A stretch of DNA of 64,000 nt, taken from assembly GCF_003261635.1 (NCBI RefSeq), contig NZ_QFXK01000033.1, forward strand, positions 310,001 to 374,000, in the 5' to 3' direction. The notes below the pieces were generated by a model. That model was not told the origin of the DNA, searched no databases, and was given only the letters and a program-made list of their open reading frames with translations. Within the stretch, counting starts at the first letter, position 1, and every line of letters begins with the position of its first letter. The position numbers and the translations under genes are program-made. This document shows positions 1 to 64,000 of this stretch, in pieces. The DNA comes from Kribbella monticola (lineage in GTDB: Bacteria > Actinomycetota > Actinomycetes > Propionibacteriales > Kribbellaceae).

Positions 1-399
1 AGCCAGGTCGTGTTCGTGCAGCTCAGCCGGCAGCGGCAGTTGCAGCTCGGTCTGGTACTGATGTCGACCGGCCTGGTCGGTGTCGCCGTCGGTGGACTGG
101 CGCCCAGCCTGTGGGGGTTCGTCGCTGGGGGAGTCGTCGCCGGTGCGGGCGTCGGTCTGGTCTTCCGTGGAGCCGTCGCGACCGCGGCATCCCTCGCGGA
201 CGCCGGCTCCCGCGGCGAGGTGCTTGCCGCACTGTTCCTGATCGCGTACGCCGGCCTGGCGGTCCCCGTGCTCTCCATCGGAGTCGGTATCGCGTTCCTC
301 CCCGACCAGGTCGCGCTGCTGATCTTCTCCGCGATCATCCTGGTGATGGTGAACGTCGCCGGCGTACGCATGCTGAAGGCGAATTCCGGCCAGGGATAG
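1..399 (+). CDS. MFS transporter, C-terminal part (truncated by window start)
   Basis: The frame is open from base 1 and ends at 399, so only the last ~132 residues are visible. They form four hydrophobic segments separated by short charged turns, with a helix rich in Gly and Ala (VAGAGVGLVFRGAV), as in the last third of 12-helix major facilitator drug pumps. The segment after the third helix ends in VAGVRMLKANSGQG, a normal cytoplasmic tail. The substrate cannot be told. The next gene starts 11 bp downstream on the same strand, so the two may be cotranscribed. Confidence 0.7.
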   Translation, partial: SQVVFVQLSRQRQLQLGLVLMSTGLVGVAVGGLAPSLWGFVAGGVVAGAGVGLVFRGAVATAASLADAGSRGEVLAALFLIAYAGLAVPVLSIGVGIAFLPDQVALLIFSAIILVMVNVAGVRMLKANSGQG

Positions 400-409
400 C
401 CTCGCGGGC

Positions 410-1120
410 ATGAGCATCGAAACGTCGACTGTTTCCGTTGGGGATCTCACCGCCTATCTGGCCCGCCCGGCTTCGGCCGGTGCCGGGCCAGGCCTGTTGT
501 TGCTGCCGATGATCACCGGGATCGGCGAGCAAGTCAGGGCCTGGGCGGACGAACTGGCCGGCCTTGGCATCACGGCGCTGGCCTGGGATCCGTTCAAGGG
601 ACGCAGTACGGACAACTCGACGAGGGAAGAGCTGAGCCAACTGCTGGGCGGCCTCGACGACGACACCGCGATCGCCGAGCAGGTCGCGCTGCTCGATCAC
701 CTGCTCGGCGAACTCGGCTGTCCGAAGGCTGGGGTGAGCGGCTGGTGTCTCGGCGGCCGGTTCGCTTTGTTGCTGGCGGCAAGGGATCACCGGGTGGCGA
801 GCGTGACGGCGTACCACCCGACCACGCCGTCGGAGCTGCGGCCGAACCACTCGTACGACGCGATCGCCGAAGCCGCCGCGATCACCGCGCCGGTGATGGT
901 GATCTACCCGGGCAGCGACGCCGCCGTACCGGTCGCCGACTTCGAGGCATTGCAGACCTCGTTGCAGGGAAGGCAGACCGGCGCGACCATCACCCAGTTC
1001 TATCCGGGCGCCGACCACGGCTTCTCCGACCGGTCGCGGCAGGACAAGCAGGTCAACGCCGACGCCTTCACCCTCTCCTGGCCGCAAGCCCTCGCCTTCA
1101 TCCACACGACCACTACCTAG
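410..1120 (+). CDS. Dienelactone hydrolase family protein
   Basis: The 236-residue length is typical of the dienelactone hydrolase (carboxymethylenebutenolidase) family of cytoplasmic alpha/beta hydrolases. The nucleophile elbow is GWCLGG with Cys113, the cysteine nucleophile that separates this family from serine hydrolases. Asp170 in YPGSD and His203 in GADHGF complete the triad. Known members open lactone rings in aromatic degradation, but many actinobacterial homologues have no proven substrate. The ATG follows the upstream transporter gene by 11 bp. Family call is firm; the reaction is inferred. Confidence 0.88.
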   Translation: MSIETSTVSVGDLTAYLARPASAGAGPGLLLLPMITGIGEQVRAWADELAGLGITALAWDPFKGRSTDNSTREELSQLLGGLDDDTAIAEQVALLDHLLGELGCPKAGVSGWCLGGRFALLLAARDHRVASVTAYHPTTPSELRPNHSYDAIAEAAAITAPVMVIYPGSDAAVPVADFEALQTSLQGRQTGATITQFYPGADHGFSDRSRQDKQVNADAFTLSWPQALAFIHTTTT

Positions 1121-1129
1121 GCAGAGGCT

Positions 1130-2074
1130 TCAGGCCGACTGGAGGGCGGTGCGGCGGTGAGCGGTGGGGCTGGTGCCGCGGAGGCGTTTGAAGGCGACTG
1201 ACAAGGCGAACGCGTTCGCGTAGCCGACCCGGCGGGCGATCGCCTCGACCGTGTCGGTCGTCTCCCGCAGCATGTCGGCGGCCAACGCGATCCGCCAGCC
1301 GGTGAGGTAAGCCATCGGCGCCTCGCCCACCAGCGCACTGAACCGCCGGGCCAGGCTGGCTCGGGACACTTTGGTGCGATCGGCCAGTTCGGCAACGCTC
1401 CACGGGTACGCCGGGTCTTCGTGCAGCAGCCGGAGCGCCAGGCCGACGACCGGATCGCTCTGCGCCTGGTACCACCCGGGTGCGTGCGATTCCGGCCGGG
1501 CGAACCACGCGCGCAACGTGGTGATCAACGCGAGGTCGAGCCACCTGTCCAGCACGCTCTGCTGACCCGGCTCATCGCGCTGGATCTCACCGAGCACCAT
1601 CGACATCACGTGCCCGGCAACCGCGTCGGCCGGCACGACGAGCACCGATGGCAGGGCGGTCAGCAACCGTCGGCTGACATCGCCCTCGAGCAGATAGGTG
1701 CCGCTGACAAGCATCGCGTCGCCGTCGAGACGACCGCCGTACGTCCGTACGCCGAGGCGCGCGCTGTAGTCGACAGGTGCCCCAGGCAACGGTTCGCAGA
1801 TGCCGTTCGGGTGGATCCGCAGTTGCGGCTGGGTGTGGACGTCATCGGCCACGACGTACGGCTCGGGACCGTTGAAGATCGCCACGTCGCCGGTCTCCAT
1901 CCGGGTCGGCTCGATCCCGGCCCGGACGATCCAGGCGCTGCCACGGACCAGCGTCGCGAGCGCCAGGTGCGCCCCGTCGCGGATCTCGAGCGCCCAGGGT
2001 GTGTCCATGATCGTCAGGTTGAACACGCCGCCCCGTGCGCGGGTGCCGGCGAGCAGATCGTCGAGCACATCCAT
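1130..2074 (-). CDS. AraC family transcriptional regulator with N-terminal cupin
   Basis: A 314-residue regulator. The first ~200 residues form a cupin-like ligand domain of the type found in AraC regulators of oxidoreductase genes; the last ~100 hold the double helix-turn-helix, with WSVAELADRTKVSRASLARRF as helix-turn-helix one (residues about 220-240) and VEAIARRVGYANAFALSVAF as the second. The start at MDVLDDLLAG is chosen because AGGTAGG lies about 9 nt upstream; a longer reading from 2134 lacks this. It is divergent from the DUF1772 membrane protein 95 bp away, its most likely target. Confidence 0.88.
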   Translation of the reverse strand: MDVLDDLLAGTRARGGVFNLTIMDTPWALEIRDGAHLALATLVRGSAWIVRAGIEPTRMETGDVAIFNGPEPYVVADDVHTQPQLRIHPNGICEPLPGAPVDYSARLGVRTYGGRLDGDAMLVSGTYLLEGDVSRRLLTALPSVLVVPADAVAGHVMSMVLGEIQRDEPGQQSVLDRWLDLALITTLRAWFARPESHAPGWYQAQSDPVVGLALRLLHEDPAYPWSVAELADRTKVSRASLARRFSALVGEAPMAYLTGWRIALAADMLRETTDTVEAIARRVGYANAFALSVAFKRLRGTSPTAHRRTALQSA

Positions 2075-2168
2075 GGCGGCGAGCCTACCTCGGGTGCTGA
2101 GACGCACGAACATGGAACTGCGCCGGACAACCATGGTTTGTCTCAGCGATCACCGCTGAACTTGAGCC

Positions 2169-2906
2169 ATGACGAACACACTGAACTTCACCAAGCTCCT
2201 CACCCTCACCGGCCTGGTCGGTACCGCTTTGATGGGCGGCGTCTTCTACGCCTTCGGGACCGCCGTGATGGGCTCGCTGCAGCGGATGCCGGCAGGTCAG
2301 GGCGCGGCCGCGATGAACCTGATCAACACCCGGATCCAGAACCCGTTGTTCCTGCTGATCTTCATGGGCACGGCGCTGGTCTGTGTCGCGCTCGGGATCA
2401 TCGCGCTCGTCAAGGACACGCCCGGCAAGTGGTGGCTGGTCGCGGGAGCGGCGCTCTACCTGGTCGGGGTGATCGTGGTCAGCTTCGCCGTCAACATCCC
2501 GCTGAACGACAAGCTGGCCACCTTCGACCCGCACTCGACCGCCGGCGCGGCGGAGTGGCTGAACTACCTGGCCAAGTGGAACCCGGCCAACAACCTCCGC
2601 GCCGTCGCCTGCGCTCTCGGCGTCATCGCCTTCGGCCTGGCCCTTGCCTCCGGCGCCGGCTCGAAGACGACCACCTCCCCGACGACCGCCGCCCCGACGA
2701 CCGCCGCCCCGACGACCGGCGTCCCGACGACCGGCGTCCCGACGACCGGCGCCGGCTCGATCGCCCGCGCCGACGGGGTTCACCAGGGCGCCCGGCCCGC
2801 CCGCGCACCGCAGTACGGATCGACGCAGGGCAACCAGTTCCAGCTGCCGAACCCGGGCTGGCAGACGCCGCAGCAGGTGGCTCCTCGTCCGCAGTCCTGG
2901 CAGTAG
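2169..2906 (+). CDS. DUF1772 (anthrone oxygenase-like) membrane protein with repeat tail
   Basis: Residues 1-165 carry four predicted membrane helices (LLTLTGLVGTALMGGVFYAF, LFLLIFMGTALVCVALGII, WWLVAGAALYLVGVIVVSF and one near residue 150) with the FAVNIPLNDKLA signature seen in DUF1772 proteins, some of which are called anthrone oxygenases. The family is usually about 150-170 residues; this one has an extra ~75-residue tail of PTTAA/PTTGV repeats followed by a Gln/Pro-rich end. The tail may be a stalk or linker. Divergent from the AraC regulator, so probably under its control. Enzymatic function unproven. Confidence 0.72.
   Translation: MTNTLNFTKLLTLTGLVGTALMGGVFYAFGTAVMGSLQRMPAGQGAAAMNLINTRIQNPLFLLIFMGTALVCVALGIIALVKDTPGKWWLVAGAALYLVGVIVVSFAVNIPLNDKLATFDPHSTAGAAEWLNYLAKWNPANNLRAVACALGVIAFGLALASGAGSKTTTSPTTAAPTTAAPTTGVPTTGVPTTGAGSIARADGVHQGARPARAPQYGSTQGNQFQLPNPGWQTPQQVAPRPQSWQ
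2679..2753 (+). repeat. Five in-frame 15-bp tandem repeats
   Basis: Five consecutive 15-bp units begin with CCGACGACC and encode PTTAA, PTTAA, PTTGV, PTTGV, PTTGA in the tail of the DUF1772 protein. Because the unit is a multiple of three, copy-number change keeps the frame. The near identity at DNA level suggests recent expansion by slippage. Confidence 0.9.
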
Positions 2907-3030
2907 CCGATCGTGCCCACCAACCCTCTGCCAGGCCGTCGCTCGCCGACCGGCCTGGCAGAGCCTTGTCTACAGTGGATCCACATCCACCGTGGGTACC
3001 GTCAGCGCTTTCCCAGCTGAGGAGATGGTG

Positions 3031-3879
3031 ATGGAGCAACTGCTGACCGTGCGTGGCGTCGAGTTGTGCGTCGAGACTTTCGGAGCGAAGACCGACCCGG
3101 CGATCCTGCTGATCCACGGCGCCTCCGCCTCGATGGACTTCTGGGAGACGCCGTTCTGCGAGCGCCTCGCGGCAGCCGGCCGCTTCGTCATCCGCTACGA
3201 CCACCGCGACACCGGCCGCTCGGTGAGTTACCCGCCGGGCAAACCGGAGTACACCTCGGCGGATCTGCGGGAGGATCCGATCGGCATCCTCGACGCTCTC
3301 CAGCTCGAGCGCGCGAACATCGTCGGCCTCTCGATGGGCGGCGGCATCTCCCAGGCGCTGGTCCTCGACCACCCCGACCGGGTCGCATCCGCCACCTTCA
3401 TCGCCACCAGCCCGATCGCCACCTCGACCCCGGTAGACCTCCCGCCGATGGCACCTCACCTGCAGGAGGCGTTCGCGGCCGATCAGCCGCCGACCGACTG
3501 GTCCGATCCCGACGCAGCCCTCGACGCGTTCATCCAGGAAGAGCAGCTGTACGCCGGAACCTTCCCGTACGACGAGCCGGCCCGGCGCGAGCTCGTCGCG
3601 CGGATGATCGCCCGCACGACCAACCTCGCCTCTGCCATGACGAATCACTGGATCCTCGACGACGGCGACTCCAAGGACCGCAACCTCGCCGACATCGCCG
3701 TACCGACGCTCGTCATGCACGGGACCGAGGACCCGATGTTCCGGCCGGCGCACGCCGAGGCGCTGGCTCGGGAGATCCCCGGCGCCCGGTTGGTGCTGCT
3801 CGAAGGCGCCGGTCACGAGCTGCCTCAGCAGGTCTGGGACCAGGCGATTCCGGAGCTCGTCGCGATCAGCCGGCACTGA
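3031..3879 (+). CDS. Alpha/beta hydrolase
   Basis: A 282-residue cytoplasmic hydrolase. HGASAS (residues 29-34) is the oxyanion loop, GLSMGGG the nucleophile elbow with Ser101, HGTEDPMF holds the acid residue and GAGHELP the catalytic His near the C-terminus. The architecture matches the TAP/aclacinomycin-esterase-like group of alpha/beta hydrolases. The start ATG at 3031 is preferred over 3025 because GAGGAG sits 6 nt upstream of it. Substrate unknown. It stands alone: the upstream gene ends 124 bp away and a long non-coding stretch follows. Confidence 0.85.
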   Translation: MEQLLTVRGVELCVETFGAKTDPAILLIHGASASMDFWETPFCERLAAAGRFVIRYDHRDTGRSVSYPPGKPEYTSADLREDPIGILDALQLERANIVGLSMGGGISQALVLDHPDRVASATFIATSPIATSTPVDLPPMAPHLQEAFAADQPPTDWSDPDAALDAFIQEEQLYAGTFPYDEPARRELVARMIARTTNLASAMTNHWILDDGDSKDRNLADIAVPTLVMHGTEDPMFRPAHAEALAREIPGARLVLLEGAGHELPQQVWDQAIPELVAISRH

Positions 3880-4138
3880 GAAAACCTCTGCCGAGACACG
3901 GCTGAAATCTGTGCTGGCCGAAGTAGACATTCTCCTGGGTGGTGTGTAGTGTTCCTCGTGTTGACAGAGAAGAAGAGCGAAGCTGACGTGGACAGCTAAC
4001 GATCTGTCCAAAAGTGTTTGTGCAGTGAGTGGGACGGCGGATCCCGCCGGGCCGATCAGTGAAGGGGCTCGGGTTTCACGCCAAGGTCAGAGTCGCGGAG
4101 CCGGTGGTAGGAAAGGGTTCCGGGCTTGACGCAACGGA

Positions 4139-4262
4139 AGTAGCAGTTCGTATTTCGCAGTGCTGTAGTCGCAGTAAGAAGTTCGTAGTTCGCGGTAAGA
4201 GCAGTTGTAGTTGTAGTTGTAGTTCGCAGTCTGTAGTAGCAGTTCAGCAGTTGTCAGATGCA
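4139..4262 (+). repeat. GTAGTT/GCAGTT-rich simple-sequence tract
   Basis: About 20 imperfect copies of the hexamer family GTAGTT, GCAGTT, TTCGTA and TTCGCAGT occur in 124 bp, including three consecutive GTAGTT units near 4207-4224. Such a T/A-containing tract is foreign to the surrounding codon style. It does not form an obvious hairpin by itself. Confidence 0.75.
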
Positions 4263-4471
4263 GTGTTCGAGACAAGAAGGGGAGGGATTACACCGTCGGA
4301 TCGCCCGCCAGTGCCAGTACTTCGCCGGGCGGGTGCCGTAGTTCCATCAGTAAGGAAGGTGGTCTTCGGTTACGCATTCAGCGATCCCCGTAGTGGCAGC
4401 CTTCACGTGGCGCGCTACGGACAGGCAAGTCCGGCCACACGGCCGGTAGATGGTGAAATATTCCCGACCCT

Positions 4472-4499
4472 GGGCCCCGGTGCTACGGCACCGGGGCCC
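4472..4499 (+). terminator. 12-bp hairpin with cUACGg tetraloop before the MerR gene
   Basis: GGGCCCCGGTGC pairs perfectly with GCACCGGGGCCC around the loop TACG. The closing pair and loop read C(UACG)G, a member of the very stable UNCG tetraloop class. No U-tract follows; instead the ribosome site GGAGG (4508-4512) and the ATG at 4517 come directly after. It may be an intrinsic terminator of an upstream RNA or an attenuator of the MerR-type gene. Confidence 0.7.
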
Positions 4500-4516
4500 G
4501 TCGGCATGGAGGCGCG

Positions 4517-4864
4517 ATGACCCCAGATGTGCACACGGAGACACCGATGAGTTCAACCCCGACGACCGGCCCCGCCAACTTCGACGACGACGACTATCCC
4601 GCCTTCACGATGGGCCGGGCCGCGGAGATGCTCGGGACCACGCCGGGCTTCCTGCGCAGCCTGGACGAGGCGAAGCTGATCACCCCGCAGCGGTCCGAGG
4701 GTGGTCACCGGCGCTACTCCCGCTACCAGTTGCGGCTGGCCGCTCGCGCTCGCGAGCTGGTCGACCAGGGCACCGCGCTCGACGCCGCCTGCCGGATCAT
4801 CATCTTGGAAGACCAGCTGGCCGAAGCGCTGCGGATCAACGAGCAGATGCGCGACCAAGGCTAG
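4517..4864 (+). CDS. MerR-family HTH regulator, single-domain
   Basis: A 115-residue protein. After a disordered acidic leader (residues 1-32) comes a MerR winged helix: FTMGRAAEMLGTTPGFLRSL, then the wing signature SEGGHRRYSRYQL, then a short helical tail ELVDQGTALDAACRIIILEDQL. There is no effector domain, so it resembles the small MerR-like regulators common in actinomycetes that lack a ligand pocket. The start has GGAGG 4 nt upstream; an internal ATG 33 nt later is possible. Preceded by a long structured leader and followed by 34-bp repeats, so control may act on the RNA. Confidence 0.82.
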   Translation: MTPDVHTETPMSSTPTTGPANFDDDDYPAFTMGRAAEMLGTTPGFLRSLDEAKLITPQRSEGGHRRYSRYQLRLAARARELVDQGTALDAACRIIILEDQLAEALRINEQMRDQG

Positions 4865-4892
4865 TGCCCTGAGCCGGACGCCACCGCGATGC

Positions 4893-4980
4893 ACGCTCCG
4901 GGACACCGGAGCTGAACCAGCAACGTCCGCTCCGGGACACCGGAGCTGAAGCTGCAACGGCCGACCCGGAACATCGGCTG
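4893..4980. repeat. 34-bp tandem repeat, 2.6 copies, each holding a hairpin
   Basis: Units start at 4893, 4927 and 4961. The first two share 23 identical bases (4894-4916 and 4928-4950), each containing GCTCCGG-GACA-CCGGAGC, a 7-bp stem. The third is decayed (ACCCGGAACATCGG). They lie just after the MerR-type gene and before the SRPBCC gene, so they could be tandem terminators or repeated protein-binding sites. Confidence 0.85.
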
Positions 4981-5031
4981 CCTGCATAAGATTTGCCTAA
5001 CCCTGACGGGCCCGGCCGGTAGCGTGGCCGG

Positions 5032-5463
5032 GTGATCACCATTGAACGTGCCGTTACCGTCGAGAAGCCCGTCGAGACAGTGTTCGCCTACCTGTCCGAC
5101 TTCGAGACCACCGTCGACTGGGATCCCGGGACGGTGTCGACGGTGAAGCTCGCGGGCGACGGCGGCGTCGGGACGAAGTACCGGAACAAGTCCTCGTTCG
5201 CCGGCCGCGAGACCGAGCTGGAGTACGTCGTCCAGCAGTTCGAGCCCGGCCGGATCTTCCAGGTGCGCGGCGAGAACAAGACCGTGGTCGCGCTCGACAC
5301 GATGACGTTCCGCGAGATCGGCGCCCGTACAGAGGTCACCTACCGGGCCGAGTTCGATTTCAAGGGCGTCGCCCGGGTGATCGAGCCGCTGCTCCGCGGT
5401 CAGTTCAAGAAGCTCGGCGACGAAGCCAAAACCGGACTTCGCGCCGCGCTCCTCGAACTGTAG
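5032..5463 (+). CDS. SRPBCC family protein (polyketide cyclase/dehydrase-like)
   Basis: A 143-residue protein covering one START/SRPBCC fold. It begins with ITIERAVTVEKPVETVFAYLSDF, the classic first strand and helix of this hydrophobic-pocket family, and ends with a long amphipathic helix (PLLRGQFKKLGDEAKTGL). Such small proteins bind lipids, polyketides or other hydrophobic ligands; no catalytic residues can be named. The GTG start is taken at the first residue of the conserved strand. It converges on the ABC permease gene, 10 bp apart. Confidence 0.82.
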   Translation: MITIERAVTVEKPVETVFAYLSDFETTVDWDPGTVSTVKLAGDGGVGTKYRNKSSFAGRETELEYVVQQFEPGRIFQVRGENKTVVALDTMTFREIGARTEVTYRAEFDFKGVARVIEPLLRGQFKKLGDEAKTGLRAALLEL

Positions 5464-5473
5464 GTCTGACGAT

Positions 5474-6286
5474 TTAGGCAGCCGACCGCAGCATCGTCCG
5501 GATGCCGACCGTCAAGCCGGCCGCCGCGGTGATGAGCGCGGCCAGCCAACCCCACAGCACAGCCGTCGAGCTCACGTCACCCGCGAAGAGCGCGCGCTCG
5601 GCGTCCACCAGATAGGCCAGCGGGTTGAACTTCGAGGCCACCTGCATCCATCCCGGTCCGGTCTCCAGCGGCAGCAGCATTCCCGACAGGATCATCAGCG
5701 GGAACAGGAAGGTCTGCTGCACCACCCAGAACAACCAGTCCTGCTTGCGTACCGCGATCGCCAGCGCGTAGCTGAAGGCGCCCAGCCCGATCCCGAACAC
5801 GGCCAGCAACGCGAGGCCGATCACCGCTCCGTCGACATGCAGGTCGAAACCGAACGGCGTCATCACCGCGATCACGATCAGCGCCTGCCCGAACAGCGGC
5901 ACCATCTCCTTCAGCGCCCGGCCGATCAGCAGCGACGAGCGGGACAGCGGCGTCACCATCATCCGCTCGTGCGCACCGGTCTGGAACTCGGACAACAGGT
6001 TCGCCCCGGTCGTCGAGGTCCCGAACAACGTCGTCATCACCAGGATCGACGGCACGAACCACTGCCAGACGCCGTCGCCGAACGCGGCGCCCATCGAGCC
6101 GCGGAGCAATGGCCCGAACAGGCCGAGGAACACCAGCGGCTGGATCATCCCGAACAGCAGCGAGAACGGATCCCGCAGTACCGGCTTGAGTTCTCGCGTC
6201 ATCACGATCCGGATGTCGCGCAGGAGGTTCCGCTGCGCCGGCGAAGCGGCGGGACGGGAAACGGTGGGGATGGTGAGGGTGGTCAT
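5474..6286 (-). CDS. ABC-2 type transporter permease (DrrB-like)
   Basis: A 270-residue permease with a cytoplasmic N-terminal segment ending in MTRELKPVLRDP, then six predicted membrane helices. It has the typical length and order of drug-exporting ABC-2 permeases such as DrrB. The region GTSTTGANLLSEFQTGAHERM resembles the conserved coupling segment of this family. Its ATG overlaps the stop of the ATPase gene by 4 bp (ATGA), so the two are translationally coupled and form one exporter in the cytoplasmic membrane. Substrate not deducible; hydrophobic drugs or lipids are typical. Confidence 0.9.
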   Translation of the reverse strand: MTTLTIPTVSRPAASPAQRNLLRDIRIVMTRELKPVLRDPFSLLFGMIQPLVFLGLFGPLLRGSMGAAFGDGVWQWFVPSILVMTTLFGTSTTGANLLSEFQTGAHERMMVTPLSRSSLLIGRALKEMVPLFGQALIVIAVMTPFGFDLHVDGAVIGLALLAVFGIGLGAFSYALAIAVRKQDWLFWVVQQTFLFPLMILSGMLLPLETGPGWMQVASKFNPLAYLVDAERALFAGDVSSTAVLWGWLAALITAAAGLTVGIRTMLRSAA

Positions 6287-7257
6287 GCCGCTGCCTTTCC
6301 GTTGGTACCGGTCTCGCGCAGGCTGCGACCGGTGAGGGTGAGAAACACGTCGTCGAGGGTCGGCCGATGCACTTGCGCCGCAGCCACCGGTACGCCGAGT
6401 CGCTGGGCGCCGCCGATGAGCACCGGCAACGCGGCCGGCCCGTTCGTCACGCGGACCGAGATCTCGTCGCCTTCGATCGCAAGGTCGCGCGCCCCAGGCA
6501 GTTGCTCCGCGAGCCGCCGTACCGCCGAGTGGTTGCTGGGGGCAACAGTGAGGGCGAGTCGGTCGCCGGCGAGTTCGGCCTTCAGGGCGTCGGCGGTGTC
6601 GTCCGCGATCACCTGTCCGTGGTCGACCACGACCACCCGCTCGGCCATCGAGTCGGCCTCATCGAGGTAGTGCGTGGTGAGCACGATCGTCATCTCGTAC
6701 TGCGCGCGCATCCGCAGGATGTGATCCCACAGGTTCGCCCGGTTCTGCGGATCGAGACCGGTCGACGGCTCGTCGAGGAACAACAGCTTCGGCGCATGCA
6801 CCAGGCCCATCGCGACGTCGAGGCGGCGGCGCTGACCACCGGACAGCTCGGAGACCTTGCGCCGGGCGAGGTCCTTCAGTTCGAGCGATTCGAGCAGTTC
6901 CTCGGCGCGCAATTTCGCCGCCCGCCGGTCGAGTCCGTAGATGACGCCCTGACCGGCGAGTTCGTCGGCGACGCGTTGCGAATGGCCGGCGCCGTTGCCC
7001 TGGCCGACGTACCCGATCTGGCGGCGGACCTGGTCCGGCCGGGCGACCACGTCGTACCCGGCGACCTCGGCGGTGCCGGCGGTCGGGGCGATCAGGGTGG
7101 TGAGCATCCGCAGCGTGGTGGTCTTGCCGGCGCCGTTCGGGCCGAGGACGGCGACGAGCTCGCCCGGTTCGACGGTCAGGCTGATGCCGCGGACCGCGTG
7201 CACGGTTTCGGTACGGCTCACCGCGAAGTCCTTGGTGAGCTCTCGGGTGCTGATCAC
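6283..7257 (-). CDS. ABC transporter ATP-binding protein (DrrA-like)
   Basis: A 324-residue ATPase. Walker A GPNGAGKTTT lies near residues 43-52, the signature LSGGQRRRL near 145, Walker B LLFLDEPSTGLD follows, and the H-loop is TTHYLDEAD. The C-terminal extension ends DDVFLTLTGRSLRETG, which marks the daunorubicin-resistance (DrrA) subgroup. The start is a GTG at 7257 because GAGGAG lies 5 nt upstream. It is the first gene of the exporter operon and is divergent from a WYL regulator with an inverted repeat between them. Confidence 0.92.
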   Translation of the reverse strand: MISTRELTKDFAVSRTETVHAVRGISLTVEPGELVAVLGPNGAGKTTTLRMLTTLIAPTAGTAEVAGYDVVARPDQVRRQIGYVGQGNGAGHSQRVADELAGQGVIYGLDRRAAKLRAEELLESLELKDLARRKVSELSGGQRRRLDVAMGLVHAPKLLFLDEPSTGLDPQNRANLWDHILRMRAQYEMTIVLTTHYLDEADSMAERVVVVDHGQVIADDTADALKAELAGDRLALTVAPSNHSAVRRLAEQLPGARDLAIEGDEISVRVTNGPAALPVLIGGAQRLGVPVAAAQVHRPTLDDVFLTLTGRSLRETGTNGKAAA

Positions 7258-7303
7258 GATGTCTCCTCTGTCGGGGTCTCTTGCCGACGACATTTCCAGT
7301 AGT

Positions 7304-7322
7304 AGCGGCCAGGTTCTGGCCG
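7304..7322. promoter_or_regulatory. Likely WYL-regulator operator, copy 1
   Basis: CGGCCAG-GTT-CTGGCCG (7306-7322) is a perfect 7-bp inverted repeat between the ABC exporter and the WYL regulator. Read on the minus strand, 7304-7318 gives CAGAACCTGGCCGCT, which occurs again unchanged before the VOC gene at 8316. Sharing of the motif by the regulator and its flanking genes points to an autoregulated operator. Confidence 0.72.
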
Positions 7323-7344
7323 GTACTCGTGGCAATCTGAGGTC

Positions 7345-8307
7345 ATGTCCGAAACCTCGGCTCGACTTCTCTCGCTGCTGTCCCTGCTCCAGGCGCGCCG
7401 CGACTGGCCGGGCGCGCTGCTGGCCGAACGCCTGGAGGTCAGCCCGCGCACGGTACGCCGCGACGTCGACCGGCTCCGCGATCTCGGCTACCCGGTGCGT
7501 GCGACCAAAGGCCCGGACGGCGGCTACCGTCTCGACGCGGGCGCCGACCTGCCGCCGTTGCTGTTCGACGACGATCAGGCGATCGCGGTCGCCGTCGCGC
7601 TGCAGACCGCCACCACGACAGTGGCCGGGATCGAAGAGGGCGCCCTGCGCGCACTGGCCACTGTTCGCCAGGTCATGCCCGCGCGACTGCGGCAACGGGT
7701 CGACGCCCTGCAGGTGACGATGGTCGACAAGTACGCCGACTCACGCCGTACGAAGGTGGATTCGGAACACCTGATCGCGATCGGGACCGCGTTGCGGGCC
7801 CACGAGGTGTTGCGCTTCGACTACGCGTCGCCGGGCGCGACCGAATGGGTCCCGCCGCGCAAGGTGGAGCCGCATCACCTGGTCACCTGGGGCGGCCGGT
7901 GGTACCTGGTCGCGTGGGACCTGGACCGCAACGACTGGCGCACGTTCCGGGTCGACCGGATGTTGCCGAAGACACCGACGGGGCCGCGTTTCACCCCGCG
8001 CGAACTGCCCGCGCCGGACATCTCGACGTACATCTCGGCCAAGTTCACCGGGCAGAACCAGTGGCCGTGCCGGGGCGAGGCGATCCTGCAGGCGAAGGCG
8101 TCCGACATCGCCCGCTGGGCCGGCCGCGACGCGATCGTCGAAGAGATCACCGAGACCAGTTGCCGGCTGATCCTGAACGGCTGGTCGTGGACCGGGCTGG
8201 CCGCGACCTTCGGGATGTTCGAGTGCGAACTGGAGTTCGTCGGCCCGGCTGAGCTGAAGACCGCGGCTGCTCAGCTGGCCGTCCGGTATTCCAAGGCAGC
8301 TTCTTGA
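7345..8307 (+). CDS. WYL-domain transcriptional regulator (YafY/DeoR-type HTH)
   Basis: A 320-residue regulator with an N-terminal winged helix (residues about 5-60; WPGALLAERLEVSPRTVRRD) followed by GGYRL, the typical end of the wing. The WYL domain spans about residues 140-215, with RKVEPHHLVTWGGRWYLVAW replacing the namesake W-Y-L strand, and a C-terminal WCX extension to the end. Such regulators bind nucleotides or small ligands through the WYL domain. It is divergent from the DrrAB-type exporter and followed by a VOC gene, both carrying the same 15-bp motif, so it probably controls both. Confidence 0.88.
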   Translation: MSETSARLLSLLSLLQARRDWPGALLAERLEVSPRTVRRDVDRLRDLGYPVRATKGPDGGYRLDAGADLPPLLFDDDQAIAVAVALQTATTTVAGIEEGALRALATVRQVMPARLRQRVDALQVTMVDKYADSRRTKVDSEHLIAIGTALRAHEVLRFDYASPGATEWVPPRKVEPHHLVTWGGRWYLVAWDLDRNDWRTFRVDRMLPKTPTGPRFTPRELPAPDISTYISAKFTGQNQWPCRGEAILQAKASDIARWAGRDAIVEEITETSCRLILNGWSWTGLAATFGMFECELEFVGPAELKTAAAQLAVRYSKAAS

Positions 8308-8315
8308 GTAAAGGA

Positions 8316-8330
8316 CAGAACCTGGCCGCT
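8316..8330 (+). promoter_or_regulatory. Likely WYL-regulator operator, copy 2
   Basis: CAGAACCTGGCCGCT lies 20 bp before the VOC gene and is an exact copy of the minus-strand sequence at 7304-7318. The flanking bases also match partly (GGxCAG on the left, xC on the right), giving an 18-bp shared word. Confidence 0.72.
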
Positions 8331-8350
8331 TCCTTAGAGAGGCTAGGAGC

Positions 8351-8851
8351 ATGACGACACAGCGGAAGTACCCAGGCGGCAAAGGCACTGTGACGCCGTA
8401 CGTGGCCGTTCGGGGTGCGGCGGACTGGCTGAAATTCGTGGAGCGGACCTTCGAGGCCAAGGCGTCGCTCGCCGTGCCGAATCAGGACGGCACGATCGGG
8501 CACGCGGAGATCACGATCGGCGACTCGGTCGTGATGGCGTTCGACGCGCAGCCGGACTGGCCGGATCTTCCCAGCCTGTTGAGTGTTTACGTCGATGACG
8601 CCGACACGACCGTCGCGCGAGCCGTCGAAGCGGGCGCCACGGTGATCACGCCACTGATCACCTCGAAGATCGTGGGCGACCGCGGGGCGCGGATCCGGGA
8701 TCCGTTCGGCAACATCTGGTGGATCCAGACGCACCTGTACGACGTGAACCCGGCGGACCTGCCGGCCCTGTTCGCCGACCCCGCCGAAGCCGCCGCGATG
8801 AAGCAACTCCAAGACTCCTTCGCCACCGAAATGCGGTCGCGCCGGGGTTAG
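8351..8851 (+). CDS. VOC family protein (PhnB/glyoxalase-like)
   Basis: A 166-residue protein with one vicinal-oxygen-chelate unit of the PhnB type: VTPYVAVRGAADWLKFVERTF at the start, GHAEITIGDSVVMAFD in the middle, and IRDPFGNIWWIQTH as the second half-unit with the usual DPFGN turn. The C-terminal 30 residues form a charged helix. PhnB-like proteins often sit next to YafY-type regulators, as here, but their chemistry is rarely known. The gene is the nearest downstream target of the WYL regulator. Its stop overlaps the convergent dioxygenase gene by 4 bp. Confidence 0.86.
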   Translation: MTTQRKYPGGKGTVTPYVAVRGAADWLKFVERTFEAKASLAVPNQDGTIGHAEITIGDSVVMAFDAQPDWPDLPSLLSVYVDDADTTVARAVEAGATVITPLITSKIVGDRGARIRDPFGNIWWIQTHLYDVNPADLPALFADPAEAAAMKQLQDSFATEMRSRRG

Positions 8852-9657
8852 TACAGAACGGGGTTCAGCGGCGAGGAGATGCGGTCGCCGGGTTGGTTGC
8901 CGGGCATCCAGGTGGCCAGGTCGGCCTGCTGGAACGAGTTCACCGGTTCGGCGATCTCCATCTCGGCGTCCACGTAGATGATCGTCATCACGCGGCGCGG
9001 TACGTCGGTCTCGTTCGGCGCCGCGTGGTGGAAGGTCCAGCCCCGGTGATAGCTGACCTCGCCCAACTCGAACGGTTCCACCACCTCGGGGAACTCCTGC
9101 TCGGCCAGTGCCGCCTGCAGGACGCGCTCCGACTCGTCGCTGATCGGCAGATCCCGGCCGTGGTCGAACGACTGGCTCCCGGCGGCGAACGCGAGCGGGC
9201 CCATCGCCAACGGCGTTGCCTGCAACGGGATCCACGCGGTCACGCACCGATCGGTCGCGAACGGCCAGTAGTACTGGTCCGCATGCCACGGTGTCACCCC
9301 ACCACCGGACTCCTTGTAGAGCGCCTGATCGTGGTACAGCCGAACCGACCGTACGCCGAGCAGCTGCGCCGCGATCCGGGCGAGCCGCGGTGACGACACG
9401 AACTCCAGCACCAGTTCGCTGTCCTGCCACAGGTTCATCACCTGCAGGAACGCCTTCCCGTACGTGTCCCGCTCCGCCAACGGGAGGTGCTGGGTGTTGA
9501 GCTCGATGACCTTGCCGGTGATCTCCGGCTCGTACGCCGCGATCGTCGCCGGGCTCAGCACGTTCCGGAGTTTGACGAAGCCGTGGTCGGCGAAGTGGGC
9601 GATCGAGGCCCGGTCCAGGGCGTAGTCGATCTCGAGCTCAGCGCGGGTAAGCGTCAT
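8848..9657 (-). CDS. Phytanoyl-CoA dioxygenase family protein (PhyH)
   Basis: A 269-residue non-haem Fe(II)/2-oxoglutarate oxygenase. The iron ligands are visible as His-x-Asp in TPWHADQYYW and the distal His in WTFHHAAPN, with Arg in DVPRRVMTIIY as the likely 2OG carboxylate binder. Family members hydroxylate fatty acyl chains, amino acids or natural products. The substrate is not deducible. The second 2OG enzyme lies 54 bp upstream on the same strand, so both may be one operon. Confidence 0.88.
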   Translation of the reverse strand: MTLTRAELEIDYALDRASIAHFADHGFVKLRNVLSPATIAAYEPEITGKVIELNTQHLPLAERDTYGKAFLQVMNLWQDSELVLEFVSSPRLARIAAQLLGVRSVRLYHDQALYKESGGGVTPWHADQYYWPFATDRCVTAWIPLQATPLAMGPLAFAAGSQSFDHGRDLPISDESERVLQAALAEQEFPEVVEPFELGEVSYHRGWTFHHAAPNETDVPRRVMTIIYVDAEMEIAEPVNSFQQADLATWMPGNQPGDRISSPLNPVLY

Positions 9658-9711
9658 CCCAACAGGGTGGGCGTGTCATCCATCGTTGTAAAGCGGTCGA
9701 GTGCCCGTCGT

Positions 9712-10398
9712 TTACGCGGCGTCGTGGAAGACCAGGCCGAGGGTGTGACGGACGCCCGAGCGGACCGTGCTGACTCCGTGGCGTACCGGCGCGGCCGACC
9801 AGCCGCGGGTGGACTCCACCGGGCGGTCCCGGGTTGTGAAGATGAGCCCTTGCCCCTGCGGCAAAGACGTGACGGTACCGCGGGACTGGGCGCGCGGCCG
9901 CTGCTCGACCAGCAGGAATTCGCCACCGACATGGTCGACACCCGGCCGATCCAGGCCGATCACCACCTGGAGCGGAAACACCAGGTCGCCGTACAGATCG
10001 CGATGGAGCGCGTTCCAGTCGCCGGCCTGGTACCTGAGCAGGATCGGTGTCGGCCGGGTCTGACCGGCGCGATGGCAGTCGTCGAGCCACTCGTCCAACG
10101 TGTCCGGCCAAGGCGCGGGCCTGCCCAGTCGCTCGGCCCACTCGCGCGCGATCGGCAGCAGGTGCGGATAGAACGCCGCCCGAAGTTCCGCGACCAACTC
10201 CGGCAGCGGGTGGTCGAAGTACCGGTACTGCCCGGAGCCGAACCGATAGCGCTGCATGTCGATCGTCGCCCGGAACCGCTCGACTTCGCCGTACAGGCCG
10301 GAGATCTCCGCGCACTGGACCGGCGTGAGCAAAGGCGGTGTCAATGCGCGGCCGACCGAGTCGAGTTCCGCTGTGAGTTGCTTCCAGTCGAAGTCCAT
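9712..10398 (-). CDS. 2OG-Fe(II) oxygenase (prolyl 4-hydroxylase-like)
   Basis: A 228-residue cytoplasmic oxygenase. The double-stranded beta helix carries NALHRDLYGDLVFPLQ (His-x-Asp iron ligands) and near the end VRHGVSTV and RHTLGLVFHDA, giving the distal His and the Arg that binds 2-oxoglutarate. The N-terminal 90 residues are helical and include FGSGQYRYFDHPLP, typical of this bacterial subgroup. It is unrelated in sequence to the PhyH-type gene next to it. Substrate unknown; prolyl or arginyl residues of proteins are possible. Confidence 0.83.
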   Translation of the reverse strand: MDFDWKQLTAELDSVGRALTPPLLTPVQCAEISGLYGEVERFRATIDMQRYRFGSGQYRYFDHPLPELVAELRAAFYPHLLPIAREWAERLGRPAPWPDTLDEWLDDCHRAGQTRPTPILLRYQAGDWNALHRDLYGDLVFPLQVVIGLDRPGVDHVGGEFLLVEQRPRAQSRGTVTSLPQGQGLIFTTRDRPVESTRGWSAAPVRHGVSTVRSGVRHTLGLVFHDAA

Positions 10399-10434
10399 AC
10401 CGATGGAACGCGCCCGGCCGGCGTTGTGTGAGGC

Positions 10435-11406
10435 TCAGATGATGCCGACGTAGGTGAGCGCGAAGGCTAGGCAGGGGGTCAGGAAGAGCGAGGCCACGAT
10501 CACCACGCCCTTGAAAGTCTGGCCGGGTCCGATGAACCGGCGGTAGGCCGCGATGAGGACCGGGACCATGACGATCTCCAAGGCGAGCATGCTGCGCGGG
10601 ATCACCAGGTCGGCGGCCGCCAGGACGACCGACAGCCCGGCAGCCGCGATCCAGGCAGTGAAGCCCAGCCGGTACGTCGTACGCGCGCCGAGGCGGACCG
10701 CGATCGTCCGGTAGCCGGCGGCCCGATCAGCCTCGAGGTCGGCCAGCGTGGTCGGCAGATAGAGGCCAACGGCAACCAATGTGCCTTGCAAGGCCATCAG
10801 CCAAGGGAATCCGCTCAGGTCATCGGTCACCGCCGCCCAGCCGGCCAACGGCCCGAAGGTGCCCAGGGCAAGCGAATTCACGGCGACATCGAAACCGGCT
10901 CGCGTCTTCAACCGCACGGGCGGCACGCTGTAGGCGTAGCCGAGAACGACGGCAAGCAGTACGCCGAGCGCGAAGACCACCCCGACCGCGAAACCGGCTG
11001 CCAACGAGGCGATTCCGGCGATCGCGGCGATCCACTTCGCGGCCCGGACGGAAACGCGTCCGTCGAGCAACGGAGACTTCGACTTCCGCGGATTCAGCAG
11101 GTCGCCGGGCAGGTCGTGCGCGTCGTTGATCGCGAGCACCGACATCCACAGCAACGGCCCCATCACCACGGCTCCGAGCAGCAGCCGCGGCCACTCCGAG
11201 GATGCTGGGATCAACCGATGAGTGGCGAGCAGAACCCCAACGTAATAAGGCACTGCGGATACCGCCCAGAATGCCGGCCGCCCCACGGCCAGGACATCGC
11301 GGACCCTGGCGCGGTGACGATCGACGAGCGGCTCGCCTGACCGCCCGCGGCCGGCTGAACGCAGTACGGCGTGGGTCTGGCTGCTTTGCTCCACCCCTGT
11401 GGTCAC
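10435..11406 (-). CDS. UbiA family prenyltransferase
   Basis: A 323-residue membrane enzyme with about eight predicted helices. The two Asp-rich motifs that bind prenyl diphosphate through Mg are present: NDAHDLPGD near residue 95 and DLEADRAAG near residue 215. Family members attach isoprenoid chains to aromatic or quinone acceptors in menaquinone, haem or secondary metabolism. No quinone pathway genes are nearby, so the acceptor is open. The GTG start at 11406 has only a weak ribosome site; a GTG four codons later is an alternative. Confidence 0.88.
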   Translation of the reverse strand: MTTGVEQSSQTHAVLRSAGRGRSGEPLVDRHRARVRDVLAVGRPAFWAVSAVPYYVGVLLATHRLIPASSEWPRLLLGAVVMGPLLWMSVLAINDAHDLPGDLLNPRKSKSPLLDGRVSVRAAKWIAAIAGIASLAAGFAVGVVFALGVLLAVVLGYAYSVPPVRLKTRAGFDVAVNSLALGTFGPLAGWAAVTDDLSGFPWLMALQGTLVAVGLYLPTTLADLEADRAAGYRTIAVRLGARTTYRLGFTAWIAAAGLSVVLAAADLVIPRSMLALEIVMVPVLIAAYRRFIGPGQTFKGVVIVASLFLTPCLAFALTYVGII

Positions 11407-11444
11407 CTCACCACAGTGCTCCCGATCTGGCCGACCGCACCTCC

Positions 11445-11476
11445 CTCCTCGGAGTGAATCCCCTCACTCCGAGGAG
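11445..11476 (-). terminator. 13-bp hairpin after vgb
   Basis: CTCCTCGGAGTGA and TCACTCCGAGGAG are perfectly complementary with the loop ATCCCC. It lies 4 bp past the vgb stop and before the UbiA gene. There is no U-tract, as is common for actinobacterial hairpin terminators. Confidence 0.75.
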
Positions 11477-11479
11477 TTC

Positions 11480-12355
11480 TCAGGCGTGAATGTGAGCAAG
11501 AGAACCAGACTCGAGCGCAACCCAGACCGACCCGTCGGCAGCCAGGGCGAGCCCGTGTGGTTCGGTTCCCTCACCGAACGACACCTCCTCGACAACGGCG
11601 CCCTCGGCGTCCAGCCGGACCGCGGAACCCGAACCCCACAAGGTGATCCAGCATCCTCCGTCGTCGGTGGCAACCACCGCGTGCGGCTTGGAAGCGCGGT
11701 CGGGCAGCGGATACTCGGTGATCTTGCCGTCCGCGGTGATGCGCCCCGCCTGACCGGCGAGCAGTTCCACGAACCACACCCCGTCGCGACCCGCGCTGAT
11801 CCCGACCGGCCCGGCGCCCTCGGTCGGCAGGGGATACGTCGTCACTTCCCCGTCGATCGTCATGCGGCCGATCGCGTTGCCCTGGTTGAGCGCGAACCAC
11901 AGCTCCTCGGCAGCGGTGATCATCGCCGGGAAGGCTCCCGCAGTACCGATCGGGTACTGCGTGACCTCGCCGTCCACTGTCACTCGCCCGATCACGTCCA
12001 CGGACATCAACGTGCTCCACAAGGCGCCATCGGGCCCGACACACAACCCGTACGGCGAACCGCCGAGCTCGACGGCGCTCTTGCTGCCATCCGCGCCGAT
12101 CCGCCCGATCTTGTCGTCACCGTTCCGGCTGAACCAGACCCCACCGTCAGGACCAGCCACGATCACACTCGGCTTGCTGCCCGCCGCCTTCAACTCGAAC
12201 CGCTCCACCGCCGAGCTGTCAGGAGCCCCGACCGCCGCAAGTTGAGCGATCGCGCCGGCGTGCACCAGCGTCGTCCAGACCTCGTCACCTGCCACCGCCA
12301 CGCCGTACGGGCCGTCGCCGGCTGCGCCGACTTTGATTTCCGTCCATCGACTCAT
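11480..12355 (-). CDS. vgb: Virginiamycin B lyase (streptogramin B lyase)
   Basis: A 291-residue seven-bladed propeller with repeated blades of the type GPDGxVWF. Vgb linearises type B streptogramins by cleaving the ester bond by elimination. From memory of the staphylococcal enzyme the key residues are His228, Glu268 and His270; here His225, Glu265 and His267 (KPHAVVA, TEPHGLA) fall at the same spacing with a constant offset of three, and a Glu at 282 is close to the further conserved Glu. The start is MSRWTEIKVG at 12355. Divergent from a TetR repressor with a perfect operator between them. Confidence 0.9.
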   Translation of the reverse strand: MSRWTEIKVGAAGDGPYGVAVAGDEVWTTLVHAGAIAQLAAVGAPDSSAVERFELKAAGSKPSVIVAGPDGGVWFSRNGDDKIGRIGADGSKSAVELGGSPYGLCVGPDGALWSTLMSVDVIGRVTVDGEVTQYPIGTAGAFPAMITAAEELWFALNQGNAIGRMTIDGEVTTYPLPTEGAGPVGISAGRDGVWFVELLAGQAGRITADGKITEYPLPDRASKPHAVVATDDGGCWITLWGSGSAVRLDAEGAVVEEVSFGEGTEPHGLALAADGSVWVALESGSLAHIHA

Positions 12356-12366
12356 GAGGCCTCCTG

Positions 12367-12390
12367 TTAATGCAATCGATGTTGCATTAA
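12367..12390. promoter_or_regulatory. TetR operator between vgb and its regulator
   Basis: TTAATGCAA and TTGCATTAA form a perfect 9-bp inverted repeat with the 6-bp spacer TCGATG. It fills most of the 44-bp gap between the two divergent start codons, so binding would block both promoters. Confidence 0.85.
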
Positions 12391-12399
12391 GATCGTGCC

Positions 12400-13005
12400 A
12401 TGAGCCATCGCGACGACGCAAGCCCGATTCCCCGCCCGGGTGGCCGAACGGCGCGGGTTCGAGCCGACGTCCTTGCCGCCGTCGAGCGCGAGCTGGCGGC
12501 GAGCGGCTACGACAATCTCACGATCGAGGCGGTCGCGGCGTCGTCCGGCGTGCACCGGACGACGATCTACCGCCGGTGGGGGAGCGTCGCCGGACTATTG
12601 GTTGACCTGCTCGCGTCCGGTGCCGACGACGACTGGCGGCCGGCCGACACCGGAGCACTCGAAGGGGACCTGATCCGTCTCAACCGGGAGGTCCGCGACG
12701 CGCTCGTTCAGCAGCCCTCACTCACCGGGGCCGTGATCGCCGCTTCGTTCCGGACCGCCGAAGCGGCCGAGGCGCTCACGTCGTTCTGGCAGGACCGCTA
12801 TGTCCGCAGCGAGATCGTGGTCAGGCGGGCGATCGATCGCGGCGAGATCCCATCGGACACCGACGCGCAGCGCTTGCTGATCGCCTGCACTGCGCCGGTC
12901 TACCACCAACTCGTTCTGCTCCGGCAGCCGATGACACGCGCAGCCGCCGATCGCGCGGCCAAGGACGCTGCCGCCGCAGCCCGCGCCCGCGTGTATCGCC
13001 GTTAG
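12400..13005 (+). CDS. TetR family repressor, probably of vgb
   Basis: A 201-residue TetR regulator. The helix-turn-helix is IEAVAASSGVHRTTIYRRWG (residues about 45-64), followed by the ligand domain of TetR_C_16 type with a helix rich in Ala. It starts 10 bp after a perfect 24-bp palindromic operator shared with divergent vgb. Inference: a streptogramin or similar ligand relieves repression of vgb and of its own gene. Confidence 0.9.
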   Translation: MSHRDDASPIPRPGGRTARVRADVLAAVERELAASGYDNLTIEAVAASSGVHRTTIYRRWGSVAGLLVDLLASGADDDWRPADTGALEGDLIRLNREVRDALVQQPSLTGAVIAASFRTAEAAEALTSFWQDRYVRSEIVVRRAIDRGEIPSDTDAQRLLIACTAPVYHQLVLLRQPMTRAAADRAAKDAAAAARARVYRR

Positions 13006-13041
13006 CTCGCGCCAGCGACGGATGTGTGCGCCGTCAGGTGC

Positions 13042-14043
13042 TTAGCAGCCGCACGAGCTGCGATGGACGAGGGTGGGATCGAGGCGGATGCTGCGGGCCG
13101 GCTGATCGGGATCATCGATGCGTGACGTGATCAGCTCGACCGCCTTGGCGGCCAGCTCTTGATGCGGCTGGGCGATCGTCGTCAGCCGCGGCTCGAACAG
13201 GTCCGCCCACGCGAAGTCGTCGAACGCCACCAGCGCGATATCCGCCGGCACCGACAACCCGGCGTCGCGCAGCGCCCGCATCGCGCCGATCGTCATCTTG
13301 TTGTTCGCCACGACCAACGCGGTCGGCGGATCCGGCAGTTGCAGCAGTTGCGCTGTTGCCCCGCGGGCAGGTTCGGCATCCGAGGAGCCGCCGCGCAGCA
13401 GCTCTTCGTCGTACGGGAGTTCGGCCCGCTCGAGCCCGAGCCGATAGCCCGCGACCCGTTCCTGGGTGGTCGCCAGTCCGGCCAGCCCGCTGACCATCCC
13501 GATCCGGGTATGGCCGCGGCTGGCCAGGTGCTCGACGAGATGCGAGGTCGCCTCGACGTTCTCCGTGCCGACCTCGTCGAGCCCCGCGCCGATCAACCGG
13601 TCGACGAGCACGACCGGTACCTGGCTTCTGTGCAGATACTCCAGCGTCTGCTCCGGGGCAGGTGATGCCGCCAGGACGATCCCGTCGGCCCGGCGTTCGT
13701 GGAGATCCCTGGCCACCTTGAGCTCGCGCTCCGGATCGTCGTGGGTGTCGGCGATCAGGATCGAGTACCCGCGCCGTTCGGCCTCCGCCTGCAGATGGTG
13801 GGCCAGCTCCCCGAAGTACGGATTGGAGATCGACGACAGCGCCAGCCCGATCGTGTCGGTCTTCGACATCACCAGTGACCGCGCGACGGTGTTCGGCACG
13901 TACCCCGTCTCGCGGACCGCGGTGAGCACGGCCTCCCGGGTGTCCGGCGCCACGAACCGCGTCTCGTTCAGCACATGAGAAACCGTCGTCACCGAAACCC
14001 TGGCCCGTCTGGCCACATCCGCCATCTTCACCACAAGGCCCAT
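13042..14043 (-). CDS. LacI family transcriptional regulator
   Basis: About 333 residues. The LacI HTH is KMADVARRARVSVTTVSHVL with the hinge VPNTVARSL, then a periplasmic-binding-protein-like sugar domain with SSISNPYFGELAHHL, VVLVDR and a C-terminal PHQELAAKAVELI. It ends with SCGC, a Cys pair that is unusual but common in actinobacterial LacI proteins. The ATG at 14043 follows AGGAG by only one base, so the GTG at codon 4 or 5 may be the real start. The LCP gene lies upstream on the same strand; no sugar genes are adjacent. Confidence 0.9.
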   Translation of the reverse strand: MGLVVKMADVARRARVSVTTVSHVLNETRFVAPDTREAVLTAVRETGYVPNTVARSLVMSKTDTIGLALSSISNPYFGELAHHLQAEAERRGYSILIADTHDDPERELKVARDLHERRADGIVLAASPAPEQTLEYLHRSQVPVVLVDRLIGAGLDEVGTENVEATSHLVEHLASRGHTRIGMVSGLAGLATTQERVAGYRLGLERAELPYDEELLRGGSSDAEPARGATAQLLQLPDPPTALVVANNKMTIGAMRALRDAGLSVPADIALVAFDDFAWADLFEPRLTTIAQPHQELAAKAVELITSRIDDPDQPARSIRLDPTLVHRSSCGC

Positions 14044-14071
14044 TCTCCTCTCGGGCCTGGTACTTCGGGCG

Positions 14072-15613
14072 CTACTGCGGGTCGTAGGCGCAGGAGCTCT
14101 CCAGGTCGCCGGTCTCGGTGCTGGGCTGGTGCGGAGTGACCTTGCCGGTCGGCTTGTTGGTGGCCTTGGCGACCGGTTTCGTCTTCGGGGCGAGTGCGTT
14201 GGCAACGATCTCACGCATGGCCGCGTAGTTGGGGTTGCGGCCGTTCGGGAAGTTCTTCTTCTTGTCCAGGTCGACGTTGCTGATCTTGGCCGACTTGACC
14301 CGCTGGCCGAGGCCGACGAACTGCGGCAGCAGATTCTGTGGGATGTCGGTGCGGATCAGCTTCTCGCCGGCCTTGGCGATCGACTGGTAGTTGGCGAGGA
14401 CGTTCTGCGGGGTGGCTCGTTCCACCAGCGCCTTGATGGTGCAGTGCTGGCGGGCCTGCCGGGCGAGGTCCGCGCCGGGCACCTGGTACCGGCCGCGGGC
14501 GAACCAGAGCGCGTCGAAGCCGTTCAGGTGGCGGTTGGGGCCCGGCTTCAGGTAGCGCCCCGGCGGAATGTGCTTGTCGTCGTCACCACCGACCGGGACC
14601 GGGTAGTTGATGTTCACGGTGATCCCGCCGAGCGCCTCGACCATCTGCTCGAAGCCGGACAGGTTGATCTGCAAGTAGTAGTGCAGTTTCAGCCCGAGCG
14701 CCTCACCGACCGACACCTTCAGAATGTCGGCGCCCTGGTTGTCCGACGGGCCGAGAATCCCGTCGTGCAGTTTCGGAATGTTGCGGTACATCGCGTCCAG
14801 GTAGAACGCGTCCTGCTCGACATCGCCTTTCTGCGGGTCCCAGAAGCCGGTCGGGTAGAACTTGTGCAGCGGCGAATCCTTCGGGAACGGCATCCGCATG
14901 AAGTTCCTGGTCAGCGAGATCAGCTTGGTGTCACCGGTCCGCGTGTCGATGCTGGCAACCATCACCGTGTCGGTCCGGGTTCCTTGCCGTCCGGCCCCGT
15001 CGTCCGCGCCGAGCAGCAACAGGTTGAGCCGCGGCAGCTGGGCCCACGGGTCCTTCTTGTTCGCGATCGTCGGCCGGGTGGCGCTCTTGGAATTGCCGTC
15101 GGCGAACACGTGCGTCACCAGGTCGCGCTGCGCGAGCAGATTCTGCGCCCCCAGCGCGGTCCCGGACGCGATCGTGCAACACACCAGCCCGATCACGAAC
15201 GACCCACCCAGCCGGGCCCCGAGCCCGGACCCCAACGGTCGCAGCATCTTGTACGACGTGACGACGATCGTCACCCACAAGAGCGCGACGACAGCGAGTC
15301 CGGCGATGATCCAGAGCAGCAGGTTCGGGTCGAGCGCCCACTTGATCACGTCGTCGCGCCGGGTCAGGCCGACGTACGCGGCAGTGCCGAGCAACGTGAC
15401 TGTGACACCGGTGACGAAGACGCCGAGCCGCGTCCGCCCGGCCACCAAGTACGCAGTACCGGGCACTGCGGCTCCCAGGACGGCGAGTACCAATGCCCCG
15501 AGCGCAGATCGCTGCCGGCCACTCGGTGCGGCCCGGCGGGCGCCTCGTGGCTTGGCTCGCCGTGCCCTGGTCGCTCTGCTGCTTTCGGGGACTCTGCTGC
15601 CTCTGGGGGACAT
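14072..15613 (-). CDS. LytR-CpsA-Psr (LCP) family cell wall ligase
   Basis: 513 residues. A basic, disordered cytoplasmic head (1-36) is followed by four membrane helices near residues 37-58, 62-83, 97-120 and 135-155, then an extracytoplasmic LCP domain. Its motifs are LNLLLLGADDGAGRQGTRTDT, with the Asp and Arg that bind polyprenyl pyrophosphate, and DALWFARGRYQ later. LCP enzymes attach polymers such as teichoic acids or arabinogalactan to peptidoglycan. Four helices rather than one is the long actinobacterial form. The ATG has a poorly spaced GGAG, so the start is uncertain. Divergent from DUF3152. Confidence 0.88.
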   Translation of the reverse strand: MSPRGSRVPESSRATRARRAKPRGARRAAPSGRQRSALGALVLAVLGAAVPGTAYLVAGRTRLGVFVTGVTVTLLGTAAYVGLTRRDDVIKWALDPNLLLWIIAGLAVVALLWVTIVVTSYKMLRPLGSGLGARLGGSFVIGLVCCTIASGTALGAQNLLAQRDLVTHVFADGNSKSATRPTIANKKDPWAQLPRLNLLLLGADDGAGRQGTRTDTVMVASIDTRTGDTKLISLTRNFMRMPFPKDSPLHKFYPTGFWDPQKGDVEQDAFYLDAMYRNIPKLHDGILGPSDNQGADILKVSVGEALGLKLHYYLQINLSGFEQMVEALGGITVNINYPVPVGGDDDKHIPPGRYLKPGPNRHLNGFDALWFARGRYQVPGADLARQARQHCTIKALVERATPQNVLANYQSIAKAGEKLIRTDIPQNLLPQFVGLGQRVKSAKISNVDLDKKKNFPNGRNPNYAAMREIVANALAPKTKPVAKATNKPTGKVTPHQPSTETGDLESSCAYDPQ

Positions 15614-15837
15614 GGCTCCACTCGGTGGCCGGGAACAGGACGGTTGGACGCGTCCCCTGTTCGCGTCCACCTCCTCTGACTCGTTGCCGCGGCAGAAAGT
15701 TCGGGGCGATTTCAGCGCACTCACGCGCTCCGACCGAACCAGCGCTGGTTGGGAACTGCCCAGGGTGGGCACCAAGGCTGCGGTTCGATCGCTCGAGAGA
15801 AGGGTTTTGGGCCCGGCTGGCAAGTACCGGGTGAGGA

Positions 15838-15858
15838 CGCGCTCTTCCGAAGAGCGCG
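15838..15858. promoter_or_regulatory. 9-bp inverted repeat just before the DUF3152 gene
   Basis: CGCGCTCTT-CCG-AAGAGCGCG is a perfect dyad with a 3-base centre. It ends 5 bp before the ribosome site GAGGAG and 17 bp before the ATG at 15876, so it could be an operator or a leader hairpin. Confidence 0.7.
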
Positions 15859-15875
15859 GTGTGAGGAGTTCTGGA

Positions 15876-16742
15876 ATGCGGATGACGAGGATCGCCACGC
15901 TCGGGATCGTGGTGGCGGTCGCGGGAGTGGCTCTGTACGAAGTACCGGCCAGTCCGTTCGACCACAAGGGCGTTCCGATCCGGCCTGCCGCTCACTCGTC
16001 GGTCGATCCGGACGACTCCACCGGCAAGAACAGCCCCGACGGCACGGACGCCACCGGTGACCCAGTCGCGCCGGATCCAAGCGCAAAGCCGGCCGATCAG
16101 AAGCCGGGCGACCAGACGTCGGCGTCGACGCCGGGCGACGACTCGCGGATCACCTATCCGGAGCGCGGCAGCCGCTCGTACGCCGTCCTCCCCGGCGACC
16201 CCGCCACGATCGGTGCCTCCGGCCGGCTGATGAAGTTCCAGATCGCCGTCGAGGGTGGGATCCAGGGTGTCGACCGGCCGGCGTTCGCCGAATTCGTCCG
16301 CGCCACGTACGGCGCCCCGCAGGGCTGGGCGTCGGCCGGTCAATGGCGATTCCGCCAGGTCGGGCCGGGACAGCCCGCCGACTTCCAGCTCCTGCTCGTC
16401 ACGCCCGAAACGCGCGACATCCTCTGCGGCGGCGGCCCCGACCGCTACACGAGCTGCCGGATCGGCGACCGCGTCGTACTGAACGTCGCGCGGTGGGCCC
16501 ACGCAGTACCGAACTACGGCGCCTCGCTGACGGCGTACCGCCATTACATGGTCAACCACGAGACCGGCCACCGCCTCGGCAACCACCACGAACTCTGCCG
16601 CGGCCCGGGTCAGCCGGCGCCTGTGATGGAACAGCAGACGCTCGGCTTGCACGGGTGCGTCGCCAACTCGTGGCCCTACCTCGACGGCACCCGCTACAAG
16701 GGCCGCGCCGGGCAGTACAACGACCCCGTCCCGGCCAGCTAG
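15876..16742 (+). CDS. DUF3152 secreted protein with metzincin-type zinc motif
   Basis: 288 residues. One membrane helix or signal (RIATLGIVVAVAGVALYEV) is followed by a ~80-residue Pro/Asp/Ser-rich linker and a C-terminal DUF3152 domain. The domain has HETGHRLGNHH at 228-238, an exact HExxHxxGxxH, and a Met about 14 residues later in APVMEQQ that fits a Met-turn. Those are the hallmarks of metzincin metalloproteases. Four Cys may form disulphides. Start chosen for GAGGAG 7 nt upstream. Divergent from the LCP wall enzyme, so a wall-side role is plausible. No protease activity is established from sequence alone. Confidence 0.82.
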   Translation: MRMTRIATLGIVVAVAGVALYEVPASPFDHKGVPIRPAAHSSVDPDDSTGKNSPDGTDATGDPVAPDPSAKPADQKPGDQTSASTPGDDSRITYPERGSRSYAVLPGDPATIGASGRLMKFQIAVEGGIQGVDRPAFAEFVRATYGAPQGWASAGQWRFRQVGPGQPADFQLLLVTPETRDILCGGGPDRYTSCRIGDRVVLNVARWAHAVPNYGASLTAYRHYMVNHETGHRLGNHHELCRGPGQPAPVMEQQTLGLHGCVANSWPYLDGTRYKGRAGQYNDPVPAS

Positions 16743-17108
16743 TTACTCCTGGATGATCGAGAGGATGTTGCCGGCCGGGTCCTTGAACCAGCCGATCGAC
16801 GGGCCGCCGCCGCGGGAGATGCCGAGCTCGTCGTGCCTGTCGTTGTAGCGCTCGAAGACGATGCCGCGAGCGATGAGTTCCTTGGCGGCGGCGTCGATGT
16901 CGTCCACCGGGAAGTTGAGAATCGTGTACTCCGCGGGAACGTGCTCCGCCTTCGGATAGACCAGCACCGGGATGCCGCCGGCGATCCGCAGCTGCAGCAT
17001 CCCGTGCACCTCGCTGACGTCGAGCCCCAGCGTCTCGCCGTAGAACTCTTTCGCCGCCGCGATGTCGTCCACCGCGAACCCGCTGAAAGCCTTCGTCTCC
17101 TTGAACAT
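16743..17108 (-). CDS. VOC family protein (glyoxalase-like)
   Basis: 121 residues, one complete VOC unit: [22 protein letters not shown] is the first half and [17 protein letters not shown] the second, with the DPAGN turn. Metal ligands are less certain: the Glu in LSIIQE is a likely one. A GGAGGG site lies before the ATG. Possible roles include isomerase, dioxygenase or antibiotic sequestration. It converges directly on the DUF3152 gene with no gap. Confidence 0.85.
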
Positions 17109-17290
17109 CGCGCCCTCCACTCCCGAGGCACCCCACCGGCGCCTCTCACCCGAACGTCGACGCCGGCACCGGAACTTCGACACGAACGGCCGGCACTGAC
17201 CAAAGGTCGCTGACGACCTCGAGCCCAGCGTGCGCCTGCTCAACCCGCAGCGGGCGCGGACGTTGATCAGCGTTGGCGGTCGGTCCGTCG

Positions 17291-17833
17291 TCAGTTGTTG
17301 AGGGCGGTGGGGTGGGTGACGGCGGCGGTGACCGCGGCGGATTCGAGGCCGTCGGCGACGGTGTGGAGTAGGCGGGCCAGCTGGGCGGCATCCGCGGGGC
17401 CGAGGATGCCGGTGATGACGTCGAGGACGCGGACGGTCAGGGCGTCGAGCTGGGACAGCCGCGCCTGACCGAGGCCGGTGACGGTGAGCTGCGGCGTCGT
17501 ACGGACCAGGCCGAGGGCGGCGAGCTCGGCGATCGCCAGCTCTGCCTCACCCGGGGTGGTGCCGACCTGCTCGGCGACTCCTGCCGCGGAGTCGCGGCCG
17601 TTGGAGATCGCGCTCAGCACCAGAGCCGCCGGCATCTTCATCCCGACGGCGTCCTGCAGGCCGAGGATCAGTGGGTGGGCGTGTCCGCGGACCCGCTCCA
17701 CCGCGTCGAGCAGCCGCAGCGCGTCGCCGACATCGCCGATCAGGTGCTCGGTCTGAACTGTGGCGATCCCCGTGGCCTGCACGATCCGGTCAGGGACCGC
17801 CAGAGCCTTGGTTCCAGCGTCTTCGATGGTCAC
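17291..17833 (-). CDS. Conserved protein of unknown function, possible winged helix
   Basis: 180 residues, wholly helical by eye. Residues about 80-125 ([29 protein letters not shown]) look like a MarR-type winged helix, followed by [14 protein letters not shown], which resembles the start of the dimerisation helix of MarR proteins. The N-terminal 75 residues do not match any family I recognise. No signal peptide, no Cys. It may be a transcription regulator, but the evidence is weak. Confidence 0.5.
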
Positions 17834-18100
17834 CCTTCCAGCCTACGGAGTCGTTCCGACAGCCCGGCGTGTCGAAGCTGAGGAAACGCTGTGAATTGCC
17901 GATGAATCTGCATCCGAAAAGACGTTCGAAACAGATCGGAAAGAGTTTCAGATTTTCTGGACAACTGCCCAAAAAATGTTCGTGACTTACCCTCCGCGTC
18001 GTCCGTTGGACCTAACGTGACGGTGAACACACGGCGCACCGGCACCGCGCTCGCCCGCGAATCCAGGCCGACCACCAAGACACACCAGCCAGGAGGACCA

Positions 18101-18331
18101 GTGACAACCGCCACCGCCATCCAGACGTCTGAGCGCCGACGTGTACGCGTCTGGTTCGGTGAGCACGTGATCGCCGACTACAACGCCGAGCCGGCGTTGG
18201 CCGAGCGGTACGCCCACGCCATGAGCCGTCGTTTCGCCGGACTGCGGGTCACCAACGACCCGATGCCCGCCGTCGACCGGCTCCCCGACCCCCTGCCCGG
18301 CGAGCGCATGTGGGATGTAGCCCCCCGCTAG
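18101..18331 (+). CDS. Small conserved actinobacterial protein (76 aa)
   Basis: The GTG at 18101 follows AGGAGG by 4 nt, the best ribosome site in the area, giving 76 residues: MTTATAIQTSERRRVRVWFG and so on. A longer reading from 18017 has no ribosome site. The core VWFGEHVIADY and AERYAHAMSRRFAGLRVTND is a compact alpha/beta pattern with several charged residues and no Cys or membrane segment. I do not recognise a family function. The 270 bp upstream are AT-rich for this genome and two strong hairpins follow the stop, so it looks like a well-expressed monocistronic gene. Confidence 0.7.
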   Translation: MTTATAIQTSERRRVRVWFGEHVIADYNAEPALAERYAHAMSRRFAGLRVTNDPMPAVDRLPDPLPGERMWDVAPR

Positions 18332-18341
18332 TCCAATGATC

Positions 18342-18383
18342 GGCGGCAAGCGAGTGCGGGCGCTCTGCCCCTCGCTTGCCGCC
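18342..18383 (+). terminator. 13-bp hairpin directly after the 76-aa gene
   Basis: GGCGGCAAGCGAG (18342-18354) pairs perfectly with CTCGCTTGCCGCC (18371-18383) around a 16-base loop. It starts 10 bp after the stop codon. Confidence 0.75.
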
Positions 18384-18426
18384 CTCAATCCCCTGATGCG
18401 CCTGATCCCCTGTCCCCCACGATCGA

Positions 18427-18470
18427 CGTCCGCACCGCCTCCAGCATGAAGCGGTGCGGACGTTTCTCTT
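18427..18470 (+). terminator. 12-bp hairpin with T-rich tail
   Basis: CGTCCGCACCGC (18427-18438) pairs with GCGGTGCGGACG (18451-18462), loop 12 bases, followed by TTTCTCTT. This is a canonical intrinsic terminator on the plus strand, 44 bp after the first hairpin. Confidence 0.88.
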
Positions 18471-18570
18471 CGTACTGCGGCAGCCGGCCACCGCATGTCG
18501 AGCCGCGTCGTGCGGCTCCGACGTCCTCCGCGTGAGCTGATCGTCAGCTTTCGTGATGGAGGAGATCGAG

Positions 18571-18936
18571 ATGGACAAGCCTGTGCTGAACAGTCTGCTG
18601 CTGGGCAGTACCGATCCGGAGCGGTTGAAGAAGTGGTACATCGACGGGTTCCACGCCGAGGTGAACGGCTACGGCAACCTTGACCTCGGCGGCTTCGTCA
18701 TGCTGATCGAGAAGCGTGACGACGTAGCCGCCGCGACCGTCGAGCCCGGGCGGGTCGTGCTCAACTTCGCCGTCGAGGACATCGAGGCAGCCGCCGCCCA
18801 CCTGCGAACCCTCGCCGTCGACTGGCTGGTCGAGCCCGAGGACCGCGGCGTCGGCTGGTTCGCCACCCTGGTCGACCCCGACGGCAACTACGTCCAGCTG
18901 ATCCAGATGAAACCCGAGTACTACGCCAACCTCTGA
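18571..18936 (+). CDS. VOC family protein
   Basis: 121 residues with LNSLLLGSTDPERLKKWYID as the first VOC half and VGWFATLVDPDGNYVQLIQM as the second, including the DPDGN turn and a Gln where a metal-binding Glu is common. The start ATG at 18571 is set by GGAGGAGA 5 nt upstream; a GTG at 18553 lies before that site. It is monocistronic, between terminators on both sides. Function unknown beyond the fold. Confidence 0.83.
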   Translation: MDKPVLNSLLLGSTDPERLKKWYIDGFHAEVNGYGNLDLGGFVMLIEKRDDVAAATVEPGRVVLNFAVEDIEAAAAHLRTLAVDWLVEPEDRGVGWFATLVDPDGNYVQLIQMKPEYYANL

Positions 18937-18941
18937 TCGAT

Positions 18942-18971
18942 GGGCCGGTCGGCCCGTGTGACGACCGGCCC
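18942..18971. terminator. 10-bp hairpin between convergent genes
   Basis: GGGCCGGTCG pairs with CGACCGGCCC around GCCCGTGTGA. It sits in the 43-bp gap between the VOC gene and the DUF4091 gene and can serve both. Confidence 0.75.
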
Positions 18972-18979
18972 ACCAGAGC

Positions 18980-21475
18980 TCAGTACACCTCGATGTCGTC
19001 CAGGAAGACGCCGTCGGCACTGGCGGTGAAGGTGCGGGTGAAGGCCAGTTTCACGTACCGGGCCTGCACCGGCGCGAACCGAACCTCGAACCTGTTGCCC
19101 GAGGCATCGTTCGGCCGGGACACTCCACCCCGGTCGGTCCACGTCTGGCCGTCTTCACTGGTCAGCACGCGCACGGTGTCGGGACGGTAGCCGGAGTACT
19201 CGACGTACCCCTGCATGTCCGCCTCGCGCACCACCTTCGAGGCGCCCAGATCGAACGACACGTCGAACGCCTTCGTCTCACCCGGTCCGCCCTGGATGAC
19301 GTACGGGCGGCCGTCGCCCCAGTTGTCGGAAATCACGCCGTCCGTCGACTCCAGCCCGGTCGAGTCCGGGAACCGGTCCGGCGGCGTCCACGACTTCGTG
19401 TACGTCTTCCCGCCGACCAGGTTCGGCCGCGGCAACGCGAAACCGGCCACCTTGAAGCTGACCAGCTCGGGCGCCGCCTCCTTCAGTCGCACATAGCGGG
19501 CCTTCCCGTCGATCCCGACGAAGTCCTCGCCGCCATCGGTCGCCGTACGCCGGGCCGCGTCGACCCAGCTCACGCCGTCGTACGACGTCTGGATCGTGTA
19601 CGCCGTGGGATGCGTGGCGCCCCAGCGGAGGTAGACACCGTCGACCTGGTGCTGCGAGCCGAGGTCCGCGGCGGCGCCGGTCTTGATCGTCGCCGCAAGG
19701 TCACGAGCTGCCAGTGGCTTCCCCGCGGCCGCGTCGAGGACCAGCGACCGGATCCGGTCGAGGAAGGTGACGTCGCCGGTGAACGTCCCCGGCTTGCTGG
19801 CCAGCGCCAGCGCCAGATCCGTCGCCAACTCCGGGTGGGTCTTCTTCAGGATCGTCACGACCTCCCAGTCCTCGATGCCGTCGCGCAGCGATTCCAGCCG
19901 GAGCGTGCGCTCGAGCAGGTTGTGCTCGCGGTCGGGATTGACCACCCAGAAGTCGCCCTTGACGTCCTGGTCGTCCATCGAGATGTTCCAGTTGTTGAAG
20001 GCCCACTGCAGATGGCCGTTCGCGTTCCGGGCGGCCGCGAGCCAGCCGATCAGCCGCTGGTAGTACTCCGGCTGGTCGATGAAGCGGTTGAGGTAGCCCA
20101 GCGTCGGGATGTTGCAGTTGTAGAGCCACAGGTCCTTGCCCTGGGCCCGTGCCTGGTCGAAGGGTCCGGGGTTCCACTCGTAGTTGAGCAGGTTCGGGAT
20201 GGTGATGTCCTCGCGCTGGCTCACCTCGCTGGCCACCGGGTCGGAGAAGGTGGCGTCGCCGATCTTGACGTCCGGCCAGATCGCCTTGACCTCGTCGAAG
20301 ATGCCGTTCCAGCCGTTGCGTCCGGCGTCACCCTGCGGCTCGTCGCCGATGTGCATCCACCAGAGCTTCTCCCAGCCCATCGCCTTCACGTGGTCGCGCA
20401 GCGCGGCGACGTACTGGTTGACCCAGCTGGTGCCTTCCGGCGAATCCCAGGGAACGAGCTTCTTCACCGCTTTGCCGTCCGGTCCGGCGGCCAGCGTCTC
20501 CATGTCCCAGTGGGTGCCGGAGTTCGGGCCGCCGTTCACCCAGAAGCCTTCGAGCCGGCTGACCGTGCCCCGGTCGCGGAAGAACTTCACCACCTGGTCG
20601 ATGGCACTCCAGTTGAAGTGAACCTTGCCGTCGGCATCGACCGTGGTACCGCCCTGCAGCAACAAAGTTGCCATCGGCAACGTGAGGTCGTTGTTCCGGT
20701 ACTCCTTGCGGACCTTGGCGTAGTCCTCCATCAGCTGCCACCACTTCGGGGTGAACGGGGAGTAGCCGTAGTTCGCGAGCATCGTCTCGACCGGCGGTTC
20801 CTGATAGGACACGGTGCCGAAGAACAGCGTCCACTCGACGTCGGTGAACCCGCTGTCCTTCGCGTCGGGAATGGTGACCGGACGGACGTTCACCGACAGC
20901 GGGACGACCATGGTCCCCTGGTCGGTCTCGACCCGGACCGAGCCGCGGTAGACACCGCCGGCCGCGGACTTGGGGACGTAGACCCGGACCCAGATCGGCT
21001 GGGTCGTGTTCGCGGCGACCGTAGTACTGGGGGAGTTCGACAGGCCGTCGGGGAAGCTGTCCGGCGCAGGGCGGCTCGGCGCGTAGACGTACTGGTTCCC
21101 GCCGAACACCGAGTTGTGGTTGAGCGCGGTGAACTTGACGAAGTTGTAGGTCAGGTTCGGCGCGGGGATCTCGCGGAGCCCGGCCCGGAGCGGGCCGAAG
21201 GTGACGCGCTTGATCGTGAACGCCTTCGACCGGCGGACGGCGACCTGCCCGGCCTCGTACTCGTTCCGGGCGGTGTCGAGCGAGACCCCGGCGGTCGCTC
21301 CGCTGTCGGACGGCAGTGAGTCGGGGAACAGGTGGGTCGAGGCCCGCGCGGCCCACACCTGGGTCTGTACCGCGGGCTGCGCGGCGGCCGGGCCGTTGGA
21401 CCGGTAGGTGGTCAGAGCGGTGATGCTGGCCGTCGCCACCAGGGCGGCGAGCACCTTACGACCGGTTGGATTCAT
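18980..21475 (-). CDS. Secreted DUF4091 / GH123-like glycoside hydrolase with discoidin domain
   Basis: 831 residues. A signal peptide (VLAALVATASITALTTY) precedes a beta-sandwich (about 35-200), a TIM-barrel DUF4091 region (about 205-580) and a C-terminal F5/8 type C (discoidin) carbohydrate-binding domain (about 690-831). In the barrel, WWMHIGDEPQGD has Asp378-Glu379 next to each other, as in the Asp-Glu pair of GH123 beta-N-acetylgalactosaminidases that work by substrate-assisted catalysis. That activity is inferred. Start at MNPTGRK with GGAGG upstream. It has its own terminator and no carbohydrate operon around it. Confidence 0.83.
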   Translation of the reverse strand: MNPTGRKVLAALVATASITALTTYRSNGPAAAQPAVQTQVWAARASTHLFPDSLPSDSGATAGVSLDTARNEYEAGQVAVRRSKAFTIKRVTFGPLRAGLREIPAPNLTYNFVKFTALNHNSVFGGNQYVYAPSRPAPDSFPDGLSNSPSTTVAANTTQPIWVRVYVPKSAAGGVYRGSVRVETDQGTMVVPLSVNVRPVTIPDAKDSGFTDVEWTLFFGTVSYQEPPVETMLANYGYSPFTPKWWQLMEDYAKVRKEYRNNDLTLPMATLLLQGGTTVDADGKVHFNWSAIDQVVKFFRDRGTVSRLEGFWVNGGPNSGTHWDMETLAAGPDGKAVKKLVPWDSPEGTSWVNQYVAALRDHVKAMGWEKLWWMHIGDEPQGDAGRNGWNGIFDEVKAIWPDVKIGDATFSDPVASEVSQREDITIPNLLNYEWNPGPFDQARAQGKDLWLYNCNIPTLGYLNRFIDQPEYYQRLIGWLAAARNANGHLQWAFNNWNISMDDQDVKGDFWVVNPDREHNLLERTLRLESLRDGIEDWEVVTILKKTHPELATDLALALASKPGTFTGDVTFLDRIRSLVLDAAAGKPLAARDLAATIKTGAAADLGSQHQVDGVYLRWGATHPTAYTIQTSYDGVSWVDAARRTATDGGEDFVGIDGKARYVRLKEAAPELVSFKVAGFALPRPNLVGGKTYTKSWTPPDRFPDSTGLESTDGVISDNWGDGRPYVIQGGPGETKAFDVSFDLGASKVVREADMQGYVEYSGYRPDTVRVLTSEDGQTWTDRGGVSRPNDASGNRFEVRFAPVQARYVKLAFTRTFTASADGVFLDDIEVY

Positions 21476-21572
21476 CGGAGGAACCTCCTGCTGACGGTCA
21501 GGAATCCTCATTCTTGAAGCTGGGCACCAGCACGTCGACCAACCCGACTAGACCACTCAAGGGGAGCGGCAA

Positions 21573-22748
21573 ATGGACGAGTTCCGGATCAGCGTCCCGC
21601 AGGCGGACCTGGACGATCTGCGCGACCGGCTCCGGCGCATCCGCTGGCCGCGAGCACTCCCCACCACCGGCTCCGCCTGGGATCGCGGCGTACCGGTCGA
21701 CTACCTGCGGTCGGTGGTGGAGCGCTGGTTGGAGTACGACTGGCGCGAGTGGGAGGCGCGCCTGAACGCTTTCCCGCAGTACGTGACCCGCATCGACGGG
21801 CAGACGATCCACTTCCTGCACGTTCGCTCACCCGAGCCGGACGCGATGCCGTTGATCCTCACGCACGGCTGGCCGGGGTCCGTGGCGGAGTTCCTCGACA
21901 TCCTCGGTCCACTCACCGATCCCCGTTCTTTCGGCGGCGACCCCGCCGATGCTTTCCACGTCGTCGCGCCATCCGTCCCGGGTCATGGCTTCTCGGTCCC
22001 GCTCGAACAACCAGGCTGGAACCATGAGCGGATCGCTCGCGCGTGGGCCGAGTTGATGAGTCGCCTCGGCTACAACCGGTACGGCGCGCAGGGCGGCGAC
22101 ACCGGGTCGGTGGTGTCACCGCTTCTCGGTCGCGTCGACTCCGAGCACGTTCTCGGCGTGCACATCAACGGGGGGCTGGCTTTCCCGAAGGCGCGACCAG
22201 GCGACCTGGAAGACCTGGATCCGCGCGACCGGGCGAAGCTGCGGTTGGCCGAGCACATTCGCAGTACGGGGACCGGGTACGCCGAACTACAGTCGACCAA
22301 ACCGCAGACCGTCTCTTTCGCGCTGAGTGACTCCCCGGTCGGGCAGCTGGCCTGGGTCCTGGAGAAGTTCCACGACTGGACCGACCCGAACCGGGCGCTC
22401 CCCGAAGATGCCGTTGCCCTCGGCCACCTTCTGACCGACGTGTCGATCTACTGGTTCACCAATACGAGCGCGACCAGCGCGAACCTGTACTACGAGAACC
22501 GGGTGGTTGCCGAGAGCACCGGTCGTTCCGGCGTGCCGACCGGCGTCGCGGTGTTTCCGACGGATCCGGCGATCAGACACATTCTCGAGCGTGAGCACAC
22601 GATCACGCATTGGCAGGAGTACGACCGGGGTGGCCACTTCGCCGCGCTGGAGGCACCCGACCTGCTGGTCGAGGACATCCGGACCTTCTTCCGTACCCTC
22701 CGTCAGTTCATCGGGACAACACCTGGCGGCCACCGGGAAGGGCGATGA
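21573..22748 (+). CDS. Epoxide hydrolase with EHN domain
   Basis: 391 residues, the normal size for bacterial microsomal-type epoxide hydrolases. The N-terminal EHN domain (1-110) has FRISVPQADLDDLRDRL and WPRALP. HGWPGS (99-103) is the oxyanion motif, Asp176 in QGGDTGS the nucleophile, and His in RGGHFAALEAPD the base; lid tyrosines lie in DVSIYWF and SANLYYENR. It hydrolyses epoxides to diols, usually for detoxification. A GGGGAG site lies 8 nt before the ATG. The His-rich PHP gene follows 34 bp later and may be cotranscribed. Confidence 0.92.
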   Translation: MDEFRISVPQADLDDLRDRLRRIRWPRALPTTGSAWDRGVPVDYLRSVVERWLEYDWREWEARLNAFPQYVTRIDGQTIHFLHVRSPEPDAMPLILTHGWPGSVAEFLDILGPLTDPRSFGGDPADAFHVVAPSVPGHGFSVPLEQPGWNHERIARAWAELMSRLGYNRYGAQGGDTGSVVSPLLGRVDSEHVLGVHINGGLAFPKARPGDLEDLDPRDRAKLRLAEHIRSTGTGYAELQSTKPQTVSFALSDSPVGQLAWVLEKFHDWTDPNRALPEDAVALGHLLTDVSIYWFTNTSATSANLYYENRVVAESTGRSGVPTGVAVFPTDPAIRHILEREHTITHWQEYDRGGHFAALEAPDLLVEDIRTFFRTLRQFIGTTPGGHREGR

Positions 22749-22782
22749 TTCCGCGGGAATCCGCCATCCGAGAGGGAACACG

Positions 22783-24537
22783 ATGGGACACTCCCACGCC
22801 GGCCACACCCACGACCACGGCCACGGTGCCGGGCATGGTCATGGGCACGATCACGGTCACCACCACCCGAACACCGAGCTGGACGCGGCGACGACGGCCG
22901 CGCTGGACGAGTCGATCCCGGACAGCGACCTCTCACCGACCGAGGTGTCCCGCCGTACGCTGCTCCGCTCGGCCGGCGTCCTCGGTGGAACCGCCGCTCT
23001 CGCCGTCAGCGGCGCCGGTGTCGCGGCCGCGGCGCCGAAAGGCGACTCGATCCTCTTCAAGCACGGCAACAAGCCGCGGGTCTGGCTCGCCGGCGACCAC
23101 CACATCCACACCCAGCTGAGCTCCGACGGCCTGTACCGCGTGATCGACCAAGCGCGCCACGCCGCCGCGTTCGGCCTCGACTGGCTGGTCATCACCGACC
23201 ACGGTGGCGCCACCCACGCGCGGATCGGCGTCGACCTGGTCAACCCGCAGATCAAGGCGGCCCGGACCGAGCTCAAGGACACGCTGATCTTCCAGGGTCT
23301 GGAGTGGAACATCCCGGCCGCCGAACACGGCACGGTCTTCGTCGCGCCCGGTTCGCGCGAGGTCGAAGTACTGAAGCAGTTCGAGAACAGCTACGACGGC
23401 AGCGTCAACAATGCCGGGGCGAACTCGCCTGCCAACGAGCAGCTCGCGCTCGACGGCATCCACTGGCTCGGTCAGCAGGTGGATCGGCGGCGGGTCCAGG
23501 ACGCGCTGTTCCTCGCCAACCACCCGGCCCGCAACGGCATCGACAGCCCACACGAGATCCGGAACTGGCGCGACGCCGACCCGCGCATCGCCATCGGTTT
23601 CGAGGGTGCGCCCGGTCACCAGGCTGGCGGCCTGCCGAAGGGCATCGGTTCCGGCGGCGCCCGTGGTCTCTACGGCAACGCGCCGAACGCGAACTCCTTC
23701 CCGGGCTATCCGCCGGAGAGTTACCGCACATGGGGCGGCTTCGACTGGATGACCGCGACCGTCGGTGGGCTGTGGGACAGCCTGCTCGCGGAAGGAAAGC
23801 CCTGGTGGGTCAGCGCGAACTCCGACTCGCACCAGAACTGGAACGAGACCTCGCGTCGCCCCGACGGTTCGGACCAGGCGCAGTTCGATCGTGACGGCCG
23901 CTACATGGACCCGGTCTACGGCAACACGGTCAACGCGCTCAACAACGACTTCTGGCCGGGCTTCTACAGCCGCACCCATGTCGGCGCCGAGCGACGCGAC
24001 TACCTGTCCGTGATGGAAGGCATGCGCAGCGGCCGCATGTGGGTCGACCACGGCATGCTCGTCAAGGGCGTCGAACTCGAGGTCCGCGAGGTCGGCCACC
24101 GGTACGGCGAACCGCTCGGCGGCGCCCTGGTTGTCCGGCGCGGTCGCCCGGTCGAGCTGGTCGTCCGGATCACCACCCAGACGATGCCGAACTGGGCCAA
24201 CTTCCTCCCGCTGCTCAACCGGGTGGACGTGATCCGTGGCGCGGTGAAGGGTGCGGTCAGCGACCGGGACACGTTCAAGGCGCCCGACACCAAGGTCGTC
24301 CGGCAGTGGGACACGTCCGGCAAGCGCGGCACGTTCGAACTCGTCTTGCCACTCGGCAAGGCGGAGGAGCCGTACTACGTCCGGGTCCGCGGCACCGACG
24401 GAAACCGTAGCCAGCCCGGCTACTTGGGCGCGGCGATCGACCCGCAAGGCCCGGCGCTCGACGTAGTCGGCGACGCCGATCCCTGGACCGACCTGTGGTT
24501 CTACACGAACCCGATCTGGGTCCTCCCAACCAAGTGA
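22783..24537 (+). CDS. Tat-exported PHP-domain phosphoesterase with His-rich N-terminus
   Basis: 584 residues. Residues 2-28 hold 13 histidines, alternating with Gly and Asp. A twin-arginine motif SRRTLLRS (56-63) and hydrophobic AGVLGGTAALAVSGAGVAAA follow, so the His-rich part lies in the n-region. The PHP domain then shows GDHHIHTQLSSDG, VITDHGGATH, FLANHPARNG and NSDSHQNW, the metal-binding His/Asp set of PHP phosphoesterases. A C-terminal beta domain (about 430-584) follows. ATG chosen for AGAGGG upstream. Its stop overlaps the next start (GTGA). Substrate unknown. Confidence 0.87.
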   Translation: MGHSHAGHTHDHGHGAGHGHGHDHGHHHPNTELDAATTAALDESIPDSDLSPTEVSRRTLLRSAGVLGGTAALAVSGAGVAAAAPKGDSILFKHGNKPRVWLAGDHHIHTQLSSDGLYRVIDQARHAAAFGLDWLVITDHGGATHARIGVDLVNPQIKAARTELKDTLIFQGLEWNIPAAEHGTVFVAPGSREVEVLKQFENSYDGSVNNAGANSPANEQLALDGIHWLGQQVDRRRVQDALFLANHPARNGIDSPHEIRNWRDADPRIAIGFEGAPGHQAGGLPKGIGSGGARGLYGNAPNANSFPGYPPESYRTWGGFDWMTATVGGLWDSLLAEGKPWWVSANSDSHQNWNETSRRPDGSDQAQFDRDGRYMDPVYGNTVNALNNDFWPGFYSRTHVGAERRDYLSVMEGMRSGRMWVDHGMLVKGVELEVREVGHRYGEPLGGALVVRRGRPVELVVRITTQTMPNWANFLPLLNRVDVIRGAVKGAVSDRDTFKAPDTKVVRQWDTSGKRGTFELVLPLGKAEEPYYVRVRGTDGNRSQPGYLGAAIDPQGPALDVVGDADPWTDLWFYTNPIWVLPTK

Positions 24538-25124
24538 TCATCGCCATCGATGCGGCCAGCCGCAACACCACCGAAGCCGAACATCTCTTCCACGAACTGC
24601 TCGGCCCGGCGCCCGGCCCGGTCATCGCCTCCACCCACACAATCTCAACCCCCAACCACCCCCACCTGGCCATCTCCCTAACCATCCCGGCCACCGGCTC
24701 TGCTGGTTTGGGGGTGGTTGATCGGGTGCGGGGGTGGTTGGGGGAGCGGGCGGTGGGGGCGGCGATCACGTGGAGTGGGGCCTCCGAGCCGGAGTTGTCG
24801 GGGCCGAGTCAGCTGGTTCGTGGCGCCTACGCGGCTGCGGTTGAGAGCGCGCTCGGGACGGCCGGACGCTTGGTGCGGTTTCCGGGCTCCGAGCACGTTC
24901 GCGGAGCGATGACGGCACTGCAATTGCGCGACCTCTGCGGCATCGACCACATCGAGGCTTTGGGCGGACTACCCGTCGACGACGACACCGTGATCGACAC
25001 GCTCGACTTCATCCGCCCGATCCGCCGCGACGGGCGCGTGGTCCTGCTCGTCCAGCCGGCCGCGGGCGGCGCACTGATTCCCTTCGAGGTCGAACACCAA
25101 CAGAAGTGCTGCGCCGATCACTGA
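24534..25124 (+). CDS. Unknown protein coupled to the PHP phosphoesterase
   Basis: The GTG at 24534 overlaps the PHP stop by 4 bp, giving 196 residues starting IIAIDAASRNTTEAEHLFHE. I do not recognise the family. It is alpha/beta-like, without signal or membrane helix, so probably cytoplasmic, unlike the exported PHP product. The end FEVEHQQKCCADH has a Cys-Cys pair and two His that might bind metal. The middle, about 24640-24780, switches from C-rich to G-rich on one strand and holds a large inverted repeat. The reading frame continues through it normally. Confidence 0.66.
   Translation: MIIAIDAASRNTTEAEHLFHELLGPAPGPVIASTHTISTPNHPHLAISLTIPATGSAGLGVVDRVRGWLGERAVGAAITWSGASEPELSGPSQLVRGAYAAAVESALGTAGRLVRFPGSEHVRGAMTALQLRDLCGIDHIEALGGLPVDDDTVIDTLDFIRPIRRDGRVVLLVQPAAGGALIPFEVEHQQKCCADH
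24649..24744. repeat. 15-bp inverted repeat with duplicated G-rich arm
   Basis: CCCCCAACCACCCCC (24649-24663) is exactly complementary to GGGGGTGGTTGGGGG (24730-24744). A second copy of the arm, GGGGGTGGTTG, lies at 24710-24720, so two alternative stems can form. The G-rich side also has repeated G-runs that could form a quadruplex. All of it is inside a coding sequence. Confidence 0.85.
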
Positions 25125-25200
25125 TTCCGTGGACCGCCAACACTGACTAACCACCACTGACAGTGCGTCTCAGGTGTGACGAGGCTTCCGGGGCAGCTGC

Positions 25201-27468
25201 TCAGACGGGTTGCTCAGTGCTGGCGGTCCGCTCTGCCCACCCGTCCGCCTCCCGGAGTACGGGTGGGAGTGGGCCGATGACGCCGAGGCGCTGGGTGCAG
25301 CGGGTCAGGGCGACGTAGAGATCGCGCAGGCCGCGCGGAGACTCCACCATGATGCCCTCCGGGTCGACGACCAGCACGGAGTCGAACTCGAGTCCCTTCG
25401 CGCCGGCCACGGTGAGCACGGTGATGTCAGGATGTTCCCCGATCGCCTCCTGGACGAGTTCGAGCCGCGACCGCGAGGTGATCACACCGACCTGGCCATG
25501 GTGCACCTCCTCGCGCGCCACCTTCCCGACGTACTGCGCCTGGTCGGTCGGCCCGACTTCTTCGTACCAAGGCCGGACGCCGGTCGACCGCACGGACTCC
25601 GGCGCCGTCGCCTCCGGGTCGACCTCGGCCAGCACGTGTGCGGCGAGGTCCATCACCTCGGCTGGGGTGCGGTAGTTGACCGTCAGTTCCGCCAGCCGCC
25701 AGCGATCTCCGAACGTCGGCGCGAGCGCCCGTCGCCAACTCGTCCCGCCACCGGCGGCGCCCGTCTGGGCGACATCGCCGACCAGCGTCATCGACCGCAG
25801 GGGGCATCGCCGTCCGATCGCGCGCCAGGCCATCGGCGACAACTCCTGCGCCTCGTCCACGATCACGTGCCCGTAGGTCCACCTGCGATCGGCCGCGGCC
25901 CGGTCGGCCAAGGTGCGATCGTCGTCGGCCTCGTACCGCTCGGCGAGTGCTTCGGCGTCGAGAATGTCCTTGGCCGACAGGACTTCCGCCTCGTCGTCAT
26001 CGTCGTAGTCGGTCGATCCGGAACCGCTCAGCACGTCCAGAGAGCCTTGTGCATAAGCGATTGCGCGGGCCCGCTCGGCCTTGCGACGGGCCAGGTCCTT
26101 GTCGTCCTCACCGAGCAGCTCGGCCGCCTCGTCGAGCAGCGGCACATCGGCGGGACTCCAGTCGTCGCCGTACCGGAGCAGGTGTTCGCGGTCGAGTTCG
26201 CTCAGCTGCGGTGCCGCCGACGCGAGCCGCTTCTCGTCGCCGAAGAGATCGACCAGCAGATCCTGCGGGCTGAGCATGGGCCAGAGCAGGTCGAGCAGCT
26301 TCCGGACCGCTGGCTCGGCGAGGATCTCCTTGCGGAGCTCGGCCAGGTCGTACTCGTCGAGCAGGTTCTCACCGTCGAGCGGATCGGTGCCGATCAGGTC
26401 GGCGTACTGCTGGGTGAGGTGGTCGACGATCTCGTTCAGGAAGAACGGCCGGGCCTGATTGTGGGTGGTCTGGCGAGCCCGTGCGCTGCCGCGCGCATCC
26501 TGGACGACGGCGGGATCCAGCCGCAGTACCGTCCGGTCGACCGTGACCTCGAGGGGTTCGTTCGGCAGCCACTGGCGATCCGCGACGGCCTTCCCTATCA
26601 CCTCGGCCATCACGGCCCGACCCTTCACCTCGGTGACCTCGGCGGGCTCGGGCCGGGTCGCGGTCAGGCCCGGGTACAACTCGGCGAGGGTGACCAGGCG
26701 AACACCGTCCTCGCCCAGCGACGGCAGCACCTGGCCGATGAACCTCAAGAACGTCGGATTCGGCCCGACGACGAGAATTCCGCGCTTTTCCAGTTGGGCC
26801 CGGTGGGTATACAGCAGAAATGCCGCGCGGTGCAATGCGATCGCGGTTTTGCCGGTCCCCGGACCGCCCTGGACGACCAGGATTCCGGCCAGGTCGGAGC
26901 GGATGATCCGGTCCTGGTCGGCCTGGATCGTCCGCACGATCGACTCCATCGTGCCGGTCCGTCGCGCGTTCAGCGCGCCCAGCAGGATCTGCTCGCCCAC
27001 GACGCCGCGGCCAGGCTGCGAAGCCCCGGCCGCCGACCGCGTGTAGTCGAGCTGCTCGTCCTGTACGTCGATCACTCGGCGCAGCCGGGTCTGGATGTGC
27101 CGGCGCCGGACGACTCCGTGGTTCTCGACCGCGGTGGCGATGTAGAACGGCCGGGCCGCGGGCGCGCGCCAGTCGGTGAGCAGCGGTTCGTAGTCCTCGT
27201 CGTGCAGGCTGAGCCGGCCGATGTGCAGGACCTCGCCGTCGGCATCATCGAGCCGGCCGAAGCAGAGACCCTCCTCGGCCGCGTTCAGCCGGGAGAGTCG
27301 GGCGTTCAGGTCGCGGACCCGGCCGTCGCGCTGGTGCAAGGCCTGCCGGTTCCGGGTGCCGGCGACCTGTTCGTCCGCCCGGCGGCGCTCGGTCAATGCC
27401 CGCTCGTGGTCGAGCGTCGCATAGAACGCCGTCAGGTGAACCTGTTCATCCTGGACCGGATTCAGCAA
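25201..27468 (-). CDS. helR: RNA polymerase-associated helicase-like ATPase (HelR/HelD family)
   Basis: 755 residues, superfamily-1 UvrD/HelD type. An N-terminal coiled coil (about 15-65) that enters the RNA polymerase secondary channel is followed by VVQGGPGTGKTAIALHRAAF (Walker A, about residue 200), VIVDEAQELSP (Walker B), GDVAQTG, VNYRTPAEVM, TVAGAKGLEFDSV and YVALTRCTQRL. HelD-type proteins free RNA polymerase; HelR members in actinobacteria also displace rifamycins. The acidic stretch STDYDDDDEAE fits the known acidic insertion. Start TTG at 27468 is set by AAGGGG 7 nt upstream; 27474 is an alternative. Divergent from a flavin reductase. Confidence 0.87.
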   Translation of the reverse strand: MLNPVQDEQVHLTAFYATLDHERALTERRRADEQVAGTRNRQALHQRDGRVRDLNARLSRLNAAEEGLCFGRLDDADGEVLHIGRLSLHDEDYEPLLTDWRAPAARPFYIATAVENHGVVRRRHIQTRLRRVIDVQDEQLDYTRSAAGASQPGRGVVGEQILLGALNARRTGTMESIVRTIQADQDRIIRSDLAGILVVQGGPGTGKTAIALHRAAFLLYTHRAQLEKRGILVVGPNPTFLRFIGQVLPSLGEDGVRLVTLAELYPGLTATRPEPAEVTEVKGRAVMAEVIGKAVADRQWLPNEPLEVTVDRTVLRLDPAVVQDARGSARARQTTHNQARPFFLNEIVDHLTQQYADLIGTDPLDGENLLDEYDLAELRKEILAEPAVRKLLDLLWPMLSPQDLLVDLFGDEKRLASAAPQLSELDREHLLRYGDDWSPADVPLLDEAAELLGEDDKDLARRKAERARAIAYAQGSLDVLSGSGSTDYDDDDEAEVLSAKDILDAEALAERYEADDDRTLADRAAADRRWTYGHVIVDEAQELSPMAWRAIGRRCPLRSMTLVGDVAQTGAAGGGTSWRRALAPTFGDRWRLAELTVNYRTPAEVMDLAAHVLAEVDPEATAPESVRSTGVRPWYEEVGPTDQAQYVGKVAREEVHHGQVGVITSRSRLELVQEAIGEHPDITVLTVAGAKGLEFDSVLVVDPEGIMVESPRGLRDLYVALTRCTQRLGVIGPLPPVLREADGWAERTASTEQPV

Positions 27469-27542
27469 TTCCAACCCCTTGTGATAAAATGCGTGCGCAG
27501 AAGCCCGGGAAATACTTGCGGGTGGATTCCTTGGTGGGCCAC

Positions 27543-27565
27543 AAATGCGAAAGTTTAACGCATTT
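27543..27565. promoter_or_regulatory. AT-rich 7-bp inverted repeat in the helR promoter region
   Basis: AAATGCG and CGCATTT flank AAAGTTTAA. It sits about 75 bp upstream of helR in a locally AT-rich stretch and may be a regulator site. No rifamycin-associated element could be recognised by eye. Confidence 0.5.
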
Positions 27566-27615
27566 CACCTTTGCTGGGCAGACCGCTGACGACCTCGCCG
27601 GTGCCCCGGGATTGA

Positions 27616-27633
27616 CCTCAAGTCTTGTTGAGG
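27616..27633. promoter_or_regulatory. SoxR-like box before the flavin reductase
   Basis: CCTCAAGTCTTGTTGAGG matches the enterobacterial SoxR box CCTCAAGTTAACTTGAGG at 14 of 18 positions, with both outer arms exact. It directly follows TTGACC (27613) and lies 17 bp before the start codon, inside the promoter spacer as MerR-type activators require. Confidence 0.72.
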
Positions 27634-27649
27634 TACTAGCGTCGCGAGC

Positions 27650-28183
27650 GTGACTGTCCATCCGCTCGTCGTGGCCGTGGTGGTGCGTTCGACCGAGCCC
27701 GGGCGGTTCGGGACGGTCGTGACCGCGTGGTTCGCACGGCAGGTGGAGCGCCGCGACGACTTCAAACTCGATCTGATCGACCTGGCGATGACCTCGCCGG
27801 AGTCGCTGCGGGAACGGATCGATGCCGCCGACGCGGCGGTGCTCGTGTGTCCGGAGTACAACCATTCCTTCCCCGGCGACCTCAAGTCCGCGATCGACTC
27901 CGTACGCCGCCCTTGGTACGCGAAGCCGGTCGCCTTCGTCGTGTACGGCGGTCGCTCGGGTGGTCTCCGCGCCGCCGAACAACTCCGCCTGGTCTTCGCC
28001 GAACTCCACGCAGTACCGATCCGCGAAACCCTCAGCTTCCACCAGACCCCGACCTGCTTCACCCCCGAAGGCGAGCCCTCCGAGCCCGGTACGACGGAGG
28101 CGGCCGCCACCTTGCTCGACCACCTCGCCTGGTGGGCCCGAGCGTTGCGGGACGCTCGCGCGAGTACGCCGTACCCGGGCTGA
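27650..28183 (+). CDS. NADPH-dependent FMN reductase family protein
   Basis: 177 residues with a flavodoxin-like fold: VVAVVVRSTEPGRFGTVVTAWF at the start, VLVCPEYNHSFPGDLKSAID in the middle (the PEYN motif of this family) and VVYGGRSGGLRAAEQLR for FMN binding. These cytoplasmic enzymes reduce FMN or quinones with NAD(P)H. A homologous type of gene belongs to the SoxR regulon of Streptomyces coelicolor, and a SoxR-like box lies in this promoter. The GTG is close to the box, so the message may have a very short leader. Confidence 0.88.
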   Translation: MTVHPLVVAVVVRSTEPGRFGTVVTAWFARQVERRDDFKLDLIDLAMTSPESLRERIDAADAAVLVCPEYNHSFPGDLKSAIDSVRRPWYAKPVAFVVYGGRSGGLRAAEQLRLVFAELHAVPIRETLSFHQTPTCFTPEGEPSEPGTTEAAATLLDHLAWWARALRDARASTPYPG

Positions 28184-28199
28184 ACCTTCGATCGAAGGT
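28184..28199. promoter_or_regulatory. 16-bp perfect palindrome before the LLM oxidoreductase
   Basis: ACCTTCGATCGAAGGT has no spacer, so it is a better protein-binding site than a hairpin. It begins directly after the stop of the flavin reductase and lies about 60 bp before the LLM gene. Confidence 0.72.
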
Positions 28200-28261
28200 G
28201 AGTGCCCGGTGGAATAGGTGGCGGTGGGCGCGGGTTGGCTTTGAACGTGAGCCCTGAACCG

Positions 28262-29266
28262 ATGCCCCTGTCCGTGCTCGATCTTTCGCCGGTGCCAACC
28301 GGGACTCGACCGTCTCAGGCGCTGCACGAGACCTTGGAGCTCGCTCGTACGGCAGAAGCCGCCGGTTATCACCGCTTCTGGCTCGCCGAGCACCACAACA
28401 TCCCGAGCGTGGTGAGCTCGAGCCCCGAGGTGATGATCGCGGCAGTCGCCGCCGCCACCTCGACCATCCGCGTCGGCTCCGGCGGCATCATGTTGCCGAA
28501 CCACTCCCCGCTCAAGGTCGCCGAGTGGTTCCGCGTCCTCGGCGGTCTCTACCCCGACCGGATCGACCTCGGCCTCGGCCGCGCGCCCGGCACCGACCAG
28601 CGCACCGCGCTCGCCTTGCGGCGCAGCCGTGAGGCGCTCAGCGCCGACGACTTCCCGGAGCAGTACGCCGAGCTTCGTGGGTACGCCGAGGGCTTCCCGG
28701 CCGGCCACCCGTTCGCGCCGATCTCCGCGCAACCCGCGGACGTACCGTTGCCGCCGGTGTGGATCCTCGGTTCCAGCACGTACGGCGGTCAGGCGGCTGC
28801 CGCCCTCGGGACCGGGTTCGCCTACGCGGGCCACTTCGGCACCCTGGACCCGGCCGACGTCATGACGACGTACCGCAGGCTCTTCCAGCCGTCGCCTCAG
28901 CAGGCGGAGCCGCACGCGATCCTCGCGCTTGCCGCGATCGTGGCCGAGACCGAGGAGCGCGCCCAGGAACTCGCCCTTGCGAACGCCTTGTCGATGCTCC
29001 GCCTCCGCTCCGGCCGCCCGGGCCCACTGCCGTCGCCCGAAGAAGCCGCGGCCTACCCATGGTCCGAAGGCGAACGCGCCGCCGTCGAAGAATGGACCGG
29101 CCTGGTCTCGGTCGGCACCCCCGACCAGGTCGCCGCCGACCTCGCCCGGCGCGCGAACGCCGCCGGCGCCGACGAACTCATCATCACCACTTCCATCCAC
29201 AACCCCACCGAACGCCGCCATTCCTACACCCTCCTCGCCAACGCCTGGGGCCTCAAACCCCGCTGA
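28262..29266 (+). CDS. LLM class flavin-dependent oxidoreductase
   Basis: About 334 residues, a luciferase-like TIM barrel: SVLDLSPVPTG, FWLAEHHNIP, RVGSGGIMLPNHSPLKVAEWF, YPDRIDLGLGRAPGTD and VWILGSSTYGGQAAAALG, the set of the single-component bacterial luciferase-like (MsnO8-type) group. Such enzymes use reduced FMN, so the FMN reductase gene 79 bp upstream is a natural partner. Start ATG at 28262; a GTG at 28247 is possible, neither with a clear ribosome site. Substrate unknown. Confidence 0.9.
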   Translation: MPLSVLDLSPVPTGTRPSQALHETLELARTAEAAGYHRFWLAEHHNIPSVVSSSPEVMIAAVAAATSTIRVGSGGIMLPNHSPLKVAEWFRVLGGLYPDRIDLGLGRAPGTDQRTALALRRSREALSADDFPEQYAELRGYAEGFPAGHPFAPISAQPADVPLPPVWILGSSTYGGQAAAALGTGFAYAGHFGTLDPADVMTTYRRLFQPSPQQAEPHAILALAAIVAETEERAQELALANALSMLRLRSGRPGPLPSPEEAAAYPWSEGERAAVEEWTGLVSVGTPDQVAADLARRANAAGADELIITTSIHNPTERRHSYTLLANAWGLKPR

Positions 29267-29335
29267 CTCTCCGCCCTCCGGTTGCAGTAACGACCTGCAG
29301 AGGAGCCTCTCGCCGGGGAAGGTATCCGTTCGTGG

Positions 29336-29851
29336 TCAGGCGGGGCCGGGGTTTTCCACAGGGGTGCCTCGGAGGTGTTCGAAGATCAGGCTGGTTTCGG
29401 CGTGGATGACGGCCGGGTCCGCGGTGAGGTGGTCGAGGACGAAGTCGCGGAGGGCGTCGGGGGAGGCCGCGGCGACGTGGAGCAGATAGTCGTTCGCGCC
29501 GCTCACGTGGTACAGGGCCAGGACGCCGGGTAGGCGCGGCGCCTTCGCGCGGAAGCGGTCAATCTCATCACGCGAGTGCGCGCCGATGCGGATCGCGACC
29601 ATCGCCTGCAGCGGCAGCCCGAGTGCGCCGAGATTCACATCGGCGTGGAAGCCACGGATGACGCCGCGATCGCGGAGCGCGCGGACCCGGGTCAGGCAGG
29701 TCGACGGTGCGATCCCGGTCGCCTCGGCCAGTGCGTTGTTCGGCATCCGCCCGTCGGCGGTCAGCAGCCGGACCAGCTCCTGATCGACCTCGTCGAGCGC
29801 TGCCGGTAGCGGCCGCGGGGCCGGTCCGGGCGTCCGGCGATCCTTCGGCAT
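29336..29851 (-). CDS. Lrp/AsnC family transcriptional regulator
   Basis: 171 residues. The HTH is NNALAEATGIAPSTCLTRVRAL within an AsnC-type domain (about 20-70), and the RAM ligand domain follows (AMVAIRIGAHSRDEIDRF, VSGANDYLLHVAAAS). An extra Pro/Arg-rich leader of about 18 residues precedes it. It is divergent from a PLP gamma-lyase gene, the classic arrangement in which an Lrp protein senses an amino acid and induces its catabolic enzyme. Likely ligand: methionine, cysteine or homocysteine (inference). Confidence 0.92.
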   Translation of the reverse strand: MPKDRRTPGPAPRPLPAALDEVDQELVRLLTADGRMPNNALAEATGIAPSTCLTRVRALRDRGVIRGFHADVNLGALGLPLQAMVAIRIGAHSRDEIDRFRAKAPRLPGVLALYHVSGANDYLLHVAAASPDALRDFVLDHLTADPAVIHAETSLIFEHLRGTPVENPGPA

Positions 29852-29888
29852 ATGCCCACTCTAAGACCCATGCACAGAATCCACAGCG

Positions 29889-29909
29889 TGTGGACAAGCC
29901 TGTGGACGA
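29889..29909 (-). promoter_or_regulatory. DnaA-box pair in the lrp/gamma-lyase intergenic region
   Basis: TGTGGACAA (29889-29897; TTGTCCACA on the minus strand) is a perfect actinobacterial DnaA box. TGTGGACGA at 29901-29909, in the same orientation with 12-bp phasing, has one mismatch. Further perfect boxes lie inside the next gene at 30342, 30515 and 30812. Confidence 0.65.
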
Positions 29910-29975
29910 ATTTTCTTCGGAACTATTGCGGTGATTCAGCACAAGATTCCATCCTCGTGCCACCGAGGAGGACTG

Positions 29976-31127
29976 ATGACCCGACTGGACACCCGTTCCG
30001 TGCACGCCGGCCGCGACGACCTGACCGCACTGGGCGTGCACGTCCCGCCGATCGACCTGTCCACGACCTACCCGCTTCCGGGCGTCGAGGCCGGTGGCGC
30101 GTCGTACGACGACCTGGCGCTCGGCAACGGCCCCGACGGTGGCAGCCTCGTCTACCAGCGCCTGTGGAACCCGAACGTCGACCGCCTGGAGCGAGCACTG
30201 GCCGAGCTCGAGCACTGCGACGGCGCGGTCGCCTTCGGCAGTGGCATGGCTGCGCTCACCGCATGCCTGCTCGCCACCGTCGCGGCCGGCAAACCGCACG
30301 TGGTCGCTGTGCGCCCCTTGTACGGCGGCTCGGACCACTTGTTGTCCACAGGCCTGCTCGGTACGTCGGTCAGCTGGGCGACCCCGAGTGGTGTCGCCGA
30401 CGCGATCCGGCCGGACACCGGTTTGGTGCTCGTGGAAACGCCGGCCAACCCGACCGTGGAGCTTGTGGATATCGCCCAGGTGGCTCGCCAGGCCGGCCCT
30501 GAGATTCCGGTACTTGTGGACAACACCTTCGCGACGCCGGTACTGCAGCAGCCGGTGGAGCACGGCGCGACCCTGGTGTTGCACTCGGCAACGAAGTACC
30601 TGGGCGGTCATGGCGATGTGATGGGCGGACTCGTCGCCGGGAAGACCGAGTGGGTCGCGCGACTTCGGCAGGTGCGTGCGGTGACCGGTGGCCTGCTGCA
30701 CCCGCTGGCGGCGTACGAGCTGCACAGGGGGCTGCAGACCTTGCCGGTTCGCGTGCGGGCGCAGCAGTCGGTGGCGTCCAAGGTTGCCGGTTGGCTGTGT
30801 GATCACCCGGCTGTGGACAAGGTGTTCTACCCGGGTCTGCCCGAGTGCGACCCAATGGGACTGGTCGGACGGCAGCAGGCCGGGCCGGGCGCAGTACTGG
30901 CGTTCACCACGAAGGAAGCGGCGCGGGTGGCGGCGTCGCTGCGGTTGATCACCCATGCGGTGTCGCTGGGTGGGGTGGACACGCTGATCCAGCACCCGGC
31001 TGGGCTGACGCATCGGCTCGTAGCGCCCGAGGCCCGGCCGGATCAGAACCTGCTGCGCCTCAGCGTCGGCCTGGAAGACGCGGAAGACCTGATCACCGAC
31101 CTGGCCCAGGCACTGGACACCCCGTAG
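29976..31127 (+). CDS. PLP-dependent trans-sulfuration family enzyme (gamma-lyase-like)
   Basis: 383 residues of the Cys/Met metabolism PLP family. The PLP lysine is Lys207 in [32 protein letters not shown] and [13 protein letters not shown] are the other cofactor motifs. It may be methionine gamma-lyase, cystathionine gamma-lyase or a relative; the family alone does not decide. Regulation by the divergent Lrp-type gene favours a catabolic lyase. The ATG has GAGGAGG 4 nt upstream. It contains three perfect DnaA 9-mers, one needing the rare Thr codon ACA. Confidence 0.88.
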
Positions 31128-31133
31128 TACCGG

Positions 31134-31709
31134 TCAGCTCACAGGCACCGGCGCAGTGAGCACCTTGTCGACGATGCCGTACTCGAGTGCCTGGTCGGCG
31201 GTGAACCAGCGGTCGCGGTCGAAGTCGGTCTCGATCCGGTCCAACGGCTGGCCGGTGCGTTCGCTGATCAGCTTGGCGAGGTTCTGCCGGGCCAGGATCG
31301 CCTGTTCGGCCTGGATCTTGATGTCGGTCGCGGTACCGCCCATGCCGCCGGTCGGCTGGTGCATCATGATCCGCGCGTGCGGCAGGGAGAAGCGCTTGCC
31401 GGGGGCGCCGCAGGTCAGCAGCACCTGGCCCATCGACGCGACCAGACCCATCGCGTACGTCGCCACGTCGTTGCTGATGAAGCTCATCGTGTCGTAGATC
31501 GCCAGCCCGGCCGAGACCGAGCCGCCCGGCGAGTTGATGTAGAGCGAGATGTCCGCCTTCGGGTCCTCGGCGTTCAGCAGCAGGAGCTGGGCGCAGAGGG
31601 CGTTCGCGTTCTCGTCCTTGATCTCGTCGCCGAGCACGAGGATCCGCTGCCAGAGCAGCCGCTGGTAGATGTGGTTGTCGAGGGCATTCGGAAGGTTCGT
31701 CTCGCTCAT
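31134..31709 (-). CDS. clpP: ATP-dependent Clp protease proteolytic subunit
   Basis: 191 residues. The triad is Ser92 in GLVASMGQ, His117 in RIMMHQPTGG and Asp162 in RIETDFDRDRW. INSPGGSVSAG is the oxyanion region. The start MSETNLPN is chosen over upstream in-frame residues. Unlike the main actinobacterial clpP1-clpP2 operon with clpX next to it, this copy stands alone and is divergent from a PopR/ClgR-like regulator, matching the secondary clpP3-type system of Streptomyces. It forms a barrel protease with a Clp ATPase encoded elsewhere and possibly with another ClpP. Confidence 0.93.
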   Translation of the reverse strand: MSETNLPNALDNHIYQRLLWQRILVLGDEIKDENANALCAQLLLLNAEDPKADISLYINSPGGSVSAGLAIYDTMSFISNDVATYAMGLVASMGQVLLTCGAPGKRFSLPHARIMMHQPTGGMGGTATDIKIQAEQAILARQNLAKLISERTGQPLDRIETDFDRDRWFTADQALEYGIVDKVLTAPVPVS

Positions 31710-31750
31710 ACTCTCCAGCGTGGCCTCGGCGGGCGCGGGAGTCGCGGGAA

Positions 31751-31780
31751 TCTGCCCGTGGCAGATCTGCCCACCGCAGA
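31751..31780. promoter_or_regulatory. Tandem PopR boxes between clpP and popR
   Basis: Box 1 is TCTGCC-CGT-GGCAGA (31751-31765), an exact match to the TCTGCC-N3-GGCAGA site described for Streptomyces PopR. Box 2, TCTGCC-CAC-CGCAGA (31766-31780), abuts it and has one mismatch. They lie 41 bp from the clpP start and 52 bp from the popR start, well placed to control both. Confidence 0.88.
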
Positions 31781-31832
31781 CCTGCCGGGGATGGCACACT
31801 CGGTACAGGACCAGAGACCAGGAGGGCCAGAC

Positions 31833-32192
31833 GTGTTGCTACGCCAGGTGATCGGGAACGTCTTCCGCCGGCTGCGGCGCGAGCGGGGGATCACCCTGCG
31901 CGAGCTCGCCGAGCAGGCCCAGGTGTCGGTGCCGTACCTCTCCGAGATCGAGCGCGGCCGCAAGGAGCCTTCGTCGGAGATCCTGGCGGCCATCTGCCGG
32001 GCGCTGGACCTGGAGCTGGCCGACCTGCTGCACGAGGTCCAGTACGACCTGGCCACGGTCGCCCGTACTGCGCTGCCGATTCGCTTGCAGACCGCGGCGA
32101 TCCAGGTGCGCGAGTCGGAGTCGGTCCGCGTCTCCTCGTCCGTGTCGAACTCGTACTCCACCACCGCGCAGGCGTTCGCACTGGTCGCCTAG
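31833..32192 (+). CDS. popR: PopR/ClgR-like HTH activator of clpP
   Basis: 119 residues. An XRE-type HTH (about 14-70: LRRERGITLRELAEQAQVSV, YLSEIERGRKEPS) is followed by a Ser-rich segment and the C-terminus TAQAFALVA. In Streptomyces, PopR and ClgR activate clp genes and are themselves degraded by ClpP, which needs terminal Ala residues; the FALVA end resembles an ssrA-type degron. The GTG start has GGAGGG 6 nt upstream. With the PopR boxes upstream this forms a self-limiting circuit. The symbol is by analogy. Confidence 0.87.
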   Translation: MLLRQVIGNVFRRLRRERGITLRELAEQAQVSVPYLSEIERGRKEPSSEILAAICRALDLELADLLHEVQYDLATVARTALPIRLQTAAIQVRESESVRVSSSVSNSYSTTAQAFALVA

Positions 32193-33206
32193 GTGCTCTG
32201 GTACCACCACGCTGCCGCCCGGGACTGGCGGTGCGCGGCCGCGCCTACCGAAGTACAGGCGTTTCATCAGGGTCTGGCCGGTTATGCGCCGACGCCGTTG
32301 ACCGACGTGCCGTCGTTCGCGGCTGAGTTAGGCGTCGGCCGGGTCCTGGTGAAGGACGAGTCCGAGCGATTCGGGCTAGGAGCCTTCAAGGCGCTCGGAG
32401 CGTGGTGGGCGATCCACTGTGCAGTCGAAGAACACGACGGACCTCTGGAGTTCGTGACTGCCACCGATGGCAACCACGGTCGCGCAGTAGCGAGGATGGC
32501 TGCGATGCTCGGCCTGCCGGCTCATGTGTTCGTGCCGGACGTCATCAGCGACCGCGCTGTCGACGCCATCCGGGCAGAAGGCGCGACGGTCACGGTCGTA
32601 CCTGAGTCGTACGACGCTGCGGTGGCTGCCGCAGCCGCCTCCGCAACGGGTAGCCGGGTGCTCATCCAGGACGCGGCCTGGCCGGGGTACGAGGTTGTGC
32701 CGCAGCGCATCGTCGACGGCTACTCGACCTTGTTCCGGGAGATCGACGTGGAGCCGGATCTCGTCGTGGTGCCGATGGGAGTCGGCTCTGTCGCGCAGGC
32801 GGCAGTGACGCACTACCGAAGCGGCGCGACAGCGTCCGTAGTACTGGGTGTAGAGCCTTCGCGTGCCGCGTGTGTCACCGAGAGCCTGCTGTCAGGCGAA
32901 CTCGTCTCTGTGAGCACAAGCACCACTGTGATGGCCGGCCTCAACTGCGGTACGCCGTCCAGCCTCGCGTGGCCCGTACTACGTGCAGGGCTAAGCGCGG
33001 CGGTAACGGTCGAGGAGGACGGAGCGCTGAGTGCCGAGCGAGACCTTGGGGCAGCAGGAATCTCGTCAGGCCCCAGTGGAGCCGCCACCTTGGCCGGCCT
33101 CCGTGCGGCGTTGGCTGCGGATCACCGTGAAGAGCTGGGGATCACTGCAGCCAGCACTGTCGTTTTGATCAGCACCGAAACCTCACCTGGACACGTCACG
33201 AGCTGA
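32193..33206 (+). CDS. dpaL: Diaminopropionate ammonia-lyase-like PLP enzyme
   Basis: 337 residues of the tryptophan-synthase-beta fold. The PLP lysine is Lys66 in RFGLGAFKALGA, with TATDGNHGRAVA as the phosphate and substrate loop and MAGLNCGTPS later. That combination, especially FGLGAFKALG, is characteristic of 2,3-diaminopropionate ammonia-lyase. The family is usually nearer 370-400 residues, so this is a short form. The GTG starts immediately after the popR stop with no gap, so it is cotranscribed and maybe coupled with popR. No biological link to ClpP is evident. Confidence 0.8.
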   Translation: MLWYHHAAARDWRCAAAPTEVQAFHQGLAGYAPTPLTDVPSFAAELGVGRVLVKDESERFGLGAFKALGAWWAIHCAVEEHDGPLEFVTATDGNHGRAVARMAAMLGLPAHVFVPDVISDRAVDAIRAEGATVTVVPESYDAAVAAAAASATGSRVLIQDAAWPGYEVVPQRIVDGYSTLFREIDVEPDLVVVPMGVGSVAQAAVTHYRSGATASVVLGVEPSRAACVTESLLSGELVSVSTSTTVMAGLNCGTPSSLAWPVLRAGLSAAVTVEEDGALSAERDLGAAGISSGPSGAATLAGLRAALAADHREELGITAASTVVLISTETSPGHVTS

Positions 33207-33224
33207 CCAGGCAGGCTCGTAACC

Positions 33225-33617
33225 GTGGAGATCAGAGTTCGGTTTGCTGTGGACGACCGCGAGCTGTCGCGATTGCATGCGCTCGCGTTCGGGTCCGCCG
33301 TCGAGGTGCAGCCGTGGGGCGCTCGGCTCGAACGGCACGCTCTCACATGGGTCGGTGCCTTCGACAACGACTTGCTGGTCGGGTTCGTCCAGGTGTGCTG
33401 GGACGGCGGTGCCCACGCGTTCGTGCTCGACACTGCTGTGCATCCGGAGTACGGCCGCCAGGGCATCGGCAAGCGGCTGGTGTGGGCCGCCGCCGCGGAG
33501 GCGAGGGCCGCGGGATGCCAGTGGCTGCACGTGGACTTCGAGCCGCACCTCGCCGACTTCTACCTCAAGGCCTGCGGCTTCTCGCCCACCGACGCCGGAC
33601 TGCTCAAGCTGCGGTGA
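33225..33617 (+). CDS. GNAT family N-acetyltransferase
   Basis: 130 residues. The acetyl-CoA motif is VLDTAVHPEYGRQGIGKRLV (residues about 67-87) with the Q/R-x-x-G-x-G/A loop, and WLHVDFEPHLADFYLKACGF is the last part of the fold. It is a compact single-domain acetyltransferase; the substrate is unknown. It follows the ammonia-lyase by 18 bp and may share its transcript. Its last 14 bp overlap the convergent gene. Confidence 0.87.
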   Translation: MEIRVRFAVDDRELSRLHALAFGSAVEVQPWGARLERHALTWVGAFDNDLLVGFVQVCWDGGAHAFVLDTAVHPEYGRQGIGKRLVWAAAAEARAAGCQWLHVDFEPHLADFYLKACGFSPTDAGLLKLR

Positions 33618-34485
33618 GTGCGGTCAGCCGTTCTGTCGAGGCGCACGAGATCAGGCATCGCTCCTTGGCGTCGCCGAGCAGGTCGGCAGTCCAGCGGGTG
33701 AAGCCGCCGTCGCCGAGCTCGGCTCCAGCCTGGCCGATGCCGAGCGCGATGCCGGCGTAGTAGTTCGACCCCTTGGTCCGCTCCCGATCCTCCAGGAAGT
33801 CCACCTTCAGCTGTGGCCGTACGGTGTCGTCGATGCGCTCTCGTACGGCGGTCGGCGCCAGCGTGGTGAACCTGAGCTCCGCCCGGTCGCCGAGGACATC
33901 GGCCCAGAAACCGAGGTGATCGAGCAGCATCTCGGCCTGCGCCCGGCCGGACCCGGTGTCCCGGGTGCTCGACACCAGCACGAACAGCTCGAAGTGCGCG
34001 GACATCCCCGGTGCGTCGAACGACTGGGCCCGCACGACCCGCTGGCACGCGGCCAGATCTACCCGCGCCTGGCCGGCCTTCCGGCGTACGGCGGCTTCGA
34101 TCGCGAGCTCGTTGGTGGGGTCGCTGGCCACCTCCGTACCGCGGTTGGTCGTCACCACCTTGTTCTGGTCGACCGTCGCGATGGCTGAGCACGTTCCGAG
34201 TGGGGTCAGCGGCGACAGTTCGACGCCGGCGATCTTGTCCGGCAGCCGGTCCCACAGCATCGCCTGGGTCTTCACCAACTGCCGCGGGTCGACAGTGGAC
34301 GGCTGGACGAAGCGGTCCTGGCGCCAGCGCTGCATGACCCGGGCCGGCGTCACCTTGGCGGCCCTTGCGCGGCTCACGTCCAGGAGGGCGCTCTGTAGCT
34401 CCGACTGGCTCAGACCGTCGACCAGCGCCTCACGGCTTCCCGCCGGTAGCCGCCGCCAGATCCGCTCGGTCACGTCACTCATCAC
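33604..34485 (-). CDS. Unrecognised protein, possible class II synthetase-like fold
   Basis: 293 residues, no signal or membrane helix. I do not recognise a named family. The segments LSPLGTCSAIATVDQNKVVTT-like near residue 95 and RGTEVASDPTNELAIEAA look highly conserved in style, and TKGSNYYAGIALGIG followed by GDGGFTRWTADLLGD resembles the YYTG and DGGRY loops of HisRS/HisZ-type class II folds. If so it would be a non-canonical relative. That is a weak inference from motifs. The N-terminal 60 residues are helical with DRFVQPSTVDPRQL. Confidence 0.6.
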   Translation of the reverse strand: MMSDVTERIWRRLPAGSREALVDGLSQSELQSALLDVSRARAAKVTPARVMQRWRQDRFVQPSTVDPRQLVKTQAMLWDRLPDKIAGVELSPLTPLGTCSAIATVDQNKVVTTNRGTEVASDPTNELAIEAAVRRKAGQARVDLAACQRVVRAQSFDAPGMSAHFELFVLVSSTRDTGSGRAQAEMLLDHLGFWADVLGDRAELRFTTLAPTAVRERIDDTVRPQLKVDFLEDRERTKGSNYYAGIALGIGQAGAELGDGGFTRWTADLLGDAKERCLISCASTERLTALTAA

Positions 34486-34543
34486 CCAAGCTTGCCGGGC
34501 ATCGCTGCTCTCCGCCTGCTATTTCTTGCCTTCTCGGGCTCTG

Positions 34544-34559
34544 TACCTACTAGTATGTA
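34544..34559. promoter_or_regulatory. 16-bp near-palindrome before the DUF4865 gene
   Basis: TACCTACTAGTATGTA is symmetric at 14 of 16 positions around CTAG. It lies 28 bp before the start codon, over the likely -10 element. Such sites usually bind TetR-type dimers, but no TetR gene is adjacent. Confidence 0.6.
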
Positions 34560-34587
34560 TGGCAACGCCTGATGCAGAGGAGTGGCC

Positions 34588-35163
34588 ATGTACGCGATGC
34601 AGTACGAGATCAATCTGCCGACCGACTACGACATGGGGATCATCCGGCACCGGGTGGAGACGCTGGGAAACCGTACGGACGACTTCGACGGTCTGGGGAT
34701 CAAGGCGTATCTGGTCCAGGACCGGGCGAACGGCGCGATGGTGAACCAGTACGCGCCCTTCTACCTGTGGAACGATCCGGCCGGGATGAGCAGATTCCTG
34801 TGGGGAGGCGGATTCTTCACCGGCATCTGCAACTCCTTCGGGCGGCCTCTCGTTTCGCACTGGACCGGTGTGGAGGTCCGGCCGGGCGAGGCGGTCGACC
34901 GGCCGGCGCTGGCGGCGACGAAGCAGGTTCAGATGCTGCCGCCCGATGTGGATCCGGCCGAGCCGGTGGCGGCCGCGCTCTCGCTGTTGGAGAAGACCGT
35001 GGGTCTGGAGGGCGTCCACAGTTCGGCGATCGCGGTGGATCCGAGTCGGTGGGAGCTCGTGCATTTCACCTTGTGGAGCGGCGAACCGGGCATCGTGCCG
35101 GGCACGCGGTACCAGGTGCTGCACTTGTCCACACCCGGCACGAAAACTCTTTTGAGCCGGTGA
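34588..35163 (+). CDS. DUF4865 family protein
   Basis: 191 residues. The N-terminus MYAMQYEINLPTDYDMGIIR and the motifs AYLVQD, YAPFYLWND, MSRFLWGGGFF and HWTGVEV are those of DUF4865, a two-repeat monooxygenase-like (dimeric alpha/beta barrel) family often found next to TetR regulators and oxidoreductases. The ATG at 34588 is preferred to the GTG at 34582 because GAGGAG lies 5 nt before it. Biochemical role unknown. Confidence 0.85.
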   Translation: MYAMQYEINLPTDYDMGIIRHRVETLGNRTDDFDGLGIKAYLVQDRANGAMVNQYAPFYLWNDPAGMSRFLWGGGFFTGICNSFGRPLVSHWTGVEVRPGEAVDRPALAATKQVQMLPPDVDPAEPVAAALSLLEKTVGLEGVHSSAIAVDPSRWELVHFTLWSGEPGIVPGTRYQVLHLSTPGTKTLLSR

Positions 35164-35168
35164 CTTCG

Positions 35169-35197
35169 CGGATATCTTCTAAGGCATGAGATATCCG
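35169..35197. promoter_or_regulatory. 9-bp inverted repeat over an ATG and its ribosome site
   Basis: CGGATATCT (35169-35177) pairs with AGATATCCG (35189-35197). The AAGG ribosome site and the ATG at 35186 lie in and at the edge of the 11-base centre, so the dyad could be an operator or a hairpin that hides the start. Confidence 0.7.
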
Positions 35198-35254
35198 AGC
35201 CCGCACCTTTGACGCCCTGACCGCCTGACTCTTCGCGTCGTCGCCTATGCGGCG

Positions 35255-36439
35255 TTGCAGGACTTCATCCCGTTGTATCCGCTGTACCAGTTGCTGTTCA
35301 CGGATCACGGGCTGTCGGCATCGCAAGTGTCGACGCTGTTCATCATCTGGTCGACGACCTCGTTCCTGTTCGAGGTGCCGTCCGGCGCCTGGGCGGACAC
35401 GTTCTCGCGCCGCAAACTGCTGATGCTCGGTTCAGCGCTGAGTGGCCTCGGCTACGCCAGCTGGATCGTGCTGCCCACGTACGCCGGGTTCGCGCTCGGC
35501 TTCGTCCTCTGGGGCATCAGTTCCGCGCTGATCTCGGGAACCTTCGAAGCATTCGTGTACGACGAGTTGGCCGCGCGTGGGCGCACCGGCAGCTACGCCG
35601 GGCTGATCGGCCGGACCAAGGCGGCCGCGCTGGTCATGAATCTGGCGGCAACCGCGCTGGCAGCTCCGCTGTTCAAGCTCGGTGGGTATGCCCTGGCGGG
35701 CGCCGTCAGCGTGCTCAGCTGTGTCGCCCAGCTGTTGGTCGCACTGTCATTACCCGAGGCGGCGCCCGTCGCCACGGCCGACGAAACGGAGGAGGTGGAG
35801 TCTGGAGCCAGTGCCCTTGGAAGGTACCGGTTGATGCTGGTCTCGGGATTGTCCGAGGCGGGGAGCAGCCGGACGGTTCGCAAGGCCGTTGCCCTGGTCG
35901 CGTTGCTGGCCGGATTCCTGGCGTTCGACGAGTACTTTCCCTTGCTGGCCAGGGATGTCGGAGCGTCGACGACGCTGGTGCCGTTGCTGATCGCCGGCAC
36001 GGTGGCCGCGCAGGCGATCGGCGGTGCGCTCGCGGGAGCGGCGTACAAGTTGCGGGCATCGGTGTTCGCCGTGGGGCTGGCGGCGACCGCTGGGTTGATT
36101 GCCTGGGGGTCGCTGAGTGGGACGGCGCTCGGGTTCGTGCCGATCGCGGTCGGCTACGGGGTGATGCAGTTGGTCATCATCGTTGCCGAGGCGCGGTTGC
36201 AGGACGCGATCACCGGACCGGCCCGGGCGACGGTGATCTCGGTGTCGGGACTGTTCGCCGAGGTGTTCGCGGTGGCGGTGTACGCCGGGTTCGCGGTCGG
36301 GTCGGTGTGGTTCACGCTGCCGGTGCTGGTTGCCGGTCTGACCGTCCCGGTGGTGCTCACCGCCTTTCTGACCCCGTTCGCCCTGCCGGCACCAGCTGGT
36401 GAGGATGCGGAAGTCGGTGGGGTCTCAGAGCGCGAGTAG
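35255..36439 (+). CDS. MFS transporter with disrupted or unusual start
   Basis: About 394 residues with 12 predicted helices. The loop between helices 2 and 3, VPSGAWADTFSRRKLLM, is the major facilitator G-x-x-D-R-x-x-R/K-like signature. The first in-frame start is the TTG at 35255, inside helix 1. In the same frame, codons from 35213 (RPDRLTLRVVAYAALQDFIP) complete a normal N-terminus, but TGA at 35210 separates them from the ATG at 35186 (MRYPSPHL, then stop). So the gene may be mutated at its start, use TTG, or carry an 8-codon leader peptide. Substrate unknown. Confidence 0.75.
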   Translation: MQDFIPLYPLYQLLFTDHGLSASQVSTLFIIWSTTSFLFEVPSGAWADTFSRRKLLMLGSALSGLGYASWIVLPTYAGFALGFVLWGISSALISGTFEAFVYDELAARGRTGSYAGLIGRTKAAALVMNLAATALAAPLFKLGGYALAGAVSVLSCVAQLLVALSLPEAAPVATADETEEVESGASALGRYRLMLVSGLSEAGSSRTVRKAVALVALLAGFLAFDEYFPLLARDVGASTTLVPLLIAGTVAAQAIGGALAGAAYKLRASVFAVGLAATAGLIAWGSLSGTALGFVPIAVGYGVMQLVIIVAEARLQDAITGPARATVISVSGLFAEVFAVAVYAGFAVGSVWFTLPVLVAGLTVPVVLTAFLTPFALPAPAGEDAEVGGVSERE

Positions 36440-37237
36440 GGCGGTGAGGGATCGGGTCATGCGCTGGACGAAGCGGGTGCGGATGGTGTCGTCGGTGAGT
36501 TCGAGGGACAGGAAGGGGTTGAGGTCTTCGAGTTCGACCAGGAGGAGTTCGCCGGTCGCGGTCCGGCAAGCGTCCACGCGCTGGATGCCGTGGTCGATCG
36601 CGTTCCAGTCGACGAACCGTTGGGCGAAGGCCCGGTCGGCGTCGGTGGGTTCATAGCGTTCGAGTTCCCAGCGCTTGGCGGGATCCGGTGCGTACAAGGC
36701 GTACTGGAGATCGTGATCGACGAAGTAGAACGAGACCTCGTAGCGGAAGTCGATCAAGGGCTGGGCGAGCATGCCGTCCAGCGAAAGGGTGGTGAGTTCG
36801 TCGCGGGAGACCTTCCGTAGTCCGATCGAGTCGGAGCCCAGCTTCGGCTTGACGACATAGGTGGTTGCCTCAGGCAATGAGTCTGGTGCGCAGTCGGTCG
36901 TCGGAATGACCGGATAGCCGGCCTCGCTCAGGTCCACGAGGTACTGCTTGCCGATCATGTCTGCCTTGCCGGTCAGCTGGGTGAACACGCGAGTACCGCG
37001 GTCGATCGCGGCTGCCCGGAACTCGCCGTACGCGCTTTGGTAGTGGATCGCCGGTCCGCTGTTGCGTACGACGACGGCGTCGAAGGCGTCCATCAGCGAG
37101 GCGGCGTCGAGCGGGTGGCAGAGCGCGAGGTCGAAGTGTTCGCGGAGTCGGCCGGTGAGGTAGACGTCCTCGTCGCCGTACCGCCTGCCGTTGGCGGGGT
37201 AGGTGAGGTCGGTGACGTACAGGATCTTCGCGCGCAT
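36425..37237 (-). CDS. ATP-grasp-type protein (RimK/glutathione synthetase-like)
   Basis: 270 residues. The N-terminal part (AKILYVTDLTYPANGRRYGDEDVYLTG) looks like a pre-ATP-grasp domain. In the ATP-grasp part TTYVVKPKLGSDSIGLRKV is the nucleotide-binding strand-loop, and near the end LLLVELEDLNPFLSLEL gives the Mg-binding E-x-N element. These enzymes join a carboxylate to an amine using ATP; the partner is unknown. The start has a moderate ribosome site. It converges on the MFS gene with a 15-bp overlap and is divergent from the EamA transporter. Confidence 0.78.
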   Translation of the reverse strand: MRAKILYVTDLTYPANGRRYGDEDVYLTGRLREHFDLALCHPLDAASLMDAFDAVVVRNSGPAIHYQSAYGEFRAAAIDRGTRVFTQLTGKADMIGKQYLVDLSEAGYPVIPTTDCAPDSLPEATTYVVKPKLGSDSIGLRKVSRDELTTLSLDGMLAQPLIDFRYEVSFYFVDHDLQYALYAPDPAKRWELERYEPTDADRAFAQRFVDWNAIDHGIQRVDACRTATGELLLVELEDLNPFLSLELTDDTIRTRFVQRMTRSLTALLAL

Positions 37238-37294
37238 ACGAGCCTCCGGTGCGGTGGACGGTCGAGGAGTGATTATTCGGTGTCGGCCGAAGCG

Positions 37295-38314
37295 ATGGGC
37301 GCATACGGTCGGCTGGTGATCAGGACTGAGAAGCGGCAAGGTCTGCTGGCTGCGGGTGCGGCGGCTGTGACGGTGGTGCTCTGGGCCTCGGCTTTCGTGG
37401 CGATCAGGCATGTCGGTGCGGAGTTCTCGGCCGGTGCACTGTCACTCGGGCGACTGCTGGTCGGCAGCCTGGTGCTCGGCCTGTTCGTCTTCGTCCGGCC
37501 GGGCGGCTCGGGCGACCGTCTGGCCGGCCCGGCTTCCCGACGGCCGCGGATTCGCCGTACGCCGCAATGGCCGGTCAAGAGCGACTGGAAGCTGCTGCTT
37601 GTTTGTGGGCTGTTGTGGTTCGGGGTCTACAACGTCGCGCTGAACGCGGCCGAGCAGCGGCTCGATGCCGGTACGGCGGCCATGCTGGTGAACATCGGCC
37701 CGCTGTTGATCGCGTTGCTCGCCGGGCTCCTGCTCGGCGAGGGGTTTCCGCGCCAGTTGGTGATCGGCAGCATTGCCGCCTTCGCGGGTGTGGTCGTGAT
37801 CGGCACGTCGTCGTCGGACGGCAAGGCGGAGACCTGGGGCGTGGTCCTCTGTTTGGTCGCCGCGATCGCTTACGCGATCGGGGTGGTGGCGCAGAAGCCG
37901 TTGCTCGGTCGGCTTCCGGCGCTCGAGGTGACCTGGCTGGCCTGCACGATCGGCGCCTTGGCCTGCCTGCCCTTCGCCCCGGCGTTGATTCGGGAAGTCG
38001 GTGCTGCTCAGCCGTCGGCGATCTGGTGGGTCGTGTTCCTGGGCGCCTTCCCGACGGCGCTGGCGTTCACGACCTGGGCCTATGCGCTGGCCAGGACGAG
38101 CGCGGGGAAGATGGGCGCGACGACGTACCTCGTACCGCCGTTGGCGATCTTCCTCGGTTGGCTGCTCCTCGGCGAGACGCCGGCGCCATTGGCCTTCGCA
38201 GGTGGCGCGTTGTGTCTGTGCGGGGTCGCGGTGTCCCGCTACAAGCCGAAGCGCGTGGCGATGCCGTCGACGAACACGCTCAACCCTGTCTCGAAGCCGT
38301 CGTCGAACTCGTAA
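37295..38314 (+). CDS. EamA (DMT) family transporter
   Basis: 339 residues with ten predicted helices in two EamA repeats: LWASAFVAIRHVGAEFSAG opens the first and WGVVLCLVAAIAYAIGVVAQ the second. A charged loop (about 65-90) with several Arg separates helices 2 and 3 in the first repeat. Members export amino acids or metabolites. The start ATG at 37295 has no clear ribosome site; the GTG at 37316 is an alternative. The last 25 codons lie antisense inside the tetR gene (76-bp overlap), a hydrophilic tail not expected in the family. Confidence 0.85.
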   Translation: MGAYGRLVIRTEKRQGLLAAGAAAVTVVLWASAFVAIRHVGAEFSAGALSLGRLLVGSLVLGLFVFVRPGGSGDRLAGPASRRPRIRRTPQWPVKSDWKLLLVCGLLWFGVYNVALNAAEQRLDAGTAAMLVNIGPLLIALLAGLLLGEGFPRQLVIGSIAAFAGVVVIGTSSSDGKAETWGVVLCLVAAIAYAIGVVAQKPLLGRLPALEVTWLACTIGALACLPFAPALIREVGAAQPSAIWWVVFLGAFPTALAFTTWAYALARTSAGKMGATTYLVPPLAIFLGWLLLGETPAPLAFAGGALCLCGVAVSRYKPKRVAMPSTNTLNPVSKPSSNS

Positions 38315-38943
38315 TGCAACCCGTCCGCGCCGAGGGCCCCGACGATCCTCGCCAGCGTCGGAGCCTGGCCGGGCTGGAGTTTGCTGACTCGCTCCAGTAG
38401 GTCGGGCGCGAGTTCGAAGGTGTCCGCGCGGACCGACGCCTCACCGAGGGTGAAGCCGTGGATGAAGTCGATCAACGTGTTGACGGCTTCGAAGATCTGC
38501 CGAGGTGGCAGGCCGGCTCGATCGAGAGCGCGGTAGAACGGCTCGACCGTCACCACGACCACCTCCGACACGGCTGCGGTGTCTGCCAACACCTGCAGCG
38601 CCAGATTCGGATGGGCCCGCAAGGCGTTCCGGTAGGCGTGCGCCGCACGCGTCAGCTCGGTTCGCCAGTCCACGTCGTCGTCCGGTGCAGTGGCGTTGTC
38701 CATGCCGGCGAAGACGAGTTCGGCCAGGCCTGCGAAGACTGCCGCCTTGTTCGGGAGGTGGTGGTAGAGCGACATCGGGTTCACGCCGAGGGCGGCAGCG
38801 AGGCGGCGCATCGTCATCGCCTCAAGTCCCTCGTCGTCGACGATCCGCAGCGCGGCCTCGAGGATCGCCTGCCGGCTCAACCGCTCCTCGCCCGCCCGCG
38901 GCCGTCCCGAACGCCCGGCACCCGGCTTGTCCGCATTAACCAT
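38239..38943 (-). CDS. TetR family regulator
   Basis: 234 residues. The HTH is MTMRRLAAALGVNPMSLYHHLPNKAAVFAGL (residues about 40-70), the form seen in TetR_C_1-like regulators, followed by a ligand domain with DWRTELTRAAHAYRNALRAHPNLA. Its ATG is embedded in a 17-bp palindrome that also covers the promoter of the divergent SDR gene, so it very likely represses itself and the SDR gene. Confidence 0.9.
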   Translation of the reverse strand: MVNADKPGAGRSGRPRAGEERLSRQAILEAALRIVDDEGLEAMTMRRLAAALGVNPMSLYHHLPNKAAVFAGLAELVFAGMDNATAPDDDVDWRTELTRAAHAYRNALRAHPNLALQVLADTAAVSEVVVVTVEPFYRALDRAGLPPRQIFEAVNTLIDFIHGFTLGEASVRADTFELAPDLLERVSKLQPGQAPTLARIVGALGADGLHYEFDDGFETGLSVFVDGIATRFGL

Positions 38944-38955
38944 ACGTCGTATGGT
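38939..38955. promoter_or_regulatory. TetR operator covering the tetR start codon
   Basis: ACCATACG-T-CGTATGGT is a perfect 8-bp dyad. The tetR ATG (38943-38941, minus strand) is inside it. A half-conserved second site, CGTACAGCGTATGG, lies at about 38964-38977 before the SDR gene. Confidence 0.82.
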
Positions 38956-38993
38956 AGCGAAATCGTACAGCGTATGGATGATTGGGAGGCGAG

Positions 38994-39905
38994 ATGAAGA
39001 CGTTGGTGGGGAAGGTCGCGTTGGTGGCGGGCGGCACGCGGGCGGCTGGGCGCGGGGTGGCGGTGGAGTTGGGCGCGGCGGGCGCGACGGTGTACGTGAC
39101 CGGCCGGAGCACCCGGGCGGAGCGGTCGGAGATGGATCGGCCCGAGACGATCGAGAAGACGGCCGAGCTCGTCGACGCGGCCGGCGGGCGAGGGATCGCC
39201 GTACGGGTTGATCACACGGATCCGGAGCAGGTTCGGGCGCTGGTCGAGCGGATCGAGCAGGAGCAGGGTGAGCTGCACATCCTGGTGAACGACATCTGGG
39301 GTCAGACCGGTGAACGCGACTGGGACAAAACCGTCTGGGAGTCGTCACTCGACAGCGGACTCCGGCTGCTGCGGTTAGGCGTCGAGACGCACGCGATCAC
39401 CAGCCACTTCGCGTTGCCTCTGCTGCTCAAGACGCCGGGTGGGCTGATTGTCGAGATGACCGACGGCACCGACGAGTACAACGCGTCCCGCTATCGCGTC
39501 TCGTTCTTCTACGACGTCGCGAAGGGCGCGGTCAGCCGGATGGCGTTCGCGCTGGCGCACGAGGTCGGTCCGCGCGGCGCGACGGCCGTCCTGCTCACGC
39601 CGGGCTGGTTGCGGTCGGAGGCGATGCTCGACGGCTTCGGCGTCACCGAGGAGAACTGGCGGGACGCGACGAAGAGCATCCCGCACTTCGCCATCTCGGA
39701 AAGCCCTTCGTACGTCGGACGCGCGGTCGCCGCCCTCGCCGCGGATCCGGACCTCGCCCGCTGGAACGGCAAATCCACCTCCAGCGGCGAACTCGCGAAG
39801 CTCTACGGCTTCACCGACCTCGACGGCAGCCAGCCGGACGCCTGGCGCTACCTCGTCGAAGTACAAGAGCCCGGGAAGCCGGCCGACACCACCGGCTACC
39901 GCTGA
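38994..39905 (+). CDS. Short-chain dehydrogenase/reductase (SDR)
   Basis: 303 residues. The NAD(P) motif is VAGGTRAAGRGVAVELG with VTGRSTR (the Arg suggests NADP), DHTDP is the adenine-binding acidic turn, and FFYDVAKGAV holds the catalytic Tyr and Lys in a YxxxK spacing. The C-terminal extension (FTDLDGSQPDAWRYLVE) matches a distinct actinobacterial SDR group. Start set by GGGAGG 4 nt before the ATG. Controlled by the divergent TetR through a palindrome. Substrate unknown. Confidence 0.9.
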   Translation: MKTLVGKVALVAGGTRAAGRGVAVELGAAGATVYVTGRSTRAERSEMDRPETIEKTAELVDAAGGRGIAVRVDHTDPEQVRALVERIEQEQGELHILVNDIWGQTGERDWDKTVWESSLDSGLRLLRLGVETHAITSHFALPLLLKTPGGLIVEMTDGTDEYNASRYRVSFFYDVAKGAVSRMAFALAHEVGPRGATAVLLTPGWLRSEAMLDGFGVTEENWRDATKSIPHFAISESPSYVGRAVAALAADPDLARWNGKSTSSGELAKLYGFTDLDGSQPDAWRYLVEVQEPGKPADTTGYR

Positions 39906-40699
39906 CCCAGCCGACAGGTGAGAGCGGACAGGTTCAGCACAGGCCCACTACCAGTCAAAGCGGTCTGGGGATGGGCGGCGGCGATGGGAAGGCCGGTGGC
40001 GGCGGCAAGGGTCAGTACGTCGTGGCGCGAGGTGACGGCGACAGCGGGGTCGCGTTCGTAGACATAGGTGAGCTCGGGCCAGCGAGCCTGGGCGGGGTGG
40101 ACCAGAACGTCTCCGCCGAGGATTGCGACGTCGGTGACGACGCATTGGTGGCCAGGAGTGTGTCCAGGGGTCAGGTGCAACCGGAACTCACCCAGAGCGC
40201 AGGAGCCCGACACTGCGCGCAGTTGGCCGGCAGTGGCGATCGGTTTCAGATAGCGCTCGTACGTCGGTCCGTCGCCGAGGTGGTCCAGCTCCGCCTGCTG
40301 CACCACGTACGTCGCGTTCGCAAAGCGCGGCCGGTCGGACGAGGTCGTGTTCCAGCCCGCGTGGTCCAGGTGGACGTGGGTCAGGATCACTGTGTCGATC
40401 TCGTCGGCACCAACGCCAGCATCGGCGAGCAGCGTCGGCAGCCTGCCCCTAGTACCGAGCCACTGCGCGGCCTCACTACCGGCAGGACCGATTCCTGTGT
40501 CGACCAGAACCGCGCCGCGCTCCGAGGTCACCAGGTAGCTGTGGAAGTGCAGCAGCCACCCACCGTCGGCGGCCACGTTCCCTGGCAGGTTCGCTGCCGT
40601 CCATGCCTGGTGTTCGGCGGACCAGCCCGGCAGCGCCCTCTGCACGGGTTCCGGAAACACAGCAACGGCATCGCACAGCACGGTGACGTCCACCTCCAC
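39896..40699 (-). CDS. MBL fold metallo-hydrolase
   Basis: 267 residues. The zinc motif is TVILTHVHLDHAGWN (HxHxDH), followed by LTPGHTPGHQCV and ILGGDVLVHP with the later His and Asp ligands. Overall layout matches the quorum-quenching-lactonase and glyoxalase II-like class of soluble beta-lactamase folds. It begins with a GTG; a second GTG is two codons on. Overlaps the SDR stop by 10 bp, convergent. Substrate unknown; lactones are possible. Confidence 0.88.
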   Translation of the reverse strand: MEVDVTVLCDAVAVFPEPVQRALPGWSAEHQAWTAANLPGNVAADGGWLLHFHSYLVTSERGAVLVDTGIGPAGSEAAQWLGTRGRLPTLLADAGVGADEIDTVILTHVHLDHAGWNTTSSDRPRFANATYVVQQAELDHLGDGPTYERYLKPIATAGQLRAVSGSCALGEFRLHLTPGHTPGHQCVVTDVAILGGDVLVHPAQARWPELTYVYERDPAVAVTSRHDVLTLAAATGLPIAAAHPQTALTGSGPVLNLSALTCRLGQR

Positions 40700-40718
40700 A
40701 GTGTGCTGCGACAGCCGG

Positions 40719-41318
40719 TCAAGCAGGGATGACCATCCAGGTCGCGAGTGTCGCCATCACCAGTGCGATTCCGCCGTCCAGGAACTGCCAGGCGCGCGGA
40801 CGGGCGAAGATCGGCCCCAGCTTCCGAGCGAGAAACCCCAGCGCGAAGAACCACCCGAAGCTGGCCGCGACCGCACCGAGTCCGTAGAGCCACCGCCCGT
40901 CGGCGCCGCGCTGGTTGGCCAGCGACCCGAGCAGTACGACGGTGTCGAGGTACACATGCGGATTGAGATACGTGAACCCCAGACAAGTCAGTACTACGCT
41001 CCGCAGCGCGGCCGGTGCATGGTCTGCGGGCTTCATCGCCTTCGGTTGGAACGCCCGCCGTGCGGCGATCGCCGCGTAGGTGAAGAGAAAGGCAGCACCG
41101 CCGTACTTCGCGATGTTCAGGGCCAGTGGGCTGCTCTCGATCAGCGCGCCGAGGCCCGCGATGCCGCCCGAGATGAGCAACGCGTCCGAGAGTGCGCAGG
41201 TCAGCACCACCGGCAGGATGTGCTCGCGACGCAGCCCCTGCCGCAGTACGAAGGCGTTCTGCGCTCCGATCGCGACGATCAGGGAAAGCGACGTGGCAAA
41301 GCCGGCTAGCAGGGGCAT
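40719..41318 (-). CDS. lysE: LysE/ArgO family amino acid exporter
   Basis: 199 residues with five to six membrane helices. The start SLSLIVAIGAQNAFVLRQGL is the signature of LysE/ArgO exporters of basic amino acids, and FTYLNPHVYLDTVVLLG is the second conserved block, with the NPH.Y.D pattern. It exports lysine and arginine out of the cell. The divergent gene is a LysG/ArgP-type LysR regulator, the known activator pairing. Confidence 0.92.
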   Translation of the reverse strand: MPLLAGFATSLSLIVAIGAQNAFVLRQGLRREHILPVVLTCALSDALLISGGIAGLGALIESSPLALNIAKYGGAAFLFTYAAIAARRAFQPKAMKPADHAPAALRSVVLTCLGFTYLNPHVYLDTVVLLGSLANQRGADGRWLYGLGAVAASFGWFFALGFLARKLGPIFARPRAWQFLDGGIALVMATLATWMVIPA

Positions 41319-41390
41319 GCCTCGACGGTAGGTGCGCGAACGCGAACAAACCAGCTAAAGATTCTTCAGCAGGATTAGCATGGCTTCATC

Positions 41391-42278
41391 ATGCAGATCG
41401 ACTCGGCACAGCTCGACACCTTCGCCGCGGTGATCGACGAGGGCAGCTTCGAAGCGGCGGCCCGGCGGCTGCGGATCACGCCGTCCGCGGTGAGCCAGCG
41501 GATCAAGGCGCTGGAGAGCCGACTCGGTCAGGTCTTGATCCAGCGGACCAAGCCGACCCGCAATACGGAGGCGGGTGAAGCGCTGTTGCGGCTGGCCCGG
41601 CAGGTGGACCTGTTGGAGGTCGAGGCCATCGCCTCGGCCAAGGGGAAGGTCGAGGGGCTTCGGCTGCCGGTTGCCGTGAACGCGGACTCGCTGAACGGCT
41701 GGTTCCTGCCAGCCCTGCTCGACGTGCCGCCGGAGTTGGTGACCGCCTTCGACCTGCGCCAGGAGGACCAGGATCATTCGGCCGAGTTGCTCCGCAACGG
41801 CACCGTGCTCGCGGCGGTGACGGCCGACCCGCGGCCGGTGCAGGGCTGTCGCGTGCGAGCGCTGGGGAAGATGCGGTACCTGTCGATCGCCACGCCCGAG
41901 TTCGCCGAGCGCTGGCTGACCGGGCGGCCGCTCGCCGAGGCGCTCGCGGCCGCTCCGATGATGGCCTTCAATTCCAAGGACAAGCTGCAGGAACGGCTGG
42001 TCCGCAAGGTGACCCGGCGCCGCCTCGATCCACCGGTCCACTCGATCCCCGCCTCGGGGCCGTTCGTGCGGGCGATCCGGCTCGGCCTCGGCTGGGGCAT
42101 GATCGAGGAGGAGGCCGTCGAGGCGGACCTGGCCGCCGGCCGCCTGGTAGAAGTTGCCCCCGGCAAGCATGTCGACGTACCGCTGTACTGGCAGCACTGG
42201 AAGCTCGACTCCGCCGTGCTGGAGGCACTCACCGCTGCCGTACTGCGGGCTGCCGCGGCGGGGCTGCGTAGTCCCTGA
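41391..42278 (+). CDS. lysG: LysR family regulator of the LysG/ArgP type
   Basis: 295 residues. The LysR HTH is FAAVIDEGSFEAAARRLRITPSAVSQRIKALE with LESRLGQVLIQR; the effector domain (about 90-290) keeps the ArgP/LysG features NADSL and GWGMIEEEAV. LysG-type proteins activate lysE when lysine or arginine accumulates. It is divergent from lysE across a 72-bp gap. Its last 50 bp overlap the convergent monooxygenase gene. Confidence 0.92.
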   Translation: MQIDSAQLDTFAAVIDEGSFEAAARRLRITPSAVSQRIKALESRLGQVLIQRTKPTRNTEAGEALLRLARQVDLLEVEAIASAKGKVEGLRLPVAVNADSLNGWFLPALLDVPPELVTAFDLRQEDQDHSAELLRNGTVLAAVTADPRPVQGCRVRALGKMRYLSIATPEFAERWLTGRPLAEALAAAPMMAFNSKDKLQERLVRKVTRRRLDPPVHSIPASGPFVRAIRLGLGWGMIEEEAVEADLAAGRLVEVAPGKHVDVPLYWQHWKLDSAVLEALTAAVLRAAAAGLRSP

Positions 42279-43440
42279 GGTCGACCTTGTTGCCGACCTT
42301 CAACGGCAGTTCCTCGATCATCTTGCGCCAGGGCAGGTAGGGCAGCAGCCGGAAGTTCAGGTTCCGGAACGCCGCGAACCAGCGGCTGGCCGGGATGAAC
42401 CACTTCGCCCCGTCCACTCCTTGCTTCTGGCAGGCCTCGACGAACTCGCGCATCACCTCGTCGTACTCGCTGAACGCCCGGACGTGATCGCCGTCCGCCG
42501 CGTGGAGTTCGCCGGCCAGCACGTAGGCGCCGACGATGCCGAGGCTGGTGCCCATGCCGGACAGCGGTGAGGCGCAGTACCCGGCGTCGCCCACCAGGGC
42601 GATCCGGCCGGTGGAGTAGCTGTCCAGCTTGATCTGGCTGACCGAGTCGAAATAGAAGTCGGGTGCTCTCCGCATCCCTGCCAGCAGGGTCGGCACCTCC
42701 CAGCCTTCGCCTTCGAAGGTCTGGGTCACGATCTGCTTTTGAGCCGCCAAGTTGCGGCGGTCGTAGTCGAGTGGTTCGGAGGCGAAGTAGAAGAGGGCCT
42801 TGGCTTCACTGTTTCCCCGTGCGCTGTACATGCCGGCGGTCTTGCCGGGCGAGTTGATCAACCGGCCGATGTGGTCCAGGCCGAGGTGGTTCTCGACGGT
42901 GGCGACCGAGGCGTAGAAGCCGAGATGGTGGATGAAGTCCCGCTCGTCCCCGAAGGCGAGTGCGCGCACCTTCGAGTGCAGGCCGTCCGCCCCGACGACC
43001 AGGTCGAACCGGCGAGGTGCACCGCGCTCGAAGGTCACGTCGACACCCATCGCGTCCTGGCTGATCGTGGCGATCGAGTCGTCGAAGACGTACTCCACCC
43101 GAGCCCGCGTCGCGTCGTACAGGATCTCGACCAGGTCGCCGCGCAGGATCTCGAGCTCGCCGCTGATCGCGCTGGCGGGTGACGTCGCGATCGTCTTGCC
43201 GGCCTTGTTGACGTAGGCCATGTCGCCCATGTGGGTGGCCCGCGCCTCGACCTCGGCCAGCAGCCCCATCCGCTCCAGCACCTTCAGCGAGGCGCCGCGG
43301 AAGTCGACCGCGTACCCACCGGGCCGGGGAGCAGGTGCCCGCTCAACCACCGTCACGTCGAACCCGTACCGCTCCAGCCAGAACGCCAGCGCCGGGCCGG
43401 CCACGCTCGCGCCGGAGATCAACACCGTCTGCTTGGTCAT
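42229..43440 (-). CDS. FAD-dependent monooxygenase (aromatic hydroxylase type)
   Basis: 403 residues, group A flavin monooxygenase. VLISGASVAGPALAFWLERYG is the FAD Rossmann motif, the DG motif is LVVGADGLHSKVR, and RIALVGDAGYCASPLSGMGTSL is the GD motif. It uses NAD(P)H and O2 to hydroxylate an aromatic substrate, and relatives inactivate tetracyclines or rifamycins. The C-terminus (about 350-403) is basic with a Trp/Phe-rich stretch. GAGGAG lies 8 nt before the ATG. Divergent from a TetR regulator, so an inducible detoxification enzyme is likely. Confidence 0.9.
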   Translation of the reverse strand: MTKQTVLISGASVAGPALAFWLERYGFDVTVVERAPAPRPGGYAVDFRGASLKVLERMGLLAEVEARATHMGDMAYVNKAGKTIATSPASAISGELEILRGDLVEILYDATRARVEYVFDDSIATISQDAMGVDVTFERGAPRRFDLVVGADGLHSKVRALAFGDERDFIHHLGFYASVATVENHLGLDHIGRLINSPGKTAGMYSARGNSEAKALFYFASEPLDYDRRNLAAQKQIVTQTFEGEGWEVPTLLAGMRRAPDFYFDSVSQIKLDSYSTGRIALVGDAGYCASPLSGMGTSLGIVGAYVLAGELHAADGDHVRAFSEYDEVMREFVEACQKQGVDGAKWFIPASRWFAAFRNLNFRLLPYLPWRKMIEELPLKVGNKVDLRDYAAPPRQPAVRQR

Positions 43441-43472
43441 CTCGAAGCTCCTCACACTTTGTCGGTGCTCAC

Positions 43473-43487
43473 GACTGTACGACAGTC
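43473..43487. promoter_or_regulatory. Inverted repeat between the monooxygenase and tetR
   Basis: GACTGT-ACG-ACAGTC is a perfect 6-bp dyad in the 98-bp divergent gap. A weaker dyad AACGT-GCAAG-ACGTT follows at 43495-43509. Either or both may be the operator. Confidence 0.65.
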
Positions 43488-43538
43488 TTAGACAAACGTG
43501 CAAGACGTTCGTATCAGACAACCGATAAGCTGGCGGAC

Positions 43539-44126
43539 ATGGGAAATCGCGAGGCTTTGATCGAAGGCGCCAAGACGTGCCTGATGGAGAAGGGCTACCA
43601 CCGCACGACCGCCCGGGACATCGCCACCGCGGCCGGCGTCAGCCTGGCCGCGATCGGCTACCACTTCGGGTCGAAGGACGAGCTGATGAACGAGGCGATG
43701 CGCGCGGCCCTGGACGAGTGGGGCGCAGAAGTCGGTACGGCGATGGCGGCCGGGCTCGGCGCCGACGCGACTGCCCAGGAGCGCTTCGTGGAGACGTGGC
43801 GGCTGGCCGTGAGCACGCTGTCGACGCCGAGCACCCGGGCGCTGTGGGTCACTCAGTTCGAGCTGCTCAGTGCGGGCGCCCATCAGTCGGAGCTGCTGAA
43901 GGAGCTCGCGAACTTCCAAGGAGAAGCACGCGAGGGAGTCGCCACGCTGTTCGGGGTTGTAGGGCCGGACACGCCGCAGGACGAGGTGCAGTTGGTGGGG
44001 TCGTTTCTGCAAGCGCTGCTGCTCGGCGTTGTCGTGCAGTGGTTGTTCGACCCCGCCAAGGCTCCCAGCGGCGAGGACCTGGCCAAAGCCCTGGAGCTGG
44101 TCTCCGCTCGAGTCCAGGAGCGCTAG
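43539..44126 (+). CDS. TetR family regulator
   Basis: 195 residues. The HTH is TTARDIATAAGVSLAAIGYHFGSKDELMNEAM (about residues 23-54) and the rest is a helical ligand domain with a C-terminal hydrophobic helix (QLVGSFLQALLLGVVVQWLF). Start ATG at 43539 with GGCGG upstream. Divergent from the flavin monooxygenase; repression of that gene is inferred. Confidence 0.9.
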   Translation: MGNREALIEGAKTCLMEKGYHRTTARDIATAAGVSLAAIGYHFGSKDELMNEAMRAALDEWGAEVGTAMAAGLGADATAQERFVETWRLAVSTLSTPSTRALWVTQFELLSAGAHQSELLKELANFQGEAREGVATLFGVVGPDTPQDEVQLVGSFLQALLLGVVVQWLFDPAKAPSGEDLAKALELVSARVQER

Positions 44127-44156
44127 TGTCAGCAGGGTCTGCCGAAGGGGACTGGG

Positions 44157-44354
44157 ATGAAGAAGGCCGTACTGATCGCGCTCGGCGTGCTGTTGACCGT
44201 CGCCGGAGTGGTGTGGGCACTGCAGGGGCTCGGGTACGTCGGTGGGAGTTCGATGACCGGCAAGAGCTTCTGGGCGATCGTCGGCCCGCTCGTCGCAGCG
44301 CTGGGCGTCTCACTCCTCTACGTAACCTTGCGCGGCCCCCAGCGACGCCGCTAG
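44157..44354 (+). CDS. Small two-helix membrane protein (65 aa)
   Basis: 65 residues: helix 1 AVLIALGVLLTVAGVVWAL, a short loop GLGYVGGSSMTGKSF, helix 2 WAIVGPLVAALGVSLLYV, and a basic end RGPQRRR. This pattern is common in small actinobacterial membrane proteins without known function. AAGGGG lies 8 nt before the ATG. It follows tetR by 30 bp and may be cotranscribed. The stop codon lies in a 20-bp repeat. Confidence 0.78.
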   Translation: MKKAVLIALGVLLTVAGVVWALQGLGYVGGSSMTGKSFWAIVGPLVAALGVSLLYVTLRGPQRRR

Positions 44355-44389
44355 TGCCGCTGCGACCCCGCTAGTGCCGCAGCGACGCC
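44341..44389. repeat. 20-bp tandem repeat at the end of the 65-aa gene
   Basis: AGCGACGCCGCTAGTGCCGC (44341-44360) is followed by a copy with two changes (44361-44380) and a partial third. The word CCGCTAGTG recurs at 44437, at the stop of the opposite gene. Confidence 0.75.
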
Positions 44390-44439
44390 CTGTCGTCTTC
44401 CCAGCGGTTGAGGAAGTGGTTGATCAGCGCGCCACGCCG

Positions 44440-45309
44440 CTAGTGGGGTAGCTCGTCTTTGTCCCAGCGCATTGCCATCGGGTTGTCGGCCGGGACCAAG
44501 CCTGACGCCATGATCGCGCCGCTGATCGGGCGGACCAGACGGTCGAGTTCCTCGGTCGCGGCGTCGCCGAGCTTCGCCCAGCCCTGCTCAGCCAGCGCGT
44601 CAGTGGTGTCCTCCACCTGCCGGCGCAGTGCCCAGCCCTTCTCGGTCAGCGTGCCGTCAGCCGCCAGTAGTCCGCGGCTCCTGAGGTCCTCTTCAGCCTC
44701 CGCCCATTCCTCGTCGCTCCAGCGTCGACTGGCCTGGTAGACCGCCTTGGACGGACCGCCTGCCGCAGAGATGGTGACGTTCGCCTGGCAGGGGCTCAGT
44801 CCTGCAGTAACCAGCGCGGACACGTGCCCGTCCCCACGCGACTCCCTGAGGATCGTGGTCGCGTGCCACAGAACCAGGTGTGGCTCGTCGGGCCAGTCCA
44901 GCGCGGCGTTGGCCGCGGCGATCGGCCGGCCGCCGAGCGGTGCCACCTCGGCGGCTCGGCGCGCCAGCTCCGCAGTACGGCGTAGGGGCGTGCTCGTCTC
45001 GGGCAGCATTCGGCGTACTGCGTCGTCGACGGCCTGCAGCCGGGTTGCCACCAGTTGCTCGGGTGTGGCGAAGCTCCAGGCGTCGGGAATCGCTCTGGCG
45101 ACCATCGAGGGGTGGAAGTTGTAGAAGACTGCGGTGACGAGGTCAGGGCCGACCGGGCCGAGGGGAGCGGCTCGGCAGGCGAAGTAGCTCATCCACCCGC
45201 CGCGCAGACCGAGTGCGTCGGTGGCCTGCCGGGTCTCCGGGGCGAAGTAGGTGATCGCGTGGTACGGCTCGAGAACTTTCCACATCCGGCGTGCGCGGGT
45301 CTGCGACAT
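44440..45309 (-). CDS. SCO6745 family protein
   Basis: 289 residues. The N-terminus RRMWKVLEPYHAITYFAPET is diagnostic of this widely conserved actinobacterial family, named after a Streptomyces coelicolor protein. The central part is helical (LARRAAEVAPLGGRPIAAAN). The C-terminal half has a winged-helix look (WAEAEEDLRSRGLLAADGTLTEKG). It may be a regulator, but no function is known to me. A GNAT gene lies 12 bp further along the same strand. Confidence 0.8.
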   Translation of the reverse strand: MSQTRARRMWKVLEPYHAITYFAPETRQATDALGLRGGWMSYFACRAAPLGPVGPDLVTAVFYNFHPSMVARAIPDAWSFATPEQLVATRLQAVDDAVRRMLPETSTPLRRTAELARRAAEVAPLGGRPIAAANAALDWPDEPHLVLWHATTILRESRGDGHVSALVTAGLSPCQANVTISAAGGPSKAVYQASRRWSDEEWAEAEEDLRSRGLLAADGTLTEKGWALRRQVEDTTDALAEQGWAKLGDAATEELDRLVRPISGAIMASGLVPADNPMAMRWDKDELPH

Positions 45310-45321
45310 AGGTCGAGTTAA

Positions 45322-45828
45322 TCAAAGGCTCCGGTGCATGACGTGCAGACCGACGTAACCATGGGCCGGGTGCAGGAACGCCTCGGGCACTGTGCCGATG
45401 ATTTTGAAGCCCAGGTCCTGCCACAGCTTGACCGCGCGCTCGTTGGTCTCCACCACCGCGTTGAACTGGATCGACCGGAACCCGGAGGCGGCCGCCCAGT
45501 CGATCATGTCCTGGCAGAGCGCCCGGCCGACGCCGCGGCCGCGCCGCGAGGAGTCGACCATGAAGCTCGCGCTGGCGACGTGCGAACCGGGACCGGGCCG
45601 GTTCGGGTACATGTTGGCACTGCCGAGAACGGTGCCGTCGGCATCGACCGCGACCGTGGTCCGGCTCAGCGCCGATCCCGACGGCGACATCCACAGGGCG
45701 CGCGCCTGGTCGAAGGTCAGCTCCGGGTCGTAGGCGTAGGTCTCCTGCGCGGTGACGATCTCGCGGAAGAACGGCCAGATCGCCGGCCAGTCGTCCGTGA
45801 CCGCATCTCTCAGCTTCAACGTCTCCAT
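45322..45828 (-). CDS. GNAT family N-acetyltransferase
   Basis: 168 residues, phosphinothricin/aminoglycoside-type GNAT. SFMVDSSRRGRGVGRALCQDMIDWA is the acetyl-CoA site and FNAVVETNERAVKLWQDLGFKIIGTVPEAF the closing motif of the common N-acetyltransferase group that includes protein and amino-acid acetylators. Start at METLKLRDAV; no clear ribosome site, so it may be leaderless. Upstream of and in line with the SCO6745-like gene. Confidence 0.9.
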   Translation of the reverse strand: METLKLRDAVTDDWPAIWPFFREIVTAQETYAYDPELTFDQARALWMSPSGSALSRTTVAVDADGTVLGSANMYPNRPGPGSHVASASFMVDSSRRGRGVGRALCQDMIDWAAASGFRSIQFNAVVETNERAVKLWQDLGFKIIGTVPEAFLHPAHGYVGLHVMHRSL

Positions 45829-45900
45829 GATGCGAAAAGCATCACCCCGGCGGCGGCGGATGCCAACTGAATTGCCGCCCGCCCAATAGACTCGCTGGGG

Positions 45901-47025
45901 ATGACAGACACGGTTGTCCATGGGTTGCCGCGCTGGAGTCTGGCCGTGCCCCCGCTCGCTCTCGTCGTACTGGTGCTGTCCTGGGGTCGGGACCTCGGCG
46001 TCCTGCTGCTGATCGTGGTCTGCGCCGGTCTCGGTGCCGCCGTGATCGCGGCCGTTCATCATGCCGAGGTGGTCGCGCACCGGGTCGGTGAACCGTTCGG
46101 CACGCTGATCCTCGCGCTCGCGGTGACCATCATCGAGGTCGCGCTGATTGTCACGCTGATGGCCTCGGGCGGTGACAAGGCCGCCTCCCTGGCGCGGGAC
46201 ACGGTGTTCGCCGCGGTGATGATCACTTGCAACGGCATCCTCGGTCTCGCGCTGGTCGCCGGGTCGCTGCGGCACAAGTCGCAGGCGTTCCGGGTGCATG
46301 CGTCCGGGAGTGCGCTCGCGGTGATGACCGCACTGGTGACGCTGAGCCTGGTGCTGCCCACCTTCACAACCAGTACGCCGGGAGCCACGTTCAGCTCAGC
46401 ACAGCTCGCCTTCGCCGGGGTGGCGTCGCTGGTGATGTACGGCGTGTTCGTGTTCGTCCAGACCATTCGGCACCGCGACTACTTCCTTCCTGTCGCTACT
46501 GAAGAGGCCACGATCCAGGCAGACGGCGATGACGAGGACGCCGGTGTGGTGCACGCTGCAGCTCCTAGTGGGCGGGTGGCGCTGACCAGCCTCGGTCTGC
46601 TGTTCGTCTGCTTGATCGCCGTGGTGGGGTTGGCGAAGACGGTGTCGCCGAAGCTGGAGTCGGCGGTCGAGTCCGCTGGTGCGCCGCTGGCGGTCGTCGG
46701 CGTGGTGATCGCGCTGCTGGTGCTACTGCCGGAGACGGTCGCCGCAGTACGGGCTGCACTGCGGGACCGCCTCCAGACCAGCCTGAACCTCGCGCTCGGT
46801 TCGGCGCTGGCGAGCATCGGACTGACCATCCCTGCGATCGCGGTGGCATCGATCTGGCTCGACGGACCGCTCGTGCTCGGGTTGGGCAGTAAGGAACTCG
46901 TGCTGTTCATCCTGACCGTCGTGGTGAGCATGCTGACCCTCGCGACCGGGCGTGCCACGTTGCTCCAGGGCGCAGTTCACCTGATGATCTTCGGGTCTTT
47001 CCTGTTCCTCACAGTCAGCCCGTGA
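45901..47025 (+). CDS. chaA: Calcium/proton antiporter (CaCA family, ChaA-like)
   Basis: 374 residues with about 11 membrane helices in two alpha repeats. Repeat one has VGEPFGTLILALAVTIIEVALIV and repeat two LLPETVAAVRAALRDRLQTSLNLALGSAL, each with the acidic residue that binds Ca or Na in the cation exchanger superfamily. A charged cytoplasmic loop with EEATIQADGDDEDAG lies between them. It extrudes Ca2+, and perhaps Na+ or K+, in exchange for protons. Monocistronic; its end overlaps the convergent ankyrin gene by 11 bp. Confidence 0.9.
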   Translation: MTDTVVHGLPRWSLAVPPLALVVLVLSWGRDLGVLLLIVVCAGLGAAVIAAVHHAEVVAHRVGEPFGTLILALAVTIIEVALIVTLMASGGDKAASLARDTVFAAVMITCNGILGLALVAGSLRHKSQAFRVHASGSALAVMTALVTLSLVLPTFTTSTPGATFSSAQLAFAGVASLVMYGVFVFVQTIRHRDYFLPVATEEATIQADGDDEDAGVVHAAAPSGRVALTSLGLLFVCLIAVVGLAKTVSPKLESAVESAGAPLAVVGVVIALLVLLPETVAAVRAALRDRLQTSLNLALGSALASIGLTIPAIAVASIWLDGPLVLGLGSKELVLFILTVVVSMLTLATGRATLLQGAVHLMIFGSFLFLTVSP

Positions 47026-48469
47026 TCGATTTCTCCAGCGTGTCGAGGTAGTCCACGACGTCCTGGTGGTGGCTGTGCTGGGCCCAGCCGCGCGGGGTGG
47101 CGTGGTACTGCGGATCCTCGACCGTCGGATCCGCACCGAGCTCGATCAGCTTGCGCACGGTGTCGAGATGGCCGTTCACCGCAGCCAGGTGCAACGGTGT
47201 CCTGAACCGGCTGACGTTGAGGTCGAAGCCCAGCTTCTGAAGGGGTTCCAGAGCGTGGGTCGCGCCGATCTCGGCGACCCGGAGCGGCAGCATCGGGTTG
47301 CGCGCCACGGCGCGGGCGGCGAGATCCGGATCCGCGTCGACGCGGTCGCCACGCAGTACGGCGGCGTAGAGCTCGTTCACGTCGTCGAGTGGGGCTGCGC
47401 CCTTGGCCAGCAGGAGTTCGGCGATCTCGGTGTGCCCTTGGATCGCGGCCAGTTCGTAGGCGCGATGACCGCCGAAGCCGGGGTGTTCCGTACCGCGGCC
47501 GTCCGGGTCGATGCCTTGCGCCAGGACGAGTTCGACCCGATGGAGTAGTCCTTCGTGTGAGGCGAAGACCAGTTCGTCCTCGAGGAGTTGGCGCGGAGTC
47601 GGATGGGCCGTCGTCATCCGCTCGTGCCACGGCCCACCGTCGCCCTGGCCGAGCCCGAACTCCAGCAGCAGTTCGAGATGCGCATCGTCGTACGGCGGTG
47701 GACAGCCGGGACCGCAGTTGTACATGGTCTGGCTGTCGTTGGGGTCTGCACCGGCTTCGAGCAGCAGCCGCGCGAGTTCCAGCCGGTTCTGGTGTGGGGG
47801 CTGGTCGTTCTCGCCGCGGCCGAAAGCCCCGGTGAGCGCTGTGAACGGTGACGGCAACCCTTGCCAGAGGTAGCCGGCGTTCGGGTCTGCGCCGTTGTCC
47901 AGCAGGAGTTTCGCGACCTTCACCCGGTCATCGGCCTCGAGCCGCGAGTAGGTGAGATAGACCAACGGCTCCCAGCGGTAGGGACCGCCTTCCCGCGCCG
48001 CCGCTGCCGGATCGGCGGCCAGCGCGGCAGCGACCACGTCCGGCTCCGCAGCGATCACCATCGTATAGATGTTGCTCAGGGCAACTTCTGGGAACTCGGC
48101 GAGCAGCTGTCGGGCGGTGGTCTGCCGGGCGGAATCGTCTTGCCCGTAATGCAACGTGGCCAGTTTGAGGAATTCGTCGGCGCGCTGCTCCGGAGTGTCC
48201 AGCGGGCCGCCGATCGACTGGCGGTGCGGCGATCGGCTGTAGCGGTCGACGAGTTCGAGGTGGTGCACGAGCCGGGCCCAGCTGGCGAAACCGTAGCTCC
48301 GGGCGAGCACCAACTGTGCTCCGGCGAGATTGCCGACGTCGGCCGGGGAGAACTCGGCGGCCAGCGCGAGTGCCTCGGGATCGGCTGCCTGGACCTGCTT
48401 GAGCAGGGTCTTGGCCTGCTTCTTGAGGTGTTCGAGGCTCGGGTCGTTCGGGAGATTTCGGGTCGGCAT
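47015..48469 (-). CDS. Ankyrin-repeat protein with a DUF-type N-terminal helical domain
   Basis: 484 residues. The N-terminus NLPNDPSLEHLKKQAKTLLKQVQAADPEAL is the start of a helical domain found in bacterial ankyrin proteins. About seven ankyrin repeats follow, with typical cores such as AAIQGHTEIAELLLAKGAAPLDDV and LHLAAVNGHLDTVRKLIELG. No signal peptide, so a cytoplasmic protein-binding role is likely. AGGAGGT lies 7 nt before the ATG. The partner is unknown. Confidence 0.9.
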   Translation of the reverse strand: MPTRNLPNDPSLEHLKKQAKTLLKQVQAADPEALALAAEFSPADVGNLAGAQLVLARSYGFASWARLVHHLELVDRYSRSPHRQSIGGPLDTPEQRADEFLKLATLHYGQDDSARQTTARQLLAEFPEVALSNIYTMVIAAEPDVVAAALAADPAAAAREGGPYRWEPLVYLTYSRLEADDRVKVAKLLLDNGADPNAGYLWQGLPSPFTALTGAFGRGENDQPPHQNRLELARLLLEAGADPNDSQTMYNCGPGCPPPYDDAHLELLLEFGLGQGDGGPWHERMTTAHPTPRQLLEDELVFASHEGLLHRVELVLAQGIDPDGRGTEHPGFGGHRAYELAAIQGHTEIAELLLAKGAAPLDDVNELYAAVLRGDRVDADPDLAARAVARNPMLPLRVAEIGATHALEPLQKLGFDLNVSRFRTPLHLAAVNGHLDTVRKLIELGADPTVEDPQYHATPRGWAQHSHHQDVVDYLDTLEKSITG

Positions 48470-48656
48470 GGCGACCTCCTCTCTACGTGCCTGCTGTCCG
48501 CGTCGTCAGGCGAGAAAGGAGGTGGGTAGTACCGCACAACCTTGATTTCAGGTGGGCTGAGCCCTTCCCGCGGACCGGTGGCACCCTGCGTGCCTGCGCA
48601 CGACTGTACTCCGGCCCGTCGGCAGTTGTCAGTCCCTGAACCCTTTGCGAGGCACG

Positions 48657-49700
48657 ATGCCGGGTATGACGCGCTGGATGTTCGACGGAATCGGTCTACC
48701 GGCCGGGGAGCCGGTCCACCTCGAAGCCGGAACCGGTGATCCTGGCGTGCTGCCGGGCCGATTCGCCCTTCCAGGGTTGGTGGATTCGCATTGTCACCTG
48801 ACAGTCGGGCTCGGCGAGCGCGGCCTGGTGCCGCTCGGCGAACGCGCTGCCCGGACGATGCTGGACGAACTCGGGCAGGCCGGCGTCCGGGCAGTACGCG
48901 ATGTCGGTGGTGATCGGTCGATCACGTTGAAGCTGGCGGCGAGTCCGGAGGACGGGAAGCCGTTGATCCTTGCCGCCGGCCGGTTCTTCGCCCCTGAGGG
49001 ATCGTATTTTCCAGGTCTGTACGAGCCGGTGCCCGCTGAGCGCCTGATCGCTGCGGTCGAGGCCGAGCTGGACGACGGCGCCACCTGGATCAAGTTGGTC
49101 GCCGACTTCCCGCCCGTCGGCCCGGACGGTCCGATCCGGGGCAGCGCGATGACTCCCAACTACGAGATCGACGCCGTCAAGGAGATGATCGCGGCGGTGC
49201 ATGCACGTGGTGCCCGGGTTGCGGCGCACGTCCAGACGGACCTGGTCGGCGAGCTGGTCCGGGTCGGCGTCGACTCGGTCGAGCACGGCGAGGTGATCAC
49301 CGCCGAAGACCTCGCAGTACTGGGTGCTCGTGGTGGCGGCTGGACGCCGACGCTGTCCGCCTACGGCCCGCCTGATCCGAACGACACCCCGGAGCGGCTC
49401 GAGCGGCGCCGGCGACGGGAGGAGCACATGGCGGCGATGCTTCCGCTGGCGCGACAGTACGGCGTACGGGTGCTCACCGGGTCCGACGTGTTCGGCACTG
49501 TCGCCAGTGAGATCGAGCAGCTCGTGAAGTACGGGCTGACCGTGACTGAGGCGCTGGAGGCGGCCACTACGTCAGCCGGCGAGTTCCTCGGGCTGGCGGG
49601 CACTGAGGATGTCGTCACGTACGACGCCGATCCTCGCGAACACCCCGAGATCCTCGGCGCACCGGCGGCCGTCGTACTGCGGGGCACGCGCGTCCGCTGA
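48657..49700 (+). CDS. Amidohydrolase family metal-dependent hydrolase
   Basis: 347 residues. LPGLVDSHCHL gives the first His-x-His metal site, ATWIKLVAD holds a Lys at the position of the carbamylated ligand, RVAAHVQTD and SVEHGEVI supply two further His, and LTGSDVFGTV the Asp. This is the imidazolonepropionase-like/Xaa-Pro dipeptidase-like amidohydrolase pattern with a short barrel. ATG at 48657 has GAGG upstream; 48666 is also possible. Substrate unknown. It stands alone between the ankyrin gene and a TetR operon. Confidence 0.86.
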   Translation: MPGMTRWMFDGIGLPAGEPVHLEAGTGDPGVLPGRFALPGLVDSHCHLTVGLGERGLVPLGERAARTMLDELGQAGVRAVRDVGGDRSITLKLAASPEDGKPLILAAGRFFAPEGSYFPGLYEPVPAERLIAAVEAELDDGATWIKLVADFPPVGPDGPIRGSAMTPNYEIDAVKEMIAAVHARGARVAAHVQTDLVGELVRVGVDSVEHGEVITAEDLAVLGARGGGWTPTLSAYGPPDPNDTPERLERRRRREEHMAAMLPLARQYGVRVLTGSDVFGTVASEIEQLVKYGLTVTEALEAATTSAGEFLGLAGTEDVVTYDADPREHPEILGAPAAVVLRGTRVR

Positions 49701-49740
49701 GCTCGGCGCGCACTGAGACGTGGGTCACCGCGATCGTCTC

Positions 49741-49799
49741 TTGAACATGTTCAAAAACTGGCTCTACGATCATCGTGACCAAGAGTTGAACATGTTCAA
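49741..49799. promoter_or_regulatory. Promoter with two copies of a 14-bp palindromic operator
   Basis: TTGAACATGTTCAA occurs at 49741-49754 and again at 49786-49799, both perfect palindromes, 45 bp centre to centre. The first contains TTGAAC as -35, with TACGAT (49765) 18 bp further as -10; the second lies after the likely transcription start. This is a classic repressor layout for the three-gene operon that follows and ends in tetR. Confidence 0.85.
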
Positions 49800-49818
49800 G
49801 AGTGAGGATGTGGGTGCG

Positions 49819-50289
49819 ATGACAGTGCTGGCCTATCTGGTCTACCTGGCGATCTCGGTGCCGCTGACGATCTGGGTGGCGCGGACGCTGAGCCACAACG
49901 GGCGGGTGTTCCTGGTCGACGTGTTCGACGGCAACGACGACTTCGCCGACGCGGTGAACCGGCTGCTGGTGGTCGGCTTCTACCTGGTCAACCTCGGGTT
50001 CGTCACGCTGTTCCTGCGCAGCCGGGACACGGTGGCCGACGCCCGCGGCGCGATCGAGCAACTGAGTATGAAACTCGGCACGGTGCTGGTCGTGCTCGGC
50101 GTCCTGCACCTGCTGAACGTGTGGATCTTCAATGCGATCCGCCGCCGCAGTCAGCAGGTGGAGATGACCACGCCGCCGGTCCCGCCGAACAACGTCATCG
50201 CGCAGGGCCCGCCGCAGGACGGCCCGTTCCAGCCAGTGCCGGGCATGCCGTTCACCGGGAGCCGGCCTCCGATGCCGAGCGGTTACTGA
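49819..50289 (+). CDS. Membrane protein of unknown function in a TetR operon
   Basis: 156 residues. The ATG at 49819 lies after both operators; the frame runs back to 49720 but through the operator DNA. Helix 1 is VLAYLVYLAISVPLTIWVA, helix 2 LVVGFYLVNLGFVTLFL, helix 3 LGTVLVVLGVLHLLNVWIF, followed by a Pro-rich cytoplasmic tail. The segment VFLVDVFDGNDDFADAVNRL is the most conserved-looking part. No function recognised. First gene of the operon with the DCC protein and the TetR regulator. Confidence 0.78.
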   Translation: MTVLAYLVYLAISVPLTIWVARTLSHNGRVFLVDVFDGNDDFADAVNRLLVVGFYLVNLGFVTLFLRSRDTVADARGAIEQLSMKLGTVLVVLGVLHLLNVWIFNAIRRRSQQVEMTTPPVPPNNVIAQGPPQDGPFQPVPGMPFTGSRPPMPSGY

Positions 50290-50292
50290 GCC

Positions 50293-50724
50293 ATGCAGGA
50301 GCTAGTGGTGCTGTACGACGCGCAGTGTGGGCTGTGCCGGCGGTTCAAGGAATGGCTGGCCGCGCAGCGCCCAGCTCGGAACGGCCGGGGTGGTGTGGTT
50401 CAGCTCGGGTTTGTCGCGGCGGGGTCGGCAGACGCGAGAAGGCTGTACCCGGCCCTGGACCATGCAGCCACACTGCGCGAGGTGACAGTGGTCGCCGACG
50501 ACGGTTCGGTGTACGTCGGCGACCGGGCGTGGATCGTGTGCCTCTGGGCGACTGCGGAGCACCGGCACACCGCCGTACGGCTGTCGCGACCCGCGCTGCG
50601 GCCAGTGGCCAAGGCGATGGTGCAGGCCGCTGCTGGGCTGCGGAGCTGGACCAGTGTGCGGAGTGCTCGGCAGGGAGGTGACTACGCTGACGGATGTGAC
50701 GGACAGTGCGACCGCCAAGGGTGA
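50293..50724 (+). CDS. DUF393 / thiol-disulfide oxidoreductase DCC family protein
   Basis: 143 residues. VVLYDAQCGLCRRFKEWL holds the namesake D-x-x-C-x-x-C of the DCC family, a thioredoxin-like fold that is thought to handle disulphides. The C-terminal 20 residues lie over the start of tetR and include three more Cys or Gly-rich pieces (GGDYADGCDGQCDRQG), giving a second close Cys pair. It begins 3 bp after the membrane protein stop, so translation is coupled. Confidence 0.85.
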   Translation: MQELVVLYDAQCGLCRRFKEWLAAQRPARNGRGGVVQLGFVAAGSADARRLYPALDHAATLREVTVVADDGSVYVGDRAWIVCLWATAEHRHTAVRLSRPALRPVAKAMVQAAAGLRSWTSVRSARQGGDYADGCDGQCDRQG

Positions 50725-51364
50725 GCAGACCCGTGAGCTGATCCTGTCGACCGCGCTGCGGCTGTTCCGCGAGCAGGGGTACGGCAAGACCACCATGCGA
50801 GTGATCGCCGCCGAGGCGGGCGTCTCGGTGGGCAACGCGTACTACTACTACAGCTCCAAAGAACACCTCATGCAGGCGTACTACGACCACCTGCAGGCCC
50901 AGCACCGCGAAGCCACCACGGACATCCTCGCGGTGGAGAAGACGTTCACCAAGCGGCTGGGCGGAGTGCTACACAGCTGGCTGGAGGTGTCCGCGCCGTA
51001 CCACGAGTTCGCCGGCACCTTCTTCAAGAATGCGGCCGAGCCGAAGAGCCCGCTGTCGCCGTTCAGCGAGGAGTCCCGCCCCGCCAGGGAGGCCAGTGTC
51101 GAGGTCTTCCGGCGGGTGGTCGAGGGATCGGACCTGAAGCTCGCCCCGGACCTGAAGGCAGAGCTGCCCGAGCTGCTGTGGCTCATGCAGATGGGCATCG
51201 TCTTGTTCTGGGTGCACGACGACAGCGACGGGCTCAGTCGAACGAAGGCGCTCATCGACCGCTCTGTACCGCTCGTGGACAAACTGCTCCGGCTGACCCG
51301 CATCCCCGGCGTCCGCGGCGTCACCAACGACATCGTCGGCTTGGTCCGCTCGGTCAAGCCTTAG
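50678..51364 (+). CDS. TetR family regulator, last gene of its operon
   Basis: About 228 residues. HTH: TTMRVIAAEAGVSVGNAYYYYSSKEHLMQAYYDHL (about residues 40-72), with the YYYY run that marks one TetR subgroup. A ligand domain follows with LLWLMQMGIVLFWVHDDSDG. The GTG at 50678 is the likely start, overlapping the DCC gene by 47 bp; a GTG at 50696 is possible. It probably binds the two TTGAACATGTTCAA sites upstream of the operon and so controls itself. Confidence 0.88.
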   Translation: MTTLTDVTDSATAKGEQTRELILSTALRLFREQGYGKTTMRVIAAEAGVSVGNAYYYYSSKEHLMQAYYDHLQAQHREATTDILAVEKTFTKRLGGVLHSWLEVSAPYHEFAGTFFKNAAEPKSPLSPFSEESRPAREASVEVFRRVVEGSDLKLAPDLKAELPELLWLMQMGIVLFWVHDDSDGLSRTKALIDRSVPLVDKLLRLTRIPGVRGVTNDIVGLVRSVKP

Positions 51365-51880
51365 TCATTCGCCGGTCAGGCCGTCGGTGCGTTCGCGGAG
51401 CAGGTCGGCGTGGCCGTTGTGGCGGGCATACTCCTCGATCAGGTGGATGTAGAGGTAGCGCACGGAGTACTGCTGGTCGCCCTTCGGTCGCCGGAACGTG
51501 TCGTCGAGGGAGTAGCCGGCGACCACCTCGTCGGAGAGCCGGATCGTCTCGCGCAGGTCGGCCAGGTCGTCCTCGGCGCGCGCCGGATCGACCAGATCGA
51601 AGTCGCCGTCGGGGTGCTCGTGCGTCCACAACGCCAACTCGACCGGGCGGCCGGCCAGGCAGAGCTGGAACCAGTACCGCTCGACCTCGGCCAGGTGGCG
51701 GGCCAGCCCGAGCAGGGTCATCGTCGACGGCTCGATCTTCGCTTGCACAAGTTGCTCGCCGGTGAGCCCGGAGGTCTTCCACAAGAAGGTGCCGCGCTGG
51801 AAGTCGAGGAACCCCTGCAGGAGTTCGCGTTCCCCCGCGGAGGTGGGTGGGTCCGCCCGGAAATCGGCATCGGTAGGCAT
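51365..51880 (-). CDS. DinB/DUF664 family protein
   Basis: 171 residues in a four-helix bundle. GLARHLAEVERYWF supplies one metal His, and YLYIHLIEEYARHNGHADLLRE two more, the three-His set of the DinB_2/DUF664 family. Members include bacillithiol or mycothiol-dependent transferases. Actinobacteria use mycothiol, so a mycothiol-dependent reaction is possible (inference). The N-terminus MPTDADFRADPPTSAGERELL is typical of the actinobacterial subgroup. Its stop directly abuts that of tetR. Confidence 0.88.
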   Translation of the reverse strand: MPTDADFRADPPTSAGERELLQGFLDFQRGTFLWKTSGLTGEQLVQAKIEPSTMTLLGLARHLAEVERYWFQLCLAGRPVELALWTHEHPDGDFDLVDPARAEDDLADLRETIRLSDEVVAGYSLDDTFRRPKGDQQYSVRYLYIHLIEEYARHNGHADLLRERTDGLTGE

Positions 51881-51910
51881 CGGCCGAAGATACCCACGGC
51901 GGTGACTCTC

Positions 51911-52068
51911 TGCCAATGGTCCGCCGGTGCCGTACACTGAATGTGACGGCCCGCCCAGTTCTGCCTCGGGCCGATCCAGTGCATACGCTGCGCTAGCAGT
52001 CGACCACCACGCGCCGCGGCCACCTGGCTGCGCCGGGCAGGACGACCCCCGAGCTTTTGGAGTACTTC
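51911..52068 (+). promoter_or_regulatory. Promoter and long leader of the DEAD-box helicase gene
   Basis: TGCCAA (51911) and TACACT (51933) fit -35 and -10 elements with a 16-bp spacer. About 125 nt of leader follow before the ATG at 52069, with a small hairpin CCTGGC-TGC-GCCGGG near 52023-52037. Long structured leaders are known for cold-inducible helicase genes. Confidence 0.55.
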
Positions 52069-53847
52069 ATGGCGGCCAGCCGCCCCAGTAGCACCACGCC
52101 CACTTCTGTCCCTTCTACTTTCGCACGGCCCGTGCGCGCCCAGGGTGAGGCCCCGGCGCGTCCCCGCCGCCGGCGCCGTACCGGTGCCGCAAGCAACAAC
52201 CCCGGCAACACTCAGCAGAGCACCGGCTCGCGCCAGAGTGCCGAGTCGCGTCAGAGCAGCGGCGCGCGGCAGCTTGCCGAGAGCAAGCAGGTGGAGACCT
52301 TCGTCGAAACCGCCGCGACGCCGGTCGACGAGAACGTAACCTTCGACGAGCTCGGCGTACCGCCCGGCCTGGTCAAGGCGCTGGCCGCGGCCGGCATCCT
52401 CAAGCCGTTCCCGATCCAGGCGGCGACGCTGCCGGACTCGCTGGCCGGCAAGGACGTTCTCGGTCGCGGCCGGACCGGTTCCGGCAAGACCTACGCGTTC
52501 GTCCTGCCGGTGCTCGCCCGGCTCACCACCAGCACCAGCAAGCGCCGGCCGAACCACCCGCGCGCGCTGATCCTGGCGCCGACCCGCGAGCTCGCGACCC
52601 AGATCCAGGCCTCGATCACGCCGCTGACCGACGCGCTCGACCTGCGCACGATGACCATCTTCGGTGGCGTCGGCGCCGGCCCGCAGATCAGTGCGCTGCG
52701 GCGCGGCGTCGACATCGTGATCGCCTGCCCCGGCCGGCTCGAGGACCACGTCAAGACCGGGCACGCCAAGCTCGACCAGGTCGAGATCACCGTGCTCGAC
52801 GAGGCGGACCACATGGCCGACCTGGGCTTCCTGCCCGCAGTACGGCGAATCCTCGAAGCGACTCCGGGTGACGCGCAGCGGTTGCTGTTCTCCGCCACGC
52901 TGGACGCCGGCGTCGACGTACTGGTCAAGCGGTTCATGAAGTCACCGGTGACGCACAGCGTCGACTCGGCACAGTCGCCGGTCGCCAAGATGACCCACCA
53001 CGTGCTGCACGTCCAGGCCGACACCCGGTTGCCGGTGCTCGTCGACCTGACCGCCGCACCTGGCCGCACGCTCGTCTTCACCAGGACGAAGTACGGCGCG
53101 AAGTCGCTCACGAAGAAGCTCATCGCGCAGGGTGTTCCGGCCGTCGAGCTGCACGGCAACCTGTCCCAAGGCGCCCGGACCCGGAACCTGGAGGCCTTCT
53201 CCGACGGTTCCGCCAAGACGCTGGTCGCGACCGACATCGCGGCGCGTGGCATCCACGTCGACGACGTCACGCTGGTGATCCACGCTGACCCGCCGATCGA
53301 GCACAAGGCGTACCTGCACCGCTCCGGCCGTACTGCGCGCGCCGGCGCCGAGGGCACGGTCGTCACGCTGATGACCGACGAGCAGGTCCGTGATGTGCGC
53401 GACCTGACTCGCAAGGCCGGCATCGCAGCGACGGTGACCAAGCTCCGCGTCGGCGACCCGCTGCTCGCCAAGCTGGCTCCCGGCGAACGCACCTTCGTCG
53501 AGCCGACGCTGAGGGTCGTCGAGGACGACTCGGTACGCCGTACTGGCGGTGGCGCTGGTGGCGGTCGAGGTGCTGGTGGTGGTCGGGGTCGCGCCGGCGG
53601 TCGCGGTCGCGGTGCAGCCGGTGGTCGTGGTGCAGGTACTGGTCGCGGCGCAGCCGGTGGCGCGAGCTCCGGCCAGTCCAGCCGGGGTGCGAGCACCGGC
53701 GGCGCCAAGACCCGCTCCAAGGGCCGCGGCGGTTCAGCAGCGCCGAAGACCTACAGCACCACCACGCCCGGCGCGAACAGTCGCCCGGCAGGTGCCGCAG
53801 CCTTCTCCGCAGGCACCCGCGCCGGCGGGTCCCGCCGAGCCCGCTAG
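52069..53847 (+). CDS. DEAD/DEAH-box RNA helicase with RG-rich tail
   Basis: 592 residues. A basic, Ser/Gln-rich head (1-85) is followed by the helicase core: FDELGVPPGLVKALAAAGI and PIQ (Q motif), GRTGSGKT (Walker A), PTREL, DEADHMAD (motif II), FSATL (III), and HRSGRTARAG (VI). The last ~120 residues are Gly/Arg repeats (RGAGGGRGRAGGRGRG) that bind RNA. It unwinds structured RNA in the cytoplasm, typically for ribosome assembly or decay in the cold. ATG at 52069 set by GGAG 6 nt upstream. Long leader; two terminators follow. Confidence 0.93.
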   Translation: MAASRPSSTTPTSVPSTFARPVRAQGEAPARPRRRRRTGAASNNPGNTQQSTGSRQSAESRQSSGARQLAESKQVETFVETAATPVDENVTFDELGVPPGLVKALAAAGILKPFPIQAATLPDSLAGKDVLGRGRTGSGKTYAFVLPVLARLTTSTSKRRPNHPRALILAPTRELATQIQASITPLTDALDLRTMTIFGGVGAGPQISALRRGVDIVIACPGRLEDHVKTGHAKLDQVEITVLDEADHMADLGFLPAVRRILEATPGDAQRLLFSATLDAGVDVLVKRFMKSPVTHSVDSAQSPVAKMTHHVLHVQADTRLPVLVDLTAAPGRTLVFTRTKYGAKSLTKKLIAQGVPAVELHGNLSQGARTRNLEAFSDGSAKTLVATDIAARGIHVDDVTLVIHADPPIEHKAYLHRSGRTARAGAEGTVVTLMTDEQVRDVRDLTRKAGIAATVTKLRVGDPLLAKLAPGERTFVEPTLRVVEDDSVRRTGGGAGGGRGAGGGRGRAGGRGRGAAGGRGAGTGRGAAGGASSGQSSRGASTGGAKTRSKGRGGSAAPKTYSTTTPGANSRPAGAAAFSAGTRAGGSRRAR

Positions 53848-53860
53848 CAACAAGCGCGAT

Positions 53861-53890
53861 GAGCTCGCTCGCAACAAGCCGAGCGAGCTC
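53861..53890 (+). terminator. 11-bp hairpin after the helicase gene
   Basis: GAGCTCGCTCG (53861-53871) pairs with CGAGCGAGCTC (53880-53890) around CAACAAGC. It lies 13 bp after the stop, before the stronger terminator. Confidence 0.7.
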
Positions 53891-53907
53891 ACCGTGAGCA
53901 GCATCTG

Positions 53908-53940
53908 AAAGGGCCCGGTCGATCTGACCGGGCCCTTTCG
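53908..53940. terminator. Bidirectional 13-bp terminator
   Basis: AAAGGGCCCGGTC (53908-53920) pairs with GACCGGGCCCTTT (53926-53938) around GATCT. The A-rich start and T-rich end suit termination of both the helicase gene and the convergent gene. Confidence 0.92.
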
Positions 53941-54450
53941 TCATCGTCCGAGTCTTCGCCGCCAGTCACGCCAGTGTTCGCGAGACTCGCGCACCTGGGA
54001 CACCTTCCGCACGATGCCGACGATGAAGGCCACTCCGCCGAGGACCGCAATCCCGAGGAAGAGCGTCGGGAGCACGCTGTTTGCGTCGTCGCCATGGCGG
54101 TGGCCGATGTCGGTCGCGAGCTGGGTGAGCTCGAACCCGTCCGTGCCGTCGATCTGACCGTCCGCCGCCAGCTTCATGGCGTGCTCGACGATCTCCTGCC
54201 GTTCGGCGACGGTGAACCCTTCGACCGGCGTACCGGCACACGCCAGCTCGGCGCCGGTCTTGCGGTCGACGATGAGCATCGTCGGCCTGCACGCGGGCAG
54301 ATGCCCGGCCGTCGACTGCTCGGTGACGACGACGTCATAACTCAACTGATTGGCCGACTTCGCCACCCCGGCCCCGACCAACCCGAACACCGCGGCGAGC
54401 GCACCCCCTACCAGGAGCCACCCGGTAGTCCGCCTTCGCCGCAGATCCAT
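53941..54450 (-). CDS. Two-helix membrane protein with extracytoplasmic domain, unknown
   Basis: 169 residues. A basic start (MDLRRRRTTG) leads into helix 1 (WLLVGGALAAVFGLVGAGVA). About 85 residues follow outside the membrane with two Cys (LPACRP, LACAGTP) that could form a disulphide, then helix 2 (LPTLFLGIAVLGGVAFIVGIV) and a basic cytoplasmic tail. No named family recognised. Shares a terminator with the helicase gene. Confidence 0.68.
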   Translation of the reverse strand: MDLRRRRTTGWLLVGGALAAVFGLVGAGVAKSANQLSYDVVVTEQSTAGHLPACRPTMLIVDRKTGAELACAGTPVEGFTVAERQEIVEHAMKLAADGQIDGTDGFELTQLATDIGHRHGDDANSVLPTLFLGIAVLGGVAFIVGIVRKVSQVRESREHWRDWRRRLGR

Positions 54451-54514
54451 CCCCGGAGCGTCTCACCAAATCCAGCCTGCTGACGAGCACTATCGGTCGG
54501 TGACAATGGTGACC

Positions 54515-55438
54515 ATGAAGGTTCGGACGGTGTTGGGGGACTTGGCGGCTGGGGAGTTGGGGGTTACCGACTCGCATGATCATTTGTTCTTTCGGAGTGC
54601 GTTGTTGCCTGGGCAGGAGCTTGCTGATGCTGAGGCTGCCTTGCAGGAGGCGAAGGACTTCGTAGCGGCGGGTGGGCGGACCATCGTGCAGTGGACGCCG
54701 TACGGGTTGGGGCGTGGGGCGGAGTGGTTGCCGAAGATTGCGGCGGCCGCTGGGGTGCATGTTGTTGCCGCGACCGGGTTTCATCGGGCGGAGCATTACC
54801 CGGTCGAGGTTGTCGAGGACATGAGGCCGCGGTTGGCGGAGGTCTTCGTTCGGGAGTTGACGGAGGGGATCGGCGAGACCGGGGTGAAGGCCGGGATGAT
54901 CAAGGTCGCCGGCGGGTTCCACGTACTCGATCAGCATGCGCGGCTCACTCTCGACGCTGCGGCTGAGGCGCATCATGCGACCGGGGCGCCGATCGGGATT
55001 CACCACGAGCTGGGGAGCGGCCCGGACGCAGTACTGGAGTTGCTGGTTGATCAGCGGGGCGTGCCGCCGACGAGTGTGATTCTCGGGCATCTGAACCGGT
55101 TTCCGGATCACGAGTTGCATCTGGAATTGGCTGCTCGCGGAGCGTTCCTGGCGTTCGACGGGCCGTCGCGAGTGAACAACGCGACCGATCCGCACCTGTT
55201 CGAGTGCTTGGCCGCGCTGGTCGACGGCGGGTACGCCGGTCAGTTGCTGCTCGGCGGCGATACGACGACGGCGAGGGCGCGGGCTGCGACCGGTGAAGGG
55301 CCCGGGATGCCGTACCTGCTCACCGGGCTCCGGCCGCGGTTGATCCGCCGGTTCGGGCCGGAGGTCGTCGACAGGCTGTTCATCGAGAACCCGGCTTCCG
55401 CTTTCGCGGCGCCCTGGGGCGGTACGGTTCGCTCGTGA
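54515..55438 (+). CDS. Phosphotriesterase family protein
   Basis: 307 residues. VRTVLGDLAAGELGVTDSHDHLFF opens the family with a metal His-x-His; the bridging Lys is in AGMIKVAGG, further His in IGIHHELGSG and ILGHLNRF, and the Asp in LLGGDTTT. The barrel and size match phosphotriesterase-like lactonases. ATG at 54515 keeps the normal family start; 54506 is possible. The first ~500 bp use many TTG, GGG and GTT codons, unlike neighbouring genes. It overlaps the next gene by 4 bp (GTGA). Confidence 0.87.
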   Translation: MKVRTVLGDLAAGELGVTDSHDHLFFRSALLPGQELADAEAALQEAKDFVAAGGRTIVQWTPYGLGRGAEWLPKIAAAAGVHVVAATGFHRAEHYPVEVVEDMRPRLAEVFVRELTEGIGETGVKAGMIKVAGGFHVLDQHARLTLDAAAEAHHATGAPIGIHHELGSGPDAVLELLVDQRGVPPTSVILGHLNRFPDHELHLELAARGAFLAFDGPSRVNNATDPHLFECLAALVDGGYAGQLLLGGDTTTARARAATGEGPGMPYLLTGLRPRLIRRFGPEVVDRLFIENPASAFAAPWGGTVRS

Positions 55439-55803
55439 ATACGATCGCGCAGATCTTCGTCGGCCTGGCCGGCGCCTTCCACCTGGCCGTCTTCGTGATG
55501 GAGAGCCTGCTGTTCACCAAGCCGAGCACCTACCGGCGCTTCCTCGTGCCGAACGAGACCGAGGCGGCGATCGCCCGGCCGTGGGCGTTCAACCAGGGCT
55601 TCTACAACCTGTTCCTGGCCCTCGGTGCGCTCGGCGGCCTGATCGCGGGTGGCGACAAAGGGCATGCGATCGCCTTGTTCGCCTGCGCGTGCATGGCCGG
55701 AGCCGGCCTGGTCCTGGTCGCCTCGAACCGGAAGATGGTCCGCTCGGCTGTCCTGCAGGCAGGACCGCCGATCATCGCCCTGGTCCTCGCCGCCGTCCTC
55801 TGA
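55435..55803 (+). CDS. DUF1304 family membrane protein
   Basis: 122 residues, four helices: AQIFVGLAGAFHLAVFVMESLLF, LGALGGLIAGG and two more. The motif MESLLF and WAFNQGFYNLFLALGAL are characteristic of DUF1304. Role unknown. The GTG start overlaps the phosphotriesterase stop by 4 bp, so the two are coupled. Confidence 0.88.
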   Translation: MNTIAQIFVGLAGAFHLAVFVMESLLFTKPSTYRRFLVPNETEAAIARPWAFNQGFYNLFLALGALGGLIAGGDKGHAIALFACACMAGAGLVLVASNRKMVRSAVLQAGPPIIALVLAAVL

Positions 55804-55820
55804 TCCTCAAAACACCAGAA

Positions 55821-55864
55821 CTTCAAGCGCACTTGAAGCAAAGCTTGACCTCAAGTGCACTTGA
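55821..55864. promoter_or_regulatory. Twin palindromes in the MFS promoter
   Basis: CTTCAAG-CGCA-CTTGAAG (55821-55838) and TCAAGTGCACTTGA (55851-55864) share the core TCAAG-N-GCACTTGA, 28 bp centre to centre. TTGACC (55845-55850) just before the second site looks like a -35, and the layout resembles MerR-type sites. Confidence 0.75.
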
Positions 55865-55882
55865 ACATCGAAGCTTCTCAGC

Positions 55883-57286
55883 ATGACCACGACAGCCGAA
55901 GTCCCTACCGACCAAAGCGATGCCGCCGCCGATCAGCGCGGCTCCGGCAAGCCACCAGGCGTACTGGCGCCGCAGTACCGGGCTCTCACGATCGGCATGG
56001 TCGCGCTGATCACGCTGGTCGCGTTCGAGGCGCTCGCGGTCACCACCGCGATGCCGACGGTCGCCCAAGCGCTGGACGGATTGCCCTTGTACGCCTTGGC
56101 TTTCGGCGGTCCGCTGGCATCCGGCGTCGTCGCCATGGTGGTGTCCGGCACCTGGAGCGATCTCAAGGGCCCGGCGCGCCCGCTCTGGCACGGCACCGGC
56201 TGGTTCCTGGCCGGACTGATCATCGCCGGACTCGCGCCGTCGATGGAGGTTCTCGTCGTCGGCCGCATCATCCAGGGCTTCGGCGGGGGCCTGCTGACCG
56301 TTGCCCTGTACGTCGTGGTCGGTCACCTCTACCCGGCAGAACTCCGGCCCAAGATCTTCGCTGCTTTCGCGACCGGCTGGGTCGTGCCGTCCCTGGTCGG
56401 TCCCGCGATCGCCGGCCTGATCGTCGAACACGCCAGCTGGCGGATCGTGTTCCTCGCAGTACCGGCGATGGCGATCCCTGCCGCGCTGGTGATGCGGCCG
56501 GGTCTCGCCCACGCGGGGACCGTGACCGATCGGCCGGATCAGAAGCTCTGGAACAAGCGCGCGCTGTGGGCGATCGCCGCCGCCGTCGGTGTCGGCATGC
56601 TCAGCTACGGCGGACAGCAGCACGGCGTCCTGCAGGTTGTTCTGTTGATCGTCGGACTGGCCGGGGTCGCCGGGTTCGCGCCGAAGTTGCTGCCGCGCGG
56701 GACGTTCAGGTTGGCGCAGGGCCTTCCCTCGGTGATCGCATTGCGGGGATTGGTGGCTGCGGCCGGCTTCGGTGCCGAGGTCTTCCTGCCGCTCATGCTG
56801 ACGCGTGAACGGGGACTGTCGCCGGCGTTCGCCGGACTGGTGCTGACCGTCAGCGCACTCAGCTGGACCTCTGCCTCCTGGTACCGCGGCCGGCCGCGGC
56901 AACCGTTCTCGCACGCGGTGTTCCTGCAGGCCGGGATGATCTCGATCGTCCTCGGGATCGCCACCGCCACGCTGACCTTGAGCCCCCACGTGCCGGTACT
57001 TGTCGGTGTGCTCGGCTGGGGCCTGACCGGACTCGGGATGGGCACCGTGTTCCCGACGGTCTCGGTGCTGATCCTGGAATACTCCAGTCTCGAGGAGCAG
57101 GGCGCGAACAGCTCGGCCCTGTCGCTCAGCGATTCGTTGGCCACGGCAACTGTGCTGGCCGTCGGCGGTTCACTCTTCGCCGCCATCGAGCCCCATTGGC
57201 CGATCCCCGCCTACCTGACCGCCTTCGGCCTGCCGGCAGTGCTCGCCCTCGTCGGTGTCGTCGCCGCCCGCCGTACGGCGCGGTAG
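55883..57286 (+). CDS. MFS transporter (multidrug efflux type)
   Basis: 467 residues with 12 to 14 helices. The start YRALTIGMVALITLVAFEALAVTTAMPTVAQAL is the TM1 signature of DHA-type pumps, and VVGRIIQGFGGGLLTVALYVVVG resembles motif C near TM5 (GxxxGPxxGG-like). The loop after TM2 reads GTWSDLKGPARPLW, less charged than usual. Proton-coupled export of a drug is the likely role. Twin palindromes precede it, but no regulator gene is adjacent. Confidence 0.88.
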   Translation: MTTTAEVPTDQSDAAADQRGSGKPPGVLAPQYRALTIGMVALITLVAFEALAVTTAMPTVAQALDGLPLYALAFGGPLASGVVAMVVSGTWSDLKGPARPLWHGTGWFLAGLIIAGLAPSMEVLVVGRIIQGFGGGLLTVALYVVVGHLYPAELRPKIFAAFATGWVVPSLVGPAIAGLIVEHASWRIVFLAVPAMAIPAALVMRPGLAHAGTVTDRPDQKLWNKRALWAIAAAVGVGMLSYGGQQHGVLQVVLLIVGLAGVAGFAPKLLPRGTFRLAQGLPSVIALRGLVAAAGFGAEVFLPLMLTRERGLSPAFAGLVLTVSALSWTSASWYRGRPRQPFSHAVFLQAGMISIVLGIATATLTLSPHVPVLVGVLGWGLTGLGMGTVFPTVSVLILEYSSLEEQGANSSALSLSDSLATATVLAVGGSLFAAIEPHWPIPAYLTAFGLPAVLALVGVVAARRTAR

Positions 57287-57289
57287 GCG

Positions 57290-57928
57290 CTACTCCTTCG
57301 AGCCGGTGACCGCGATGCTGGCGCCCAGGCCGATGATCATCAGGCCGCCCGTGCCGCCGACGAGTTCGAGGCGGCGCGGGGAGCTGGCGAACCACTCCCG
57401 CGCGGTACCGGCGAGCAAGGCCCACAGGCCGTCGGAGCAGAGCGCGATGGTGATGAAGATCAGCCCGAGGAGCAGGATCTGCAGGGTCGCGGAGCCGGCT
57501 TCCTTGTCGACGAACTGGGGCAGCACGGCGGCGAAGAAGACCGCGGTCTTCGCGTTCGTGACGCCGACCAGGAAGCCCTGCCGCAGTACACGCTTGGTGT
57601 TGCCGGCCTTGACGCCGCTGGCCAGTGCCGCGGCGAGGGACTTGCGGGTGCGGACCGCGTGGACGCCGAGATAGATCAGGTACGCCGCGCCGGCCAGCTT
57701 CACGACGGTCAGCACGACCGCACTGGCGGCGATCAGCGTGCCGAGGCCGAGTGAGACGGCGACCAGCATGACGGAGGCGCCCGCGGTGTTGCCGAGCATG
57801 GTCAGCACCGCCTCACGCCGGCCGACGGCGAGCGCCCGGCCGACGATGAACAGCACGCTTGGCCCGGGCACGATGATGATGACCAGGGCGGTGATCGCGA
57901 AGGCGATCAGATGATGAGCGGACGGCAT
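57290..57928 (-). CDS. LysE/RhtB family translocator
   Basis: 212 residues, six helices. FAITALVIIIVPGPSVLFIVGRALAVGRREAVLTMLGNTAGASV is the RhtB-type signature (PGPSVLF) and QGFLVGVTNAKTAVFFAAVLPQF the second block, as in homoserine/threonine exporters. Distinct from the LysE/ArgO gene at 40.7 kb. Convergent with the MFS gene (3 bp apart) and overlapping the upstream region of the DNRLRE gene. Substrate unknown. Confidence 0.9.
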   Translation of the reverse strand: MPSAHHLIAFAITALVIIIVPGPSVLFIVGRALAVGRREAVLTMLGNTAGASVMLVAVSLGLGTLIAASAVVLTVVKLAGAAYLIYLGVHAVRTRKSLAAALASGVKAGNTKRVLRQGFLVGVTNAKTAVFFAAVLPQFVDKEAGSATLQILLLGLIFITIALCSDGLWALLAGTAREWFASSPRRLELVGGTGGLMIIGLGASIAVTGSKE

Positions 57929-58054
57929 CCCCCAACTGTAAGCTCCGTCAGTCCAGGACGCAGCTGGATTCCAGCAGTCTCGAAACGCTTTTCCGGTCTA
58001 GTCCGGCATGACAGCGTGATGGTCCCGATCCGCCGAACTCCAAGGGACTTCACC

Positions 58055-58678
58055 ATGCCTATGCACACCCGGCGTTCCGTCCTGGGCTTTGTCGCCGCCT
58101 CCTTCGTCGCTCCGGCCGTCTTGTCGACCGAGCCGGCCAGCGCCTCCGGCACGCTCACCTTCGGGCAGTACGCCGACCAATGGACCATGATCAACCAGGC
58201 TCAGCCGAGTACGTCGTACTGGGCCTACGACCGCGATCGGGCCAAGGTCGGCCTCGAGTACGGCTCGACACCCGTCTGGCGATCCGTCTTCCGGATCGAC
58301 GTCGCCCAGCTGGCCGGCGCGCTGATCGACGACGCAGCCTTCGCGATCACCCTCGATCACACGCCGACCGGTAGTCCGACGCCGGTCGACCTGTGGACGA
58401 CCGAAGCGATCGATCCCGGGTCGCCGGTCACCTGGGACAACTTCGCCGGGTCCTGGCTCAGCCGGGTCGGTACGGCGTTCGGCAGCGCCTGGACCGCCGG
58501 CGGCCAGCCGGACCAGGAGCTGCGGTTCTCCGGTCTGGCCGCCGTCGTCCAGCGGACCGTCGACAAGCAGGAGCGGTACGTGACGCTCGGACTCCGGGCG
58601 CCGGAGGAGACCAGCAAGACCCAGTGGAAGAAGTTCTACGCCGAGACCGCCCGCCTCGTGGTCACCTACCAGCGCTGA
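58055..58678 (+). CDS. Secreted DNRLRE-domain-like protein
   Basis: 207 residues. The N-terminus HTRRSVLGFVAASFVAPAVLSTEPASA is a twin-arginine-like signal with an A-x-A cleavage site. The mature part is a beta-sandwich with TSYWAYDRD, WRSVFRIDVAQLAGALIDDAAFAI and TWDNFAG, the pattern of DNRLRE and related carbohydrate-module proteins. AAGGGA lies about 9 nt before the ATG. Probably a wall or extracellular protein; no enzyme motif seen. Confidence 0.75.
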   Translation: MPMHTRRSVLGFVAASFVAPAVLSTEPASASGTLTFGQYADQWTMINQAQPSTSYWAYDRDRAKVGLEYGSTPVWRSVFRIDVAQLAGALIDDAAFAITLDHTPTGSPTPVDLWTTEAIDPGSPVTWDNFAGSWLSRVGTAFGSAWTAGGQPDQELRFSGLAAVVQRTVDKQERYVTLGLRAPEETSKTQWKKFYAETARLVVTYQR

Positions 58679-58721
58679 GCCCGAAGCCTTGGTCCAGGTG
58701 GGAAAGATCACCCGCCACACC

Positions 58722-58868
58722 GGGTTCCGTTGACCGTGACGGAACGCGACGGCTACGGTTCGGGGGACAACCTGCGGTGCCATGAGGGAAACCGGTGAAA
58801 GTCCGGTACGGCCGCGCCACTGTGAGCGAGCTCCGGCTCGTGAGTCAGGACGCTCGGGCACCAGCAGC
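58722..58868 (+). promoter_or_regulatory. Cobalamin (B12) riboswitch
   Basis: The conserved core is plain: GGTGCC, GGGAAACCGGTGAAAGTCC, then GCCGCGCCACTGTGAG with the B12 box, and GTCAGGACGCTCGGGCACC closing the distal arm. The upstream dyad GTTCCGT/ACGGAAC is part of or next to the P1 region. It lies 39 bp before cbtB, so adenosylcobalamin should shut off the cobalt uptake genes. Confidence 0.95.
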
Positions 58869-58906
58869 CTTTCGAAGGGGACGCGCACTTCCCTAGGAGG
58901 TTCCAG

Positions 58907-59110
58907 ATGACCGCACCTGTTTCCACTTCATCGGTCGCCGTACCGGCTCTTTCGCCGCGGCTGCTGGCGTTCGCCCTGCTCACCGTCGGCCTCGCGCTGA
59001 TGCTGGCCTACCTGGTGGCGTTCGACCAGGGCGCGCTGTCCCACTCGGGCATGTACCTGCACGAGCTGATGCACGACGGCCGTCACCTGCTCGGCGTTCC
59101 CTGCCACTAG
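58907..59110 (+). CDS. cbtB: CbtB, cobalt transporter small subunit
   Basis: 67 residues: one membrane helix (LLAFALLTVGLALMLAYLVAF) and a His-rich end with HSGMYLHELMHDGRHLLGVPCH, which carries five His and a Cys for metal capture. This is the expected size and shape of CbtB, the partner of CbtA in cobalt uptake. AGGAGG lies 6 nt before the ATG. Expression is under the cobalamin riboswitch just upstream. Confidence 0.92.
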   Translation: MTAPVSTSSVAVPALSPRLLAFALLTVGLALMLAYLVAFDQGALSHSGMYLHELMHDGRHLLGVPCH

Positions 59111-59176
59111 CAGTCCTGTCTTCACTTCTCACCACACCTCGGTCCTGACCAGGGCCTTCGGAAAGACAGGTCTGCC

Positions 59177-59953
59177 ATGCGCACCTTCGGATCTCTGCTG
59201 GTGCGCGGACTGATCGTCGGACTCTTCGCCGGCCTGCTGGCCGGAACCTTCGCCTTCGTCACGGGCGAGCCGCGGATCGACTCCGCGATCGCGATCGAAG
59301 AGGCCAACGCGTCCGCGCACTCCCACGACGCCGGCTCCGGCTCGGGCCACCACGAGCACGCGGCCGAGGAAGAACCCCTCGTCAGCCGTGACGGACAGCG
59401 CTTCGGCCTCTTCCTCGCCGCGTCCCTGTACGGCGTGGCGCTGGGCGGCATCTTCGCCGTCGGCTTCACCCTGCTCCGCCGTCGGCTGCGGACCAGCAGC
59501 GACTCGTACGCCGCCCTCGGGCTGGCCGCCGCGGGGTACGCCGGCATCGTCCTCGTGCCGTTCTTCAAGTACCCGCCGAATCCACCGGCGGTCGGCGATC
59601 CCGACACGATCACCCAGCGAACGGTGACCTACCTGCTCACGCTGGTGATCGGGCTGCTCGCGGTCTGGGCCGGCGTCGCGGCGTCCCGCTGGGTGCAGCG
59701 GTTCGGCGACCTGCCGTGGATCCGGTTGGCCGGTGGCGGCGCCGCCTTGGTGTTGACTGTCGTCGTGGCCTATCTGATCCTGCCGAAGATCAACGAGGTG
59801 CCTGACACCTTCCCGGCGACGCTGCTGTGGCAGTTCCGGCTCGCCTCCCTCGGAACCCAGACGGTCCTGTGGACGCTGCTCGGCATCGGGTTCGCCGCGG
59901 CGATCGACCGCCGTACGCCGGTGGCCGCTGCGCCGAAGGTGGTTGCCGCTTGA
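59177..59953 (+). CDS. cbtA: CbtA, cobalt transporter large subunit
   Basis: 258 residues with about six helices. After helix 1 comes an exposed loop with HSHDAGSGSGHHEH, which is rich in His and typical of CbtA. VPFFKYPPNPPAVGDPDTI is the most conserved family block. With CbtB it imports cobalt for B12 synthesis. The gene follows cbtB by 66 bp, and its TGA overlaps the next start. Confidence 0.92.
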   Translation: MRTFGSLLVRGLIVGLFAGLLAGTFAFVTGEPRIDSAIAIEEANASAHSHDAGSGSGHHEHAAEEEPLVSRDGQRFGLFLAASLYGVALGGIFAVGFTLLRRRLRTSSDSYAALGLAAAGYAGIVLVPFFKYPPNPPAVGDPDTITQRTVTYLLTLVIGLLAVWAGVAASRWVQRFGDLPWIRLAGGGAALVLTVVVAYLILPKINEVPDTFPATLLWQFRLASLGTQTVLWTLLGIGFAAAIDRRTPVAAAPKVVAA

Positions 59954-60504
59954 CCGCGCTGACCCTGGTCGCCCACGCGCTCACCCCGGCGTTGCGAGGA
60001 CTAGTCCTCGGTGGCCCGGCCGAGCCGGACGCGACGAGCCTCGCAGCGGCTCGCGAGTTGAAGCTGGACGCGGACGAGGCGTACGCCGGACCGGAACCCG
60101 CTGCGGTGAAGACCGCGGAAGCGTTCGGCCTGACCGCGCGGATCGAGCCGGCACTCCGCGATCGCGAGTACGGCGACTGGTCCGGGCGGAGTCTGGAAGA
60201 GCTGCTGTCGGCGGAGCCCCAGCAAGTCGCCGGCTGGCTTGAACACCCGCACACCGCCCCGCCCGGCGGTGAGAGCGCCAACGACGTGCTCACGCGGGTC
60301 GCCGACTGGTTGGGCGACCTGGCGGGAGCTGGAGCCGACGACCGCCGGAATGTGGTCGCGGTGGTGCACCCGGCCGTCGTACGGGCTGCTGTGCTGTATG
60401 TGCTCGACGCGCCGGTGGAATCGCTCCGGCACGTCGACGTGCGGCCGCTCTCGGTGATCCGGTTGTCCGCTCACGGCGGGTCATGGTCACTCGTCTTCGG
60501 ATAA
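59950..60504 (+). CDS. Histidine phosphatase-like protein with altered active site
   Basis: 184 residues. TTG start overlapping cbtA by 4 bp (TTGA). The fold is that of the phosphoglycerate mutase/CobC superfamily: YAGPEPAAVKTAEAFG, LRDREYGDWSGRSLEEL and VVAVVHPAVVRAAVLY. The N-terminal catalytic motif, normally LxRHGxT, reads LVAHALT: the His is kept but the Arg and Gly are Ala. Coupling to cbtAB suggests a role in cobalamin metabolism such as CobC-type dephosphorylation, but the missing Arg may mean a binding or altered function. Confidence 0.8.
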   Translation: MTALTLVAHALTPALRGLVLGGPAEPDATSLAAARELKLDADEAYAGPEPAAVKTAEAFGLTARIEPALRDREYGDWSGRSLEELLSAEPQQVAGWLEHPHTAPPGGESANDVLTRVADWLGDLAGAGADDRRNVVAVVHPAVVRAAVLYVLDAPVESLRHVDVRPLSVIRLSAHGGSWSLVFG

Positions 60505-60581
60505 TCAGGACTTCCCGTCAGGGACTTCCGATGTCAGACTGCGGGGACCCTAGGGTCACCGGATGCTGACGGGGAGTCGCG

Positions 60582-61829
60582 ATGGCGGACGAGTTCGAGC
60601 TGCTGGTCCGGCGGGTGCAGGAGCTGCCCGCCGAAGTAGCGGCGTACGAGGTGCGTTCGTACTTCGATTCGCTCGCGCCCGGCGATGCTTCGCGACTCGC
60701 GGAGACGCGGCCGGACGAGGTCGGCTCGCTCGACGGGGCGCCGGCTGCGCTTCGGTACCGCGCGAACCATCTGCGGCTGGTCGACGCTCGCGATCGGCTG
60801 CGAGACGCTGGTCCTCTCGCGGAGCATGAGCGGAAGCGGCTGGAGACCCTCGACGAGCTGTTGACACCGGTGGCGCACGCCGAGGTAGATGCCTCGGGCA
60901 AGGTTGTCGAAGTGCTCCGGGATCGGCAGTTCCTCTCACTTCAGCCGGAAGGGCAGGGGCGGGCGGTCGAGGTGCTGGGGGAGCTCGATCGGGCGCGCAA
61001 CGTCGCCGTACTGGTTCCCGGGATGGGGAACAGCCTGGAAACGCTGCGTGGGCAGGTGGATCGGGCCGATCTGATCCGGCACGAGGCCGGACCCGGGACG
61101 GCCGCGGTGCTGTGGCTCGACTACGACTCGCCGCAAGGGCTGCGGGAGGCGGCGAGCAAGCGGGCGGCGATCCAGGCCGGACCGGCCCTGCGGCGGTTCA
61201 TGGCCGGGCTGGAGACGGAGAGGTTGCCAGAGGCAAGTGTCACGCTGGTCGGGCACAGCTACGGAAGCGATGTGGTCGGCCAGGGGATGTTGCAAGGCGT
61301 CCGGGTGGATCGGGTCGTGCTCACCGGCAGCCCGGGAATCACCAAATTCGTCAACCAGGCTTCGGATTTCGTGCCACCTCCGACCAGACTGTACGTCGAA
61401 CGCGCGCCCGGCGACTACGTGTCCTACAGCGAGTGGCACGGGCCGGACCCGGCCACCTTCCCGGATGCGATCCGGATGGCGACGAACGACGAGACGGTCT
61501 CGGTGCACTGGCACAACGAGTACTACCGGCAGAACAGCGAGGCGTTACGCAACATCGGCCGCGTCGTGCGCGGCGACCTCGCACACATCACCACCACCGA
61601 CACCACGCGCGCGCATGAGTCCAAGCTCGCGCTCGGCATCTCCTGGGCCGACCCGTTGAACAACGCGGCCGCAGTCGCCAGCAAGGTGTATGACGGAGTC
61701 GTGTCCCTCACCAAACGCAACCACACCTCAGCCGCTGGGGTCGCGACAGACGGCAGCCGCCCGAGCCCGGTCGTTCGGGGGACGGCTGTTCCTGGGGCTG
61801 GGCGGCGGAGTGAAGGGCAGGGGCGATGA
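60582..61829 (+). CDS. DUF1023 alpha/beta hydrolase
   Basis: 415 residues. The N-terminal 135 residues are helical (LRDAGPLAEHERKRLETLDEL), and DUF1023 follows: VAVLVPGMGNSLETL, VLWLDYDSPQGL, and the elbow VGHSYGSDVVGQG with its Ser. An Asp is in YVERAPGDYVSY and a His in SVHWHNEYY or AHITTTD. This hydrolase family is restricted largely to actinobacteria, with unknown substrates. No signal peptide. Its stop overlaps the next start (ATGA). Confidence 0.85.
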   Translation: MADEFELLVRRVQELPAEVAAYEVRSYFDSLAPGDASRLAETRPDEVGSLDGAPAALRYRANHLRLVDARDRLRDAGPLAEHERKRLETLDELLTPVAHAEVDASGKVVEVLRDRQFLSLQPEGQGRAVEVLGELDRARNVAVLVPGMGNSLETLRGQVDRADLIRHEAGPGTAAVLWLDYDSPQGLREAASKRAAIQAGPALRRFMAGLETERLPEASVTLVGHSYGSDVVGQGMLQGVRVDRVVLTGSPGITKFVNQASDFVPPPTRLYVERAPGDYVSYSEWHGPDPATFPDAIRMATNDETVSVHWHNEYYRQNSEALRNIGRVVRGDLAHITTTDTTRAHESKLALGISWADPLNNAAAVASKVYDGVVSLTKRNHTSAAGVATDGSRPSPVVRGTAVPGAGRRSEGQGR

Positions 61830-62203
61830 CGCTGACGGAAGCGCGCGAGGTGCTCCGGACGGAGTTGCTGGCGGTGGCGGCAGCCGTCGTACCGGGGCAG
61901 ACTCCGGTCGTCACTCACGACCCCGGGCCCGTCAATCCCGGTGCGCTCTTCGACGGGCGAGGCCCCGCGACCATCTGCTCGATCACCGTCGAGACAGGCG
62001 AGCCGACCGCTCAACCGGATCCCGACGCTGCCGTCTCCGCGGCTGCGGCCGCCCTCGCCGACCGAGGCTGGACGACCTCGGTCGCAACAGAAGACGGCCA
62101 CCATCGCGTCTCGGCCTCTCGGGACGGCTACGCGATCGCCGTCCACGCCTGGCCCACCGACTGGCGGATCACCTTCACCGGCGACACCCCAGCCATCGGC
62201 TAG
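61826..62203 (+). CDS. Unknown small protein coupled to the DUF1023 hydrolase
   Basis: 125 residues, starting within the stop of the hydrolase (ATGA). It reads as a helix (TLTEAREVLRTELLAVAAAV) followed by alternating strands: ICSITVETGEP, ALADRGWTTSVATEDGHHRV and ISASRDGYAIAV-like strands. The shape resembles the soluble part of small actinobacterial lipoproteins, but no signal or lipobox is present. No family recognised. Probably acts with the hydrolase. Confidence 0.72.
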   Translation: MTLTEAREVLRTELLAVAAAVVPGQTPVVTHDPGPVNPGALFDGRGPATICSITVETGEPTAQPDPDAAVSAAAAALADRGWTTSVATEDGHHRVSASRDGYAIAVHAWPTDWRITFTGDTPAIG

Positions 62204-62236
62204 CGCAAACCGCGAGGCAGCCCGCGGTGGGCCGCG

Positions 62237-62258
62237 CGCTCGCGACCACCCGCGAGCG
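62237..62258. terminator. 8-bp hairpin between convergent genes
   Basis: CGCTCGCG pairs with CGCGAGCG around ACCACC in the 61-bp gap between the DUF1023 operon and the VOC gene. Confidence 0.6.
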
Positions 62259-62264
62259 GCGGGG

Positions 62265-62642
62265 CTAGCTGGTCGCGGCGCGTTCGGCGGCGCTGCGGAG
62301 GACGCAGAACTCGTGCTCTTCCGGGTCGAGCATGACGACGAAACCGGTGCCGTCCGGATTGCGGTGGTCGTGGGCGATGGTGGCGCCGAGGGCGAGCAGA
62401 CGCTCGACCTCCTCGTCGCGCGGCACGTCGGGTTCGAGGTCGAGGTGGACGCGGTTCTTCGCGGCCTTGGTGTCGTTGTTCTGCTCGAACAGCAGCGTGA
62501 CCGAGTCCGTCACGACCGCGGCGTACGGGTCGCCGGGGTTGTCGTCGTCGGGCCGGTCGACGCCGAACACTTCGAGCCAGAATCCGGCCAGCTGGTAAGG
62601 ATCGCGGGCATCGAACGTGACAGTGCGTACTTTGGAGGTCAT
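62265..62642 (-). CDS. VOC family protein (glyoxalase_6 type)
   Basis: 125 residues. VRTVTFDARDPYQLAGFWLEVFG and VTLLFEQNNDTKAAKNRVHLDLE are the Glyoxalase_6 pattern, ending with FVVMLDPEEHEFCVL. His in RVHLDL and Glu in EHEFCVL are likely metal ligands. Actinobacterial members have no known reaction. Its start lies 21 bp from the stop of the methyltransferase upstream, so they may be one operon. Confidence 0.87.
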   Translation of the reverse strand: MTSKVRTVTFDARDPYQLAGFWLEVFGVDRPDDDNPGDPYAAVVTDSVTLLFEQNNDTKAAKNRVHLDLEPDVPRDEEVERLLALGATIAHDHRNPDGTGFVVMLDPEEHEFCVLRSAAERAATS

Positions 62643-62663
62643 TCGCCGAGCTTCCTGTAGGGA

Positions 62664-63338
62664 TCAGCTTTCCGCCACCGAATTGTCCGGTTTGACGAAG
62701 AACAGGCAGGCACCGGGGCGTTCGGCGTCCAAACCGGTGTGGAAGCTGGAGTGGACCGTGAAGCCGGCCGCGGTGCCGACGGCGGAGAGCTCCTCCGGCG
62801 TACGGCGGTAGACGTTCAGCGACATCGGGTGGCCGCCGTAGCCCGAGGTCTTGTGCGTGCTTCCGGTGCCGACGTGGAAGCCGACGAGCAGTTGGCCCCC
62901 TGGGCGCAGCACGCGACAGAACTCGGCGAAAGCCGTCGTCAGAGCGTCCGCCGGGAGATGGACCGTGGACCACCAGGAGACGATGCCGGCCAGCTCGCCG
63001 TCCGGGAGGTCCAGCGCTGTCATCGAGCCGACCTCGAAGCGCAAGCCGGGAAAGTCCCGGCGAGCGGTCTCGATCATGCCCGGCGAAAGGTCGATGCCGA
63101 AGGCGGACACTCCGAGCGACTGCAGTAGCGCGGTCACCCGCCCCGGCCCGCAGCCGACGTCGAGCACCTCACCGTCCGCGCCGACCAGTGAGCCGAAGTA
63201 CGTCAGGAGCGGGACCTCCGACGGACCGCCGCTGACGACCAGTTTCGCGTAGTCGGCAGCGACGGTGTCGTAGGAGACCCGGACGGCATCCATGTACGTG
63301 TCGTCCGGAGCTGCGGTGTTGCCGAAGGAGATAGTCAC
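62664..63338 (-). CDS. Class I SAM-dependent methyltransferase
   Basis: 224 residues. Motif I is VLDVGCGPGRVTALL, motif II has FGIDLSPGMIETAR, motif III GSMTALDLPDGELAGIV and FCRVLRPGGQLLVGFH the post-motif strand. This is the UbiE/Methyltransf_11 type. A GTG start at 63338 is used; an ATG fourteen codons later (MDAVRVSYD) is a possible alternative. Substrate unknown. Confidence 0.9.
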   Translation of the reverse strand: MTISFGNTAAPDDTYMDAVRVSYDTVAADYAKLVVSGGPSEVPLLTYFGSLVGADGEVLDVGCGPGRVTALLQSLGVSAFGIDLSPGMIETARRDFPGLRFEVGSMTALDLPDGELAGIVSWWSTVHLPADALTTAFAEFCRVLRPGGQLLVGFHVGTGSTHKTSGYGGHPMSLNVYRRTPEELSAVGTAAGFTVHSSFHTGLDAERPGACLFFVKPDNSVAES

Positions 63339-63372
63339 CCGGCCGAGGCTAGAGCCCGGCTAGGACACTTTT

Positions 63373-64000
63373 CTAAGCCTTGCCGAGAGCCTGCTTCTGC
63401 TTGCCGAGGCCGTCGATCTCGCACTCGACGACGTCGCCCGGCGAGAGGTACGGGAACCGGCCCGACAAGGCGACACCTTCCGGCGTACCGGTGTTGAGCA
63501 GGTCGCCCGGATCCAGCGTCATGTACTGCGACAGGTCGCGGATCAGCGCTGCGACCGAGAAGATCATGTCGCGGGTGTTCGAGTCCTGCCGGACCTCACC
63601 GTTGACCCAGGACCTCAGCCCGAGGTTGAACGGGTCCACCTCGTCAGCCGGGACCAACGAAGGGCCGAGCGGGTTGAAGGTCTCGCAGCACTTGCCCTTC
63701 GACCACTGGCCGCCGGACACCTCGAGCTGGAAGGCGCGCTCCGACACGTCGTTGGAGACCGTGTAGCCCGCGATGCAGGCGAGTGCCTCCTCGTCGGTCT
63801 CGACGTAACGGGCGGTCTTGCCGATCACGACCGCGAGCTCGACCTCCCAGTCCGTCTTGGTGCTGCCACGCGGAACCAGTACCTCGTCGTACGGGCCGAC
63901 GACCGTGTTCGGGTGCTTGAAGAAGACGATCGGGTTGGCCGGTGGTTCGGAGCCCGATTCGGCGGCGTGGGCCGCGTAGTTCTGGCCGATGCAGACGACC
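63373..64000 (-). CDS. Fumarylacetoacetate hydrolase family protein, N-terminus beyond window
   Basis: The frame is open to the window edge, about 208 residues visible. VCIGQNYAAHAAESGS and FFKHPNTVVGP open the conserved domain; KTDWEVELAVVIGK gives the Glu metal ligands, YTVSNDVSERAFQ an Asp, and SNTRDMIFSVAALIRDLSQYMTLDPGDLLNTGTPEGV the C-terminal signature. Members hydrolyse or decarboxylate beta-diketo acids in aromatic breakdown. Only the last part of the N-terminal domain is missing. Confidence 0.92.
   Translation of the reverse strand, partial: VVCIGQNYAAHAAESGSEPPANPIVFFKHPNTVVGPYDEVLVPRGSTKTDWEVELAVVIGKTARYVETDEEALACIAGYTVSNDVSERAFQLEVSGGQWSKGKCCETFNPLGPSLVPADEVDPFNLGLRSWVNGEVRQDSNTRDMIFSVAALIRDLSQYMTLDPGDLLNTGTPEGVALSGRFPYLSPGDVVECEIDGLGKQKQALGKA

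Follow-up and report, generated by a model that had tools for sequence, protein, structure and literature searches.

A putative structured RNA family associated with HspR-like MerR genes in Kribbella, Streptomyces and related bacteria

The interval ahead of the MerR-type gene

In the window analysed here, a 64,000-nucleotide stretch of the Kribbella monticola genome, positions 3880-4516 lie directly ahead of the gene for a small MerR-type regulator, and the question raised by this interval is whether it encodes an RNA and, if so, how that RNA relates to the gene behind it. An earlier note, made from the sequence alone, had read the interval as a regulatory leader or an independent small RNA, had described its composition as unlike that of its neighbours, and had seen no open frame that resembled a protein. 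The composition does stand apart, with a GC content of 0.59 at 3751-4500 vs 0.64-0.73 in the surrounding DNA. The longest frame (4029-4520, 163 aa) is interrupted after 27-47 codons in 11 of 11 relatives, the nearest included, and carries 4-20 indels not divisible by three in the relatives compared (n=11); these frameshifts rule out a coding role. The features that we recognize, all on the forward strand, are as follows.

3905..3931 (+), operator-like dyad AAATCTGT-N10-GTAGACATT, its right half overlapping the -35 box (pattern search)
3924..3952 (+), sigma-70-type promoter: -35 box TAGACA at 3924-3929, 17-bp spacer, -10 box TAGTGT at 3947-3952
3989..4010 (+), 5' hairpin TGGACAG-CTAACGAT-CTGTCCA, loop of ACGA type
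4130..4262 (+), variable linker rich in GTAGTT/GCAGTT words, differing in length and sequence among relatives
4286..4455 (+), conserved structured core, model R1, 144.6 bits
4472..4499 (+), 3' hairpin GGGCCCCGGTGC-TACG-GCACCGGGGCCC, 12 perfect bp, cUACGg loop of the UNCG class
4508..4512 (+), GGAGG ribosome binding site of the MerR gene (sequence)
4517..4864 (+), MerR-type (HspR-like) regulator, 115 aa (Pfam MerR_1, NCBIfam HspR)

The regulator belongs to the MerR superfamily (Pfam MerR_1, 5.8e-11, 42.8 bits vs a gathering score of 21.6), and its best named family match is the NCBIfam HspR equivalog NF047375, at 48 bits, below the cut-off of 105, which sets it apart from HspR proper. Like HspR, it is a small helix-turn-helix protein without a large effector domain and likely has an inverted repeat in its own promoter as a binding site, which here is putative; the dyad AAATCTGT..GTAGACATT is presumably not the HAIR element of HspR, and we know of no conserved 400-550 nt RNA leader for HspR. 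Relatives of the protein, mostly with 65-84% identity, occur in 94 of the 395 class genomes, at one to five per genome; the genera include Streptomyces, Kitasatospora, Frankia, Actinomadura, Streptosporangium, Nocardia and Rhodococcus. No relative of the gene was found in IMG/VR contigs, and a single weak match was the only one in phages. As for other parts of the window, the upstream neighbour (3022-3879, +) encodes an alpha/beta hydrolase similar to macrolide esterases, its score of 295 bits lying under the cut-off of 420, and a Cobalamin riboswitch match above the gathering score (38.7 bits) lies at 58787-58853 (+).

A conserved core between two hairpins

The covariance model R1, built from 55 cores, has 171 positions and 36 pairs, and folds the core of the window as listed here.

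4291-4297/4449-4455 (+), P1, closes the multi-helix core
4298-4304/4381-4387 (+), P2, core helix, model R1
4305-4309/4328-4332 (+), P3, core helix, model R1
4359-4364/4368-4373 (+), P3b, core helix, model R1
4388-4393/4415-4420 (+), P4, core helix, model R1
4431-4436/4441-4446 (+), P5, core helix, model R1

In alignment A1, 95.6% of cells were paired, with two-sided changes at 11 pairs; in a 93-sequence alignment fitted to R1, the corresponding values were 95.8% and 17 of the 36 pairs. Sliding the partners by one to three columns in the latter alignment lowered pairing to 32-42%, and its covariation score was reached by none of 500 shuffles. Corrected mutual information favoured P3, P4 and P5 most; the same ranking gave no support for P1, P2 and P3b, which are nearly invariant helices. 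Very conserved motifs of the core are GGAAGGTGGTC..CGGT.ACGCA and GCGATCC. RNAalifold alone returned a partial structure with another partner, GGTGGTCC, for the 5' strand of P2; we took GCGATCC as the partner because it leaves room for P3b and because a matching double change occurs in one relative (L035). Both candidate pairings are nearly invariant, and a switch between the two is possible. One locus upstream of MerR (L098) has a shortened RNA that has lost the P2/P3b/P4 region and seemingly retains the terminal hairpin along with hairpins like P1, P3 and P5; it may be a naturally minimal form or a copy in decay.

The window DNA matched 21 of 25 Kribbella genomes, its own genome counted, and the covariance model found the core in 21 of 25 as well. 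The model detected the RNA in 82 of 395 sampled genomes of the class (20 of 138 genera), Streptomyces and Frankia types included; within the sampled order it was found in Kribbella alone, and in a phylum-wide sample of 396 genomes in the class of the window alone. A search of Rfam 15 (4227 families) with the window and seven related loci gave no match over the RNA at gathering score, and relaxed thresholds gave chance matches only. No description of the RNA was found in the open-access papers searched. Upstream of most MerR relatives the order is promoter, 5' hairpin, variable linker, conserved core, GC hairpin and gene.

At the position of the 5' hairpin, where one of the dyads mentioned in the earlier note was verified, 65% of 93 leaders have a stem score of at least 6 vs 9% of shuffles, and there are 30 different stem sequences: place and loop type are kept, and the stem letters are fully changed. 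The linker behind it ranges from 58 to 435 nt across the family and is not conserved in sequence. In the window, this is the GTAGTT tract, the densest place for such words on either strand. The earlier note had counted about 20 hexamers; the enrichment held but the number did not, since the exact GTAGTT/GCAGTT hexamers in 3880-4516 number 9 and the G[CT]AGT words 18, with a shuffled expectation for tract words of 3.6 on average and 13 at most (2000 first-order shuffles). G[CT]AGT words are enriched in linkers family-wide (342 vs 98 expected), and GCAGTA/GTAGT repeats were seen in the linkers of relatives such as L097, L112 and L169; such repeats are perhaps protein-binding or an expansion-prone spacer. 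The GTAGTT tract is a lineage-specific linker, and because it changes fast, the emphasis that it had received is unsupported.

The perfect 12-bp hairpin with a UNCG-class loop, described previously, is present just before the MerR gene. Most relatives have a GC hairpin of 12-15 bp at the same place, in which stem and loop letters differ; the distance to the MerR start codon is usually no more than 60 nt, and the same hairpin type also ends RNA copies with no gene behind them. It is likely the 3' end of the RNA or an attenuator; the U tract expected of an intrinsic terminator does not follow it (the next letters are GTCGGCATGG), so that termination there is putative. No antiterminator pairing conserved family-wide was found; a pairing of GGCCCCG with the hairpin strand CGGGGCC, possible in some Streptomyces, is absent in Kribbella and was dropped.

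Conservation in related species had been proposed as a check on the RNA reading, and comparison with relatives revealed strong conservation of both sequence and structure. Comparative sequence evidence supports the view that 3905-4516 holds a genuine structured RNA family, present in numerous soil actinobacteria and absent from Rfam. Of the borders given before, the 3' limit stands, and the 5' limit moves from 3880 to about 3905, where the promoter signals begin.

A common promoter, and copies of RNA and MerR apart

Transcription is expected to start near 3959, judging from the promoter. In 92 leaders with both RNA and MerR, the promoter consensus reads AAATCTgT..tggC.g.aGTAGACATt, a 17-bp spacer (in 88 of the 92) and a -10 box TAg.gT. 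Promoter and dyad are common to RNA-MerR pairs and to copies of either partner that occur without the other; the dyad halves stand out best in those Kribbella MerR copies that have no RNA (AATATCTAT-N10-ATAGACATT). The pattern ATCTRY-N7..13-RTAGACAT, which leaves looser sites aside, has a single site in the genome of the window, the 3905-3931 dyad, and 17 sites in 14 further genomes, every one at an RNA or MerR promoter; the reversed pattern, used as a control, has none in those 14 genomes. This confinement of dyad sites to RNA and MerR promoters (15 genomes) argues that the MerR protein probably controls transcription of both its own gene and the RNA, and autoregulation is the simplest reading of the distribution of this putative operator.

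About 104 of 122 RNA copies (approximately 85%) lie directly upstream of MerR, as judged by eye from the lists of RNA and MerR matches. Examination of 14 regions around the remaining copies revealed single copies without MerR and tandem copies before an RNA-MerR pair; at least nine copies of these kinds have kept promoter, hairpin and most of the fold, and most carry the same promoter and 3' hairpin as the linked copies. The earlier alternative of leader or independent RNA is borne out in both its parts, since most copies are MerR leaders and others stand alone with the same hairpin type at their end. Copies without MerR score approximately 54-139 bits, below most linked copies. Two of them, L229 (138.7 bits) and L224 (124.7 bits), are nearly intact and have their own promoter and hairpin; L228 and L233 look decayed. 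In one Frankia-like family, tandem RNAs (L229-L233), each with its own promoter and hairpin, are spaced 450-1200 bp apart, and genome G248 has the RNA and no MerR match at 1e-18. With the nearest linked copy as reference, 118 changes at paired positions in copies without MerR or in tandem break 38 pairs vs 84 expected under random placement, where the lowest of 1000 simulations was 66.

Conversely, several MerR paralogues, in Kribbella (L044, L045) and elsewhere (L088, L162, L177), share promoter and dyad but have no RNA, and their start codon lies approximately 55-150 nt from the promoter; they are natural 'leader deletion' comparisons. Because RNA without MerR and MerR without RNA both occur, the RNA and the gene are separable, and the copies that no gene follows point to a further role of the RNA that does not depend on the gene.

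Neighbourhood, mechanism and the link to stress

Of 80 loci, 20 have a cold-shock protein (CSP) gene within 4 kb and 16 have a DEAD-box helicase gene. An S. goshikiensis linear plasmid carries, in this order, genes for a CSP, a DEAD-box helicase, a CBS protein and an SCO5918-family protein, then the RNA and MerR; this arrangement matches the published S. coelicolor neighbourhood SCO4684 (CSP), SCO4685 (DEAD-box), SCO4686, SCO4687 and SCO4688 (MerR-type) (PMC9534924); the numbering of SCO5921 (CSP), SCO5920 (DEAD-box), SCO5918 and SCO5917 (HspR homologue) fits the same order. SCO5917 and SCO4688 were described as HspR homologues of unknown role, and SCO5917 showed the strongest move to polysomes of any gene at 42 C (9.2-fold; PMC6009599). 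From synteny and the HspR-like description, rather than from sequence, both appear to belong to this MerR family and to have the RNA upstream. Plasmid records with matches number 63 for the RNA and 93 for MerR. Several RNA/MerR copies lie less than 0.5 Mb from contig ends in near-complete Streptomyces chromosomes (e.g., G056, G093, G333 and G410); given the copies on linear plasmids, mobility through chromosome arms is possible.

The reading that we favour, and hold to be somewhat probable, is that the RNA gene and the MerR gene form a module with a dyad-controlled promoter, a folded RNA that ends at the hairpin, partial read-through into MerR and an additional role for the RNA. Polymerase would start near 3959 at the sigma-70 promoter, and the HspR-like MerR protein encoded downstream would bind the dyad and control this promoter, as its conservation suggests. 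The transcript of approximately 545 nt would comprise the 5' hairpin, a flexible linker and the multi-helix core closed by P1, a structure derived by comparison, and would end at 4472-4499. The hairpin would stop most transcripts and release the RNA as a separate molecule; some polymerases would read on into MerR, so that the RNA would also be a regulated leader setting MerR output under temperature or other stress. The copies without MerR support an action of the RNA apart from the gene behind it. A bolder version, which we regard as tentative and rather doubtful, is that this is an autonomous, probably trans-acting actinobacterial RNA and the main output of its MerR regulator, so that an HspR-like stress switch would take effect through the RNA and not through a protein regulon; it is put forward because the detectable operators are the promoters of the RNA, the MerR gene and their copies only.

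That the RNA regulates only the MerR gene behind it, by attenuation or translation, with copies without MerR as relics, would agree with the large share of copies that directly precede MerR, the short distance from hairpin to start codon, the translational induction of SCO5917 by heat (PMC6009599) and the degraded state of some unlinked copies. Such a purely cis-acting leader is nevertheless unlikely in view of the nearly intact L229 and L224 with their own promoters and hairpins, the far smaller number of broken pairs than expected over copies without MerR, and G248. The same 9.2-fold rise in polysome association at 42 C (PMC6009599) could also point to a heat-sensitive RNA thermometer in which the MerR ribosome binding site is masked until the temperature rises, but the site lies outside the conserved helices, and its calculated accessibility at 42 C (mean of 0.43 in 21 leaders) is little above that at 30 C (0.38) and falls in some leaders; these calculations do not support simple melting, and we consider a thermometer improbable.

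About as improbable is a metabolite riboswitch in which the core would serve as aptamer and the hairpin as terminator: a compact, very conserved core before a hairpin near the start codon speaks for it, yet no gene for a transporter or for biosynthesis follows the RNA with any consistency, gene context offers no ligand candidate, there is no Rfam match, and stand-alone and tandem copies have their own promoters. The repetitive and variable GTAGTT tract might suggest a DNA-level element or low-complexity spacer and no functional RNA, an explanation that is hardly credible against base-pair covariation, conservation across the class and a strand-consistent architecture from promoter to hairpin.

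Among known systems, the leaders of cspA-type cold-shock genes are long structured 5' untranslated regions on temperature-response genes. The module resembles them in its long structured leader and lies near CSP and DEAD-box genes, but the RNA precedes MerR and not csp, and stand-alone copies exist. OLE, GOLLD, ROOL and raiA are long, structured and conserved bacterial RNAs of unknown function; the RNA described here differs in having no Rfam match and in being paired with a dedicated MerR gene and a common putative operator. Kribbella is among the genera with candidates for Ms1 (PMC9130861), the RNA polymerase core-binding RNA also known as scr3559, which is likewise a long, structured and widespread actinobacterial noncoding RNA with its own promoter. 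However, Ms1 of S. coelicolor is approximately 230 nt long and 6S-like, with fixed gene neighbours, whereas the RNA described here is built around a multi-helix core, lies among other genes and occurs several times per genome. The flanking genes of Ms1 were not found around it (its neighbours are the alpha/beta hydrolase and MerR here and CSP/DEAD-box genes elsewhere), and identity with Ms1 was dropped for want of common synteny and because of the different fold.

Streptomyces and its relatives make most natural antibiotics, and to our knowledge few conserved structured RNAs are known in them. The RNA family described here is widespread and multi-copy, also on linear plasmids, and if SCO5917 carries the RNA upstream, its published heat effect would be directly testable through the helices of the leader.

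Follow-up and report, generated by a model that had tools for sequence, protein, structure and literature searches.

What does a protein with the fold of a histidine phosphatase do beside a predicted cobalt transporter when it carries no RHG motif? The question is raised by a forward-strand operon in the window, a 64,000-nucleotide stretch of Kribbella monticola DNA. In this operon, a cobalamin riboswitch aptamer core (58787-58853) lies upstream of cbtB (58907-59110; 67 residues) and cbtA (59177-59953; 258 residues, with a His-rich loop), which encode the predicted subunits of CbtAB, a system presented as a predicted cobalt transporter in PMC2667541. The initial annotation's reading of these three elements is borne out by matches to RF00174 (38.7 bits in cmscan, gathering threshold 31.5; model positions 47-167 of 189), PF09489 (43.1 bits, cut-off 27) and PF09490 (261.5 bits, cut-off 30.7); the aptamer scores above threshold upstream of the operon and the CbtB and CbtA domains stand in tandem, as expected of RF00174 and CbtAB, while CbtB scores 19.1 against TIGR02459, under the cut-off of 64.4. 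The third gene (59950-60504; 184 residues) starts with TTG at 59950 and overlaps the TGA stop of cbtA (59951-59953) in the sequence TTGA, the coupling that had been described. Its downstream neighbour (60582-61829) encodes an Abhydrolase_8 protein (PF06259), a homologue of which still adjoins the third gene at a locus of the same genus that has no adjacent cbtBA (L338).

Inspection of the third protein places it in branch 1 of the histidine phosphatase superfamily by both fold and Pfam domain. It matches PF00300 (His_Phos_1) with 92.1 bits (4.8e-26; cut-off 21.7), the alignment beginning only at model position 38 and leaving the RHG-holding part of the model unmatched. An AlphaFold2 model built from 30 aligned sequences reached a mean pLDDT of 94.9 and a pTM of 0.90; its best structural match is the Hydrogenobacter phosphoserine phosphatase 4ij6 (Z 23.3, rmsd 2.0, 182 residues), followed by PhoE (1h2e, Z 22.2) and by CobC structures (Z about 21). 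These matches to solved structures indicate that the predicted fold is complete and that the change lies in the pocket. We therefore predict with high confidence a full histidine-phosphatase fold, in agreement with the initial annotation. Compared with branch 1 enzymes such as 4ij5/4ij6 and PhoE, to which the model aligns at full length with Z scores of 22 to 23, the third protein shares the GGES, G.W and second-His regions, but lacks both the RHG Arg and the second pocket Arg and has Asp in place of the acidic Glu. PspB of Hydrogenobacter is reported to be an inactive partner subunit, although a literature search turned up no entry on it.

Alignment columns locate these changes precisely. LVAHALT (residues 6-12; 59965-59985) replaces LxRHGxT, as had been recognized from the outset, with A8 at the Arg position and H9 at that of the nucleophile. 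A51 (60100-60102) occupies the position of the second phosphate-binding Arg, which we take to be R62 in phosphoglycerate-mutase numbering; D71 (60160-60162) stands at the catalytic Glu, and H140 (60367-60369), within VVHPA, at the second catalytic His. The initial annotation was thus right about the RHG Arg and understated the loss, which extends to the second Arg and the Glu; its view that a single catalytic His survives does not hold, since both are present. All five residues are invariant in the 30 genus orthologues compared (30/30 each for A8, H9 and A51), indicating that the altered motif is neither chance nor a sequencing error. Two His and two Arg are described in PMC10218301 as required for activity in all histidine phosphatases; of this quartet, the third protein retains both His and neither Arg. 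The same genome encodes a separate relative with an intact RHG motif (L002, of the RNase H/acid-phosphatase type), and RHG chemistry is therefore available elsewhere in the cell.

The incomplete pocket extends well beyond Kribbella. Relatives of the third protein were collected by a pattern scan of named genomes, which gave 253 relatives and 80 retained loci from Actinomycetota, Alpha- and Gammaproteobacteria and Acidobacteriota, and by a profile (HMM) search, built from 15 members, of 394 genomes of the class, which placed 113 sites in 93 genomes at 113.8 bits or above, the next score being 110.2; the corresponding gap in a Pseudomonadota sample lay between 138.9 and 112.0 bits. Absences in these genome searches are soft, as only part of the first-look candidates were scored (eight per genome in the class sample). 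Together, the loci from the family searches and one pattern scan yielded 217 unique rows, which are not a random sample, and motif states were read from HMMER alignments after dropping 5 of the 217 that lacked a column (likewise 5 of 14 ordinary relatives). Among the remaining 212 rows, none holds the complete set of Arg, His, Arg, Glu or Asp, and His, whereas all nine aligned ordinary relatives read RHREH. SHRDH is the commonest state (68 rows), followed by AHADH (31 rows, from the window's genus together with a few related forms) and CHRDH (29 rows). Neither His survives in Streptomyces-type rows, where states such as SPRGE and AARDE are found, and other lineages have likewise lost one or both of them; even so, the remainder of the protein has stayed conserved. 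The first (RHG) Arg is kept in six rows, yet these have Ala at the second Arg and Asp at the second His. Orthologues with intact RHG chemistry, which could have marked the window's copy as a local lapse, were thus not seen among these rows; conservation of the AHA form across cbtAB operons is confined to the genus and its few relatives, and what is general is the incomplete catalytic set. Elsewhere in the protein, 216 of the 217 rows retain E108 of GGES and 209 retain D163.

A circular definition of the family was ruled out, as family rows (at least 113.3 bits) and rows with a complete quartet (at most 99.2 bits) remain apart when the catalytic columns of the model are masked. In a tree of 94 rows, some of them long, the 12 ordinary rows are grouped together by a branch supported at 86/74; with support this modest, a single origin is likely for the entire set, in which we count the f19 clade that keeps the Arg. 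The nearest relatives with a whole catalytic set (L303-L308, L324 and L325) themselves carry RHA (RHAP or RHAV) rather than RHG; those of L324 and L325 adjoin cobS and cobT, respectively, and are probably alpha-ribazole phosphatases.

These catalytic states bear on the main rival to a non-catalytic function, so ranked because both His survive in this genus: the third protein may still be an enzyme with an altered site, in which H9 would act as nucleophile with help from H140 and D71, the loss of Arg changing the substrate, perhaps to phosphohistidine, to a thioester or to a phosphate linked to a corrinoid. The intact predicted fold and the invariance of H9, D71 and H140 in all 30 orthologues are consistent with this proposal, as are the 97 of 212 rows in the SHRDH and CHRDH states, where the first Arg is the sole residue missing provided that Asp can serve in place of Glu. 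Against it stand the lineages that have lost one or both His and kept the rest of the protein, together with the description of the quartet as required throughout the superfamily (PMC10218301), and on balance we regard continued catalysis as unlikely.

A second reading is that the pocket is simply eroding, and that the protein is an alpha-ribazole phosphatase of the CobC type in the course of being lost. The alpha-ribazole phosphatase model TIGR03162 is among the nearest curated models and is matched by all 30 members of our alignment A4, the CobC structures (6nru and 6e4b, the adenosylcobalamin/alpha-ribazole phosphatase) share the fold and the B12 context, and complete-site relatives are found next to cobS and cobT. 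The third protein nevertheless scores 61.4 bits against an equivalog cut-off of 162.9, has no RHG, and belongs to a family that is linked to cobalt uptake and found also at nitrile-hydratase loci. Moreover, dN/dS for the third gene is 0.216 (30 genus sequences), alongside 0.245 for CbtA (24 sequences, from those of the 30 loci with a tblastn match in a short flank), and the gene is kept in 36 of the 38 genomes of the genus. Among four genomes in which it no longer lies beside cbtBA (G012, G018, G026 and G034), dN/dS is 0.18, and for the single pair G009/G024 it is 0.37. A dN/dS near 0.2 and an invariant pocket rule out a pseudogene, so that the suspicion of mere decay is refuted for this genus, where all 30 sequences keep Ala-His and selection persists without cbtBA. 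With incomplete catalytic sets recurring across three phyla, a decaying CobC appears very improbable.

The genomic company of the family points to cobalt. In the class sample, CbtA scores over its cut-off in 138 of the 394 genomes and CobN is found in 207. The family lies within 2 kb of CbtA at 60 of its 113 places, and in 37 of these it follows CbtA immediately in the same orientation; five places are about 15 kb away, and at the remaining 48 no CbtA was seen up to 20 kb away on the contig. Many of the latter are a Streptomyces paralogue, some of them near argC and an acetyltransferase-like gene. This second, Streptomyces-type paralogue (AARDE, both His lost) accounts for L110, L111, L113, L115 and other places far from CbtA; in L111 it adjoins the acetyltransferase-like gene, about 4 kb from argC. 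At some of the neighbourhoods described here, gene calls came from a simple script, which made several errors and overlooked some histidine-phosphatase genes. Judging from named loci, the bacterial family f21 corresponds to Streptomycetaceae, and here the gene is present in 36 of 39 genomes and CbtA in 23, with 14 genomes holding family members without CbtA. Outside f21, all 57 carrier genomes encode CbtA, against 115 of 355 genomes overall (Fisher, 6e-34), a further 58 genomes having CbtA only and 240 neither. CobN is encoded in 92 of the 93 carriers, which places the family among B12 makers, and restricting the comparison to the 170 CobN-positive genomes outside f21 leaves CbtA in 57 of 57 carriers and in 57 of 113 others. 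At one locus (L106:3821-7131, genome G398), a family member is flanked on one side by a 2-methylcitrate synthase gene and on the other by a cobalamin riboswitch that precedes a methylenetetrahydrofolate reductase gene.

The same company is kept in other phyla and on plasmids. CbtA passes its cut-off in 46 of 349 Pseudomonadota genomes and the family is present in 19, every one of which also has CbtA; in one Pseudomonadota genome (G568), the family gene overlaps cobF. Three plasmid copies, from Pantoea, Agrobacterium and Aminobacter, follow cbtBA with nitrile-hydratase genes nearby, assumed to be of the cobalt type, and the pockets of these nitrile-hydratase-linked copies read CQAES, SSAEA and CQADS. 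No annotated histidine phosphatase was found at the cbtBA plasmid loci of Caballeronia, Komagataeibacter and Streptomyces NBC_01558. A B12-specific phosphatase as the family-wide role is weakened by the nitrile-hydratase neighbours, and these, together with the separate RHG relative in the window's genome, leave the suggested link to adenosylcobalamin phosphate unsupported. In the Leptospira cob clusters, PMC4758666 describes cbtBA together with an additional histidine-phosphatase gene, hps_1; the likeness to our third gene lies in gene company, catalytic residues being no part of that description.

Such close linkage could also arise if the third protein were an accessory CbtAB subunit, such as a gate or regulator that docks on CbtA in the cytoplasm. 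The 37 places immediately downstream of CbtA agree with this, as does the pattern in Pseudomonadota, where the gene lies within 1 kb of 9 of the 11 top CbtA places (more than 240 bits) and of none of the 37 others. Among 80 CbtA loci examined, a family member is present in 35, and histidine phosphatases of other kinds were found in none. Within the genus, where CbtA occurs in 35 of 38 genomes, the distribution speaks against a subunit role. Two genomes (G009 and G024) retain the gene, its AHADH pocket intact, and encode CobN, and a genome search, in which absences are soft, found no CbtA in either. The four genomes with a displaced gene, under purifying selection there, have another CbtA elsewhere, and no riboswitch was found at the displaced gene in any of them. 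The gene can thus outlive CbtA and is therefore not an obligatory CbtAB subunit, a role that the two carriers rule out for the genus; conversely, the 58 genomes outside f21 with CbtA alone indicate that the gene is dispensable for CbtA. Taken together, these observations make an accessory transporter subunit improbable.

Other genes also adjoin cbtAB. Genome G002, of the same genus, has another CbtA type and no RHG-less gene; the third gene of its alternative riboswitch-cbtB-cbtA operon (L344:4402-5085) encodes instead a protein with a weak match to the 2Fe-2S domain FhuF_C (19.8 bits, just short of the cut-off of 20.5). A second type of cbtAB neighbour, 34-49% identical among Bradyrhizobium, Shinella and Methylocapsa loci (L063:3862-4527, L064:3306-3902 and L327:4613-5248), begins with what resembles a signal peptide, contains conserved Cys and His residues and ends in a segment that looks membrane-embedded. 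The L063 and L064 proteins gave no Pfam match and the L327 protein no NCBIfam match; the neighbour is possibly an exported cobalt-handling protein.

A fold under selection, a quartet that is never complete, losses that vary by lineage and the company of cobalt genes together fit a binding pseudoenzyme. We accordingly favour, at a probability of roughly 0.6, the reading that the third gene represents a distinct, widespread pseudophosphatase family that acts by binding in cobalt uptake or use. The initial annotation's alternatives of a new phosphatase variant or a binding protein therefore both stand, with binding favoured over an altered enzyme. The protein would no longer hydrolyse phosphomonoesters and would instead bind a ligand or partner; because of its gene company, it would act in the cytoplasmic cobalt economy, between import by CbtAB and use in B12 or in a cobalt enzyme such as nitrile hydratase. 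When adenosylcobalamin is plentiful, the riboswitch would repress the third gene together with the transporter. Against a full pseudoenzyme, both His are kept in the window's protein and most rows of the family keep one Arg, which leaves some room for weak or altered catalysis.

What would be bound is a matter of greater speculation. To judge by its residues, the Arg-free pocket of this genus (H9, H140 and D71) might suit a cation such as Co2+, and a bolder version of the binding reading, which we consider doubtful, holds that a phosphate pocket has become a cation pocket in a cytosolic cobalt chaperone or sensor, which would receive Co2+ from CbtAB and serve CobN or nitrile hydratase, its set of ligands differing from lineage to lineage. 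The proposal does not hold for Streptomyces or for the nitrile-hydratase clade, both of which have lost the His, and the ligands are not conserved across the family; because other lineages have lost them, we do not take it as the base case.

No account of an RHG-less histidine phosphatase of cbtAB operons was found in the open-licence papers searched, and several records of the plasmid copies annotate the gene as 'histidine phosphatase family protein'. How cobalt, once imported, is passed on to B12 synthesis or to cobalt enzymes is little understood. The family member is small and soluble and is encoded by many bacteria that can be grown in culture; a conserved cbtAB partner unable to use the textbook chemistry would mislead annotation, and would point to a missing component of cobalt handling.
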